Below, in pieces: positions 1 to 64,000 of a stretch of 64,000 nucleotides of DNA. Both the position numbers and the translations under genes were made by a program. The notes beneath the pieces were generated by a model. It saw only the letters and a program-made list of their open reading frames with translations. It did no database searches and was not told where the DNA came from. How positions within the stretch are numbered: the stretch's first letter is position 1; each line of letters begins with the position of its first letter. The DNA is from Limnomonas spitsbergensis (taxonomy: Eukaryota; Chlorophyta; Chlorophyceae; Chlamydomonadales), in NCBI GenBank assembly GCA_037349105.1, contig JAYJMM010000124.1, positions 6,122,001 to 6,186,000 of the forward strand, given 5' to 3'.

Positions 1-1736
1 CCATGCCGCCTATGTTGAGGTTTGCAGGGTTTTGCAATGCTACTCATGTTATATGGCGCCAGATTTCATGAGATGCATTACGAAACCCTGTGAACCTCAA
101 CAGCGAACATTTTGAATCACAATGCAACAAGTAGCGATCTGGTGCCCCTGTGCCACAGTCCTCCAGTTTTATTTATTTCATCTGGCTTTCTTATTTAGGG
201 GTAGGGTGGGGGTATCCACCCCCTGGCCTGGAAAGGTGGAAGCCCTGATTTATAAAACTTCAACAACTCTCAGTGAGGCAGACCAGGTAATTAAGTGAAG
301 GTAAGTAGACTGCTGTAAACTAGGTCATGGTAGACCATTTACAGTCCTCAGGACAATACCTGCCTCATCAGGCCCGCCCCACAATCCCAAACCAGCCTTG
401 GTGGCCCCGGAGATCCTCATCACATGATCTGCACCATCTGGCGGTCACAAACACGGGAACCGTGGGGTATTTTGGGGTGGGACGGTGGGGTGGGAGTCAA
501 ATGGTCTGTCTTATAACCCGGAGATGGACATGTCAATAACGTTACACCTCTGGGCCCGCTCAAAGCTCGGCCGCGTGGGCGCCCAACTGTTTAGAAGGGA
601 GAAAAAGAAGAAACTACGGTAAAAGGAAGAGGGGGAAAGGAACAAAAGGGGAGGCCGGGAAGGCAAAGAAGACCAAGTCCGACACCAAAGTTCCACTAGA
701 GAGAGACATGATGTATAGACAGAGGAGATGGACATGTATAGACAACAGCAGCAAGCAACAGATAGAGAACTTGCGGGCAGGGGTGGGAGGCTTGTAGTTG
801 GGCTTTTCGAAGGCTAGTCTCTTCAGGGGCAGGGGATACGGTTTGCCGGACCTTTGTGTTCTTGTTGTTTCAACTTGCTATCCTTTCTTTCCTCTTGTGC
901 CTTCTCCCTTGACTTTCCTAGCTGCCTTTTTGTTTGCCGACGTGGCCGAGCTTCATTTCAGCATGGCCCAGAGGTGTAACTACATTAACCCGAAGATGGA
1001 ACTGCATAGACAACGACAGCAAGCAACATATCGAGAGCTCACGGTCTCTCAGTTCCCCAAGATAGCATTGCATAGACAACAGCAGCAACAGAGGCAACAA
1101 CGTGCCGCAGTGCACCGCTGCATGAACAAGAGGTCTTTTAGGTTCAGCCTCTGTCCCAATGTTGCTGATTTTACTGTCTTGCTCATGCTAGGTTCCAAGC
1201 AGATCTCCCTCATCAGTGTCATTTCTGAGCTTAACCCAATGCACAGCCGTTCATGAAATATTGCAGCTTTCAGCCCCTCGATTGAGAAGGTTGGACAGAA
1301 GGGAAGGACCTGGCTAGCAAACGAGATATTCCCAATACCAGATATATGGATCCATGCCCTGCTCAGAATTATACGAAATTTCCCTGTCTTGCCCAGATGG
1401 CAGAGGAAATGCTGCAAATGCAGAAAAATATGGGGCCCATTTGCCACCTCTGACTAAAGAGGATTTGTGTGAGCTGGAAACAGAGCTTGAAAGCAGGCTT
1501 GCATGCAAGACACATGGACTGACAATCACAACACTAAAGTAGGGATATTTTTCTCCAAGCAATGCAGCATGGGGGCCCATCAAGCACCAACTGAAAATGA
1601 ACTTGCCATCTGGCAACTCACCCCCAAGAGACAAAGCCCCATCCTCAAGCAAGGAAGACTGAAGGGGTCACTTGGCCCCCAGCCCCATAGATAGCAACAG
1701 TCAAGGCACAGCCAAAGCTGAAACAAATTGGAGCAA
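1..1736. other. Intergenic, repeat-bearing, no convincing gene
   Basis: Only short ORFs with no recognisable domain are present. Three imprecise direct copies of a CATAGACAACAGCAGCAAGC-like string lie near 736, 1005 and 1070, so several of the small ORFs here are repeat translations. Two copies of the dispersed QRCNVID-type repeat are near 533 and 958. A stretch near 360-420 resembles the GGTGGCCC part of the intronic repeat family described below. I see no splice-consistent exon chain. Confidence 0.5.
533..590 (+). repeat. Dispersed repeat, QRCNVID family, copy 1
   Basis: DNA of the form GTCAATRACRTTACRCCTCTGGGCC followed by GCTCAAAGC and a GGCGCCC-rich stretch. Read on the minus strand it gives a peptide ending AQRCNVID and a stop soon after. 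Clear relatives lie at 23692-23765 (same orientation) and 49678-49730 (opposite). Shorter matches are near 958, 34444 and 42325. It is either the end of a transposon ORF or a short non-coding repeat. Confidence 0.6.
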
Positions 1737-1776
1737 AACAGCATACCCTAACAGCAGGCTATTAGGGTATGCTGTT
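1737..1776. repeat. Perfect 15-bp inverted repeat with 10-nt loop
   Basis: AACAGCATACCCTAA at 1737-1751 is the exact reverse complement of 1762-1776, leaving a 10-nt loop. It sits about 15 bases from the inner edge of the integrase fragment that follows, so it may mark an element end, an old terminal inverted repeat or a terminator-like foldback. No flanking duplication was recognised. Confidence 0.75.
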
Positions 1777-1789
1777 AGAGCAGGCGATT

Positions 1790-2280
1790 AGGTTGTTTAA
1801 TCCATTTACGCAAAAGCTTGGGAGTAGTCTGCTTCCATAAAGCTTGCTTCAATTTTATGACCTTCGTGTCTAAGAGCACCAAGTCCGCCAACTCGAAGGA
1901 AACCGCACGGTGATGAAGGTCAAAATAAGTCTTCTGGCACTGTTCAGCAGCCACCGTATGATGTTTTTAGATGGTGAGATTCTTAAACATCCGGGAATCA
2001 AATTCTGCAGCCGAAGGAACATTCGTCCCAACAGGCATGATCGTTCAAGGTAACCGTGGTCCGTGGGTCTGAGCCATGATTGAAATGGAAAGGTGTGATG
2101 CCAGTAGGCTCATGAAAGGAGTTATTGATGGCAAATTCAGCAGTGGCTAGACAACTGTTCCACTCTGTGTGTTCAAGGTGCCTGACATTATGACGAAGCA
2201 TATCCTCGAGAACTCTGTTCACCCGTTCAGTTTGACCATCGCTTTGTGGATGAAAAGCAGTAGAGCGGCTGAGTACTGCC
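1790..2280 (-). mobile_element. Ty3/gypsy chromovirus integrase fragment
   Basis: On the minus strand the residues SRSTAFHPQSDGQTERVNR give the conserved end of a gypsy integrase core, including the catalytic Glu in QTERVN. They continue into EFAINNSFHEPTG and the post-core segment with DLVLLDTK before decaying near 1790. The sequence closely matches the element at 50.6-53.7 kb, including the shared RVLEDM[LI]RH string. Everything upstream of the integrase core is missing, and the frame changes near 2000, so this is a dead fragment. Confidence 0.85.
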
Positions 2281-2357
2281 CCCCAAAAGAAGGAATCGCC
2301 ACATCTATACGGATACGTCCCACACTGAACGTTTCGCCCCATAATGTAGGCCGTCAT

Positions 2358-2913
2358 TTTGTGTTGTACTCATCAAATACTGTACACGTTCCATGTCTTT
2401 GCATGGGGCAATTAATTGGAATTTTTAAACCGCAGGGCAAAAAAGTGGTTTTGATTAAGCCGCAGGGTCTTAACACAGTTTATGTTAATCTGCAGAGCGA
2501 CTTAATTCGAAACTGGCGCTTCGCTGGCGAGATAAGGCGTAGCAACTGCAGGTGTAGGTGAGAACGCATAGAGCATGACGAGAATAATACCGCAACCGTT
2601 TTGTGAAAATGTGGGGACTTTGTACGATATTCGTACTCTCAGGCAAAAACTCCAGATTTTCACAATTAAGCCCTGCAACCCCTAAATAATTACCAGATAA
2701 TTAGTAAACCGCGTGCTATTCTGCGCGGGCCAATTAACATTAAGCGGTGCAAAGGCAAAGGACGTCTGCAGTATACAATATTCAGCGCGCATCCAAGCGT
2801 GCATCAACAGGTGTGCAGTGTGCGGTAATATACCGGTATATAGTAATCAGAGGGACAACATCAGTAAGTGAAAAAGCCTAAGCACGAAGACCCGCTACAG
2901 GAAGACATGGCAA
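2358..2913. other. Intergenic, AT-rich 3' flank
   Basis: There is no credible coding sequence. Three spaced copies of a CCGCAGGG/CTGCAGAG-like string occur between 2428 and 2500, possibly an LTR remnant of the adjoining gypsy fragment. A TACCGGTA palindrome lies near 2831. The stretch ends at the stop codon of the minus-strand membrane-protein gene. Confidence 0.5.
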
Positions 2914-4741
2914 TCAAATTGCATACAGGTGGTCCTTGCTCTGCACGTTTGCTTTCTCCGAAGTCTTCTTTACCAGTGTCTCGGATTCAGAAGTAGCGGC
3001 ATTCTTTTTTGGTGGTGGCATGCTGTGTTCCCCCAGAAGCATCATCCCACCTACAACATGAAAAACATATCTCGATCCTACGCTTGTGGCATGTCCTGGA
3101 TATGACGAATATGCTTGTGCATTGATGGCGATGAACGACGCAGATGATTATTGACCACTTGTAACATTATTTTCTCCTTGATAATCCTAAAAATATACAG
3201 AACTTACCAAGAAAAGACATGAACATGAGGTTGGGCAAGATGCTGCAGGTGTGTGTGTAGTATAAGATCACCTGCAATGGAGTGAAACATTCTTGATACC
3301 AAGGTACAAAACAGTATTGACCATACATAAAACATGAGTCAGCCTTGCTTACCACCATCAAGATCAGCCCCACAAACACCTGCATGATCATGGACAGTAA
3401 ACTTTGATGGAAGGGAGTAATGACACAATGCTGTTGGCTGCATGCCTTTTGTGTCAAGTAATTTTCGATAAATCATGTTACAGCTATGGGCTGATCTAAG
3501 TTGCCACTCCGAAGGATAAGTTTATCGATTTTCAATCATGAAGGCTTCAATGATCTTAAGGCTCCTGGATGCATTTGAAGGTCTTACTCAGAGACTCAGC
3601 CAAACAAATTTTGTTTTAAGAGCAAGCATTTCCTACGGGATGCTGATAATTTCTGTCCAGGACATCATACGGCCTTTACAGGCCAGTCAAGGCTATCAGT
3701 CGTGATATTATTCAAGCAAACAGCTTACCATTTTCACTGGGACGATAAAGCATCCAAGGCCCGCCAAGGTGACAACAGCACAGGCCGCAGACAGGATGCC
3801 GTAGTGGTTTCCTGCTGCCTTGCGCCATTCATCTTGGGCCTGCTCGCCGATCACCGTTTCTTGCCAAAGGCGATTGAAATGGCCGACACGTGTCCAATCA
3901 CATGCCCCATTAGTCCCCATGCACGATAACAGAACTTTTGATGCCTGCATTTCAGAGCTTCTGAAGTTTAGCTCCCGCATGGTACAGGGCATTTCGCATG
4001 ATATCTGCTGTTCTTGCCACTGACCTCCTTCACGACAGTGCCCGTGAAAAGCAAGGCTCTGAAGGCAGGCGTGATGGCTGGTATGAGCTCTGCCCCGACC
4101 AGGGCAGAAACTTCCAGTGGGGACAGCGGTTTACTGATGTTCTCCCCGCTGGAGTGCGATGTCAGCATGGTGTGAGTGGGGCTTTGCAGCAAAACTGAAG
4201 GGAGGGGACATCAGATTATTGAGACAAGAAATTGACATGCAGGGAGAGGCCCCTCAGTGCATTCCCTATGACCATTTTTCTACCAGGCCTACTCCAGAAT
4301 CTCTGCTGTTTGGTGGCCATGTGTTGTCTACACGCATCGAGTATGCCGGTAGTATGCGTAAACCTACCAAAAATCGATAAAGATAAACCGATAAGGCTGG
4401 CAGTAGAGCCTCTCTCGGCTTTCTTCGACTTCGTCACGCCATTGCTCTTTACTGCTTTGGGTGCAGTGGCCATCTTCACAATTGGACTCTGGACCTTCAC
4501 AGGCTTTTTGATGTTCACCATCACTGCAGGGCAAGAAAGAAAAGTAGGACAGCAGAAACAGGGACTGTACCCATTAGAATACGGCTACTAAAAACTGAGG
4601 CGACATTTCGCGACATTGTCTTCTTTCGGCTTCCACACAAGGGCAGGGTTCACGTTCCGAGGCATTCATACCTTGAGCTTGTGCAGGCCAGAACATTACA
4701 ATTCCTGCCTGCCTTTGTCTGTGCCAAATTTCCTTCACCAT
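2914..4741 (-). CDS. Spliced multi-pass membrane protein, function unknown
   Basis: Proposed exons on the minus strand: 4741-4672, 4523-4368, 4194-4025, 3944-3729, 3379-3353, 3271-3208 and 3050-2914 (TGA). All joins are GT-AG and keep phase, giving about 279 residues. Donors such as GTAAGC at 3728 and 3352 and acceptors such as ATGCAG at 3380 are strong. The first third is Lys-rich. The middle is soluble and helical, with a Trp/Gln-rich stretch. A block of three close hydrophobic segments is assembled across four exons (about residues 178-240). The C-terminus is a charged Lys/Ser tail. One exon is only 27 nt. The start is uncertain: an in-frame ATG also exists at 4834, and the next Met is at 4520. 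I do not recognise the family. It is divergent from SIN3 with about 106 bp between starts. Confidence 0.6.
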
Positions 4742-4847
4742 CTCGATATAAGGCAAAGCCTGGAGCTGGCAGATACATCCATATTTGCCACGCGGATAGC
4801 TGTGAAGGACTATTGGTCTGCGAACCCTCGCCACTGTAAAAGCAGCT
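4742..4847. promoter_or_regulatory. Probable bidirectional promoter, SIN3 and membrane-protein gene
   Basis: About 106 bp separates the SIN3 ATG (4848, +) from the proposed ATG of the minus-strand gene (4741). Such a short gap must hold both 5' ends and any core promoter elements, or the two transcripts overlap. No TATA box was recognised. If the minus gene starts at 4520, the shared region grows to about 330 bp, interrupted by a 5'-UTR intron. Confidence 0.45.
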
Positions 4848-12576
<7,729 letters not shown>

Positions 12577-13657
12577 GAATTTACATGATATGGAGCAGTA
12601 CTAGCTTGGAGGACTGCGGGAAGTGCAGCCTGCGTTGTCGCATCGTGTTGCTTCGCGACTGGTTAAGCTGCAGAATCCATGGAGAGTGTGACTATTCTGA
12701 ATAATACTGGCCATGAGTTTTGTTTATCCTGTCTGCGAAGTGTGCAGTTGTTGTATGCCTTCCTGTGAACAGGTTGCCATCTGCACTCCACTACCCTCAA
12801 AAGCAAAGAGCATGAGACTTGCGCTCTGCATTGTCTATTTAATTGATGGTTTGATGCATATAGTGAATGGCCTTCAGGGCCAGTGAAGCTCGGTAATTTC
12901 ATCACAAAATGCTGTTGGCCATGAAAAAACACATCGGTCTGTGCTATGAACGGACTCCTGGGAGTGTTACACGGCCAGCTGCCGTTCCAGGGTTACCAAG
13001 CTCCACTGGAGTGTTGGCAACTGTGGCCACTGCGAATAAAGGGTAGCAGGCAGAACCTGGACAGACATTGCTAAACATATTTGTCACTTGCCGACATGGG
13101 TAGTCCATTTGGCCATATGCCACTGCATGACATATGGTGTGCGTGGTGTGAATACTAACTGGGGTGACATGATCATAAGGTTATTTTCATCGCCACTGAA
13201 ACCCCGTGTATGCAGTTACCCAGAGCATGTCAGTTTCCCAAAGAGGGTTAACAGTTTAACATGAATGTCTCATGAACGTCGCGCCATCTCGGGTAGTCCA
13301 CACGTCTCGAGTCCGTGGACCATCTGCACTCACGGTAGAGAGTGATGCCTTCTTATTATATTGATACATAACTAAGAAGCCCATCATTGTGTAAACGAAT
13401 ATGTTATGCGTTAGCATAGTGAATCCCGAGGGTCGAGTGCGTCTGGGACAGGTCACACAAATGTTGTACGCAATTTCTGTTTTGTTGTAGGTGGGCTGCT
13501 ATCAGAGGCTGCAATACAGTATCGTACTATGGACGCTTCGAAACATCAAGCATCAATTTGGTTCGATGCAGCAGCCGAAGAGTAGCGTTTGAAGGGAATT
13601 GTGTTGCACATTTATCGCACGAGGTCTGCAGGAGCGGCAGTTGGCATCAGGGTTGAC
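12577..13657. other. Intergenic between SIN3 and the next plus-strand gene
   Basis: This holds the SIN3 3' region and the probable 5' end of the next gene. An acceptor-like TTGTTGTAG near 13490 and an ATG at 13530 followed by 18 sense codons suggest an untranslated or alternative first exon. No domain was recognised in the ORFs here. Confidence 0.4.
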
Positions 13658-15531
13658 ATGGGGTTCGTCGAGGCTCCTGCCATGCGTCAAGGGGTGCCTG
13701 TCTACTTGACACCTCAGGGCGGAGTGGACACTTCCTACTCAGAATATCCTGAAAATAGGGGTGTATATTCCCAGAGGCATCCAACAGCTATTGTGGAGGC
13801 TGACCTGGAGAACGGGACGCTGCTACGGTATGGCAAAATGGCAAATGATGCCTGGAGGATAGCAAGGGTGCAAGTATACGTGAGTGGTCTCCAACATCCG
13901 GTGCAGGTACAGAATGTACCGGTACTGCTCTGATCAAACTGCTTCCATCAAATTTGGCTCATCATGACCCTGCACCCTTCTCTTCAGACCCCACCCCAAG
14001 ATGCTATGATCGGACTAGACATGCCCTGCAAGCCCTTCCACCAGGACTACAGGCATTATAAGTACTTCGGTAGGAGTAATTTGTGTGTCCTTGCTTCATA
14101 TACTTTGTTTCGGAAAAAATAGGACCATAGGAGAGGTGCTTCAAACTTCAAAGCTCCGCATCTGCACCCTCTGCCTCATGGGTATTGCATCTGTGCCCTC
14201 AGGCTTTGCTGGCAAGGGTGCCAAGACCAGCTGGGCCTTCAACCCAAAGTACAGCGAGTGAGTCACCTGATCTTGCTTTTCATGCTGCCTCTCTATCCCA
14301 CTTCCGATCCTCGATCACGGTTCATCATATATGTGCGCATCGTACCGGTAGTGTCCAGTGTTAACATGAAGATGATCATGCGTGATACGCAGCATGGGCA
14401 TGTGGCATGCATGGGTTGTATTGAATTTACTCCTTCTTATACCGGTGATGCATTATACTTGTGGGCAGGCGATTCGTGTTGAATGACAGAATCCAAATCC
14501 TTCTGACAGGCAATACAGGAATATGCACAGCGAGTCCTCAGTCTACCAATCAACAGCCAGCCCTGTCACGGACGCCCCGGCGCCAGTCCCGCTAAGGGAA
14601 ACCATGGATGGGCCGAGGCGGATACTGAGCATCGCTGAAAAGATACTCGTGCGAGAGTTCAGGTGTGGAGCATTATTGCAGACTGCATCATAGGATACAC
14701 GCCAAGTGGCATGAACGGTCCGGTGTTTGCGGTTTATTATTGACCTATGCGTAATCCTACGTCATGGACGCTGGAGATAATTTCGGTACACCTGAAGCAT
14801 CAAAGTGAATTAAGGTGGGTATTTTTTTTTTGTAGATTACACTTGTGCACGAGTCTTCCTTTGGGGGGAGATCCCACCGATTGGGACCAAACCTTGGGCG
14901 GCTTATGGCCGGTGGCCCAAGCATCAGGCTGCACCAAGCCATGCAAGCCGTGCGCTGGTCCATAGCTGAAATAAAGCTGAACACCCTAAATAAGATATGA
15001 CTTTGATGCATGCATCAATTCATTAATGTCCCATCCTTTGCAGGTTTCACTCACACTCCCATGAGGGAAAGCCCTCGTTAGATGACAAGGACAAGCATGG
15101 AAGCAAGCCATTGATACCCATTAGGATAGCCACAGGTAAGACGCAAGACTGGGTGCATGAAATTGGGAGCATTTTCTGCAGCAAGCTTAGGTGCCCTCCA
15201 GGGTTGAAGCATGGATATCGAATATGATGTATGGCCGTATGGGTATAATCGACACTCCCCACACCTCCCGGCCATCCCCCCTGCAGGTATATCTGCCATA
15301 TCTGATTATCATTGTGGCTGCCTGAAAGATTTCCATCAAAAACTAAATCATGTTACCGTATTATCCCATGTTCTAGGTTATGTCCGGACAGTGGATATCG
15401 TAAGCTTGGAGCAGCTGCAGAAGGCTAGGCAGGGAATCGCTGATCCCCCCACAAGGAGCCGTTCAAGCTCGATAAACTGTTTTTCAGCATCAAGGCCTCG
15501 GTCTAAACCAGGTCGTCCTGACTGGAACTAA
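13658..15531 (+). CDS. Conserved-looking spliced protein, function unknown
   Basis: Exons 13658-13879, 13988-14069, 14203-14257, 14510-14662, 15044-15135 and 15377-15531 join in phase to about 252 residues. The first ATG in the open frame is at 13658. The frame is open further upstream to about 13631, just after an acceptor-like CTGCAG, so an earlier exon is possible. The protein is soluble and rich in Tyr, Pro and Ser. It has a compact aromatic segment across exons 2-3 (FHQDYRHYKYFG) and a basic Arg/Ser/Pro tail. There is no membrane segment, coiled coil or catalytic motif. The aromatic, Pro-rich style resembles small cytoskeletal or ciliary accessory proteins, but that is a guess. Intron 4 carries a copy of the dispersed intronic repeat. 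Confidence 0.6.
14860..14985 (+). repeat. Intronic dispersed repeat, copy C
   Basis: Lies inside intron 4 of the preceding gene. It contains GATTGGGACCAAACC, then GGTGGCCCAAGCA, a CAAGCC stretch and a terminal TAGCTGA. The same order of blocks occurs at 37664-37805 and, inverted, at 34146-34300. Confidence 0.65.
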
Positions 15532-15734
15532 GGAATAGCAACAGTCCAGATGTCATCTCGTTAATTTATTTCTGTTCACATTACCGGTATGTGCAACAAA
15601 CCCCCAACAATTTTGTTGTCGTGCTTTGAGAAAATTGGAAGAATATGTGGCAGTGATTTTTTAAGGAATTGGCTAAACTCTGATCTTACCACTACATGAT
15701 TTTTAGCCCAATCCTGAGGTGTGTTTTACGACTC

Positions 15735-16005
15735 CGAGGCGCAGCGAAGCTGGGCGGGGGGTTGCGGGGGGGCACCGCCCAACTGCATGGGGGTCCAGGG
15801 AAAGCTAGGCCCGTCGCCGTGTGGCCTGGCTGATCCAGCAGTTTCCGGAAGCTTCGTCACGCACCCTCCCTCCGTCCCCGACACGCCGGGGTCCAACCGT
15901 CGGGCCCGCATTTGTTGCACCGATAATTGTTTATGCACCGCTGCTGATTATCGCGCACGGCCCATCTCCCGGTGGGGGTTCGGGGGCGGAGCCCCCGAAG
16001 CTCAG
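15735..16005. other. GC-rich patch with G/C-tract foldbacks, organelle-like
   Basis: This stretch is much richer in GC than its flanks and lies between the two convergent genes. It has runs such as GGCGGGGGGTTGCGGGG and a short palindrome, GGGGGCGGAGCCCCC. Such GC-clamped foldbacks are typical of intergenic DNA in some chlorophyte organelle genomes, so a nuclear insert of plastid or mitochondrial DNA is possible. No organellar gene was recognised. ORFs across it are low-complexity and not called. Confidence 0.4.
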
Positions 16006-16019
16006 AAACAGTAGGACAA

Positions 16020-16613
16020 TTAGTAAGCAATTTCTACATTGAAAATGTCTTTTTTTTTAGAATATGACAGGAAGGCTGAGTTTTGATCAATGAGACTTGT
16101 ACACCGCCTCCCATGCCAAGTCGAGATAGGGCCTCCCTTGTGCAGCTTTTGCAGCACTGCTCTAAAGAGCGTGGTCAGCTCTGGCAGCCCCGCCTCAACA
16201 TTCAGCCGTTGTTGCCGCCGCTCGTGCCCTGTTGCGAAGGCTGCTGTCATGCGCAGTCTGCCCTCCCGCCGCCCCCCTGGCCTTGAAAGCTGCCTTGCTC
16301 TATCTTTGTGCTTGAGTGTCTTTCATGGTCATCAATCTGACGCTTGTGCGTGCCTATATCCATATTAGTAATATGACATAGGCTGCAGCGACACATGTAC
16401 TTGTTCAGGCTCTCGTTGAATCCTTTGTTTTCGAGCCAGACGCGCCGCATTTCGCGGCTCTGAAAGTACCCGTCCTAAAATCTGTTCGTCCCCTGGCCTT
16501 CCTTGCCTCTCCAAGAACCTTCGCTTTTGCCTTTCTTTGGATTCTCCGCCATTTCTCTGCAATCGACCGTATGTGAGCTGAAATAAGTCTTTTTTACTGA
16601 GGGGTACTGCCAT
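16020..16613 (-). CDS. Small basic protein, function unknown
   Basis: Two proposed exons on the minus strand, 16613-16401 and 16289-16020, join in phase (donor GTACAT, acceptor AAGGCAG) to about 160 residues. The ATG at 16613 is followed by MAVPLSKKDLFQ. The N-terminal half is very basic and helical (RQKRR, LARKQR). The second exon holds a predicted helix around LPELTTLFRAVLQKLHK. There is no signal peptide or membrane segment. The composition suggests an RNA- or ribosome-associated protein, but no family was recognised. A long hairpin lies 15 bases upstream of the ATG. It converges on the 13.7-15.5 kb gene. Confidence 0.45.
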
Positions 16614-16627
16614 GTCAAAATCTCAGA

Positions 16628-16722
16628 TTTTACCACGCCGATCCGACCCCGAAAACCGCCGTTTTACCACGATTCGATTTTGGTAAAACAGCGGTTTTCG
16701 GGGTCGGATCGGCGTGGTAAAA
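16628..16722. repeat. Near-perfect 42-bp foldback with 11-nt loop
   Basis: Arms at 16628-16669 and 16681-16722 are reverse complements over 42 bp with a single mismatch, and the loop is 16670-16680. Each arm contains CCGATCCGACCCCGAAAACC or its complement and ends in TGGTAAAA-type sequence. It lies in the presumed 5' leader or promoter of the minus-strand gene starting at 16613. Candidates are a small-RNA precursor, a foldback MITE or a pair of fused transposon ends. Confidence 0.85.
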
Positions 16723-16999
16723 AAATAGCACGCCTTAAAAAAATCACTGATATGCGGTGCCCCCATATGTCTGATCTTGGTGCTGACGGTACCACAAAAA
16801 CGATTACAAGTTGCCTGGCAAGGACTGACTGCTGGTTTGATTTGAATGCCAAACATTTGTAGTTGTTTCTTTTGTTGTGCAAGGTTTAACCATGGTTTAA
16901 TCACTACCCTCCCTCGAGGGGGGAGGGGCAGAAAATAAGATTTTGGACCCCATCCTCAACTTTTTGTCAGGTCTCAACGATCGAACTCCCATTTCAAAC

Positions 17000-17700
17000 A
17001 AAGGGCCCAATTCCACTTATGTCCGGAACGCGGAATTGGCATGCCAGCTCACCCTTGCCAATTCCACTTGTGCCCGGAATGGATCAGGCAGGCAATTCGG
17101 GGAAGGCAACCCAGGTACTAGTCGAGGATAAGGCTGGCAATTCGGGGAACGGATCGGCCTTGGAGGGGCCAGGCCTGGCATTGGATCCAAGGGAATTAGC
17201 AGTGACTGTGGGGGCACCGCAGGGAAGCCAGAGGGCGCTGCTGACGGTAGCCGCACAGCAGTTGCCCCCAGTCAGCCAGGGGGTGCCCGAGCATGACAAG
17301 CGACCGCAGCAGCCGGTAATCTGCATGGAGCTCGGTTGTAACGAGCAGGGCACCCGCAGCCAGCAGGGCTGGGGGTGCCATAGAGTGAGGTGTGGCCAGT
17401 GTCGCGCCATTAACCGGTACATGGTATAAACCGGTGACTGGCCTTAAAGCTGGCTCAGTGACTCTTGAAACTGCTAAACTGTGGACTCACACTACTGGCT
17501 GAGACTGGCTAGTCTCACGTAAGGGTGTAGCCGCCTGGCCATGTGCTTGTGTACTGCACCTGGGCTTGGGTTGTCAGCTGTGGTCTCAGACTACTTATTC
17601 GCCCCCCCGCTCCTCACACGCCTGTCCTTAGGGATACAGTGCGAGGAGTCGTAAAAGAAAGTCGGGGAACGGGAAATTACTGACAGCTTGAGGCAAACGG
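17000..17700. other. Probable LTR-like flank of retroelement relic
   Basis: Two imperfect copies of AATTCCACTTRTGYCCGGAA lie near 17011 and 17060, and two of GGCAATTCGGGGA near 17091 and 17133. A 136-residue plus-strand ORF (17019-17429) ends in a Cys-rich segment (HRVRCGQCRAIN) but is otherwise low-complexity. The motif CGCCCCCCCGCTCCTC near 17600 also occurs near 54850, at the end of the second direct repeat of the large retroelement. This supports an LTR origin. Confidence 0.35.
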
Positions 17701-18912
17701 ATGACAAATTCCCTGCTCCTCATAAACCTGGGAAGGTACACCGGAGGGAGAGAAGGCCTAAGGCTCTAATCAAAAGGTGGGCCAAGGAACCAGAGAAAGA
17801 ACCCCGCCCCCCAGCCATGCACATGCGCGGGCCAAGCAGGCGGCGGAGTGCGAAAGCGGCAGGAGGCTTTTTACCAAATGTTTTTGGTATATATGGCATC
17901 TGAAATCCAGATCATACAGCAGGTACACATGCTAACTATGATGCAGGCCAGCGGCCAATCAATCTTGAAGCGAGGTCATGGAAACTTGAACCGAGCCAGA
18001 GAGCAACACGTGCCTGGCAAAGGTCCGCAGAAAAACATAGGTGCAAGTCAGGAACTACAACCCAATGCCGGTCACATGGATCAAACACCTAACCCTCTAC
18101 CACTGGTAAGTTGTTCTGAGCCTATAATGCAGTCAGGGACATAACACTCGGGATCTCCAACCAGTACCGGTACGCAGATCAACTAAGAACTGACGGAGCC
18201 AGATCAGACAACTAATGGAAACAAGAGAAAAGTATTCCCAGAATGACAACTGTCAGTGTGTGAAATGACACTGGTCACCAGAGGCACAAATGTAGGGATT
18301 ACCCTCATGCTGAACATCATAGATGATCTGATAAACAGGAAATCTGCTAACCTACTTACGAATAGCCATACGTGGAATCAGTCTACTATATGCATTGCAA
18401 ACTCTATTTTATCCACTACTCCAGTAGTCCGAGCCGCTCCTAGCTGCTCCACTCCACGTAGTCAGGCAGGAGCCTCTGCGCCAGAACTGGACAACTGGCG
18501 GTCGAGAGGCCAAAGTGCCAGACCAGCCAGTGGGATGCGGCGAGGGTCGCACCCCAGAAGGGGCGGACCTCTGCAACTGGCGATAGGCCAAGGATGGCCA
18601 TACTGTTGGAAGTCGCGCCCGTAGTACCGCAGGCATGGGCTGACCCCGCAAGGCTGAAGAGCTGCACGCGGCTGGCTGCCAGGGCGTAATCATTGGAGGA
18701 GGATAGGAGTGCCGGCCGCAGCTGATCAGGTGATATGGAACCAAGGGCTTTCCCGAAAGACCTGTAGGTAGCTGTGCTGCCAGCAGCTAGGCCTGCGCCC
18801 CCCAGATTGGCGAAGCATGCTGACTGGGAGGTTGGTGGCAAGACACCTGGTGAATATGGGAAACCTGGTGGGAAGGCCAAGATGGCAGGGCTTAAGAATC
18901 AGCTAAGCCCAG

Positions 18913-19557
18913 TTAGGCGGTCATGCCGGCCCCAGCCACAATATTAGCACGCCTCTGAACGGCCCTGGCTGAAATATTGGTTTCTGCCCTGCCTGACTCG
19001 TAGGTGATTTCATGCGAGCCATTGGCGAACGGCCTGGCGGTGCCGCGCTCTAAGACCCGGGTAATGGGGTGAGGAGCAACGACCTGGAGGTCTGGTAGGT
19101 CCTCCATGTACTCCAGGCCCGCGGCTCTGGCAGCTGCCCTGGTTGCGCGGCTTGGGCTTTGTCTGGCTGAGCTGTTTGCATGGCTGGGATCCAGCAGTGG
19201 CACTGCCGGTGCGGCAAGCGGGTGTGAGGGGCCCTGGGAGGATGCCAGGGAGGGGTTGACGATGCATCTCGGGCAAGCCCAGTCCCCCTCTGGAACCCCG
19301 GGCAGGGCCGGGTCCATGCAGTCATAGTGCCAACCTGCCGTTGGCATGGCAAATTTACTCCCGGCTGCCCTGGTGAGGAGCAAGTCACCGGCCTCCTTGG
19401 CGTCAGCGATGCAGACAGTACCCCAGAGGTCGGCACCGGCCTTGGACGGGATGGTGATGGCCGGGCTTGTCTGTCTTAGGGCGACGGATCTAGCATGGAT
19501 GCGGCGTGGCGGGGGGCTGCCCCAGGCAGCAATGCATGGAGATGGGAGAGCTACCAT
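18913..19557 (-). pseudogene. Retroelement C-terminal tail with PHD-like half finger
   Basis: The translation contains SKAGADLWGT, matching SRVGADLWST in the large element. Next comes GWHYDCMDPALPGVPEGDWA, ending in CPRC: the second half of a PHD finger (H-x2-C, then W-x-C-x2-C). It goes on to RATRAAARAAG and a segment parallel to the other element's TPRAVARRAK. The tail is about 50% similar over its length by eye. The first half of the PHD finger is not visible. Confidence 0.75.
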
Positions 19558-20153
19558 AGGTCTAGCTGGCTCGGCTTTCAGACGGGCAACTGCTGCTGCT
19601 GCCGGCGGAGGCCTGGCGCTGGGTGGACGGCACAGTTAAGCTGCAGTAGGCCATGCTGGCCTGGCTATTGGCTGGGCAGCTGTTTTTGCTGCCGGCTGAG
19701 GTCTGGCGTTGGGTGGACGGCACTGGGGACCTGGGAGGACTTGAGCTGTGGAATCAACGGCCTGATGTGGCGGTTCCCGCACAGCCCACGTGATGGCGCG
19801 TTTGATCGATCGTCCTGGTGGGCAGCTGAGACCCCTCCTCAGGCTGCGCCTTCCGTGGGCTGGTAGGGATTGCCAGGGGCCCCTGGCCACAAGCGCGGAA
19901 GCCCCTGGTTGTTTGCCTGAGGAGGAACCCATGCTGGACTCCTGAACCTGATCCAAGAGGTCATGCACGGTCCCTGGGTCAGGACGGTCTACCTTAGCAG
20001 GAGCTCTAGTTGACCTGCCTCGGGCGGGGCGGTCAGTCTTGACCGTAGGTCTGAGAGACCTACGCTGAGCAGGGCGGAGCTGTGGCAGATCAGTGCCCCT
20101 GTCTGGGGCTCTGGCGTGCAGAGGGGCGGAGCTGGTGCTACCTGCCGGCAGGA

Positions 20154-20996
20154 TTAGGGGCCCTGAAGCGTATAGCCTGCCGCCGTCCTCCTTACTGCTG
20201 CTGGGAGGTTCCCTGGGGTACCAGCTGGGCTTGCGCTGGGCTTTGCGCTGGGCTTCTCTCTCGAAGGCGGCTGCTGCGTCAGCCTCGGCCACCGCTGAGC
20301 TGCAAGGCCCTCTTCGCAGGCCTTATTCGAGTGCTGTTCAGGTGTGTGGCATATGAAACAGCATTGCCATCCCAGGCGGCGGCTATCTGCCCTTCCATGG
20401 GACCTATGCAGCAAGGATTGGGCCTCCTGCTCTAGAGCCTTGTCCACCTTTCTGGGCATGGGGGGCTGACTCTGTGAAGTCTTGTAGATGCTGCTGTTAC
20501 CTTGGTGGGCAGAGACGTCCACCAGCTGGCCACCTGACCCGGGTGGGCACAGGCACAGCGGCAAGGCTACAGGGGTGGACTGCCGGTCTTTTGCAGCTCC
20601 TGTCCTTGTCGGGTGGAGGCTGAGCTTCCCCCCGGCCTCCAGCACCCCCTTGTGCTGCAGGAACTCGGGGTTGCCATAGAGTGCTCGAACGTGTCTGGCC
20701 CGGAAGCCACGTTGAGCACTTGCCGTGTTGTCATTGGCATGGGCGGGGCTGGCAGGGTAATGTTTGCCACCCCTTGCATGCCCAGATCCAAATCTGTAAA
20801 CTGAACTTGGAGGGAAGCAAGCATGCCAGCCAGGCGGCCTGACCTGTTTATTTAGCTTTGACCCGGGAGGCTTGTGGTGAAGGCGGTGCCTGCCTTGGCT
20901 ACTTGTCCTCGTTGCTGCTAGGGCGTACCTGGAAGGGACGTGGGGTGGCACCGAGTGTTCCCTGACGGAAGGCAGTAGGGTTAGAAGACAGACCAA
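20154..20996 (-). pseudogene. Gag-like ORF with zinc-knuckle-like motif
   Basis: A 280-residue open frame, Gln/Pro/Ser-rich and basic. It has CFICHTPEQHSNKAC, a C-x2-C-x5-H-x4-C arrangement one residue longer than the canonical C-x2-C-x4-H-x4-C zinc knuckle. The arrangement, strand and position fit the nucleocapsid end of a gag protein. No capsid fold could be confirmed by eye. The frame shifts into the next ORF near 20.2 kb. Confidence 0.5.
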
Positions 20997-21781
20997 TGTG
21001 GGTCATGAGGGCCGCAGCCTGAGAGACCAGGTTGGACATGGCCACCCCCCAACCGGTGGGTGATTCGCTGATCAGGGATGTAGGGGGCCGGGCAGGTGGG
21101 GGTGGAGGTGCAGGGCACGAGAGATGGGCAGTGTGGGTGCTGCCTGTCTGATCCTTGGGGAGCGCCCCCCTGCCTGCTGGTTGTGCCTGATAGGCACCTG
21201 GCGCCATGCCTGCTTGATGTTGCTGCGGGGTGCAGCCTGGCTGCCGCCTTCATTGGCTGCATCCTTCGTACAAACAAGGGGCTGCCGGTGTGGGAGCAAG
21301 AGGAGGCCCTAGCGGGGTCCTTTTCCGCTTTGGGCCAATTTGAAGGCTTACGTGTAGCAGTGGAGGATAAAGGAGAGGCAGGCTTACATGACCGACTGGG
21401 TGGCCGAGCTAAGGCCGCAATAGTGGCTTGTGCAGGCCGCCAGCTGTCTGTGGTGGGTTCCCCACCCGCTATTCAAAGCCAGTGACGGGGAGGATTAGAG
21501 TCAGTAAGGAGCTGAGGGCCCAGGCACATAATGATGGGGACGGGAGGCACTAATAGAGCGATGACCCACCTATTGTTCCTTGAACTTCCGCTTCAGCGGT
21601 TTCAGCTCCAGCATCGCCTACTCAGCTTCCCCGGATGTCGGAAGTGACGGTTGCTCGAGCGTTTCGCCCCCTTAGGCGGTGCCCCTGGGTCTGGTTCCGA
21701 CCGATGGTTTCATCGGACGGCACACAACAGTAGACCAGCTGCGGTCGTCGTCTCGTGGAGCCGAAATGAACGTGAAGCTGG

Positions 21782-23026
21782 AGAGAAGCGGACTACCGCC
21801 TAGAATATACCTTTTTCTCCATCAACAACTCATATACCAGTACCACCGAAATTACCAGGCAATTCACCATCGAGCAGGTGCTATACCAGGAGTTCGCACA
21901 TACACGCCCTCTATTTTATCGAAGGATGATCAAGTCCTCGTCCTGTAGCGCTCTTTCCACACTAGAGTGCGATACACATCAAAAATTCGGAAGGAGAAGT
22001 AGCCACTCTTCAGCAAAGACAGTGGCGTCTCCGTTTGTACATCAGGTAGGTCCAAAAGGCAGCTCGATTTACTTTCTGGCTTGCATTCAGCTCATCGCCA
22101 AGCGCTGCCAACGTTTCTGCTCGAGGACATGGAATGCACCTGACTGGAAGTTGCGTCCTGACTGTGTGTGTATGAGTACTGGTAGCGTTCGGATCGAGGC
22201 GCTGATTGCAATCAAAGGAAAAGTGATGTTCCCCATTCGTTGAATAAGATGCTCCTGCTGTGTCCTCGTGCGTGTGCGTGAGCAGTTCGCCGGCAACAGC
22301 CCGAGTAAGCGGCGCCAAATCTCCTGTGCTGCGATTGCCGACCAGCTGCCGCCCATCACCTTCGACATGGCTCACATGCTACGGGACGAGATGCAGCTCG
22401 AGAGTAGCATGCACATTTCAGGGCTTGCTGCTGTACAATGTGAGGCCCGCTTTGGCATCCAGGCGTCTCAGCTCACACCAGCAGCTCCCAGTCTGAACGG
22501 ACGCCAGCACGACATGGATGTTCATTTTGTGACCATGCCATCGTTTGAGGACAAGAAATCTCTAGCGCTGTGCTTGGCAACACCCACGGAAGCTGCTGCT
22601 GATGAAGAAGAAGAAACATCTGCTCGTATTCGGCTCGTCGCAAACACCAGTGGCGTCAGGTATGGCTTGTGTAATGGCGGACAAGTTGCCGCCTGCCGGG
22701 CCTTGCTAGTTGTCACTCTCCCGGTCTCGTGTGTCTCACCTTCTGATCTGATTTCCAGGCCAAGGTGCCCTAAGGTGTGTGGAAACTATTCATGTAATGG
22801 CTGCTGCCTGATCAAACTAAGCGCTGTTATGTGAGGAATGCCCAACGAGTAGTTCCACTGCTGCTGTTGCAGGGGGGAGGCCGTATATCAGATCAAAGAG
22901 GGGGTGGCTCGTTGCATGGATCGCTGGGGGAACTGGGCACGGCGCATCAGGCGCAAGCGCAGGCATGATTTCGTCCGAGGAGTCATGGCGATGCTGTCTG
23001 TCGAATCCGAGTTTGTGTTCAAATGA
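21782..23026 (+). CDS. Spliced protein of unknown function, 5' end uncertain
   Basis: Exons 21782-22045, 22286-22659 and 22873-23026 (TGA) are in phase, with donors GTAGGT and GTATGG, giving at least 263 residues. The first exon reads sensibly from about 21785 but has no in-frame ATG at its start, so an upstream exon is missing; it may lie near 21600. The protein is soluble. A Ser/Thr-rich N-terminal part is followed by an Asp/Glu patch (DEEEET) and a strongly basic, Trp-containing helix near the C-terminus (WARRIRRKRR). There is no family match. It lies directly downstream of the retroelement relic, so its 5' region may be disturbed. Confidence 0.5.
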
Positions 23027-25437
23027 TGCAAATTTATTAATTTATTCTGGTCATACACGGTACACCGGTATTATTTTGTGAGCAATTGCTGCAGAAGACT
23101 TGACATTGTCACTTTCATCGGGTATCATCAGTAAATGCCTGATTCCAGAAGACTGAGTTGTAGGGTTGGGGACGTGATCCTGGGACCTGAAAGCAGGAAG
23201 AATACCATTCATGAACTTGATCCTTGGAGCCTGCCTGGCTCATAAGTCATGACGCAACCCACTTAACGTTGTGCCCTGGATTTGTATTTTTTTGCGTTGA
23301 GTATCGAAGTGGGAATGAAAGAGATTGGTGAGAGGGACTGCACACCGACAATCTGTGTTACGTTCTTGACAGAACTTGGTACCGTAATATTTGAGAAATT
23401 AATAAATGTTAAATGTCTCATATCGAGAGGCAAGCCCTTGTTACATTCCTTAACATTGTCTACCCTTGTAACCTTGTCACACGTTGATTGGCATAGGTTC
23501 AAAAAATCACGTCTTGTTTAATTTCCAATTTTTGTTATATCATCCCATCATCCATTTATTATGTTGTAACCTTGCAGATGTGTGGTGAGGGTTGTAGACC
23601 AGTATGTTAATCATTTGCCTGATGGCCATGATGCTTCTGTGAGCGTCACAAGTACGATATCTTCCCCCATGTAAGGTTTCTTACAGCCGCGGGTCAATGA
23701 CATTACGCCTCTGGGCCATGCTAAAAAAAGGCTTGACCGCGTAGGTGCCCGCCTCTTTGGTGGGGAGGAAAATCAAGTAATTGGCAGACGAGAAAGGAAA
23801 GAAGCAAATGGCGAAACGAGAAGGAAATACCACTCCAAGAAGGAAATGAAGTCTGAAGATTCCCCAGCCGTCCAGATCCTAGTCCTATACAAGGCAAAAG
23901 TGATGAGAGGATAGAAAGTAAGAGGGGAACAAAATGCCCGACCCCCGAAGGTAAGGTAATTCGAATCTTCAGCCCCTGAAGACCCTAGCCCTCTACAGAT
24001 TCTACCAGTCAAAAACGGGAGGAATAAGATGCAAGGGACATACAAAAAGCTGGGGATGATGAGGAAGGAAGCCCCGGTCACGGGTGTGCTGGATAAGGAA
24101 GTGGGCAGCTTAAGCTGAACTCAACCTCAACTTCCGCCAGTCTAGAGAGGGAGTAACGCCACATTTGCACCTGGAATGATGAGACATAATTAGGGACCAG
24201 GCACTTAACCATGCAATTTATTTAGATGTGCTCATAATCTCAGGCACCGGAAGTAGTTGTCGTCACAATAATTGAGAAAATACACAGCTTAGTAGCCTCT
24301 GAGTAAAATGTTTTGAATAATTTCACTTTGTCCAAATATCGAGCTCGATATCGAGTTGCAAGATTCACAGTGAAAAGTATGAAATATTACAATTAAGGCT
24401 TTCACAACGCATTGCTAAATAAAATAAGGTGGGTGTCGTAAGGCACAGCGTTAGATTCTAACGCGTTAGAGGGTTTCAGGGTCCAGAGGGGCGCGTTGGG
24501 CGAGGAAGAGTGACGGACTACTAACTCTGACCCTCTGAAGTACCGTAGAGCGCAGATTCATGTGACAAGTTCACCACAAATTCAAAAGCAACATCATGCA
24601 AGGGGCACTTCGTGTAGTACACAAATGCCTTCATACATCCACGTTTTGTCTATCTCTTTACCATGACTCCTGTAGGTGTCATAATTATAATCGTGTCTTC
24701 CTGTTATAAGTGGTGCTGTGAACACTAGCAGAGACCCATGTGCCTCTTGACGCCCAAAATGCTGGAAATTAAAAGGAAATCAAACCTTGACAATTTTAAT
24801 GTCCATTGAGCTTCTTGAGCTGTGAATGCCAAATGCTTTGTCTCCGTCAGTTTCGCTGAAAATAACCATACCTTGAAGTATTTTCTATGTTATATAAAAC
24901 CGGTCAACGTCAATGCTGAAGTATCTTCTATGATTGTGTCCAAAGCTGTGCCAGTGTGCATGCAAATATCATTAACTAGCAGCGACGGCAGCGTGGCTGC
25001 CATGACCAACACCAACCTCAACTGCCGGTATTTGTTTGAACTTTTGTCTGCCATCACAAGTTTTCCAACCAGGGGGCTTGATACTGGGGAGCCTGCATAA
25101 TGTCCGTTCAAAAAAATCGGTGGCTTGAATGCCTTTGTTACCCGTGCCTTTATTTTCGTTTCATTTGTTTGCCGGCTCAGGAGGACTCAGCAACACGACC
25201 AGGCATTCAGTGGCCACTCATGACTGACCGTGCCTGCTCCGCACAGAATTCAACTCTGCTGAAAAGCATGTTATAATCATTGAATCACCAGTCATCAAAC
25301 TGGTCAGGGCTAAAAATTACGGCAAGTCAATGGCAGTATATATCTGAGCCATGCACAAAAACGCTCAGCTGCGGTGGCATCCAACTGTCTGGTTGGAAAG
25401 TGCAGAGAGGAGAGCAAGAGCGAAACGAAACGACCCC
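23027..25437. other. Intergenic 2.4 kb with transposon scraps
   Basis: No credible gene. A QRCNVID-family repeat is at 23692-23765. A roughly 110-bp partially duplicated segment follows near 23870-24010, where CAGCC[GC]...CCTAG[TC]CCT occurs twice. A palindromic ATATCGAGCTCGATATCGAG lies near 24335. The short ORF at 24822-25100 has no recognisable features. Confidence 0.45.
23692..23765 (+). repeat. Dispersed repeat, QRCNVID family, copy 2
   Basis: Shares GTCAATGACATTACGCCTCTGG with copy 1 (one gap-free block) and the following CGCGTRGGYGCCC stretch and purine-rich tail. The minus-strand translation ends in MAQRRNVID. Homology to 533-590 continues for about 70 bases and then fades into low-complexity purines. 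Confidence 0.6.
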
Positions 25438-25683
25438 CTAGAAAAATGAAGGAACTCCGAACCTCCAGCCCTCTAGAATCTCGGCTAAAACAAGGTTGAC
25501 CAATGCCTGCCCCAGTTCAGAGGGGGGGTGAAAGTCTGTGGCACCGTTCAGAGGGCCTGCCCAACCCCGCTCCTTTAGCTTCCCCTTGACGGTAGGGCAC
25601 TGGAAGCAAGCATGTTGCACGTCCTCCTCATGCATGCCATCTCCCATTGCCCAACATTGCAATGATGGTAGACAAAGATACAA
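25438..25683 (-). pseudogene. Non-LTR retrotransposon zf-RVT-like remnant
   Basis: An 81-residue minus-strand ORF with C-W-A-M-G-D-G followed by EEDVQHACFQCPTVKGK. The pattern (Cys, acidic residues, then H-x4-C-P) is that of the zinc-binding segment at the C-terminus of many plant-type non-LTR reverse transcriptases. The rest of the element is absent. It lies 9 bp beyond the CPBP stop codon, so it could in principle be mistaken for part of that gene. Confidence 0.4.
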
Positions 25684-25691
25684 GCATCAAG

Positions 25692-27188
25692 CTAAATGTC
25701 TAAGAATGCAACTCCCAAAGCAGCGGCGTTGTAAGCAGCATGGCCCAAGGTTGGCGCCAGTAAGTTGCCCTTGCTCCCAATGGTGCAACAGCCCAGGCTC
25801 AGCCCCAGCGCTGTGAGCGCCGGCATGTCTGCCCAGGACAGATGGTAAGCTGCAAATGCCAAGGAGCTTACAAGGAGTGCCGAGGGCAGGCCCACATAGG
25901 AAGCCAAGGTGGGCAGCAGCAAGCCTCGGTACACAATCTCTTCTGCCACAGGTCCCAGCACCACATTTGAGAGTGCAAACAACACTGGTGCATTGGATCC
26001 CTTCATCAATTGCACCACCTGTGACGTACCAGCCGCAGCGCCTTCATCAACAGATCCAGAAATCTGACTGAGCAGTGCGATGGCGAGCAGAGAGCTAGCG
26101 GCAGAGGCAAGCCCTAAGACAGCTGCTGTGACATTGGGTCTGTAGCTCAAGACTGGCCAAGGAGCATTGAGCTCGGAGGCAGGAGGGTCCTGGTCTGGCG
26201 AGTCAGACACAGCATTGGATATTTGTTCCTGCATTGTTACACCATGCAGAGCATTCATAATGGATCTGACCTTGTGAATAGATGAGCATCTGAGGGAACA
26301 GCATCAATGTTTATTTTAGTGCTTAATGGACCACTGATGGGGCCGCAGGTCAGCGACCACTGGGCCTAAGGGAACAAAACCTTGGTCGGCCTTCAGCCGG
26401 TGGCCCCAGAGAAAGGGCATGCTACACCCATCTCCGTCCTGGCCAGATGGGGCCGGGTGGGCCTGGTGCAGCATGCCCTACTGCTGTGATAAACAGTGAG
26501 CAGCAGTGCAGCAAACTGATGCCATTCCGACAGTATGACGGTGGTTGATGCAGCATTTTGTGAAAAATCACCAAAAGCAAGCCACCTGTTTAGTGAGGCT
26601 TGTTTTGGTTATTTACCACGACCCACCTGTTGCAGAGGAGCCATGGGCTGCAAGAGTCCATACTGGAGGATGCACAACACTCCCAGCAGCTGGATGGAAT
26701 CCGAGGCACACGCTGCTAAGCCTATTTCGTCAGCAGATACGCTTTCCAAAGGTAGCCCTCGTAGCTTGCACCAAATGCTGACTCCGCCATACGCAAGAGG
26801 CAGCTGAAGGCATAGCACCTGGTATCGAGTACGAAGTGCATGGGGGGGGAGATCAAGTATAGGCTAGTAACAAAATTCTAACTTGCATCTTCATTGCAGC
26901 ATGCCATTGGAAATTATGCCATGTCAAGAAGTCTAGGCATGTACAGTCGCCGTAGCATGAACCTACTTGTGTAAATGAAATTACGAGCTTGGAGGGACTC
27001 CAAGGTAAAGCAGTCCATCCATGATCTGTCAGAATGCTGTCATGCTTGGAGCATGGGCGGCATGCAGGCAGTCTTTTCATCATGAAGCATGGTCGAAATA
27101 GGCTAGGAGCTTTACCAGCCACTGGTAATGCCATTCTGCAATGCATGGCACCAGATGACACGAATCCACCAAGAAGGCAAGGCCCCAT
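25692..27188 (-). CDS. CPBP-family intramembrane metalloprotease, probably plastid
   Basis: Exons on the minus strand 27188-26967, 26818-26627 and 26270-25692 join in phase to about 330 residues. The last acceptor is AAG, a little unusual. The third exon carries all CPBP (ABI, CAAX-protease-like) motifs: EEIVYRG near residues 248-254, FAAYH with His281, and HAAYN with His315 and Asn319, set in hydrophobic helices. Family members are multi-pass proteases or protease-like scaffolds. Plant versions act in the chloroplast envelope or thylakoid. The first exon is rich in basic residues, Ser and Pro with few acids, like a transit peptide. Exon 2 adds two hydrophobic segments. The second intron contains a relative of the dispersed intronic repeat. 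It is divergent from the BAG6 gene. Confidence 0.8.
26340..26485 (+). repeat. Intronic dispersed repeat, diverged copy D
   Basis: Lies in the second intron of the CPBP gene. It keeps ACAAAACCTTGGTCGGCC, then CCGGTGGCCCCAG and a GCAGCATGCCC end block, in the same order as copy C, but is more diverged. Confidence 0.4.
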
Positions 27189-27502
27189 CAGACACCCAGC
27201 ATTAACTAGAATAAATTATGGAGCATGCCTTAACCATTAAGCATTATTAGGGACACTCAATACCTCTGGAGTCAGGACACGTTATTGAGCTTTCTTGCTC
27301 TCCCATGGGAAGATCTAGACGGCAGATCTAGAACACCCTAGAACCTCCACCCTTTTCCATGTCGAACTCCAAAACTAACCTGACAAAAACGGTGCGTTCC
27401 GACCACAATCGTTGATATTCACAATCAAAATTAAAGGATTTGGCTGGTGTCAGCTGCATGGCCTCCTCCTCGGACTCGAGAGCGGGCGTTGTAGAAGGAC
27501 AG
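27189..27502. promoter_or_regulatory. Shared 314-bp divergent promoter region, CPBP and BAG6
   Basis: The CPBP start codon (27188, -) and the BAG6 start codon (27503, +) face away from each other across 314 bp. The gap has an AGATCTAGACGGCAGATCTAG near-palindrome around 27310-27330 and no TATA box that I recognise. Both transcripts must start within it or overlap. Confidence 0.45.
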
Positions 27503-30500
27503 ATGATCAAGATTAAAGTAAAAACCATGGAACCTGCCAACTATGACATTGATGTCAGTCCAGAGGTGTGTTGGTAGAATGGAGTTCAATCGGCCTGGGG
27601 GGTCGGTGCGGGTGCACACCGGATTCTTATTCAGGCAGATCGACAGGCTTTGCTGCCTCTCAGATGACTGTCGGTGCCCTCAAGTCCGAGCACCTGGCCC
27701 AGCGTGTGAATGCTCCGCCAGATCGACAGCGCGTCATCTTCAGGGGTCGCGCACTACGAGATGAACAAAATTTATCTTCTGCTGGTGCGCAAGCTGCCAG
27801 ATGCATGGCTGAGTGCAATTAATGAGCAGATCGACTTTGTTTCTCAACGGAATGGCGGTTTTGTGCCTGCAGGTGTCGGCAATGATGACACAATCCACCT
27901 GGTCATCAGGCCAGCTGACTTGCCTACCCCAGGTAGGGTGCTAGACTACTGTATTCACCCATGCCAATGTGTATTTACAGTGAATGATTCTTACGGTTAG
28001 AAACAATTCACAGATACAGCTGCCCAGGCAGCACCTCAAGCCAGTAATGCCCAGAGCGCGGATGGCCTGGCAGCCCTACTTGGGCTACCCGGAGGCGTGG
28101 GTAATGTGAGTGCTGAGAGACCCACAGATATGTCAACAGGAATGAGCCATGCACTGTGTACAGACTTGAGGCTTGATTTTCACCTGTCAGTCCACTGTGG
28201 CATGAGCGCATGGCACAAGTCCCTGCAGACCATGCGTCATGGCTGACCAAGTCATAATTTGTCTATGTCATCATTGGACTACCATTGTGACGTGGTGCAC
28301 GACGTTTTGTGTGTCTTCATGCAGCTGATTCAAGGCCTCTTGGGAGCTGGCGGAGCACAAACGGGCACAATTCAAATTAACGGCATGAGCCCGATCCCTT
28401 TAAATATGGTCATGTCTGGTGAGGTGGCGCTGGGGGCTTCGTTACTGCCCTCTTTAAGTCTTCTAAATTTCTGTCTTGCGTACCCTTAGACCACTCAAGA
28501 TCATTGACCAAAGTTACTTATACATAGTTTGTCCTTGAACAAAAAATATAATGATAGGTTATTAGATATCTTAATTGTCAGCTTTCATCCTGCAGGTAGG
28601 GCCCAGGCAGGGGGCCAGGCTGCGCCTGCGCCTGCTCCACAAGCACCAACTGCAGGGCCGGCGCTGACAGGGCCGAATGCACCGGCAGGCCAACCACACC
28701 CAAATGCCGCACATGGTGCTGCACCTGGCCCTCACGGCGGGGCTTTCCCAGCAGGCGCATTTCCCACTCCCGCTTGGCTCAATGCTCCCCATCTCGTTTC
28801 GGCCCTTAGTGGCTATCTTGAGGCTATTCAGTCGCCGGGCTTTGTACCGCAGCCTATGCCGTTGGCCTGGAGCCATGTAATACAGCCAGGTGAGGTACTG
28901 GGACATTGGTGGTTGACATGGTGAAGATAGTTTTAGCATGAAGCTTACAGGTTGTTTATGTGCTCCTGATGTAGGTTGCACAATCTTCATTGCCTTATTG
29001 CGGAATGTGGCTTGCTCAACTCTTTGCAGCATGCATCCAATTTTACAATTCTACCCTCCAAGCCAGCATGTCCTAAGTGTGTCATAATCTGCCGTTTTTA
29101 CTCCCCTTGCCTGACGTCTTTTGCTTTCATCTCAGGTGAGCAGGCGCGAGCAATGGCAGGGCTGACAGATGGCCTTCGCGAGGCGCTGCGGGGCGTGTAC
29201 CTCCCTGCTGAGTTGCGTGCACTGCTGGTGGCCTCTGAGACTGACAGAGAGGGGCGTGTGGCTGATGCGGGAGCAGCGGGTAGACCGTCCACTTCAGTGC
29301 TCTCAGAAGCGGGACCAGGGGGACAACCGAGGATGCCCAACCAAGTGCTGCTGGATCCAGACTACAGGTGAGAGTGTGCAGCGGATCAGCGCCTCGACCA
29401 GTGATAGAATGATGGGCCCTTGCACTGGCACGTCATGTACTCGTAGGATCTGGTTCACACTTGTCTCCAGCTGCAAGCTGTTTCAGGCAATATTCGGTTT
29501 TTAGTGCCATGCCTCCAAGTCCTTTTAATCCTCACTGCCTCATGCCTCTTTTGTTGGATTGAAGGTACCTGCCGCTTGCTGTGGCGGCTATGGCTGAGAT
29601 GACACGTCGCGCAGATGTGTACCTTTCCACATCTCTAACTCCTCGCATGAGGGAGCTGAGTGGGGCCATCTTAGCCCTGGCCATGGGGGATCCTCGGAGC
29701 AACAGGGCGCTTGAGGTGGGTAAGCAGCGGGGAGAAACAAAACATACGATACTGATATCGATACTCTCCTGGCCACGTAATTATTCATTTATGCGCATGT
29801 TCAAAGTGCATGGGGTATGTGGGCTAATACTTCTGCCTCGTGCTGCATGACATCTTTCATCTCCAAAATTCTCAGTTGGGCAATGCTGGGAACATGTTTG
29901 CTCGGCTTGTTGTACCTGCGTGGCCCCCCCTCCAACCTGCCCTACCTGCCTGCCTGCCCCTGTGCAGCAGCATGTGCTGTCCCTGGGCCAGCACCTGGCC
30001 TCATCAGCAGCACTGCTGACAGAATTGGCGCGCATGGCGACGGGCCTGGGGTCAGCGCTGCATGGTGACATGGCCCCCCTCATCTTCAGCCGGCCGGTGG
30101 TGCTGCAGCCCAATGGTGCGCTTTGGGCGGGGGGAGGCGAGACATGGCTCAGGGAATGACGCGCTGGCAATACAGGGGGGGAGGCTATTGAGGTAATACT
30201 GCAGCTCGTCAGCCTCTGTTGCGTTCAAAACCTCTGGCAGGCCTTCAAAACAACCATGTGAAGGATGGTTCTGTGTGGCCTAGCCATCTGCAGGGGTCTC
30301 CCGCCACCGGTATTCCTGCTCATGCCACTGCCTGTCCCCGTCCTTGCCCTGCCCCTCTTCCTTGGCTCACTGGACTTGCTGTGGTTGTGCAGGCTCTGGC
30401 TCAGCATTGATGGTTCTCCAGCCACGTGTTAACCCCATGGCGCCGCCTATGAACACCAATCGCTTCGCAATGCCCGGCGGATCATTTGCGGTCCCCTTCC

Positions 30501-33500
30501 ACCCCCCTTGGACGTCAGCTGGTGGCGCGCGACCAATGGGGATGCCCATGTTGCTGCAACAGGCCATGCAGCTGTCTGGACAAAACATGGGGCAGGTCCT
30601 GGGGCAGGCTACCGCTGGACAGGCCCAAGGTGAATTGCTGAGAATAGTCGCGCAAGATTTTTGAATTGTTCTAGATGCTGAGGGCGGCATCCTGTGCTTT
30701 TATTTCGCATCCACATGCTTGTTTGTCCTGTTAGCTGACAGCAGTGATTTCATCGCCAGCTTTTAACCATGCCTTCGTATTTGTGTACCCTGCAGACGAC
30801 CCAGCAGCAGCAGCAGCGGCGGCTGCAGCGGGAATGCCCCCAGGCTCAATCCGCATTGACATTGTGGATAATGGCGATGCAAGGATGGGTCCTCTTTTGA
30901 GTATGCTGGGCGGGGGTGGCGGAGCTGCCGCAGGCGGAGCCGGAGGGGAGGGTATGATGGCCTTGGCCCCTGACATGTCAAACTTTGGGCAGTGGATCCA
31001 GGAGGGAGCTGCACGAGCTCTGCAGTTGGGCGTTGAAGGGGCTAACCGGGCAGCTGCTGCTGTTGCTCTGCAGCAGCAGCAGCAGCAGCCACAGGGCCCT
31101 AGGGCTGCAGCCCCCACCCTGCCCGGTGGCGCCCCTGCTCCACCCGCTGCCGGGGCTCCTGCTGCAGACGAGCCGCCTCGCGTGAGGGAGTACATGGCGA
31201 TGCTGGGTCCGCTCATTCGCGAGATGGCCGTCACGGTGGCTAGCAACGTGGGTCAGAGGCTTACCCCTCTGGTGCCACTGCTGCAGTCGCCGGCGCAGAC
31301 CGCACAGCTCGTCAGCGCGCTGGTCTCTGAGGTGCGACGCATGGGGATAGGGGGCATGGAAGGACACCATGCTATGGGGCGATGATTGGTTTTGTGCGTT
31401 GCATTCGTGTATTTCTCTGTTATCACTAGGGCTGGCATATACCGTATATTATACCGAAATATACACGTATATACATGTATAAGCGTATATACCGTATACG
31501 CGTATGGGGACCTACCAATCTTTAAAAGCCTTGAAACCTAGGGCATTTCATGCCTCGACCCTTCACCTATCACTTCATCAATACAAAAATCGAGTTTACT
31601 CATGACAGCCTCAAATTCAGGCCAAAGACAACAACAAATCGAATATTGGGCTCGCGGCCAGCCGCCTATGGTGTTGGCAAAGCACTGCAGTCTTAAGGCA
31701 TGCTCACACGTTTTTTTTTGCATGTCTTTTTGTCCAGCAACATCCCGGCGAGCACCTTCTGACACCTCACGTCAACCGCTGTGAGATCCAGCCTTGGTGG
31801 CTGAGTTTCTCATTTCTGCACCTCGGTCTTTGAGGTGTGACAGGAATAACCTTTATAAATATAGCCGGTTGATTTGCGCTGTAGCACAAAAAGTTTCCGG
31901 GACGTTCCGGAAACATCAAGCAGGCGGACTGACTGACAGACGGTTACGTGATTACGTGGTTACTCTGGGGTACTTCGCCCCCAGCGACCTTCGCGTAAAC
32001 AAAAGAAATGAGATCGCTGATGCGGCGTAGATTAACGAGCAATTGCGCAGAGCAGAGCAGGGCGCGCGCTTACAAATTTGACTACATACGGCATGCCGTA
32101 TATACGCTTTCCAATCATATACGCGTATACAATATACACGTATATACGGCGTATATACGTATATTTCTATATACGCCATCGGCCAACCCAAGTTATCACC
32201 CCCCACTTCAATTAAATGGCGTTGGCTCCAGGAAGGATTTAGCGTCTGTGACACACTGGCTTTACCTGTGACCGGTGCTGTACCTTACCAATGTCCTTAC
32301 TTCATAACAGGTTCTCAACGAGACCATGTCGCGCACTGTCCAGACCATGCTGTCAAATGAAGATCAGATCAGTGCAATGATACGGTCCATGGAGGACTCT
32401 GGCCAGGAGGGCGAAGGGAGTGGCAGTGACCTGGCGGACATGATGCGCCAAGTGGCGGCGTTTACAGAGACCATGGTCTCTGGTGGCAGGGCCCCAGCAG
32501 CTCGGCAACCTGGCCCTACTCCGGCAACCCAAACTTCTGCCCAGGTCCCCACTCAAGCTCCAGAGGCAGATGCTGCCAGCTCTAGTACTGCTGATGCCCC
32601 CTCACTTGCTTCGACAGTGGCTGCTGAAGTCCCCCCTCGTGCTGCTGCCGCCGCGCTATTTGATGAGGCTCATCCGCCTAATGTAGCTACGATGAGTGCC
32701 ACGGCTTCTGTTGGGTTTGCAGAGCAGTCAGTGTTGTCACAGCCGGCCCCTCCTGTGCAGCCCCCCCCTGCTGTGGCTAGCTTGCTGCCTGCAGATGCAG
32801 CGCCTGCCGGTGCGCCAGGCAGGGCGCAGGATCTCCCGCCGGCCTCAGGCAGCAGCTCGCAGAGCTCTGCTCCTCGCCCTCGTGGCCTGGGCTTAGGCCT
32901 GAAACCTGTCGTAAAAAAGAAACCTCCTGTGCCTGTACCTAGCAGTGAGCCTGCACAGCACGGTACTTCTATATCAGGTGCAGGGGCGTCGGGGGTGAGA
33001 AGCGCGTTGCCTGGTGCGGCCACGGGAATGCCGCATGCGACACCTGGGACAGCTGGGCCGGACATGAGTGGTCTGATGGCCATGATGGGGCAGATGATGG
33101 GCCCGGCAGGCAGGCCAAATGCGGCAGGGGGACCCCTAGCAGGCGGCGGGGCTACGCCAGGGCCGGCGGCGGGCGGGCAGCAGGCAATGGCGCTCGGGTC
33201 TGCGAGTGGAGCCGGAGCGGGTGTAGCCCCCGACATGAGTGGCCTGATGGCCATGATGGGACAGATGATGTCAGGCGGCGGTGGCGGCGGCGGTGGCGGA
33301 GGACCTGCGAGGGCAGGTGGCGGCGGTGGAGGGGCGGGTGGCATGGGTGGCCTAATGCAGATGGCGAACTCGCTCGCCAGTGACCCAGCCATGCAGCCGA
33401 TGCTTCAGAGCGCAATGTCGTCACTGATGGGCGGCGGCGGTGGCGCGGCAGGAGGAGGATCTGGTGGCTTGGGGGGCCTGCTTGGCAGTTTAATGGGTGG

Positions 33501-33996
33501 CATGCCTGCGGCTGGCGGAGGAGCATCCAGTGGCAGGGACGGAGCTCGAGGTGAGGCATGAGTCAGGACTCAAGACATGAGAGTGTGATGAGCAGGGAGG
33601 ACCTCTCGTCTGTCCTCGTACCTCCGCAGTAGTAGCAGAAGCACATTAGCATGGGTGGGAATCATGCAGATGTGTGCCATGGTTACGGAACACCGGTAGT
33701 TGGTATGGGGTTATGTTGAGGTTGATTTGCTCAGGCTTTAATGCATTTAACGGTTTGCTGCGCTGTTGCCCCTGTCAGTTGAAGAGGTCATGGGCTTTGA
33801 CGTTCTGGATGAGCTGGAGCCTGAAGAGGCGGAGACATGGCGCGCCACAATTGAAGCGGACGAGGCACAACAATCTCAGATGGCTCAGGAGACAGAGGCA
33901 CCGAGCTTCAGTGAGATTTACCTCGCAGGCCTGCCACGGAGGTCTGCAAGCTTGATGGACGCAATGGGCGGAGCAAGGGAGGGTGCTGCACAGTAA
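27503..33996 (+). CDS. BAG6: BAG6/Scythe-like ubiquitin-domain chaperone
   Basis: Exons 27503-27565, 27664-27784, 27873-27932, 28014-28105, 28325-28418, 28596-28889, 29136-29367, 29565-29715, 29968-30115, 30393-30629, 30796-31331, 32311-33550 and 33779-33996 give about 1,161 residues. Residues 1-80 are a ubiquitin-like domain (MIKIKVKTME..., RVIFRGRALRDEQNLSSAG, DDTIHLV). A long Pro/Ala/Gln/Gly region follows, with a poly-Ala tract at the start of exon 11 and poly-Gly runs in exon 12. DMSGLMAMMGQMM occurs twice, and there is an STI1-like SDPAMQPMLQ. The last 70 residues keep the BAG-similar signature: W-x3-I near 1110 and SEIYLAGLPRR near 1134, equivalent to SDAYLSGMPAKRR of animal BAG6. Known relatives guard exposed hydrophobic proteins and pass them to the proteasome or the tail-anchored insertion path. 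The donor of exon 11 (GTGCGA) is the weakest join. Confidence 0.85.
31433..31510. repeat. TATACG-rich array, left
   Basis: Alternating TATAC/GTATA motifs (GTATATACC, ACACGTATATACATG, ATACGCGTAT) lie inside the 979-bp eleventh-to-twelfth exon intron of BAG6. A matching array in opposite orientation is at 32086-32180. The two share GAAATATAC..CGTATATAC when one is reversed, so they could be the subterminal ends of a 0.75-kb non-autonomous element. Confidence 0.6.
32086..32180. repeat. TATACG-rich array, right
   Basis: Partner of the left array: GGCATGCCGTATATACGC, then CGCGTATAC, ACACGTATATACGGCG and TATATACGCC. It is the longer of the two. The roughly 575 bp between the arrays shows no ORF with recognisable features. 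Confidence 0.6.
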
Positions 33997-35135
33997 CCAT
34001 TTGCAAGATCACACCATGAACTGCTCACTACACTTTTGGCTGTTGCTGAGCTTCTGACCATGGCGGACAGTGTTTAATTGATCTCACTGAGGATTGTACA
34101 AATGCAGGCATTATGTGTTGTATGTCACCAGTTTATTTTTTCGTGACTCAGCTACATGTCAGCTACACTCCGGCCTCCGGCCGGGAGGCCCGTTTGTGGG
34201 CAGCCCTGCTGCTTTGGCCGCCAGCTGCAGGCAAGTCCAGGTTTGGTCCCAATCGGGCCTTTGGCGGCTGCGGGGCTGCCTGCCCAAGGTGGATTCGTAG
34301 TTGGAAAGGGAAACACTGTATGTCACACATCTGCTGAATATCAGCTGGGCAGTCAAGCTGAGTCTTTGCTGGTCATGAAATTACCAGTTTTTACCATCAT
34401 TACGCCGGTTTAAAAAGTCTATCTGCATGCATCAAAGCCACTGATGCAGAGGTGTTATGTCATTGACTGATGCTAACTGAAGCTACCGGTAGTTGTAACT
34501 GCTTTACACCTCAACTAACGGGTCGGGCAAATGTCAGACATATTGTTTCCTTAGCATTATTGGCACCAGTTTTGACTCCTGGGCAATATTCTTGCCTTCG
34601 TCAATGTCCATGGCTCTCTGGTCCACTGCCATGTAAAGCTCTATGGCCGAAAAATGGGTGGGTGTGGATGGAGTGATCTATCATAACTGCCATGTGCCAG
34701 ACTCAAAAGAGTGCCCATGCACCAAGGTGGTCCCAAGGTGCAACGCACGCGCACGTATTCCCATTTAATCCGAACCCTAAAACCCGGACGCGTATTTCGG
34801 GCATCGGCTTGGAATACCAAGAGGCACCAAGACTGCCAGGTGCAACTGAGGTGTAAGTATTTCAAGAACTCTGAGTGCCACCAACATATCAGTAGAGGGC
34901 TGCTATCAAGCTATGATGCATCGAAATACCTTCGGGTGGTCGCCGTCATCTTGGGAGAAGCCATCGTCAAAAATCCATAAAGTGCAGGACGGGGATCGGA
35001 TACTGGTACGGCAGAATCTGTCATGCATTTTCTAGCTGTCTCCTGCAACCTCACAAATTCCTGAAGTATAGGCCCTTGCAGAGCAGCGGAAATACCCGAA
35101 TCGCCCTCTTGTTTGGTAACACGCAACCCAACACA
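33997..35135. other. Intergenic between BAG6 and helical-repeat gene
   Basis: Contains repeat copy B (34146-34300), a QRCYVID-type match near 34444 and a TACCGGTA palindrome near 34484. The short ORFs are repeat translations. The promoter of the downstream gene should lie in the last few hundred bases; no motif was recognised. Confidence 0.45.
34146..34300 (-). repeat. Dispersed repeat, copy B
   Basis: On the minus strand it reads GATTGGGACCAAACCTGGAC, then GGCCAAAGCAGCAGGGC, GGAGGCC and GAGTGTAGCTGACATGTAGC. The block order and spacing match copy A at 37664-37805, with roughly 75-80% identity by eye. It is intergenic here, whereas A and C are intronic. Confidence 0.75.
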
Positions 35136-38100
35136 ATGTCTAGTGCTTTGTCCCACCACGTATCACAGAATCGCAAAAGAGAGGAGGGGAAGTGGGGAGG
35201 GAGCTCCTTTGGGGGGTCGCAAGAAAGCTCCGAGGTAAGACAGTTGCTGAACATCTAGCTGGACCATATGCGAACAACTATTCATACCCTACATGCTTGC
35301 TCGGTGGGCTGCATCCCTGTCTGACGGATTTCTCTTCTCTGATCAGAGCAATGTGAGCGGTATTTCTCCTCTGTCACCAAGGGTTATCTCCGAAAAAGGA
35401 TCTGACTTCAGCCGACTTCTCAGAGGCTCTGATTGCGAGGGCAGGGATGGTAAGAATTCTACCAGAATCTGCCCTAGTACGGGAAAACGTGGCCGGGTCG
35501 ATGTGACAATTACAATTTCTAGTACTGCATCAACGAGGGCTTGCAAATAGTGACGACGACACTATCTTACAGGGAAAGTGACTAACCACTGCAACTCCCC
35601 CTGCAACTTCATTACTTGATGTACAGGCTTCAATGGCACTACTGATGGCTCCCTATCTCCCAGTGAGAGTTCTTTCTCCCAGCCCGGTGACAAGAGGCCA
35701 GAGCTGCAGGAGCAGCAGTGCAGTGCCTCTCTGCAGCCCAAGATGCTCAAACAGATCAACAGCTATCACACAAAGGAGGTGTGTGGTCCAGTCGAAATGC
35801 ATCCATCAGCCTCATTTTTCGAAATACCGGTAACGATTTATGAGTGGGCTGTCACTCTCCACTGACCATGGAAGTAAATGCTGAATTATGTGGCCCCTTT
35901 ATATGCACTCTCTGTTCCCAGGATCTTCTGGGCCTCGTTTCCTCTTGCCACGCTCAACTGGATGAGATCAACCTCGTCACTTGCGTCTACCGTCTGGCAC
36001 GCATGTACTCCAGCCTCCGTCACCCTGCCGCCAGGAGCCGCTGGAGTGCTGAGTTGCGCAACGACAACAGGTTCCTGCAGTTGCTTGGTGAGTGCGGATG
36101 TCTAGTGTGAATTGCACCTGGCTGACCCTGTCCAGTTTTTCTTCATGGTGAAGTGCTGCATTTGTTGAGGGTTAAGGGTTTTAGCTGCAGTATACTTCTT
36201 CCAGAGGTCTGATGTGTTTCTATGCCCCACCTCTTCTTAGGTTCCATTCAGAAGCACATGTTGCAAGCACAGCTACAGCTGATTGAGAGGGGCAGCTTCA
36301 AGGGCCTGGACGCTCAGTGCGTTTCAAATCTGATCTGGTAGGTGACACGCCACCGGTCTCCTGTATGACAGGTGGCAGTCTAGCCGCTTTGTACACGATT
36401 CTAACTGAAGTGCACACCACCGTAACTGCCTTTTCAAGGATTGTAACTACATTGTCCACGCTTACTGTATCCTGTGTACACAGTGTCCAATTAGACAGGT
36501 GCCCGCCCTTCGTAACCCTTCTCAATACTTATATTATTCTGCTGTAGGGCGATGGTCAAGCTGGATGTATCATCGGAGCCAGGATGCCCTGGCTATGAGG
36601 TGGTGCAGAATGCCTCGCCCCTGGTCATGTACTTCCTGTCGAGCAGCTCCTCACAGGTGAGCTTGGGAGAGCTTCCATACCTCTGTGTAGCTGATGATGT
36701 TGATGGGCGCCCGGACTGCTTTTGAATACTCCTGCAGTCCTGCTAGTGGATTGTGAATTAACCAAATAAGCTATCCTTTTGTTGCATGACTCTGAGCAGG
36801 GTCTGGCAAACTTGCTGTGGGCGTACAGCAAGATGTCGGTGCCGCTACTGGATGTGATGATGATGATTGTCGCCGAGATGGCCAACAGGCTGCACTGCCC
36901 CGAGGGCCTAGCCCAGTTTGACGCCCAGGTAAGCTTCATGTGTGCCTAGTTTGTTCTGTGTCTCATAGCTGTGGATTCGTCACGTCCTGAAGGCTGCTAG
37001 AATGTGTGAAGGGCTGAAGTGCTTCTACGTTTCAATTGGACTCCCCCTGCACGAGGAATGATGAGTTCTCCTCATTCGCAGGCGCTCTCCAACAGCATCT
37101 GGGCACTTGCGCACATGAGAAGCAAAGCCTCTGAGCTTGACGCCATCTGTGGTAGCCCTGGTCTGACCATGCACTTTGTGTCTGGCATCGCGTTCTGCGC
37201 GCTCAACATGTTGCGGGGGCTGCGGACTCGGTCCGACATAATGCACATGCAAGCGTCCATGCAGTATGCAGAGAAGAAGTTCTCATGCCAGGTGCGTGGG
37301 GCTTTGCCAGGTTAATGCTGGCGAACATCTCCATTGGTCAATACTTCTTGCCTTTGCCCTCTTTTGTCTTGCTTGCCTAATTTGTCTGCTGTCCCTCCTC
37401 TTAATCTATCCCGGTAGTGCTGCAATTGTTTTTGTCAATGTAAGGGGGGAAATGATTATGACCATGGTCTGCCTGTTTTTCTTAGATTCCTTTCTGATGT
37501 GTCCTTCATTTTTTAGGCTTTGGTCAATATCTGCTGGAGCCTGTCCAGCATGCTCGGGGAGGAGTGCGCTGAGTTGCCCGGCATTAGAAATCTGTTCGCT
37601 GCCATGCGGACAGAGGCTATGATCAGGTGGGTAGAGGGGAACTACATCAGTATTTATTTTGCCAACCAGTCCACTTTGGGCTGGCCACCGAAGGCCTGAT
37701 TGGGACCAAACCTGGACCAGCCTACATTTGGAGGCCAAAGCAGCATGGCAGGCCCGGAATGGGCCTTGGCCAGAGGCCTGAGTGTAGCTGACATGTAGCT
37801 GAGACACACAGAAGTTAAGAATGAACAGGGCATCTATTTTTACCAAGGATCAATCAATGCCCATCACTTCATAGAATTAGCTGATCACATCGTCATTTCA
37901 ATTATTTGCATGCGGTTAACAGATTACGGTACTGACTACTTGTTTACTTGTGACCCTCCCTCCAGGCTGCGCGCTACGACATCTGCCCTGCAGCTCAAGC
38001 AGGCCTGGGCGCTCCGTCCCCAAGGGGGCTTCAATGAGCAAGCCCTGGCAAACATTGCCTACGCGTTTGATCGCGCGATGTTGCTCGACCGTGCCCTGCT

Positions 38101-38578
38101 GCAGTCGGTGTTTGGAGTGGCGGCGATGCGGCTGGAGGTCAACAGTGCGGCTGGCCTGCGCCCTGGATTCAAGCCCCAGGAGCTGTGCACCCTGCTGCGA
38201 GCCGCACAGGCAAACATTGCGCAGCCGTGGGAATTCCTGGGGAAGCTTTTCAACGCCATCACGACATATCCGCAGTCCATCGAGGCGTGGTCGGCAGCTG
38301 AGCGCGGAGAGCTGCAGCGGGCCATGGCGCTGCTGGATGTATACCGCTCGGCTCTCATGATGAAGCAGATCCAGGTGGCTCAGCAGGAGCAGCAGCAGCA
38401 GATGTCACTTCAGGAGTTGTTGGCTGCTCAGCTGTCCTCCATGTCCTTTGCACCAAGCTGGGATCAGCAGCCTATGCAGCAGGCCTTCCACGGAGGCCAG
38501 ATGCTCCTCAGTGGCTGGGGCGCTGATTACCTGGCCTTGGCCCAGCTTGGAGCGGGCCCCAGACACAGCATGTTTTAA
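35136..38578 (+). CDS. OPR/FASTK-like helical-repeat protein, probably organellar RNA-binding
   Basis: Exons 35136-35234, 35347-35449, 35627-35778, 35922-36087, 36241-36337, 36548-36656, 36800-36928, 37082-37291, 37517-37626 and 37966-38578 are in phase, giving about 595 residues. From about residue 200 the protein repeats a helical unit centred on a [AV]xNxxWA signature: VSNLIWAMVKLD, LANLLWAYSKMS, LSNSIWALAHMR, LVNICWSLSSML, LANIAYAFDRAM. This unit is typical of algal OPR and FASTK-related proteins, which bind organellar transcripts. The Ser-rich, basic N-terminus could be a transit peptide. The C-terminus has a Gln-rich run (QQEQQQQ) and no RAP domain that I can see. The ATG at 35136 follows an in-frame stop-free stretch, but no earlier in-frame ATG was noted. 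The ninth intron carries repeat copy A. Confidence 0.72.
37664..37805 (+). repeat. Intronic dispersed repeat, copy A
   Basis: Inside the last intron of the helical-repeat gene. Blocks in order: CTGATTGGGACCAAACCTGG, AGGCCAAAGCAGCATGGC, GGGCCTTGGCCAGAGGCC, GAGTGTAGCTGACATGTAGC. Copy B is its close inverted relative, and copies C, D and E are more distant. Confidence 0.75.
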
Positions 38579-40207
38579 TTTTGAGAGGCGCTTCATTTTT
38601 ATGATGACCATGAAGAATCAAAACTAATTATATAGCATTTAGAGGCTTAGCGAGACGATTGATTTGAACCCGAGTTGCTGTGTTGTCCTGAAAATGCCTC
38701 AACAATTTCTGAGCATCATGGCATTCTTCTCGATGGTGTTACTTGTGGCATGTTCTACCTCCAGCAAAGATATTGTGAGATTTCCCTTTTCTTTTTCACC
38801 TCTACGGTAATCAACTATTTCTCTGGCCAATCTGGCTCTCTTGGTGTTTGCTGCGGCTTGTGGGTTGCTCTTTCTTTTGTTTTCCTTATGTCCATTGTCT
38901 TCAAGCAATAATGTTGCTATGGTTATGGTTATATGCAGACTGGGTAGCGTAGCAAGGCTATGTCCATGCTGAGATATGCTCATGTATTTGGTAACTGGTT
39001 TGATTATATGGTCTTGTGGTCGAAGATATTGTGCTGTATGTACTTCTTCCCTAGGATTTCCCATGGTCATTATACGAACTGGAGGGGTGGGATTCATACC
39101 TGTTTTTTGTTCCCTATCAATTCCGACATGTGTTCTCAAGAAACTGGGACTGTCCTGTTCAACAAATATTGTGTGGCCGAAGCACACAGGGTCGACATAT
39201 TCACCGAGTCAGTAGGGTATTTTGGCACTTTGCCAAGCCTTGCTGATTCTGTTTCAATTTATGGTCGAGAAGAATTCATTTTATTTTAGTGAGTGCTACT
39301 TGTTTCTTTCAATGACAGCTTAGTTTTTTATCAACAACACAGTTTTCGTCACATTTACCGTACTCAGTTTCCTCATCATTTTGGCCGTTATCCGAGGTGC
39401 TGCCTCCGTTGCTTTAAGGATTGTATTGCACTCTGATAATGTGATATGAAGGATCACCTGTCCTGTGCATGTTAAATGACCGTGCCGGCATGGTTTGTAT
39501 GGTGACACGGGCATCACATAGTGGGACGCTCTAGATTTTTAATACCAGTACCTTACCACCAGACTGTTCACATACCTCGGGCCAATCTTCAGCAGAAGCG
39601 GCCTTCAGGGTGCCTTCTTCGGGCCAGATTGTTGAGACATTCTTTCTCTCACCGCCAATGCTTGATGACCATCATTTACATGACAAATCTGAGGGACAGA
39701 AGCCCTCCACAAGTTCTCCCACTGGGATGGAATCCCAAAGGTTGAGAGATGACCCGTCACACGATCTCCTCTCCCCCCCTGTTTAGATCGCCGGGTTCCT
39801 TGTCCCTTCCCCCTCACATAGGAGGGTAGCATGGCTGCACCATGGTCCTGGCTGTGCATGGTAGCTGGAATTTAGCTGAGTCCTCCCCTACCAGCCCCAT
39901 GCGGCCGAGCATTGAGCAGTATGCACTACTCTAAACTGGGGGGGAATGAACCTCCCGAAGCGAGGGGGGGCAGAAAAATCCCATCCTAATTTTTTTGTTT
40001 AACGACCCCTGGCTACCCCCCCTTCGCCTCCGGAACCTAGTAAAACCTTAATTTCTCAGTCAAAAATCAGAATATAAGGTAGTGAGCGGGGTCGATTTCA
40101 ATCAGCTCATCAGTGCGCTTTTTATGATGTCGATAAATGTAGATGGCCCACAAATTTCAAGCTGCGAAACAAACGAACAAACCTTTGCTTTAGCTACCAC
40201 CTGCCAG
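38579..40207. other. Intergenic 1.6 kb, no gene recognised
   Basis: AT-rich after the helical-repeat stop codon. ORFs of 60-160 codons occur on both strands (for example 38699-39187, -), but they have no domain, no splice-consistent partners and composition like the surrounding non-coding DNA. A C-rich tract lies near 39770 and a G-rich one near 39940. Confidence 0.45.
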
Positions 40208-40804
40208 CTACCTATCCTCGCTAGAGACATTGAGGCTCCAGAAACGAGAAGACTCACGCATGAGTGGCATCAAACTAGCATTGAACTTGAGCGTGCTGAT
40301 GTGCTGCTTCAGGAGCCTGGTATACTGCTTCTTGGGGATCTCCTTGCCCACCCCCCCCTTAAACTCCTCAGCGCTGATGGCATATCTCGTCACATCTGCC
40401 TCCGTCAGCTCCTGACCAGGGTGGGCTGACTCCATGTGATCTAGGAAGTGATAACTCCAGAGGGCGGATGGTACCCGCGATGCTCCTGCAGATGGTGCAA
40501 GCCACTGGTCTGTTGGTGCAAGGATTGTGGGCAGAATCCCTCACAGCCGCCGCATATGACATCTTGTACTTCAGGGGCAGCGGGACTCGACTGCTAGCGT
40601 GCCGTTGGTAGAGCCTCTGCCCAAGTCCGTTTTGCACAGGCCTGATGTCCTGTCGTCACACACAATGCCACAGAAGACGCATGCCTCAGCACCACTTGGC
40701 TCCAAGCTACAGGCTTCCCCACATTGGCGCAGCAAGACGTGCGCTCTGACGTGCAACTGCATAGCTGAGCAAGAGCTGAGCTGAGCAAGAGCTGAGCTGA
40801 TCAA
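40208..40804 (-). pseudogene. Decayed zinc-finger-like gene
   Basis: Three minus-strand frames together read like one protein. A Cys-rich start (QCGEAC, CVFCGIVC) is followed by RPVACTICR. In the next frame come WSYHFLDHMESAHPG and then a helical, Lys-rich tail ending at the stop at 40208. The C-x2-C followed by W-x2-H-x3-H-x4-H resembles a C2H2-type finger. The frame must shift at least twice, and I found no GT-AG introns that would repair it. A gene with unrecognised introns remains possible. Confidence 0.35.
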
Positions 40805-40810
40805 GAGCTG
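40763..40810 (+). repeat. Three tandem 16-bp units
   Basis: AGCTGAGCAAGAGCTG is repeated three times head to tail; the third copy has GATC in place of GAGC. It lies at the upstream edge of the zinc-finger-like pseudogene. Confidence 0.85.
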
Positions 40811-42968
40811 AGGGAGTAGCAGGAGTAAAAGAGGAGTGTAATGATGTGATTGTGCGCTGTCGCATCGTGGAATTCTCCCTTGCCAGCTTCTCAGCTTCTC
40901 ACTTGCACTCTTTCCCCTGTTGGTAAATCTTTAGGGCTACTGGGTTGTATGAGAATTTTAAGACCTTCAAACAATGCTCATAACAGGTTGTCATTGCTTG
41001 ACTCATAGCAACTACGAATGCAGCTACACCGTGTGAGTCCAGAATGGGTGTACGCACAACGGTGCATGTGGTTCCGGAGCCATGACAACCCCCTATGCCA
41101 TAATTGCATGCCAAGAGGGGTCAGGTATTCTGTGTGGAATGTTTTAAGATGCGTATTCGTAGCAAATGACAGTAGGAATGCAAGGGTGTAGCTATCATCT
41201 CAATCTCGTGTTAAAAAAAAATATACTAACATTTCCAAAAAGGCGTTTTTTGTTACCCCCCTCCCCCCACCCCCACTTTGACCCTCCATATCTCCCAGCC
41301 CCCTGGGCCAAAAACAATTTTAAGACCAGATATGGAAAGCTCTTGTCAAGCGTCACAACTTTCGAGGGCAGGGTATTTAACTTTTTTGCCCCCCCCCTCG
41401 TTCCGAAGTGAAAATTTCTTGCCAACTTGATCAATATCACAATTACTGTACCAGTAGTTCATCAGACTTCAGCGACAGGCAAACGGAAGGCACAGCCTTG
41501 ACAAATTTTATTTGCCCTGATTAGCGCGTGGGCTGGAAACCAATATACCGTAAACCTGGTTTTAGGTAGGGTTCTTCATGGCCCCTAAGGCGGGAGTGGG
41601 TTGACGGGTTGACCAGCACTCCCTATCCTCCGTGGCCAGAGGAGGCAGTCCAAGAGCATGAGCAATTCAGCATCGGCCTGAAAACCTTCAATTTGACTTA
41701 ATGCCCGCTTGAAGGCAGCGGACCCTCCCCTCTCTCACCAAACAATGACCATGCCATACCGGTATGCGGATATGCCAGAAGGCTGCTTCCTGCATGACTA
41801 GGCAGAAAGCAACGTTTGGCACCTAAAGACTACGAAATGATGAAGCCACTTTTCAGCCGGCAAGGTGTCCCCAAGCCACTTACTAATTTTTCAGTGAGTG
41901 AGTGTGAGATGGAACATCAGTGCATAGCAGAGGACTCGCGCCGAGCCGCAGCCTTAAGTTCGTGCGCACGCAAGCACACTCCCTTCGGCTGGTGCGGCCC
42001 CTGGCTTGCACCAGCACGGCGCCTGCCGTAGAATGAAACCAGGTGCGGTAGGCGGCAGCAGACCTGTGTTCAGTGGCAGAATCTCTGGGGTCCCCTCTGC
42101 CAGCAGCAGCATTTAGCTGCGCCTGCTTGTATGCTGCATCAACTAGCGCTAGCACCTCTGTGACAAGTAGCGGCTGTAGGTCAGTAGCTGTCTGACGCAG
42201 TTTGGGGACGGCTGATCCCAGCTCCAGCTCCAGCAAGGCACCTACCAATTCACTGCACCAATTGCTTCCTCTGTGCCCTGCCTGACAGCGAGCTGCATGT
42301 CGGCCACCATGGCTGCCGCAGGGCCCAGAGGTGTTATGTCATTAACAGTACCGGTCTCGGTACTGGTAGGAAAATTAATCTTTCACTTGAAGAGAGCGGC
42401 CGTCATGATACCCCTGACCACACTGCTACCTCATACCGCTACCGGACGCCAGTGGTAAGTGGCTTGAGACCATCTCGGTAGGTCGGATGTGTGCCAATTT
42501 CGTACCAGATTCCAGTACTTAAGGGGTATAAGCTGTTTGCATTGTGTGTAAGGCTGCCGTTATACTACTCATACTTGGGACATAATGGTCGGCATAATGG
42601 TAGGCATCTGCCAGATGCTTTGGGGGCAGTGGGGGCGGCAGCCGGCAAGCCGTCTAGCCCCCATGGCATGCTTAAGTAATTAGTGTGCTCTGCTGTAATG
42701 AAAGGAGTCAGGAAGAGAGGGTGGTTTCCTGGGCAAAAATCCAATGACAACTTATGAATGACAATAAAGAAATAACTAAGCATGCAGGAGCTGGCTTTAC
42801 ATAGGAAGATGGCGCAGGTTGCATGTCTCAGTAGGAACTATTTTGAGTGAACAAAAGTTCGGAGGTCTCCAAGTCGCGTACCTTTCGGCCCCTGCTTTCG
42901 GCTGGCATTCATTTGGGCGGCCAGTCTCGCACCTGTGGAGTCCGAGCATATGAAAATATCTCGAAACA
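40811..42968. other. Intergenic 2.2 kb, no gene recognised
   Basis: Contains C-rich stretches near 41260 and 41395 that give low-complexity ORFs, a TACCGGTA near 41758 and a QRCYVIN-type repeat match near 42325. A 121-codon minus-strand frame (41883-42248) starts at a non-ATG codon. It has an Ala/Leu-rich helical look but no partner exon that I could fix. Confidence 0.4.
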
Positions 42969-45923
42969 ATGGCGCCAACACAAAATACTAGGAGTGCATT
43001 CATTAGTAACGTGATTGGGGCGCTGGAGTCGAAGCACCTCCCAACCGGCTCAGATCTTGCTGCTCGGGCTTTCAGCAACCTACATTACGATTATCCGGTA
43101 CATGGGACTTCCTGCCATAGATGCATAACGCATTGTACCCTTCCCCAATTCAGGACTGCACCTCTGGCCATGCATGATAGGATCTGCACAGATCTGCACC
43201 ACGCTGCTTAATGACAAAAACGAATGCAGGTCGTGACATCTTCAGAGATCCATGCACTGGCCGAGATTTTCAGGTGTTGTTCCCTGAAACAATTCATCAT
43301 GCCTGAAAACCGTTGATCATTCAGCAATTCCATGATTAACTCACCCTTGCCGTATCCAACAGGGAATCTGTCGGTATTAAGGATGGGTGGTTTCCATACC
43401 GACTGACCACAAAGCTGACCGCAAACGCCGTAGCCGGAGCCTCTCAGCTGTATCCCCAGCTTGACCAGCAGCAACCTGAGAGTACCCAGGACACTCCCGC
43501 TGAAGAAGTCAATCCTGCAGGACTGCAGCCCCGCAATGAATTGCAAGGAGCCTACTGCCACCTTTGCTCCGCCATCCTCATCTCCTTCATGAGGAAGGCC
43601 CTGTCACTGCCTGAAGCCGACGCTTGGCTTCTCCTCGAGCACTACGTCCCAGTGCAAGACAGTGACGGTGATGCCAGAGTTCTGCCAGGGACTGACATTG
43701 CTGATGGGTACGGATTTCAAGGCCAAGGTGGACCGGAAACTGTTGGATCCTCCCAGCCGCAGACTGACCATGGAGGGCCACCAGAAGCAGGCTTAGAGGT
43801 AGCGGGGCAGGCATTACATGAGGCAGCTGAGCCCGATGACGACGACTTTGCCTACGAGGATATGGATGACAGCTGTCCCTTGAAATTAGTCCAGCCCCCA
43901 GCCCCCCTGCAATCCAGCCCCCTGCTTCTGCCCCCTGCATCCGCCTGGTCACTGTCGGATGCGCAGCTAGAGCCGCAAGGAGTCACTGGTGGGTATAGCT
44001 GGGACGAGCTGCGCAGCCGACTTCTCCACCTGGGTTCTCAAGTCACCTATGTCGCGATGGCTGATCCCAGTGTGTGGGTGACCGGTGGGGCTGCGGAGGG
44101 TCTCCTGGAGCTGCTGCGTGTGCTGGGGATACATGGGCACGCACACGAGCTGCAGCCGCTACTGCATGGCTACGTGAACCTGCTAGCGGACCGCCTAAGT
44201 GATGACCCGAGCCGCCTGCCTGCCTACCTGGCGCAGCTGTGGCAGGCACTTGGCATCAGAGAGCTCGCGTGTGCCCCGCGATCCAGGACCTCGAGGGCTT
44301 TGCCTTCTGCTGCAACAACAACCGGGCGTGCTGGAGGCATGCCTGCTGAAGCCTCTGCAGCATTCAGCGTTATTACTCAGCTGGCATCGCAGTGTACATC
44401 TGCCCCATCCGCCTCTGGGCGCTCCCGAGGACAGGGTAGGAACGCGTCCTCTGCAGTGTCCTGCTCTCCCCTTGTGCGTGGGGAGCTGTGGAGTCAGGTG
44501 CACACGCACCTACTTGAGCTGTCCGCCCGCTGCCTCGAGGATCTGGCAGCTTATCCTGGGCTGGGACCGGAGCAGACGGCAACCATCTCTCTGGTCTGTC
44601 AGGTGAGAGTCTGGTTGACAGTGATTAAAGGGCACAACATATCACCTTTGGGGGCCTTCCGGGTGGCTAACACTGGACCAATGGAGACCAAACAATGCCA
44701 GATGGGCGAGTGGCCTACAGTTGGTGGCCCAAGCTACATGGCATGCTGCAAAAGGCTTGCGGCAGGCCAGGGCGTGCTAAAATGTAGTTGAAAATCTCGT
44801 TAGCGTTGTTGATAAGGGCCATGTGGAGCAGCACAATGTTATCTCTGCTTTCAAATGTGGGTCACAAGCTTAAGTTTATGGCATAAGTCAGGCCTGCGTT
44901 TGCAAGGTTTGGTGCCATACCTGCCCTGAGACGAGGCTTATCTTGTTCAGCTGCTGTTGCCCAAAATTGCATCATCATCATCATCATCATCACACCCTGT
45001 GTTTTGCTGATTCTAAAAAGCAGACCCCTCGTGAATGAACCCTACCCCAGGTCCTCCTCTTTTACGTACAGCACCGCCCTGGGGGAGTGGATGCAGCTAA
45101 GCAGCTGCTGCAAGTGGGCGTTGTCCGCAGCCTGGCTGTGCTCCTGCCCAGGTGCTCTGGTGGGCAGCAGGCAGCGTCCCCTGCGTTGGCTGTCTCCCCC
45201 CCTGGCATTGGTACGGCCTTTGAGCCTCTGCGGCTTCTCATGCTGCTGTGTGTTGCCTGCAGCCCTGAAGTCAGGGTCTGGGTGATGGCTGTGCCAGGCA
45301 TGAAAGCCTGGATCAGCAGATCAGCCGAGCTGCAGCCAGGCGGAGGGGCGGAGGCCCACGGAGCCTTGTGGCAGCTTCTGACGTCCAACGCAGCTGCTCC
45401 CGGGAAGCAAGGCGCAGCTGCTCCTGTGCAGCAAGGCGGCAATATTGAGGATGGCTCGGATGACATGCTGAGCCAGCTTCTGCAGTCCTCGGATCTGGCC
45501 AGGCTACAGACCTTGCTGCAGCTGATGCTGACGGTAAATCAAGCAGCGAACGGGCGGATGGCGTGGGGCGCAGAGGCCCAGGCTCGTATGAAGAGTTTGA
45601 CCGAGGAGCTGCGTTGCAGAGCAGCAGAGGATGCCACTGCTGCTGCAGCGGCGGTTGGCAAGGCTGGGAAGCACGCCGAGGGAGGGAGGGAGGAGTCACC
45701 CCAGCCTCTGACGGAAGGGCTGCATCCCGCCTCACCTGATGACTGCTTGGCTGCTGAGTCAGCAGTGGCAAGAGAGGATATTTGCGAGGAGGACGACCTG
45801 GACGCCCTGAAGCTGCATGGACAGGACCCAGACCTGCTCAAGGCACGACGATTGAAGCTCCTTGTTCCCGATTGCATGCGCATGCTCAAATCTTTGGTTG
45901 TTTCAGGGGGCAAAACGGATTAG
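42969..45923 (+). CDS. Large alpha-helical protein, function unknown
   Basis: Exons 42969-43097, 43230-43273, 43363-44602 and 45072-45923 join in phase to about 754 residues, starting at ATG 42969. The second exon is only 44 nt and reads VVTSSEIHALAEIF. Exon 3 holds a Cys-pair segment (YCHLC) before a predicted amphipathic helix, then an acidic linker (EPDDDDFAYEDMDD) and Leu-rich helices (LLELLRVLG, LQPLLHGYVNLLADRL). Exon 4 is Leu/Ala-rich and helical, with a coiled-coil-like stretch, and ends in a Lys-rich tail. There is no signal peptide, membrane segment or catalytic motif. The long helical parts suggest a HEAT/ARM-like or scaffold fold, which is inference. Intron 3 carries a dispersed-repeat relative and an ATC microsatellite. 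Confidence 0.6.
44635..44795 (+). repeat. Intronic dispersed repeat, diverged copy E
   Basis: Inside the third intron of the preceding gene. It shows GGAGACCAAAC, GGTGGCCCAAGCTACATGGC and GGCAGGCC blocks in the same order as copies A-C, but spacing and identity are lower. Confidence 0.4.
44970..44993 (+). repeat. (CAT)n microsatellite
   Basis: Eight trinucleotide units inside the third intron of the 43.0-45.9 kb gene. Confidence 0.9.
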
Positions 45924-46514
45924 GAGATGAACGTATCATGTACGGCACTGTTGGCTGACCCGACATGCCAAGAATTTCCCCATTGGTATGACATTTGTCA
46001 GGAGTTTGGTGTGTTTGGTTTTCCTCAATACCGGTAGTTGCCATCCCGATAACCCGCCGATCCGTGTTACTAGGTTAAAGCAGTGCTGGTTCCAGTTCAC
46101 AACCCTGTCGTCCAACTTTTCCAGCTTGTTACTATCACTTTTAGGGATAGTTATGTGATTGCATTTGGTGTGGCTGAAGAGATATTAATATATTATGCAT
46201 GGTAATCTCTACTTAATGACCGTTCAATCAATGGAGCATAATCATGATGAAGAGGGTACTCTTCTCTGCACCTCTCTGTGCCACTGTTGTCAAGGGTTGG
46301 ATTCGCATGTCACTGGTGGAGATGGTCGTCGGTTATCTGGTGTCTTGCTCAGAAATTTATTCTTTCAGGTTACATAATGATGAGCATGTTCCCAAAAGAA
46401 GAATTAATTTTGTTTGAAGTAAGGGACACGTGTCCAGTGCCCTCAGTAATTTAGTCATGTTGCCACATCCAGAAAATTGCAGCGCTTCCCTGACCTCCAC
46501 CTCGTGGAAGGTTT
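45924..46514. other. Convergent intergenic gap
   Basis: The gap lies between the stop codon of the 43.0-45.9 kb gene and that of the pyrophosphatase gene on the other strand. A TACCGGTA palindrome lies near 46029. No coding signal. Confidence 0.5.
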
Positions 46515-48747
46515 TCAAATGAGTGAGAGCTCTTCGCTGTTTGCCCTTGCTCCGGACTTGAGGTGAACGTACGCCTCGTGCGTCTCCTTGATCACCTGAA
46601 ATCCCAATCAAAAAGGAATGAGAAGCCGCATGCATATTAAAGATTGTACAGGCAATGAATCTACACACAAAACATCAAGTTTTACACTGCAGAAAACGAA
46701 GTGCCATATTCACACTCACGTCCATGGTGAAGGCCTTGCCCTTGCACTCATTGTCGTATCCGAACGCGTTAGCGGGCTGTAGGGCAGCAGGGAACACAAT
46801 ACAGGCATGAAAGAGAGCATGTGGGGAAGGAATGTGGCGAAAGCGGGCGGTCATACAAAATGCTACAACTGCATCAGTCAGGAATTTGGGGACACTCATC
46901 CACAATGTCAGGGTTCTCAAGAAATGTCCCCCTTGCTCACCTTGCCATCAGGGATCTTGTAGTCGCGGAACCACTCCAGGACCTTCTGGATCTCACCAGG
47001 GAAGTGCCTGTGAAGCAGGGCAGCAACATGAGGGCTTAGAGGTTGATACCATACACTGGCATATGTAGAGGTTGCAGTGAGGCACCTTAAGGGACGCCGC
47101 TCGTATGGGGTTCACAAAAGCAGACCACATAGGATCAGGTAAGGAATCTCTCTACCCCTGTCACATGCATGATGCATTTCAGCAGATCAGTTGCTCCTGG
47201 GCCAGCCCTTACTTCTCCACATCCGCGACATCGTTGACGAGCGAGGCCTTGGGGTCATCCACAGAGATGGCAATGACCTTCCAGTCCAGCTCGCCATCAT
47301 CAATCATAGCCAGAACACCGAGGGCCTTGATCTTGTAGACGCCTGCCATCTTGCCAGCCTTGGAGCCGATCTCCACCACATCAACTGGGTCATTGTCACC
47401 CTGGGGCATAAATTAAAAATAGCATTACGGAAAAGTCATGTGAAGGAAGCAATGTTACTCCACACATCACATTCTGACAATCACATGACTAGCTTATGAT
47501 AGCAATTTCTGTGATAATAGTTCAGTGCAATGTTTGATGCCTCAATTTGAGATTTGATCACCAAGAAGTTGAAAGAGGGGAAGGATTTGGCGGAATCTTG
47601 GTCCAAGGATTTATTTGATAAGATCAAAAATAATTTGTACTCTAGACTCTTTTCCTCGCAGCACAATCGTGTTCGGCACTTACCGAGACCTTCAGGTCGG
47701 GATGAGAGTGGGCAGGGTCCTCCCAAGTCTGCAGCAGGCAAACATGGCAATCACTTCAGCACACAGGCACTGCCATGCATTGGGCGTTGTTTTTGACATA
47801 TTGAACATGCAAGGCTAAGAGGAACAGGTATAAGGCGACAAGGATAATGCGCATGGGGCTGATTAAGTTAACCGAGTGCTTCGTGAGGCCAGGTGGCATC
47901 GCAACCCGAGGGCGCTGAGCCATGTTTAAAGCCAACAAGCTGCCGGTTGAAAGCTGCAGCTCAGATCCCCTGCGATCATGGGCATGAGACTAAAAGCATA
48001 TTTACCTGGGGCAGGAAGCCGTAGTTCCAGTTGATGTTGTAAGGGTAGAAGCGGAGCTTTCCCTTCTTGATATCTTGCTTGATGGGGGTGGCTACCTCAT
48101 CCTGAAGGCCAGGCTCATTAGTGTGAGAGACAGTCACACTACTGATCACCATGCAAGATACCTGAGCATGGAACTATTTTGGCATGGATGCATTGCAGGA
48201 CAGCAGGCCATGTCTGACATGTCATTGCATTCTTAGACACAGTCTGAAGAAAGTACACTCACAGTGGCTGCCTCCATCTTAGCAGAGGTCTCCTTAGGGA
48301 TCTCGCACACGTAGTGCAGGCAGCCGTCACCAGCGTACAGGGGGATCTCGTGCCATGGGGAGATCATCTTCTCTACAACCAGCGATCGAGCAGAGTCGAG
48401 GCAATTAGAGTCAGCCAATGGCGCCTCATGGAAAGACAAGATAAGGTGACAGCACGCACCGCTCTGATGGAAGAACATGCGGTAGTCGGTAGAGTTCGAA
48501 TCTCCCTTCTCCTTGACGGTGAAGGCAGTGACCTCGGCACTGACGGTGGCATTAGTGCTGTTGGTCGAGACCAACTGACGAGCCAGGCTCAGGCGAAGTG
48601 GCGCAAGCACCTGCTTTTGACGCAGGATCTGCACAAAAAACTCCCAGTCAGCATCGCAATAAGAGGAACTGCCTTGCGCTCATCGGTCAGTATACTTGCC
48701 CTGGGGGCAGTCACATTGCGCAGAGCACCACGGAGAGCAGCAGCCAT
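46515..48747 (-). CDS. PPA: Soluble inorganic pyrophosphatase (family I), probably organellar
   Basis: Hydrolyses pyrophosphate to phosphate, pulling biosynthetic reactions forward. Minus-strand exons after the first: 48628-48460, 48372-48263, 48101-48006, 47728-47684, 47400-47213, 47007-46941, 46776-46720 and 46595-46515 (TGA). The signature DNDPVDV (residues about 153-159) fits D-[SGDN]-D-[PE]-[LIVMF]-D-[LIVMGAC] exactly. Other family landmarks are SPWHEIPLYAGD, LRFYPYNINWNYGFLPQTWED, WFRDYKIPDGKP and KAFTMDVIKETHEAY. Total is about 281 residues. The ATG at 48747 starts an Ala/Arg-rich leader that looks like a transit peptide. The first junction is unclear: the best donor (GTATAC near 48696) breaks phase, while GTGACT after codon 11 keeps it. 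It is divergent from a small ORF starting at 49004. Confidence 0.92.
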
Positions 48748-49003
48748 TGTGATAAATCTGGTGGCGAAAGGTAAAGAGCTCCATGCCATGCATTTTTATT
48801 GCTTCGGTGTCGGATATCCAGGTTTTTGATGAACCCCGAGTCACAAAATGACGAAAAACGAATATTTTAACCCCAAACCTTAAAACATCGCAACACAAAG
48901 AGTAGCGCCGTTCATATCGTAAACACGAAGCAACCCGGAGCTGCACCAGTAGCCACAGCTCCGGCCACAACTCCTGCCACAGTGATTATTGATTTAGACC
49001 CGG

Positions 49004-49351
49004 ATGGCCGGATGTCGAGATAGTAGGCGAGCGGCCCCGCCGCGTCTTCCAACCGCAGCAGAAGAAAACGAAGGCCAGTCGCCGAAGAAAGCAGGCCTAT
49101 ACAGCTCGATATATGAAGGCGTCCCACTCCTGCAAGTTAGCTGGCGGGCCAAGAAGGTCGCGGCTCTCAGAGCTGCGCGCCCAGCAACCATTCAGCGGAA
49201 AGGCAAGCGGGTTGAGCGGTTCTGGAGCAAAAACGAAACAGTGATCGTATCGTATACAATTCCAGCCTCCGATCAGAAAAACGAACCACTAAACGAAAGC
49301 GTGTATGAGTTAATCAGAAGGTCTCCAAACAAAAAAACGGATTCAATATAA
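49004..49351 (+). CDS. Small basic ORF, possible gene or fragment
   Basis: A 115-codon plus-strand ORF with ATG at 49004, 256 bp from the divergent pyrophosphatase start. It is Lys/Arg-rich with no membrane segment. Just upstream, another frame reads VIIDLDPDG, and a third frame over the start of this ORF reads DVEIVGERPRR. That combination often precedes RING or SUMO-linked domains, so the region may be a frame-shifted gene remnant rather than an intact gene. No splice join restores it. Confidence 0.35.
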   Translation: MAGCRDSRRAAPPRLPTAAEENEGQSPKKAGLYSSIYEGVPLLQVSWRAKKVAALRAARPATIQRKGKRVERFWSKNETVIVSYTIPASDQKNEPLNESVYELIRRSPNKKTDSI

Positions 49352-50635
49352 AACGAAAATTGACTGATACTACGGTATGTTTGTTCTGCCTTGGCCTTGT
49401 TTGGCTTTGACAAAATTAAAGTGATTGTTAAGATCTTTCACTGAATACAACCCATCACGGCAAGAATGAGCTATTGATGAGCACGGATGTGCCCCAGGGC
49501 CCCAGGCTTGTTGAAGTCGTGGTTCGTTTTTGTCCCAAGGTACACATTTTTATCGAAATCAACGGTTCGTTTTCTTGAAAAATGATCAATAAAACGAAAT
49601 CGGACTGATACTACGGTAACACTTGCCATGACAGTGGCCAGCACTAAACACAAACATTCCTCAATGGGGATGATGGGCGCCCACGCGGCAGAGCTTTGAG
49701 CGGGCCCAGAGGTGTCACGTTATTGACTGGGTATGATGGGCAAGTCCCGTGCCGCACTAACGTATGCGATTTGTAGGTAGCATTCCCATGAGGAATCCGA
49801 GTCTAAGATGGGGAGAGCTAAGCGGATAGCCCCATGTAACCCGTTAAAAGGGCACATACCGGTAAGCAACTCGCCACGAACAATCTGATGCCTGAACATG
49901 TCCGCTGAACTGTTCTTTGAGAGGGCATTTTGTTTTGGACATAATTGTTCTCTTACCACTTGGTACATACCGGTAGATATAAATCAGATACAGTACCCAT
50001 ACCTACATGACCATGTGCATGACGTTTGGACGATGCCATCTCCGCCCGCGCCTCGACTTTCCTTGTTGTGACCATGAGAGCTGCCGTAAAGACTATGCCA
50101 GCATATTGGATGAACATAATTTTATGATTTTGAAGCGCTGGACAGCTGTCCGGGAAGTTGTGGAATGTTCCTCCCAGGTGACTGAATGGTTGTGCCATGC
50201 CATCGAAATCTACTGCTTAGCCAGGTGGGCTACTACCGTAGTTTTAAACGGTGCAGACACGCTGGGCTTTGCTGAACGCTCGGCCGCGTGAGTAGGAAGG
50301 ACTAAGTCACTGGAGTAATAGCCAGGATGGGTGTAGCAACCTGCACACCTGGTGCAGATGTACTATAATAATTATGTTGTAAAGAGAACCGCCTCGCTCT
50401 ACACTCTCTGTGCCTCCTTAGGATGCGATATATCATCCATTGCACAGTCCAGATGTACATCCCATGTACATCAGTATTCCATCTCAGACCTAGTAGCTTT
50501 AGGAACGCTACATACCCCCGCACTTAGAACAAACCCCATTTTTGAGAGGATGAAAGATCTGAAGGAAATAGGTATTTTTGATTGTGCATATGGCGTCCCA
50601 TAATGACACTGACCCTCGAGGTTAGACTGATTTGG
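49352..50635. other. Intergenic with short direct repeats
   Basis: AAAACGAAA followed by GACTGATACTACGGTA occurs at about 49352 and again at 49591, enclosing 210 bp. A QRCHVID-family repeat is at 49678-49730, and two TACCGGTA palindromes lie near 49858 and 49970. The rest may contain the 3' LTR of the chromovirus that follows, but no second LTR is available for comparison. Confidence 0.45.
49678..49730 (-). repeat. Dispersed repeat, QRCNVID family, copy 3
   Basis: Reads GGCGCCCACGCGGC, then AGCTTTGAGCGGGCCCAGAG, then GTGTCACGTTATTGAC: an inverted copy of 533-590. The plus-strand translation is APTRQSFERAQRCHVID, nearly identical to the copy 1 peptide. Confidence 0.7.
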
Positions 50636-53600
50636 TTAACGTGTATTGCAGCACGAAAATGACAGGAGGTATGCTGCAGCATCACCAGAAAGAAGAGAGC
50701 AATGTGTAGCTAACACAAGCTCAAGAAAGAACATTGGTTGTAGTGTCAATGTTATCCCAGTGGGCCTTGAGTGTGGCCCCTCTGCATCATGTGTGACCGA
50801 GGACTCAGGCTCCCATGAATTATGCTCATGGCCAAATGTTTTCCATTTGACCAAAAATTCATTGGATCGACGTGATTTTGATTTCTTACGATGATCCAAA
50901 ATCCGTTCGATGACGAAATTGGGTCCCCCATCAATCATGACAAGGTCCAGCGGCTGCACCCGCCCGTCAGTTTGAAATGGTTTGAGCTTGGATACATGAA
51001 AAACCGGGTGAATACGTAGAGTATCTGGTAAGAGGCGATTCACACCGGCGAACTGAATGTGGCAGTTGGTCGAAGTGAACCCACGCTATCTCGCGTTCCC
51101 AATCCGACCACGGGAGACCGATTCACACCAGATAAATTCGCCAAAGTGGCGTTCGTCGTTTCTGTTTCATTCAACATGGTACCTCCTCGTCAGTATCTGC
51201 TGCCAGTGTTGCTTTTTGCTGTTGCGAATCTAAACCAAACCACTTTAATTTAATCGCTGTCATCGCTTGGGCCGTCATTTCGAAAGGAGTGAGAGACGAA
51301 CGCACTCAACCACGCGATAAGAGGCAGCATGACAGGGACGAAAACAAACAGGATCGGAGGCAGATGGTCTTCGTAAAATTGCCAATGTGGCGAAAGTGGC
51401 CGACGCGAAGTGAATCTGGCTCAAAATGCCATATTCAGTTGGCGTCGCCAATCCGGCCCCAAAGTGGTTGTTTTGGCGAAGCGAACCCATGCCACTTTCG
51501 GAGCGAAAGTGACCAATCTGACCAATCCGACCCGGTGTGAATCGCCTCTAAATCAAGTTTGTATGCCAAGTTCGTGCCTTTGATAGTAGCGGAAATTGGG
51601 AAAGGTCCAATCCACTTATTAGGCAATAGTTTCGGAGTACTGCGCCGTCCAGCGGCTCTTTTTAAATGAATATGTTTAGTATTAGTTCAGGAGTACCATG
51701 TCCCCAATAGTATACGAAAGATCCCTGTGATGTTGGTCATTATAGAGTTTCTGACGCTGCAGAGCGGCAACGAGAAACTTTCTAGCCTCAGATAAACCTT
51801 CAGACATTTTATCTGCAAATGCTGAAGCGGTAGGTATTTTGGTACTTCCAGGCATAGCTGTAAGAGGGAGACGTGGATCACGTCCATGATTTAATCAAAA
51901 TGGAGTTGTACCAATAGATTCATCGTAAGAATTGGAATTGTTAATTGCAAATTCTGCAGTTGAGAAACAACTGTCCCATTCTTATGTTCGAGATGACCGA
52001 CATGATGCCTGATCATATCTTCCAATACTCGATTGACTCTTTCAGTTTGACCATCACTTTGAGGGTGAAATGCAGTAGATCGGCTGTGACTGGTACTGAT
52101 GATGCGAAGCAACTCGGTCCAGAATTTACCCGTAAATGCGGAGCCTCGATCCTAAACCATATCAAGGGGAAGGCCATGATGTTTCCAGACTGTATCCACA
52201 AAGAGCTGAGCTGTGCCCACACTGTCAATTGTGGATTTAGTAGGAGCAAAATGAACCATTTTGGTAAGTCGACAGACAAACACAATGATGGTATCAAAGC
52301 CTCTCCTTGTTTTGGGGAGCTGTTCAATAAAGTCCATGCTAACCGAGTCCCAAGGAGCTGCGGGTATGGTCAGGGGCTGTAATAAGCCTGCAGGTAGCTG
52401 GTTTGAACTTTTATTGCGTTGGCAGCAAGCACAAGTGGATATATAATTTTTAATATAGTCCTTAATTTGTGGCCACCAAAACATGCGAGTAACAGCTCTG
52501 TACGTTTTGGTAAAATCCCCGTGTCCACTGTATGGTGCATCGTGCATCGCATATAGATAGGATTTGTTTACGACTTTCATCGTCATGCGGGACCATCAGT
52601 TGATGTTTTTTCCACCACAAGCCATCTTTATGACTGAGTTTGTTTAGATTCTCAGGAAGTGCAAACCATGGATCATTGTCATAGCCGTGACGCAATAGTC
52701 GAGTGATATCTGTCACTATATCGGTACTAGGCATGATTTCTCCACGTGCTAAGACGTCAGAAATTTCAGTTTTTTCCGTCGTTAGATCTTCATTAATCTC
52801 CTCAACAATTGTCTCCAGATCTGGGGACCCCACAGTCTCCCGTCTGCGCTTCTTTTTGGAATAAGCTTCTGGTAGGATGAAGGTTTTACCTCTGGTCACT
52901 ATCATGGCCAAGGTACTGTTAAAAGATGGGTGGCGGGGCAAGGGATCCGCTACATTTGTAACGCCCTGCCGCCATTCCCATTTGAATTTAAAACGCTGCG
53001 AATATTCACTCCACCGACACCGTCTTCGCGAGAGTGTTGGCTGTGTTTGCAAATGAATGAGAGGATTATGATCAGTGATTACTTTAAAATCAATTCATTC
53101 CAAGTAGCAACGCCATGTTTTAAGAGGGTGGACTACGACCCATAATTCTTGGTCGCCGGTTGTCCAATTAAGTTCAGCGGAACTTAATTTACGGCTCTCA
53201 AAAGCGATGGGTCGGCCAAATTGAGTAACGACCGCCCCGATGCCCTGAATAGATGCATCGCAAATTACTTCCATTTCCACTGGATTGTTAATATCTGGCA
53301 TGGCCAGAACTGGGGCTGCAATTAAGGCTACTTTAACTTTTTCAAATGCTTGTTGGCAATTTGAAGTCCAGTTCCACTTTATGTCTTTTCTGGTTAAATG
53401 TGTCAGTGGTGCGACTATTGCCGCATACTGCGCAATGTGTTTGCGGAAATAATTTGTTAAACCATTAAAAGAACGAACTTCTTTTACGGTTGTTGGTACT
53501 GGCCAATGTTTAACGACCTCAACTTAAAGATGGGTCGACTTTTATGCCGTCTGTTCCCACTATATGGCCCAGGAATTTAATCTCTGGCCGCTTTAAGGTA

Positions 53601-53733
53601 CACTTTTTCAGTTTGACGTACAATTTATTGGAATCCAGTATTTTCATCACTTCTTCTAAGTGTTGAGGATGCTCTTCAATTGTTTTACTGAACATGATTA
53701 TATCATCGAGATAAACTGAAACACAATGGCTTA
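50636..53733 (-). mobile_element. Decayed Ty3/gypsy chromovirus, 5'-truncated
   Basis: Reading the minus strand from 53733: RT from the catalytic box on (VYLDDIIMFSK), with a frame break near 53525 at KVDPSL. RNase H follows (VICDASIQGIGAV, LNWTTGDQELWVV). The integrase has a zinc-binding part (H-x-H around DAPYSGHGDF, C-x2-C in TCACCQRNK) and MDFIEQLP with the first Asp. A stop codon replaces the residue before DRGSAFTGKF. Then comes SRSTAFHPQSDGQTERVNR with the last catalytic Glu. The end is a GPF-like segment (PNKWIGPFPI) and a chromodomain (FLVKWKTFGHEHNSWEP). A MITE splits the frame at 51032-51548. Gag, protease and most of RT are missing beyond 53733, where the large element's repeat begins. 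Confidence 0.92.
51032..51548. mobile_element. 517-bp MITE, PIF/Harbinger (Tourist)-like
   Basis: Terminal inverted repeats of 17 bp, GAGGCGATTCACACCGG, are exact at both ends (51032-51048 and 51532-51548) and flanked by TAA at 51029-51031 and 51549-51551. Removing the element and one TAA restores the chromovirus frame perfectly on the minus strand: ...NLAYKLDL joins PDTLRIHPVFH. A 3-bp TAA/TTA target duplication points to the PIF/Harbinger superfamily. There is no transposase ORF, so it is non-autonomous. An internal GACCGATTCACACC near 51117 partly repeats the end. Confidence 0.95.
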
Positions 53734-53978
53734 TGTCGCACCATTAAGCAGGAAACGCGCCAATATGGTAAACTCCGTAATCTCCGGTAAAGGCGCCTTA
53801 GAGAGGTGTCCTTCTACTCATAAACACGGTACATCACCGTACACACAGGCTCCTTGTACTTCAGACAAGAGCTGTTAACTAGCTACTGTAAGGTTCAGCC
53901 CTAGCAGGAAGTCTCTCTGCCTAGGGGTAAGTCTGGGTGTCCCTGTCTCGTGGGTACCGCCCCTACTACTTCACTCGC
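53734..53978. repeat. 245-bp direct repeat, unit 1
   Basis: Nearly identical to 54607-54850 (only a handful of differences by eye), starting TGTCGCACCAT and ending TACTTCACTCGC. It adjoins the end of the chromovirus. The 873-bp spacing could reflect tandem LTR ends, an LTR-internal duplication or a solo LTR next to a full one. Confidence 0.9.
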
Positions 53979-54606
53979 GATGTGCGCTTCAGGTCCGTGG
54001 CGGACTTCTCCCTCACGACAGTGATGGGCGCCTACGGGCAGACTTCGTGACTACTCACTGGCTGCGGGTGCTCAACGAGTTAAGCTTCTAGATTTGTATT
54101 TGTATGTCAGGCAATAGCTAGGGTTGGCGCAGGCCTTCAGGCCGTCTGGTCGCGATCCAGCTGGGCAATATCAGGTGCACCTACCGCGTCACACGTGGTG
54201 AGGGTACGGGATCGTAGACTGCGAACTACTGTTCTGCAGGGATCTCGTTCCTCAACTGAGGCCTTGTTCTCCTGCTATCTCAGCGGAGGCTGATATAGTC
54301 TTGACTTGAAGTAGGTACTGACGTTTGGAACACCTCGGGTCTCACGCACTGGTGACGGCCGGAGCTTGTTACAGAAGAGGTCTGTCCTTTTGAAAGGGAC
54401 GAAGTAGCTAGTTTGGCTATTGCCAAGAAATATATTGAATCAGTAAACCCCAATTCAGAGTACGGGAAAGCTAAACCCCTGGCGTAAGCGGGTTTCTAGG
54501 TTCCTATTCAAATAAGGAGGATCCGCAGGGAAGCTGCGGAGCCTCCGTGGTCGCTAACTGCGGCCTAAACGGTTCTGGCACGTATACTGTAATATACCGT
54601 GACAGC

Positions 54607-54850
54607 TGTCGCACCATAAAGCAGGAAACGCGCCAATATGGTAAACTCCGTAATCTCCGGTAAAGGCGCCTTAGAGAGGTGTCCTTCTACTCATAAACAC
54701 GGTACATCACCGTACACACAGGCTCCTCGTACTTCAGACAAGAGCTGTTAACTAGCTACTGTAAGGTTCAGCCCTAGCAGGAAGTCTCTCTGCCTAGGGG
54801 TAAGTCTGGGTTTCCCTGTCTCGTGGGTACCGCCCTACTACTTCACTCGC
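54607..54850. repeat. 245-bp direct repeat, unit 2
   Basis: Second unit of the repeat. It is followed by CCCCCCCGCTCCTC, a string also seen near 17600 beside the retroelement relic. Confidence 0.9.
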
Positions 54851-54974
54851 CCCCCCCGCTCCTCTGCGTTAAGCCTATCGGGCATGCGCTGGGAGCCGGA
54901 AAAAGGGGTCGGTACTGTTAGGAAGAAATTTCTGGCAATATGTACACCTCAGAAGATCAAAGTCTCAAAGCAAA

Positions 54975-55084
54975 TCTGCCTGGTTCAGGCCTTCTCCGCC
55001 TCTGCCTGGTTCAGGCTATATACACACATCTGCCTGGTTTAGGCCGTCTACGCGTATCTGCCTGGTTCAGGCTGTCTTCAAGGC
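54975..55084. repeat. Four-unit 26-28 bp tandem array
   Basis: TCTGCCTGGTTCAGGC recurs at 54975, 55001, 55029 and 55057 with small changes and 10-12 bp spacers. It lies between the integrase tail and the direct repeats, in the 3' untranslated or LTR part of the large element. Confidence 0.85.
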
Positions 55085-55603
55085 AAAATTCACCTAATCT
55101 CTGCAAGCAATGTGCACATACTGCGCGTCATTCTAAGCATCTCAGTTGCTCATCACCAAACTTGGCTGTTCATCAGAATCATCAGGCCAGGCTAAGTATA
55201 ACCGCTGCTCTCGCCCCACTGCGCCATAGACGCCTGGTCTTTAAGGCCACAGGAAATGCGCACCGCAGCAACGGCTTCTGCCCCCTTGGGTACTATCACT
55301 ACTCCACAAAATCAAGTCTTGTCGTCCATGCTCCAGCATATGTACTACCGCAGCCTTGCTGCTGCGGTTCTTTGAGAAACAAATTTTCATAACCCGTTGC
55401 GCTCTAGGTCTTGTCGCCACCTAGCATAAACTGCCATTGACTCGCTGGCCTCCGGCCCAGCACCTGCCGTGTACTAGGACCAGGCGCGCTGTGCCTGAAA
55501 GCGTCTTCTGCTGCTCAGCCTCTGCCCTTTCCTGCCGGTTGCGGTGTGAGTACCGTCACATGCTCAGCAGCCTTGCCGCTCTGGGCTCGGCCTTCCCTGA
55601 GGT

Positions 55604-56449
55604 TCAGGTATCGGTGCACCCTTCAAGTGCCGATTCCTCCTCCTCCCTCGCTGCTTCTTTGGCCACCTTGGCCCGTCTGGCAACTGCCCTCGGGGTGACA
55701 TTGGCCTCTCCCCGGCCAGTGGTGTACGAGATGTCGTACAACCCGTTCGCCATTGGCCTTGCGATGCCCCGCTCCATTTGCCGCGTGGCCGGGTTGGTGG
55801 CCGTGACCTCCACCTCAGGCTTATCCATGATGTCGGCATCCGGGGCCGCCCTGGCTGCTGCTCTGGCAGCTGGGCTTGGCCGCCCCTGGACGGCTGCGCT
55901 GCGCTCTGGCTCTGCCGCGGGCCCTGCTATCTCAGCGGGCCCAGCGACCTTGTCGTCCGGCTGGCACCGTGGGCACAACCAATCGCCCTCAGGCACCTCA
56001 TCAAGTGCTGGTACCAAGCAATCCATGTGCCAACCCGCAACTGGCAGCGCCTCTTTGATCCTAGCCACTCTGGCCAGGAGCAGGTCCGCTGCCTCCTCTG
56101 CTGTTGCCACCTTGGCGGTGCTCCATAGGTCCGCCCCCACTCTGGAGGGGAACGTGGGTCTCTGCCCAAAAAGAACCTCGTAGGGCGCCATGCGCGTGGC
56201 CTGCTGCGGCGAGCAGCGAAAGCCCAGCGCCACCCATGGTACCATCTTGTCCCAGGAATCGTCGCTGCTGCCCTCCTGGCAGCATTTGCGCAGTCCTGTC
56301 TTGAGAGTCTGGACTGCCCTCTCGGACAGCTCGTCTGCCTGGTTCCTGCGCTGCATCGGCCCAATCTGCCGCAGCGGATTCTCCCAGGCACTGCCTGTAC
56401 GTCGCTGCCACCTCCCCACTGCCAGAGCATGCGTTCCCTGCAGTAGCAA
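55604..56449 (-). pseudogene. Integrase C-terminus with PHD-like tail
   Basis: Minus-strand frame of 281 codons. LSERAVQTLKTGLRKC holds the last catalytic Glu of a gypsy integrase. WVALGFRCSPQQATRMAPYE and LFGQRPTFPS are the usual post-core segments. Then GWHMDCLVPALDEVPEGDWL followed by CPRC is the C-terminal half of a PHD finger. An Ala/Arg-rich tail ends at 55604. The zinc-binding HHCC part and the first two catalytic Asp residues of the integrase are not found upstream in any frame. The frame also differs from the methyltransferase frame. The matching tail at 18913-19557 shows that the PHD-like segment is conserved in the family. Confidence 0.8.
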
Positions 56450-58898
56450 GGGCGTAGTGGCTGGACATTAAAGTTGCACCAAGCACAGGATCCCTGTCCT
56501 GGCCTGGCAACCGGGCTCTGCGCATCATTTCTTCCGGTAATATTTTGGCACACTCAAGTGCCACAGTGAACCACGCACTCAACGCCCACGAATCCATGCA
56601 CCTGCCCAAGGCTGCCCTCCTGGCAGCCTCTGGGAAGTCTGGTCGCGGCAACGTGGATCCTACAGCATACCCCATGGCACGTTCACGTTCATTTGCATTG
56701 GGCTCCTGCAGATCCCCCATGGGCCTGTACACCATCCCATTCTGCCCATTCCTGAAAGAATATGATGCGGGCGTCGCCATCAAGCAGGGCAGCACCCTCC
56801 TGGGCTGTCCTGTCACATTGATGCGATACCCTCCGTTGTCTGGACAGGCGACCACCTGGGCCCTGCTGCCCTTGTCCAGAATATCATCCACGACCCCCTC
56901 ATGGGGCCTGGTTGAAGCGCAAATTACAAACTCGATATCCTCAGACGGGGCTATGTTCCCCCAGTAGTTGCGGGTACGGTGGGCGTAAGACCCCACCTGT
57001 GCCGCATCAAACAGTGCAGGCGTCCCCAGGACCCTACACACTTCATTGAACCCATCTACACTGGCCTTGGTGCTCCTCTGATTCAGCTGCATCGCAACAT
57101 TCTCAATCAGGTATGCGGGCGGCCTGGACAATTGCAGGACCTGCAAAGTGCCCAACAGCTTGACCAGCGGAAAGAAGGACTTGCTTCGTTCCCCTGCCAG
57201 CCCGCGCCCCTTGCCTGCTGATGAGAGGTCCTGACACTCCCATCCAGCCACCATAAACCACTGGCGCCCATCCTGGGCGCCTGCTCCCCGGAGGTGCTCT
57301 GCCGTAATGGCGTACACATCCTGTGGTAGCGCTCTGAACACATCCTCAAACGCTTTCACTGGAAGCAGCTGGGGAAATCGCTTGTGCAACTGCACCAACC
57401 GACCCCCAGCAATCTCCCTCACTTCTTCGCTGATATCCGCATACAAATATCGCACCACTGGAATTCCTGCTTTGAGCACCATTTCCAGCCCAGAGCACAT
57501 ACCTCCAAAGGGCTCAAAGAGGACCACTCCTTCTTTCTCCATGGTCCGCACAGCCTGTACCGGCAGGCACGCTGTGTCCACCCCTGCGAGTGCGTGAGGC
57601 GGTGCAACCCGGGGAAGGTCAGACAGTACTTCGCTGATCATTGTCCTGGCTCTGTCCCGGCCACTGAACGCCTGTTCTGCCGTACTGACAGGCTGAGCCT
57701 GCTCATCATCCTCAGTGGCGGCAGAGGATATCTCCTGCCCAACCACGCCTGTCGCACAAGCTGCCTCTGCAGCCCGCAACAATTTCACCCCCCTTCGTCC
57801 TTCCTGTGCCATACGGACCAACTGGTCGGCATGCCACTGGTTAACCCTGCTCATCCCTGTGAGCATGGCTACCTGCATTCCGCTCTCCTCCCCCCTGACC
57901 ACCGGCTCTGATGCTACTGCATCTAGCCTAGCTCCTGTGCGGTCAGCGGAGGACGGGAGAGGTGACCTGGACGGAATGTCCGCATTCTGGTGGCATGCTC
58001 CAGAGCGGTGGACAATGGTAATGTCCAGCTCCTGGAGCATGAGTGCCCACCTAGCGTGCTGGCCAGCCAGCGTCTGGTTGTCCATGAGGTAGGTCAGCGG
58101 CTCATGGTCAGTGATGAGGTGCACCTTGCACTTAAACAGCATGTGACGGTACGTGCGCGCGGCATACACTGCAGCCAGCATCTCCCCCTGAAATGAGGAG
58201 TAGTTCTTCTCACTCTTGTTCAGGGATCTGGACGTGCATGCAACCATATATTCACGACCACTGTCATCGCACTGCCCTAGCACTGCGCCAATGCCCTGCT
58301 TAGAGAAGTCAGTGTACAGCAAGAAGGGCCTTGGCGGTCCTTTGCCATCTGGCCCCGTTCCACTGTAATCCGGCCTGCGCAGGACCCTACCGCCCTCGCA
58401 CATCTCTGTTTTGATCCGCTGGAACGCCTGCGACTGCTCTGGCCCCCACACAAACGGGACCCCCTTGACCAGCAATGCATTGATGCATGCTGCCTTCTTG
58501 GAGAAATCCGGAATGTAGCAGCGGTAGAAGTTCAGGAAGCCCATGACTTCCTGAATGTGCTTCACCGTTGCGGGCTCAGGCAGCGCCATAACCGCTGCAA
58601 CTTTAGCTGCATGCGGCGTGAGACCCTGGGCCGACACGTTGTGACCCAGGTATTCCACTGTCGCACACCCAAACAACGACTTGTCAGGGTGTGCCCTCAA
58701 CCCGACATTGTGGAGCATGTCCAGCATGAGCTCCACATGCTTGATGTGCTCTGCTGGTGTATCACTGTACACCAGCAGATCATCAATGAAAGCCACACAA
58801 AATGAACTCAGGCCCGCTCTGGCGATCTCCTCTTCCATCAATCTCTGGAAGAAAGGAGGCCCATTGCGCAGCCCAAATTGAGCTTGGTGTACATCCAC
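56061..58898 (-). CDS. Pol ORF: RT C-terminus, RNase H and DNMT3-like cytosine-C5 methyltransferase
   Basis: 945 codons. Residues 5-140 are RT from FGLRNGPPFFQ through the catalytic FIDD (37-40) to the thumb. RNase H spans about 190-310, with Asp197 (YTDFSKQGIGAV), Glu239 and Asp264 (TDHEPL). After a 140-residue acidic linker, residues 455-785 form a methyltransferase in normal motif order. Motif I is FEPFGGMCSGL (461-471). Motif II is ADISEE. Motif IV is GWECQDLSSAG with catalytic Cys555. Motif VI is IENV (598-601). Motif VIII is AHRTRNYWGN (639-648), very close to the AHRARYFWGN of DNMT3. Motif IX is near 701-712. A DNMT3-like ERERAMGY and LGRCMDSWAL form motif X. The usual Pro before the catalytic Cys is Glu here. 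Codons after about 800 are out of frame with the integrase and are probably spurious. Confidence 0.88.
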   Translation of the reverse strand: MDVHQAQFGLRNGPPFFQRLMEEEIARAGLSSFCVAFIDDLLVYSDTPAEHIKHVELMLDMLHNVGLRAHPDKSLFGCATVEYLGHNVSAQGLTPHAAKVAAVMALPEPATVKHIQEVMGFLNFYRCYIPDFSKKAACINALLVKGVPFVWGPEQSQAFQRIKTEMCEGGRVLRRPDYSGTGPDGKGPPRPFLLYTDFSKQGIGAVLGQCDDSGREYMVACTSRSLNKSEKNYSSFQGEMLAAVYAARTYRHMLFKCKVHLITDHEPLTYLMDNQTLAGQHARWALMLQELDITIVHRSGACHQNADIPSRSPLPSSADRTGARLDAVASEPVVRGEESGMQVAMLTGMSRVNQWHADQLVRMAQEGRRGVKLLRAAEAACATGVVGQEISSAATEDDEQAQPVSTAEQAFSGRDRARTMISEVLSDLPRVAPPHALAGVDTACLPVQAVRTMEKEGVVLFEPFGGMCSGLEMVLKAGIPVVRYLYADISEEVREIAGGRLVQLHKRFPQLLPVKAFEDVFRALPQDVYAITAEHLRGAGAQDGRQWFMVAGWECQDLSSAGKGRGLAGERSKSFFPLVKLLGTLQVLQLSRPPAYLIENVAMQLNQRSTKASVDGFNEVCRVLGTPALFDAAQVGSYAHRTRNYWGNIAPSEDIEFVICASTRPHEGVVDDILDKGSRAQVVACPDNGGYRINVTGQPRRVLPCLMATPASYSFRNGQNGMVYRPMGDLQEPNANERERAMGYAVGSTLPRPDFPEAARRAALGRCMDSWALSAWFTVALECAKILPEEMMRRARLPGQDRDPVLGATLMSSHYALATAGNACSGSGEVAATYRQCLGESAAADWADAAQEPGRRAVREGSPDSQDRTAQMLPGGQQRRFLGQDGTMGGAGLSLLAAAGHAHGALRGSFWAETHVPLQSGGGPMEHRQGGNSRGGSGPAPGQSG

Positions 58899-61216
58899 AG
58901 CTCCGGTCCCATCCAGAATGCCGTCTTAGGCTGGTCCTCAGCTTTGGTCGGTATCTGCATGAACCCCGACCTGAGGTCCACCTTACTGAATATCTTGGCC
59001 GTACCCAGGTTCTGAAAAATTGTCTCCATCCTGGGGATGGCAAACTCCTGCTTAGCCGTACGCAGGTTCAACCTGCGCATATCGTGCGCTATGCGGTGAT
59101 CAGTCCACTCGCCAGTCTCAGCGCTCTTCTTGGCCGCAACCACAGAGTTGGCTGCAAACTTGATGGGACCCCCTTGGGGCACCTTCACAATGATACCTGC
59201 CTGTATCATCGGCTGGCACTTCTCTTTTAAGATGGCAGCCTTTGGAGGCGGCATGTCCCGCGACTTCTGAAAGCACGAGCTGACCTCGTCTTCCAAAGCC
59301 AATGTAAACTCACCCTGCGTGCCGCAGTAGCCTGGCAGGTCTTCCATGGAGTAAGCGAATGCTCCCTGGCGGTCCCTGAGGCTCTGCTCGAGGGACGCCT
59401 GCTGCTCCTCCGTGAAGTCAGGGTGCTTGCCCAGCAGCCATCCTTCTTCAGTCTTGACATATTCCGAAGGTGGTTCCACCACACCCCCTGGCTGGAACAT
59501 GTCGATCATTTCTGCTGCCTGCGGATCATCCTCCGCGGCTGGTGCTTCCCCTTCGGCGCTGCTGTTGCGCTGCCATTCCTCCCGCTGGCTGTAAGCCCCT
59601 CCTGCCCTGCTGGCACCCCCCAAAGAGATGACAGCCGGCGGGCGCAGCCAGCCTGACGTAAGCTTTGCCGCAGCCTCCTGGCTGGACACAAAAGCACCCT
59701 GGTCTGCTGTAAATCCCCCTCCTCGGACTCCCTGCCCAGTGGCCCTTGCACCCGGGATGCACGCTGACAGCAGGAGCCACACGAGCATCAGCTGGAATGC
59801 ACCCGTAAGCACTCCCTTGAATGCCGTACAGTTCAGGAGTCCCCTGCATGCTGGCGGCTGCCGCACAACTTGCGGCTGTTGCCCTGCTGGTTGCGCCACT
59901 ATAGGTTCTGCAGGTGGCCCTGGCCTCAACTGCTCTGTGGCCCATGTGATCTCCAGCTCCACCTGACTGATCTTGCCTGGCTGGCAAGGGCAATCCTTGC
60001 CCGGCCTGCTGCCACGATCCCTGTCTGCAACCTTCCACTGCGCATTCCTTGCGCGGCGCCTAGCCTTTTTTGACTTCTTTCCCTGAAGCTCGGCTGTTTC
60101 CGCCATGGCTGCATCGGCCCCCACTGGCCACGCTTCTGACGGCTGTCCCCTGTGGTGCTTGGCCTGCTGCCCCTGCCTGCTGGCGTGGCGCGGCCCTCCG
60201 CTGCCGTCTGCACCTGCAGATCCTGCTGGTTCCTTGCACTTCTTCCTGTTGCTCCCAGCGTTGGCACGCTGCATAGCCCGGTAGTCCATTCCGCTGGATT
60301 GAGCTGGGTTGCGCCACTGCTCTGGCCACCCACGGATAGGCCTACCCTGGCCTGGCTGGACCCCGTCTGCATATGCCTGTGCCAACACTCTCCCAAAGAT
60401 TATAATCTGCGCCCGCTGGACTGCACACATAGATCCCTGCAAAGGCCCGTCGTCTGCGACCCTGTACCATTCTCTGATCAGCAGAGGGCGCCTGCCCTTG
60501 ACCTCAGCTACTGCCGCCTCACGCTCCCAACGCGCTTGCCTGGCTTGCTGCAGTTCCCCTGGCAAGTCCAACCCCTGGGCGGCCCGTAACACCGCAGCCC
60601 TTTCGCTGGGGAGCTCCTCTTCCCAGGCGCAATACCACCTGCAGCCTTCTGCCTTGTCTGCTGCCAACTGCCGCCTTCTGATGGCTCCCAAGGGCGTGTC
60701 CCCCTCTGGGCAGTCCTTGGTCTGGTGGCCACTCTGGGCGCAGATGAGGCACCTGCCTTCCATCCCCTCTGGGACTGGACAGGCGTGATAGTCGTGCCCA
60801 TGCTTGCCGCATCGCAGGCATGGCTCCCCGGTAGCTGACCCATGGCCCCAGGCTGGTTGCACCAAGTCACTGCATCTATGGCATGCCCACACTCCTCTGC
60901 GGGTGCCGCCAATGCCCTTAGTGCCGGCACACGCCTCGCAGGCTGTACCGCTACACTTGCAGCACTTCCTGCTGGTCCCTTCCTCTAAGCTGACCATGCA
61001 ACCCAGACACTTCTGGGGCATGTCTGCGCCATCCCCGCGCAGTGGCTCCCCGCTGACTGCGCTGCGGCTGGTTAGGCTGCAATGAAGCTCTCTTGGCTGC
61101 GCCCCCAGCCCGGCTCTCTGGCCCGGGCGGGTGTTGCACTGGCGCCTGGCTGCAGGCGGGTCTCTCCCGGCCATTGCTGCCTGCCGCCGCCTGCGCACCC
61201 CTGTCGCCCTGCTCAT
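58838..61216 (-). CDS. Pol ORF: zinc fingers, hydrophobic segment, RT N-terminal half
   Basis: 792 codons. Residues 70-115 are a Cys-rich finger of RING/PHD style (CLGC, CCKC, CEAC, W-x-C-x2-C). Two canonical CCHC zinc knuckles follow at 133-146 and 156-169 (C-x2-C-x4-H-x4-C). A Lys/Arg patch lies near 380-390. Residues 472-491 are strongly hydrophobic (LMLVWLLLSACIPGA), odd for a gypsy polyprotein. RT begins near 655 (LKEKCQPMIQAGIIV) and reaches the first catalytic Asp in SKVDLRSGFMQIP (Asp747). The frame then runs out at LNLGCAMGLLSSRD. The RT sequence resumes one base back in the next ORF (LN|FGLRNGPPFF), so a base has been lost in the AATTTGGG run, or translation must shift. No aspartic protease motif (D-S/T-G) was found. 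Confidence 0.82.
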   Translation of the reverse strand: MSRATGVRRRRQAAMAGRDPPAARRQCNTRPGQRAGLGAQPRELHCSLTSRSAVSGEPLRGDGADMPQKCLGCMVSLEEGTSRKCCKCSGTACEACAGTKGIGGTRRGVWACHRCSDLVQPAWGHGSATGEPCLRCGKHGHDYHACPVPEGMEGRCLICAQSGHQTKDCPEGDTPLGAIRRRQLAADKAEGCRWYCAWEEELPSERAAVLRAAQGLDLPGELQQARQARWEREAAVAEVKGRRPLLIREWYRVADDGPLQGSMCAVQRAQIIIFGRVLAQAYADGVQPGQGRPIRGWPEQWRNPAQSSGMDYRAMQRANAGSNRKKCKEPAGSAGADGSGGPRHASRQGQQAKHHRGQPSEAWPVGADAAMAETAELQGKKSKKARRRARNAQWKVADRDRGSRPGKDCPCQPGKISQVELEITWATEQLRPGPPAEPIVAQPAGQQPQVVRQPPACRGLLNCTAFKGVLTGAFQLMLVWLLLSACIPGARATGQGVRGGGFTADQGAFVSSQEAAAKLTSGWLRPPAVISLGGASRAGGAYSQREEWQRNSSAEGEAPAAEDDPQAAEMIDMFQPGGVVEPPSEYVKTEEGWLLGKHPDFTEEQQASLEQSLRDRQGAFAYSMEDLPGYCGTQGEFTLALEDEVSSCFQKSRDMPPPKAAILKEKCQPMIQAGIIVKVPQGGPIKFAANSVVAAKKSAETGEWTDHRIAHDMRRLNLRTAKQEFAIPRMETIFQNLGTAKIFSKVDLRSGFMQIPTKAEDQPKTAFWMGPELWMYTKLNLGCAMGLLSSRD

Positions 61217-63995
61217 CGCCTGAGCTAGCGCTGTCTGTTCCTACCCCCTGAATATTCAGATGCCAGGTGATATTGCTTGGTATCCACAATACCCCCTGCC
61301 CTTCTCGTGTTCTAACCCACTCTGCTAGCTGACGTTTTACCACCCTCAGGTTGAGGTAAATATCATCGGCGTACACCAGAGCTGCCTGCTCTGGTCCCCT
61401 GCCTCTGGCCCACTTGGCCGCACCTCTGAGTTGGCGCACCCTGCGGGCCAACCCAGTTTGCAGCTGTCTGATGGCTGCTTGAAACCCCACTTCCTGCAGA
61501 CCCGCTCCCTCCAGGAGCTCAGGCAGCATGCTCAAGTGCTCTTCTATGGTTCCGACGTTGTCCTCCTCAGGCTCTACCGCTGTCCCTTCAGCTTTCCTTA
61601 GCTGGTACTCCAGGACGCGCCTGGCAATCCTCAGGCCCTCCAGCTGCCTGTCCGACTGCGCTCTGGCATCGTCCAGGCCTTCCCCTGCTGAGAAGTCTTC
61701 TTCATTCCACACTGCAAACTCTCCGGTGCTGTCAGCACTGTTGCTGTTGCAAGTCAGCCGATGCGCGGCAACTTCCGCTGAAACCCCATCTATGAGGGCT
61801 ATCCTTCTGACGTCCAGCTCCTCCTTCAGGTCTTTCAGCGCCTGGTTGTACTGCCACTTCCTGGGATCTGGACTCGGCCCTGGCAGCACTCTGATCTTGT
61901 ACAGCAGGCTGGAATCTGCCGTGGTTGTGCTGCTGGCGACCAACTCTTGGCCTGCCTCATGCAGGCCCATCTCCTCCTTCCTCTGCTTATCAAGCTGCTC
62001 CACAAATTTCTTCAAGGTAGACTTCCAGCGCTGAGTGCTGTACATGGCAGGGTTCCCCCAGGGGTCCCTCGCCACTGGCTGCACCGGCTCACTCATTTGT
62101 CTGTCCCCTGAGCTGTCGCTGTTTGTCACGCCTTCCGCTGCGTCCCAGGAAGCTGCCATGAACTGGTCTGCAGCCTGCCGCGGGCTCACCCCCACTGCAG
62201 GCAGGCGCTCCCCCAGCTCAAACTCCCTATCGAGGTTGCGCCTTGTTTCCTCAATGGCGTCCCTCTCCCAATCTCCGTTGCTCATCCATTTTTGCCTCAG
62301 CTGCTCCATCGCCTCCTCGAGGCTCTGCCCTGGACTCTCTGGTCCTGGGTACGCGGAGGCTGGCTCCCCCGGCACGTCTGCACTCCTGGCCACTGGCCAG
62401 CCGATGCTGATCACGCCCACAGGCAGCTGGGGGCTGCTTGCCCCATACTCCCCATCTGACTCCGAGTCAGCCACCAGCGGTGGCAACCCCTCCAAGGGGT
62501 CGTCGCTCTCCCCGCTCGGTAGGCTCGTGTCCCACTGGCTTGGATCCTCCCCCTCGCGGAACCCCAGGTTCCTGCGGTCAGGGTGTCCTGCTACCAGTCT
62601 GCGTTCGCTGTTTGCCCTCAGAACGCTGGTTCCGCCGCAGCTACCGGAGAGTGTCCGGGGCTCTGCCTGGTCCCTGGGTTCCACTGCCAGCTCTGCCATT
62701 TCCAGCTCCTGGTCCATTGATTCTAGCCACTCCCACTCTGATGCCTTTGCACCCAGTGTAGTGACGAAAGCTGCCTGGAATGGCGCAAACGGCCCCGGCT
62801 GCTCTGCCGACTCCTGGGACCCGTCACTACTGTCAGGATTGGGGTCCCATCTGCGGGCACCCCACCTGCCGATCCTCCAGTGACCCAGCGCTGGCTGGTC
62901 CCTCAGCTCCACCAGCTCTTCCTCGTAGGTTCCTGATCCTACTCCCCGGAACAAGGGATGCAGCGTGCGCACCCCTGCTGGGTGTGCCTGCTTCCACAGC
63001 TGCACTGTCACGGCGTTAGCCTGCCAGTGTGGCGTTATGCTGCTGGCCCTGTCCTCCTGCCAGGCTTTCCTCTCCTTGCGCACCCACTGCTGCACGCAGT
63101 CCTCCAACCGTTCTAGCGCGAACGGCGAGCGAGCCAGCTCAAACTCCTCCTCCCACATGGATCCACTGTCGGACGCTGGTCTCGCCCCGTATGGCCATGT
63201 GGGGCAATCCATCTCCGCAGGTGCCCACTGCGCCCCAACACTCCACACATGCTGCATGGCTGCCGACATCTGTCCAGGCAGCATGGTCCTTTGCAGCACC
63301 ATCATCATGATGGTCCACACTGCGGGGTCTGCACCCCTTGCGTACTCGTGTGCATGGGCCTCTGCCTCATCCACATTGGCACACTTGACAATGGCTACGT
63401 TCTCCTCGCTCCTTTCAAAGAAGAACACCGGCAAGTCATTCCTGGAAGCGTGCATGTGGACCCACGCCTCTGACTCCGGGATCTCTCCCTCCTGCACCTC
63501 ATCATAGTAGTATGACACTACCCGCTGCACCGGGATGGCGGTCCTGGCATCCCCAGGCGCCAATCCCCACGGTACAGCCTGGCCTGTTACCACTCTGGGT
63601 ATGAGGATGGCTGCCTCAAGGATCTCCTCAACCCGCCTAGGCTTGCCTCCGTGGCAGAGCCCCGCGCCGTCGTAGGTTCCCTCGGTCGCCTCACTGCTCC
63701 TTCCATACGTCCCTGCGGCTACTGCCTGCACGGGCACGTAGAAGGCGCAGTCCCTCAGGCTGGGGTGTCCCAGCAAGCTGTGGGCGCAATGCTGCGCCCA
63801 AGGCGCACTCATAAATCCCAGCTGCGCCCCTTGCCACATTCCATCGGTGCGCACGCTGTCTGGCACCTCCCATCGTGCCATGTCTGCAGCATTCACTGCT
63901 GTTACTCCCTCTTGGCACGCCAGGTGCACAGCTCTGTCAACGCAGTGTGACCAGGTGGGGTGCCTCCACTCTTGCTGCATCAAATTGGCCATCAC
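60951..63995 (-). CDS. Gag-like ORF, 5' end outside the window
   Basis: 1,014 codons and still open at the window edge; ATG at 63992 is only a candidate start. The product is acidic to neutral, Gln/Glu/Trp-rich, with predicted helices and a Lys-rich coiled-coil-like part (TLKKFVEQLDKQRKEEMG). It is followed by further helices and an Arg/Gln/Pro-rich end. No capsid fold can be proved by eye. Position upstream of the zinc knuckles and RT makes gag likely. It overlaps the next ORF by 266 bp in another frame, which could be a natural gag-pol frameshift overlap or a mutation. It is very long for a gypsy gag. Confidence 0.65.
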   Translation of the reverse strand: MMANLMQQEWRHPTWSHCVDRAVHLACQEGVTAVNAADMARWEVPDSVRTDGMWQGAQLGFMSAPWAQHCAHSLLGHPSLRDCAFYVPVQAVAAGTYGRSSEATEGTYDGAGLCHGGKPRRVEEILEAAILIPRVVTGQAVPWGLAPGDARTAIPVQRVVSYYYDEVQEGEIPESEAWVHMHASRNDLPVFFFERSEENVAIVKCANVDEAEAHAHEYARGADPAVWTIMMMVLQRTMLPGQMSAAMQHVWSVGAQWAPAEMDCPTWPYGARPASDSGSMWEEEFELARSPFALERLEDCVQQWVRKERKAWQEDRASSITPHWQANAVTVQLWKQAHPAGVRTLHPLFRGVGSGTYEEELVELRDQPALGHWRIGRWGARRWDPNPDSSDGSQESAEQPGPFAPFQAAFVTTLGAKASEWEWLESMDQELEMAELAVEPRDQAEPRTLSGSCGGTSVLRANSERRLVAGHPDRRNLGFREGEDPSQWDTSLPSGESDDPLEGLPPLVADSESDGEYGASSPQLPVGVISIGWPVARSADVPGEPASAYPGPESPGQSLEEAMEQLRQKWMSNGDWERDAIEETRRNLDREFELGERLPAVGVSPRQAADQFMAASWDAAEGVTNSDSSGDRQMSEPVQPVARDPWGNPAMYSTQRWKSTLKKFVEQLDKQRKEEMGLHEAGQELVASSTTTADSSLLYKIRVLPGPSPDPRKWQYNQALKDLKEELDVRRIALIDGVSAEVAAHRLTCNSNSADSTGEFAVWNEEDFSAGEGLDDARAQSDRQLEGLRIARRVLEYQLRKAEGTAVEPEEDNVGTIEEHLSMLPELLEGAGLQEVGFQAAIRQLQTGLARRVRQLRGAAKWARGRGPEQAALVYADDIYLNLRVVKRQLAEWVRTREGQGVLWIPSNITWHLNIQGVGTDSASSGDEQGDRGAQAAAGSNGRERPACSQAPVQHPPGPESRAGGAAKRASLQPNQPQRSQRGATARGWRRHAPEVSGLHGQLRGRDQQEVLQV

Positions 63996-64000
63996 CGTGC

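What the first reader, a model, noticed from the sequence alone, without database searches (positions are those of the whole stretch)
56544..57536. A DNMT3-like cytosine methyltransferase is built into a gypsy-like retrotransposon polyprotein
The same open frame runs from RT and RNase H into a full C5-methyltransferase domain with motifs I, II, IV, VI, VIII, IX and X in canonical order. AHRTRNYWGN and LGRCMDSWAL are very close to DNMT3. From memory, capture of cytosine methyltransferases by retrotransposons has been reported in a dinoflagellate and a charophyte alga. An example in what looks like a chlorophyte Ty3/gypsy element, sited between RNase H and integrase, would be a further or independent capture. 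The element could methylate its own or host DNA, for silencing, self-regulation or protection of cDNA.
Basis: partly seen in the sequence, partly recalled or inferred. Interest (0 to 1): 0.9.

Follow-up and report, generated by a model that had tools for sequence, protein, structure and literature searches.

The report
Jumping gene carrying a DNA-methylating enzyme
A eukaryotic genome, probably of a green alga, holds many copies of a very large retrotransposon whose giant protein includes an enzyme of the type that methylates DNA, so a genomic parasite carries the kind of tool that hosts use to silence such parasites; a close precedent is known from an alga related to land plants.

Summary
One frame (window 58925-56064, minus) runs from RT/RNase H into a DNMT3-type cytosine methyltransferase by sequence, profile and predicted fold. 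It is no artefact: the genome has two DNMT-gypsy families, five copies were read with one intact frame of 5291-5315 codons, and the DNMT is under purifying selection like RT. The window copy is defective (RT frameshift, two deletions across integrase and PHD). Relatives in Monoraphidium, Haematococcus, Closterium and metagenomes carry DNMT between RNase H and integrase or before RT; DNMT and RT/IN divergence correlate, so an old lineage is likelier than a fresh capture. Precedent: KnitGypsy-Dnmt3 (PMC5890265), with the same DIRS-like A-coding-B-A-B repeats. Added here: ends TGTC...GACA with 4-bp target duplications in 6 of 6 copies; a GACA-GC-TGTC palindrome at the internal B|A junction; a 22-nt self-complement between the site after A1 and a segment inside A; a PHD finger after integrase. 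I read it as a self-primed gypsy element that integrates from a circle-like form and whose DNMT methylates its own cDNA. That role is inferred. The host species was not identified.

The parts
53734..53978 (-). terminal repeat B2, 3' end of element (ends ...GACA, followed by TSD TAAG)
53976..54604 (-). repeat A2 (starts TGTCAC); A1 starts beyond the window end, 9088 bases past position 64000; A1/A2 98.9% identical
54601..54610 (-). B1|A2 junction palindrome GACA-GC-TGTC (GC at 54605-54606)
   Evidence: same in 6 of 6 copies
54607..54850 (-). repeat B1
54851..54864 (-). polypurine-tract-like run just upstream of B1
   Evidence: read by eye; same place in the C38 copy
55964..56032 (-). partial PHD finger
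   Evidence: PF00628 3e-4, positions 23-47, below the cut-off; complete in the C38 copy
56028..56342 (-). integrase remnant (later part of the core); zinc-binding part and start of the core deleted
56562..57533 (-). DNMT3-type C5-methyltransferase domain; catalytic Cys codon 57236-57234, ENV Glu codon 57104-57102
58029..58334 (-). RNase H domain
   Evidence: PF17917, residues 198-299
58635..58880 (-). C-terminal half of reverse transcriptase, same frame as the DNMT
   Evidence: RVT_1 residues 16-97
58859..58877 (-). frameshift that splits RT in this copy
   Evidence: tblastn of the C38 frame changes frame here
58901..59098 (-). N-terminal half of reverse transcriptase, other frame
   Evidence: protein 2 residues 715-780 (RVT_1 1.4e-4, below the cut-off)
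60954..64000 (-). frame of the upstream part of the polyprotein (unassigned, N-terminal of RT), runs on past the window; 60193-61724 has no DNA-level counterpart in copy C38

Best explanation
The DNMT is a working part of a large Ty3/gypsy-type retrotransposon. Shown by sequence: one 5.3-kilocodon frame with two zinc knuckles (the first below Pfam's cut-off) - RT - RNase H - DNMT3-type methyltransferase - DDE integrase - PHD finger, flanked by A1 and B1-A2-B2 repeats. Inferred cycle: RNA starts inside A1; its 5' part pairs with the site just after A1 and primes minus-strand synthesis; the cDNA carries B-A repeats; circles (or tandems) form; integrase cuts at the internal GACAGCTGTC palindrome and inserts with a 4-bp duplication. 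Inferred role: the DNMT, made in the same polyprotein as RT and integrase, methylates the element's own cDNA or fresh copy in cis, and the PHD finger reads a histone mark at the target. That the domain is a DNMT3-type part of the element: about 0.95. That it is catalytically active: about 0.75. That cDNA or new copies are the main substrate: about 0.5.
For: Five sister copies with an uninterrupted frame of 5291-5315 codons and repeat pairs 99.6-100% identical; domains of one of them, C38. Purifying selection on DNMT: family A omega median 0.082 (103 of 105 pairs, 15 copies), window against the 14 others 0.047-0.064; family B median 0.084 (36 pairs, 9 copies); in five intact copies RT-RH 0.040, DNMT 0.047, IN 0.009. 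Catalytic residues kept. TGTC...GACA ends with 4-bp TSD in 6 of 6 copies; removing element and one TSD restores the interrupted RT frame of a neighbouring gypsy-type element. 22-nt complement with 0 mismatches in 5 of 6 and 1 in 1 of 6, with a paired change in the diverged window copy; in C38 the longest exact complement is 24 against at most 11 in 500 shuffles of single bases. CG methylation by SymbioDIRS-Dnmt3 DNMTs was demonstrated by others (PMC5890265, abstract and discussion).
Against: Motif IV is ECQ-like in 51 of 73 domains and has Pro in 17; how the change affects catalysis is unknown. No methylation, RNA or protein data. PMC5890265 (discussion) reports that a SymbioLINE DNMT did not methylate DNA in yeast and notes that retrotransposons without a DNMT also transpose. 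CpG transitions among intact copies are raised (0.142 against 0.074 per site), but so are transversions (0.054 against 0.030), so there is no specific deamination signal; element CpG obs/exp (0.56-0.59) is close to the rest of the window (0.59-0.62) and the copies' flanks (0.58-0.75). PHD is under weak constraint (0.26). The 22-nt stretch is itself an imperfect palindrome, which makes pairing easier to arise; the five intact copies are close relatives, so the 6 of 6 are not independent.
Confidence: 0.55

Rival explanations
1. The DNMT acts mainly on host chromatin or on existing copies: it writes silencing marks at insertion sites, which limits damage and keeps the element tolerated (self-restraint), with the PHD finger as guide.
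For: PHD finger follows the integrase in 45 of 49 rows that have an integrase and no DNMT ahead of RT, and in 0 of 7 with DNMT ahead of RT (my count from the table). The genome stretches examined are CpG-depleted with TpG/CpA excess in element and surroundings alike. PMC5890265 discussion lists slowed retrotransposition as a possibility.
Against: No methylation data; the PHD is weakly constrained within family A; a domain that restrains its own element should be lost easily, yet it is kept (inference).
Confidence: 0.25
2. The domain has lost catalysis and serves as a DNA-binding or assembly module in the integration complex, as DNMT3L does for DNMT3A.
For: Pro of motif IV replaced by Glu in 51 of 73 members, by Met in family B.
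Against: Catalytic Cys kept in 72 of 73 (Tyr in P0060), ENV Glu in 73 of 73, AHRxR His and Arg in 73 of 73; DNMT3L lacks catalytic residues (recalled).
Confidence: 0.12
3. Assembly error or chance insertion of a separate DNMT locus into a gypsy element.
For: None found; only that the window copy itself is broken.
Against: Copies on different contigs, 4-bp TSDs at the outer ends, same order in proteins from other genomes and metagenomes.
Confidence: 0.01
4. The DNMT was captured separately here, not inherited from an old DNMT-gypsy lineage shared with Klebsormidium or Closterium elements.
For: The DNMT sits at different places (between RNase H and integrase, or ahead of RT), which could mean separate captures.
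Against: DNMT and RT distances correlate (r 0.82, 32 proteins; 0.69 within the 24 RT-first ones), DNMT and IN too (0.82, 48); ECQ motif occurs in both arrangements; repeat layout equals that of KnitGypsy-Dnmt3.
Confidence: 0.25

Closest known systems
KnitGypsy-Dnmt3 of Klebsormidium nitens (PMC5890265; abstract, sections 6, 9 and 11 and found passages seen)
   Same: Gypsy-type element, Dnmt3 domain inside the Pol frame, intronless, several copies, purifying selection on the DNMT, repeats laid out as in DIRS elements (A-coding-B-A-B).
   Different: Here a 5.3-kilocodon frame and a PHD finger after integrase (the word PHD does not occur in that paper's main text; its figures were not seen); TSDs, junction palindrome and self-complement documented here. 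No Klebsormidium sequence was at hand for a direct comparison.
SymbioDIRS-Dnmt3 and SymbioLINE-Dnmt of Symbiodinium (PMC5890265)
   Same: Retrotransposon proteins with a C5-methyltransferase; SymbioDIRS has Dnmt3 and split repeats.
   Different: Tyrosine recombinase (DIRS) or LINE machinery; here a DDE integrase with 4-bp TSDs.
DIRS/PAT elements
   Same: A-coding-B-A-B split repeats.
   Different: DIRS use a tyrosine recombinase and make no TSD (recalled); here DDE integrase and TSD.
Tf1-type self-primed gypsy elements of fission yeast (recalled)
   Same: Site after the 5' repeat is complementary to a segment of the element's own upstream repeat.
   Different: Complement is 22-25 nt here against 11 nt in Tf1 (recalled); whether it lies at the RNA 5' end is unknown.
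DNMT3A/DNMT3B
   Same: Best sequence, profile and structural matches.
   Different: About 24% identity in the structural alignment, ECQ motif IV, part of a polyprotein; no PWWP or ADD domain was reported by Pfam.
DAM- and DCM-encoding Ty3/gypsy and DIRS retrotransposons listed by PMC6338049 (passages seen)
   Same: That paper names green algae and charophytes among carriers of such elements.
   Different: No element or sequence is described in the passages seen.

Membership tests
Gypsy-Dnmt3 elements (KnitGypsy-Dnmt3 type) | Gypsy RT, RNase H and DDE integrase | tested here: met
Gypsy-Dnmt3 elements (KnitGypsy-Dnmt3 type) | Dnmt3-class domain in the Pol frame | tested here: met
Gypsy-Dnmt3 elements (KnitGypsy-Dnmt3 type) | DIRS-like A-coding-B-A-B repeats | tested here: met
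   (family A only)
Gypsy-Dnmt3 elements (KnitGypsy-Dnmt3 type) | Purifying selection on the DNMT between copies | tested here: met
Gypsy-Dnmt3 elements (KnitGypsy-Dnmt3 type) | Common descent with the Klebsormidium elements | not tested
   no protein named as Klebsormidium among the hits
DNMT3 methyltransferases | Closer to DNMT3 than to other C5-MTases | tested here: met
   (PDB proteins only)
DNMT3 methyltransferases | Catalytic Cys, ENV Glu, motif VIII Arg | tested here: met
DNMT3 methyltransferases | PC dipeptide of motif IV | tested here: not met
   EC in the window and in 51 of 73 domains; Pro in 17
DNMT3 methyltransferases | Position in a tree with host DNMT3s | not tested
   no host DNMT3 sequences obtained; one search returned only proteins of 176-598 aa
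DIRS-type (tyrosine recombinase) retrotransposons | Tyrosine recombinase | tested here: not met
   Pfam on the C38 frame found H2C2 and rve integrase, no phage-type integrase; other frames of the element were not scanned
DIRS-type (tyrosine recombinase) retrotransposons | No target-site duplication | tested here: not met
   4-bp TSD in 6 of 6
Chromoviruses | Chromodomain after integrase | tested here: not met
   PHD finger and no chromodomain match in the C38 copy
Self-primed (Tf1-like) gypsy elements | Primer site complementary to own RNA | tested here: met
   at DNA level
Self-primed (Tf1-like) gypsy elements | Primer is the RNA 5' end | not testable with these tools
   no transcript data

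The most novel reading that the evidence does not exclude
This is a widespread, ancient green-lineage branch of Ty3/gypsy with its own life cycle: self-primed cDNA with B-A repeats, closed into a circle or tandem, opened by a DDE integrase at an internal GACAGCTGTC palindrome, so that the integrated form is rotated relative to the reverse-transcription product; and a DNMT3 captured once before chlorophytes and streptophytes split that methylates this intermediate and has stayed under selection since.
Probability: 0.3. Interest if true: 0.82.

Novelty: new variant of a known kind. Interest (0 to 1): 0.58.

Why it matters
Cytosine methylation is a host weapon against transposons. A transposon lineage that has carried its own DNMT3 through long divergence, with the active site under constraint, suggests that methylation can serve the parasite. 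Intact, nearly identical copies beside older ones make it directly testable by long-read methylation calls in one strain. The DDE-integrase-plus-split-repeat layout, with exact ends and an internal palindrome, also offers a testable case of integration from something other than a plain linear LTR cDNA.

Tried and rejected
Chance or assembly artefact: rejected by sister copies on several contigs, TSDs and relatives. Deamination footprint of methylation: tried, inconclusive. Second methyltransferase in family B: the stretch after the PHD of family B and of P0008 has FDPTAGRG- and NPP-like motifs that suggested an N6-adenine methyltransferase to me; a PDB search with the P0008 tail gave only two matches at E 1.2 to an unrelated enzyme and Pfam listed nothing there, so it stays unassigned. 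Relatives in viral and prokaryote contigs: 21 and 16 loci, 27-41% identity over partial stretches; all 16 prokaryote records are titled as bacteria or bacterial MAGs, the 21 others are IMG/VR contigs; I looked at the tables only, not at the loci. Host DNMT genes: L001-L003 look viral-type by eye, L004/L007/L008 share one repeated motif, L005/L006 were not resolved; no host DNMT3 was identified or excluded. Host species: not identified. Literature: seven searches; none of the listings or passages that I saw describes a chlorophyte gypsy-DNMT3 element, but most papers listed were not opened, and most subscription journals are not held.

Rows dropped or chosen: the 20 stretches were picked by me from the table to sample both profile-range groups, so the 10 to 10 split between families is no estimate of abundance. 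Family A dN/dS used 15 of 16 copies (L035 has a stop); family B used 9 of 11 (L045 and L047 left out, partial matches); 103 of 105 family A pairs passed the dS filter. The DNMT tree used 73 domains of 240 residues or more from the proteins plus P0001, P0035 and C38; shorter domains were left out, and the extra proteins were not added. The RT tree used 32. One search scored only the 8000 candidates sharing most words.

Full report
WHAT IS THERE. The window lies at G000:C124:6122001-6186000 of a 260.2-Mb, 124-contig assembly. On the minus strand a frame of 954 codons, window 58925-56064, holds the C-terminal half of RT, RNase H and a C5-methyltransferase: Pfam RVT_1 1.7e-13, RT_RNaseH 6.1e-30, RT_RNaseH_2 2.3e-21, DNA_methylase 1.7e-5, all above the curated cut-offs. 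The methyltransferase covers residues 465-788 of the frame. In relatives Pfam's general methylase model is often weaker: of the six scanned, three fall below its cut-off, two show no match and one passes.

INTACT SISTER COPIES. Five copies on five contigs have one uninterrupted frame (C26 5315, C38 5291, C27 5291, C35 5291, C4 5307 codons), flanked by repeats A (about 640 bp) and B (233 bp) in the order A1 - frame - B1 - A2 - B2, A pairs 99.7-100% and B pairs 99.6-100% identical. One of the five (C38) was scanned: zinc knuckle (0.0023, below the cut-off), second zinc knuckle (4e-5), RVT_1, RNase H, DNA_methylase 2.7e-5, Integrase_H2C2, rve, PHD. Read by eye, a DSA-type motif after the first zinc knuckle may be the protease. 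The PF00145 search of the whole genome scored 123 of 665 candidates; by my count 12 rows lie in frames of 5000 codons or more and 9 in frames of 2251-2253; not all of these rows were checked to be gypsy elements. The window copy is not among the 123, so counts are lower bounds. Twenty further stretches, picked by me to sample both groups of hits, fall into two families: A, the window's (10), and B (10), about 41% identical in the domain, with motif GFMCTDLS in B. A family B frame has DNMT - H2C2 - rve - PHD.

THE WINDOW COPY. It spans window 53734 to 9088 bases beyond the window end, minus strand. RT is split by a frameshift near 58859-58877. Relative to the C38 copy about 0.8 kb (linker after the DNMT, zinc-binding part and start of the integrase core) and about 0.4 kb (integrase end to mid-PHD) are missing, and about 1.5 kb at 60193-61724 has no DNA-level counterpart. 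Its A1/A2 are 98.9% and B1/B2 98.4% identical. So the DNMT frame is open here, but the copy cannot make the normal polyprotein.

SELECTION. Family A DNMT: 15 copies, 103 of 105 pairs, omega median 0.082 (0.027-0.274); window against each of the 14 other copies 0.047-0.064 at dS 0.78-1.22. Family B: 9 copies, 36 pairs, median 0.084. In the five intact copies (ratio of means): IN 0.009, RT-RH 0.040, DNMT 0.047, linker between RNase H and DNMT 0.154, N-terminal part 0.166, PHD 0.262, residues 1500-3500 0.312. The DNMT is constrained like RT, less than IN.

ENDS AND CYCLE. In all six copies (five intact plus the window's) the element begins TGTC at the start of A1 and ends GACA at the end of B2, with 4-bp duplications CACC, CCCA, AGAA, ACAG, TGGT and TAAG, read by eye from the printed flanks. 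Taking out the window element and one TAAG restores a continuous RT frame with YLDD in another gypsy-type element. In all six the internal B1|A2 junction reads GACA-GC-TGTC, a perfect palindrome formed by the two element ends around GC. A purine-rich run precedes B1. The 22 nt just after A1 are complementary to A positions about 205-226: no mismatch in 5 of 6, one in C4; the diverged window copy keeps pairing through a change on both sides; MFE folds of the A-to-site stretch form 20-21 of the 22 pairs; in C38 the longest exact complement (24) was not approached in 500 single-base shuffles (maximum 11). I infer self-priming, cDNA with B-A repeats, and opening of a circular or tandem form at the palindrome, because a rotation by one B turns BA-coding-BA into the integrated A-coding-B-A-B. 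None of these steps was observed, and the repeats of family B and of the metagenome relatives were not examined.

RELATIVES. Three protein searches returned 30, 51 and 57 proteins. Named sources include Monoraphidium neglectum, Haematococcus lacustris and Closterium NIES-53, NIES-54 and NIES-65; the Monoraphidium and Haematococcus proteins are gappy in the domain; one hit is named as an Obscuribacterales MAG protein on a 2410-base contig (P0084). Two main arrangements exist: RT-RH-DNMT-IN, with PHD in 45 of 49 rows that have an integrase and no DNMT ahead of RT, and DNMT-RT-RH-IN, with PHD in 0 of 7 (my count). In the RT tree the 24 RT-first and 8 DNMT-first proteins are separated by one branch (99/98). 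In the DNMT tree (73 rows) 16 rows (11 DNMT-first, 5 without RT in the protein) separate from 57 others (98/96), with P0010 (DNMT-first) nested among the 57, which implies at least one relocation. Pairwise DNMT distances correlate with RT (r 0.82, 32 proteins; 0.69 in 24 RT-first) and IN (0.82, 48; 0.75 in 42), permutation p 0.001 each. This fits long joint descent; it does not prove a single capture.

RESULTS AGAINST OR NEUTRAL. No deamination footprint specific to CpG was seen. The A repeat is not CpG-depleted (0.88-0.92) while the whole element is (0.56-0.59), but it is only 640 bp. The PHD is weakly constrained. The host is unidentified, and no host DNMT3 was found or excluded.

COMPARISON WITH PRINT. 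PMC5890265 (abstract, sections 6, 9, 11 and found passages seen) reports KnitGypsy-Dnmt3 in Klebsormidium, a gypsy element with Dnmt3 in Pol, purifying selection and repeats like those of DIRS, and DNMT-bearing DIRS and LINE elements in Symbiodinium; it shows de novo CG methylation by retrotransposon DNMTs, though not by the SymbioLINE one tested, and proposes cDNA methylation. [quoted passage not shown] PMC6338049 (passages seen) names green algae among hosts of DAM/DCM-encoding gypsy and DIRS elements. The capture itself is therefore a known kind; the added points are this genome, the relatives in chlorophyte and Closterium proteins, the giant frame, the PHD, and the exact end, junction and self-complement anatomy.

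VERDICT. Real, not ordinary, with a close precedent. Identity as a DNMT3-type part of a gypsy Pol about 0.95; catalytic activity about 0.75; cDNA or fresh copies as main substrate about 0.5.

Noticed in passing
window 50636-53523 (-) and flanks of the element: Remains of a second gypsy-type element (RT, RNase H, integrase-like and a chromodomain-like stretch, read by eye); the DNMT element is inserted in its RT just before YLDD.
   Followed up: partly
L010 (C124:6194001-6204000), 4663-10000: A partial copy of the window element with the same RT frame break, about 18 kb away: probably a local duplication.
   Followed up: partly
window 60193-61724: About 1.5 kb of the window copy without a DNA-level counterpart in copy C38.
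   Followed up: no
L001, L002, L003: C5-methyltransferases of giant-virus look (beside an S74-like tail protein; with HMG-box-like tails), which suggests endogenous giant-virus DNA in this genome; judged by eye only.
   Followed up: no
L004, L007, L008: Repeated short methyltransferase fragment (GFPCIGFSLVSKREGYNNEESGLF...) at several loci, outside gypsy families A and B.
   Followed up: no
P0035 residues about 1250-1500 (L011), tails of P0007 and P0008: Stretch after the PHD with FDPTAGRG- and NPP-like motifs, possibly a second methyltransferase; no meaningful Pfam or PDB match.
   Followed up: partly
repeat A of all six copies: Not CpG-depleted (obs/exp 0.88-0.92) while the element as a whole is 0.56-0.59; it may be a promoter that escapes methylation.
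   Followed up: partly
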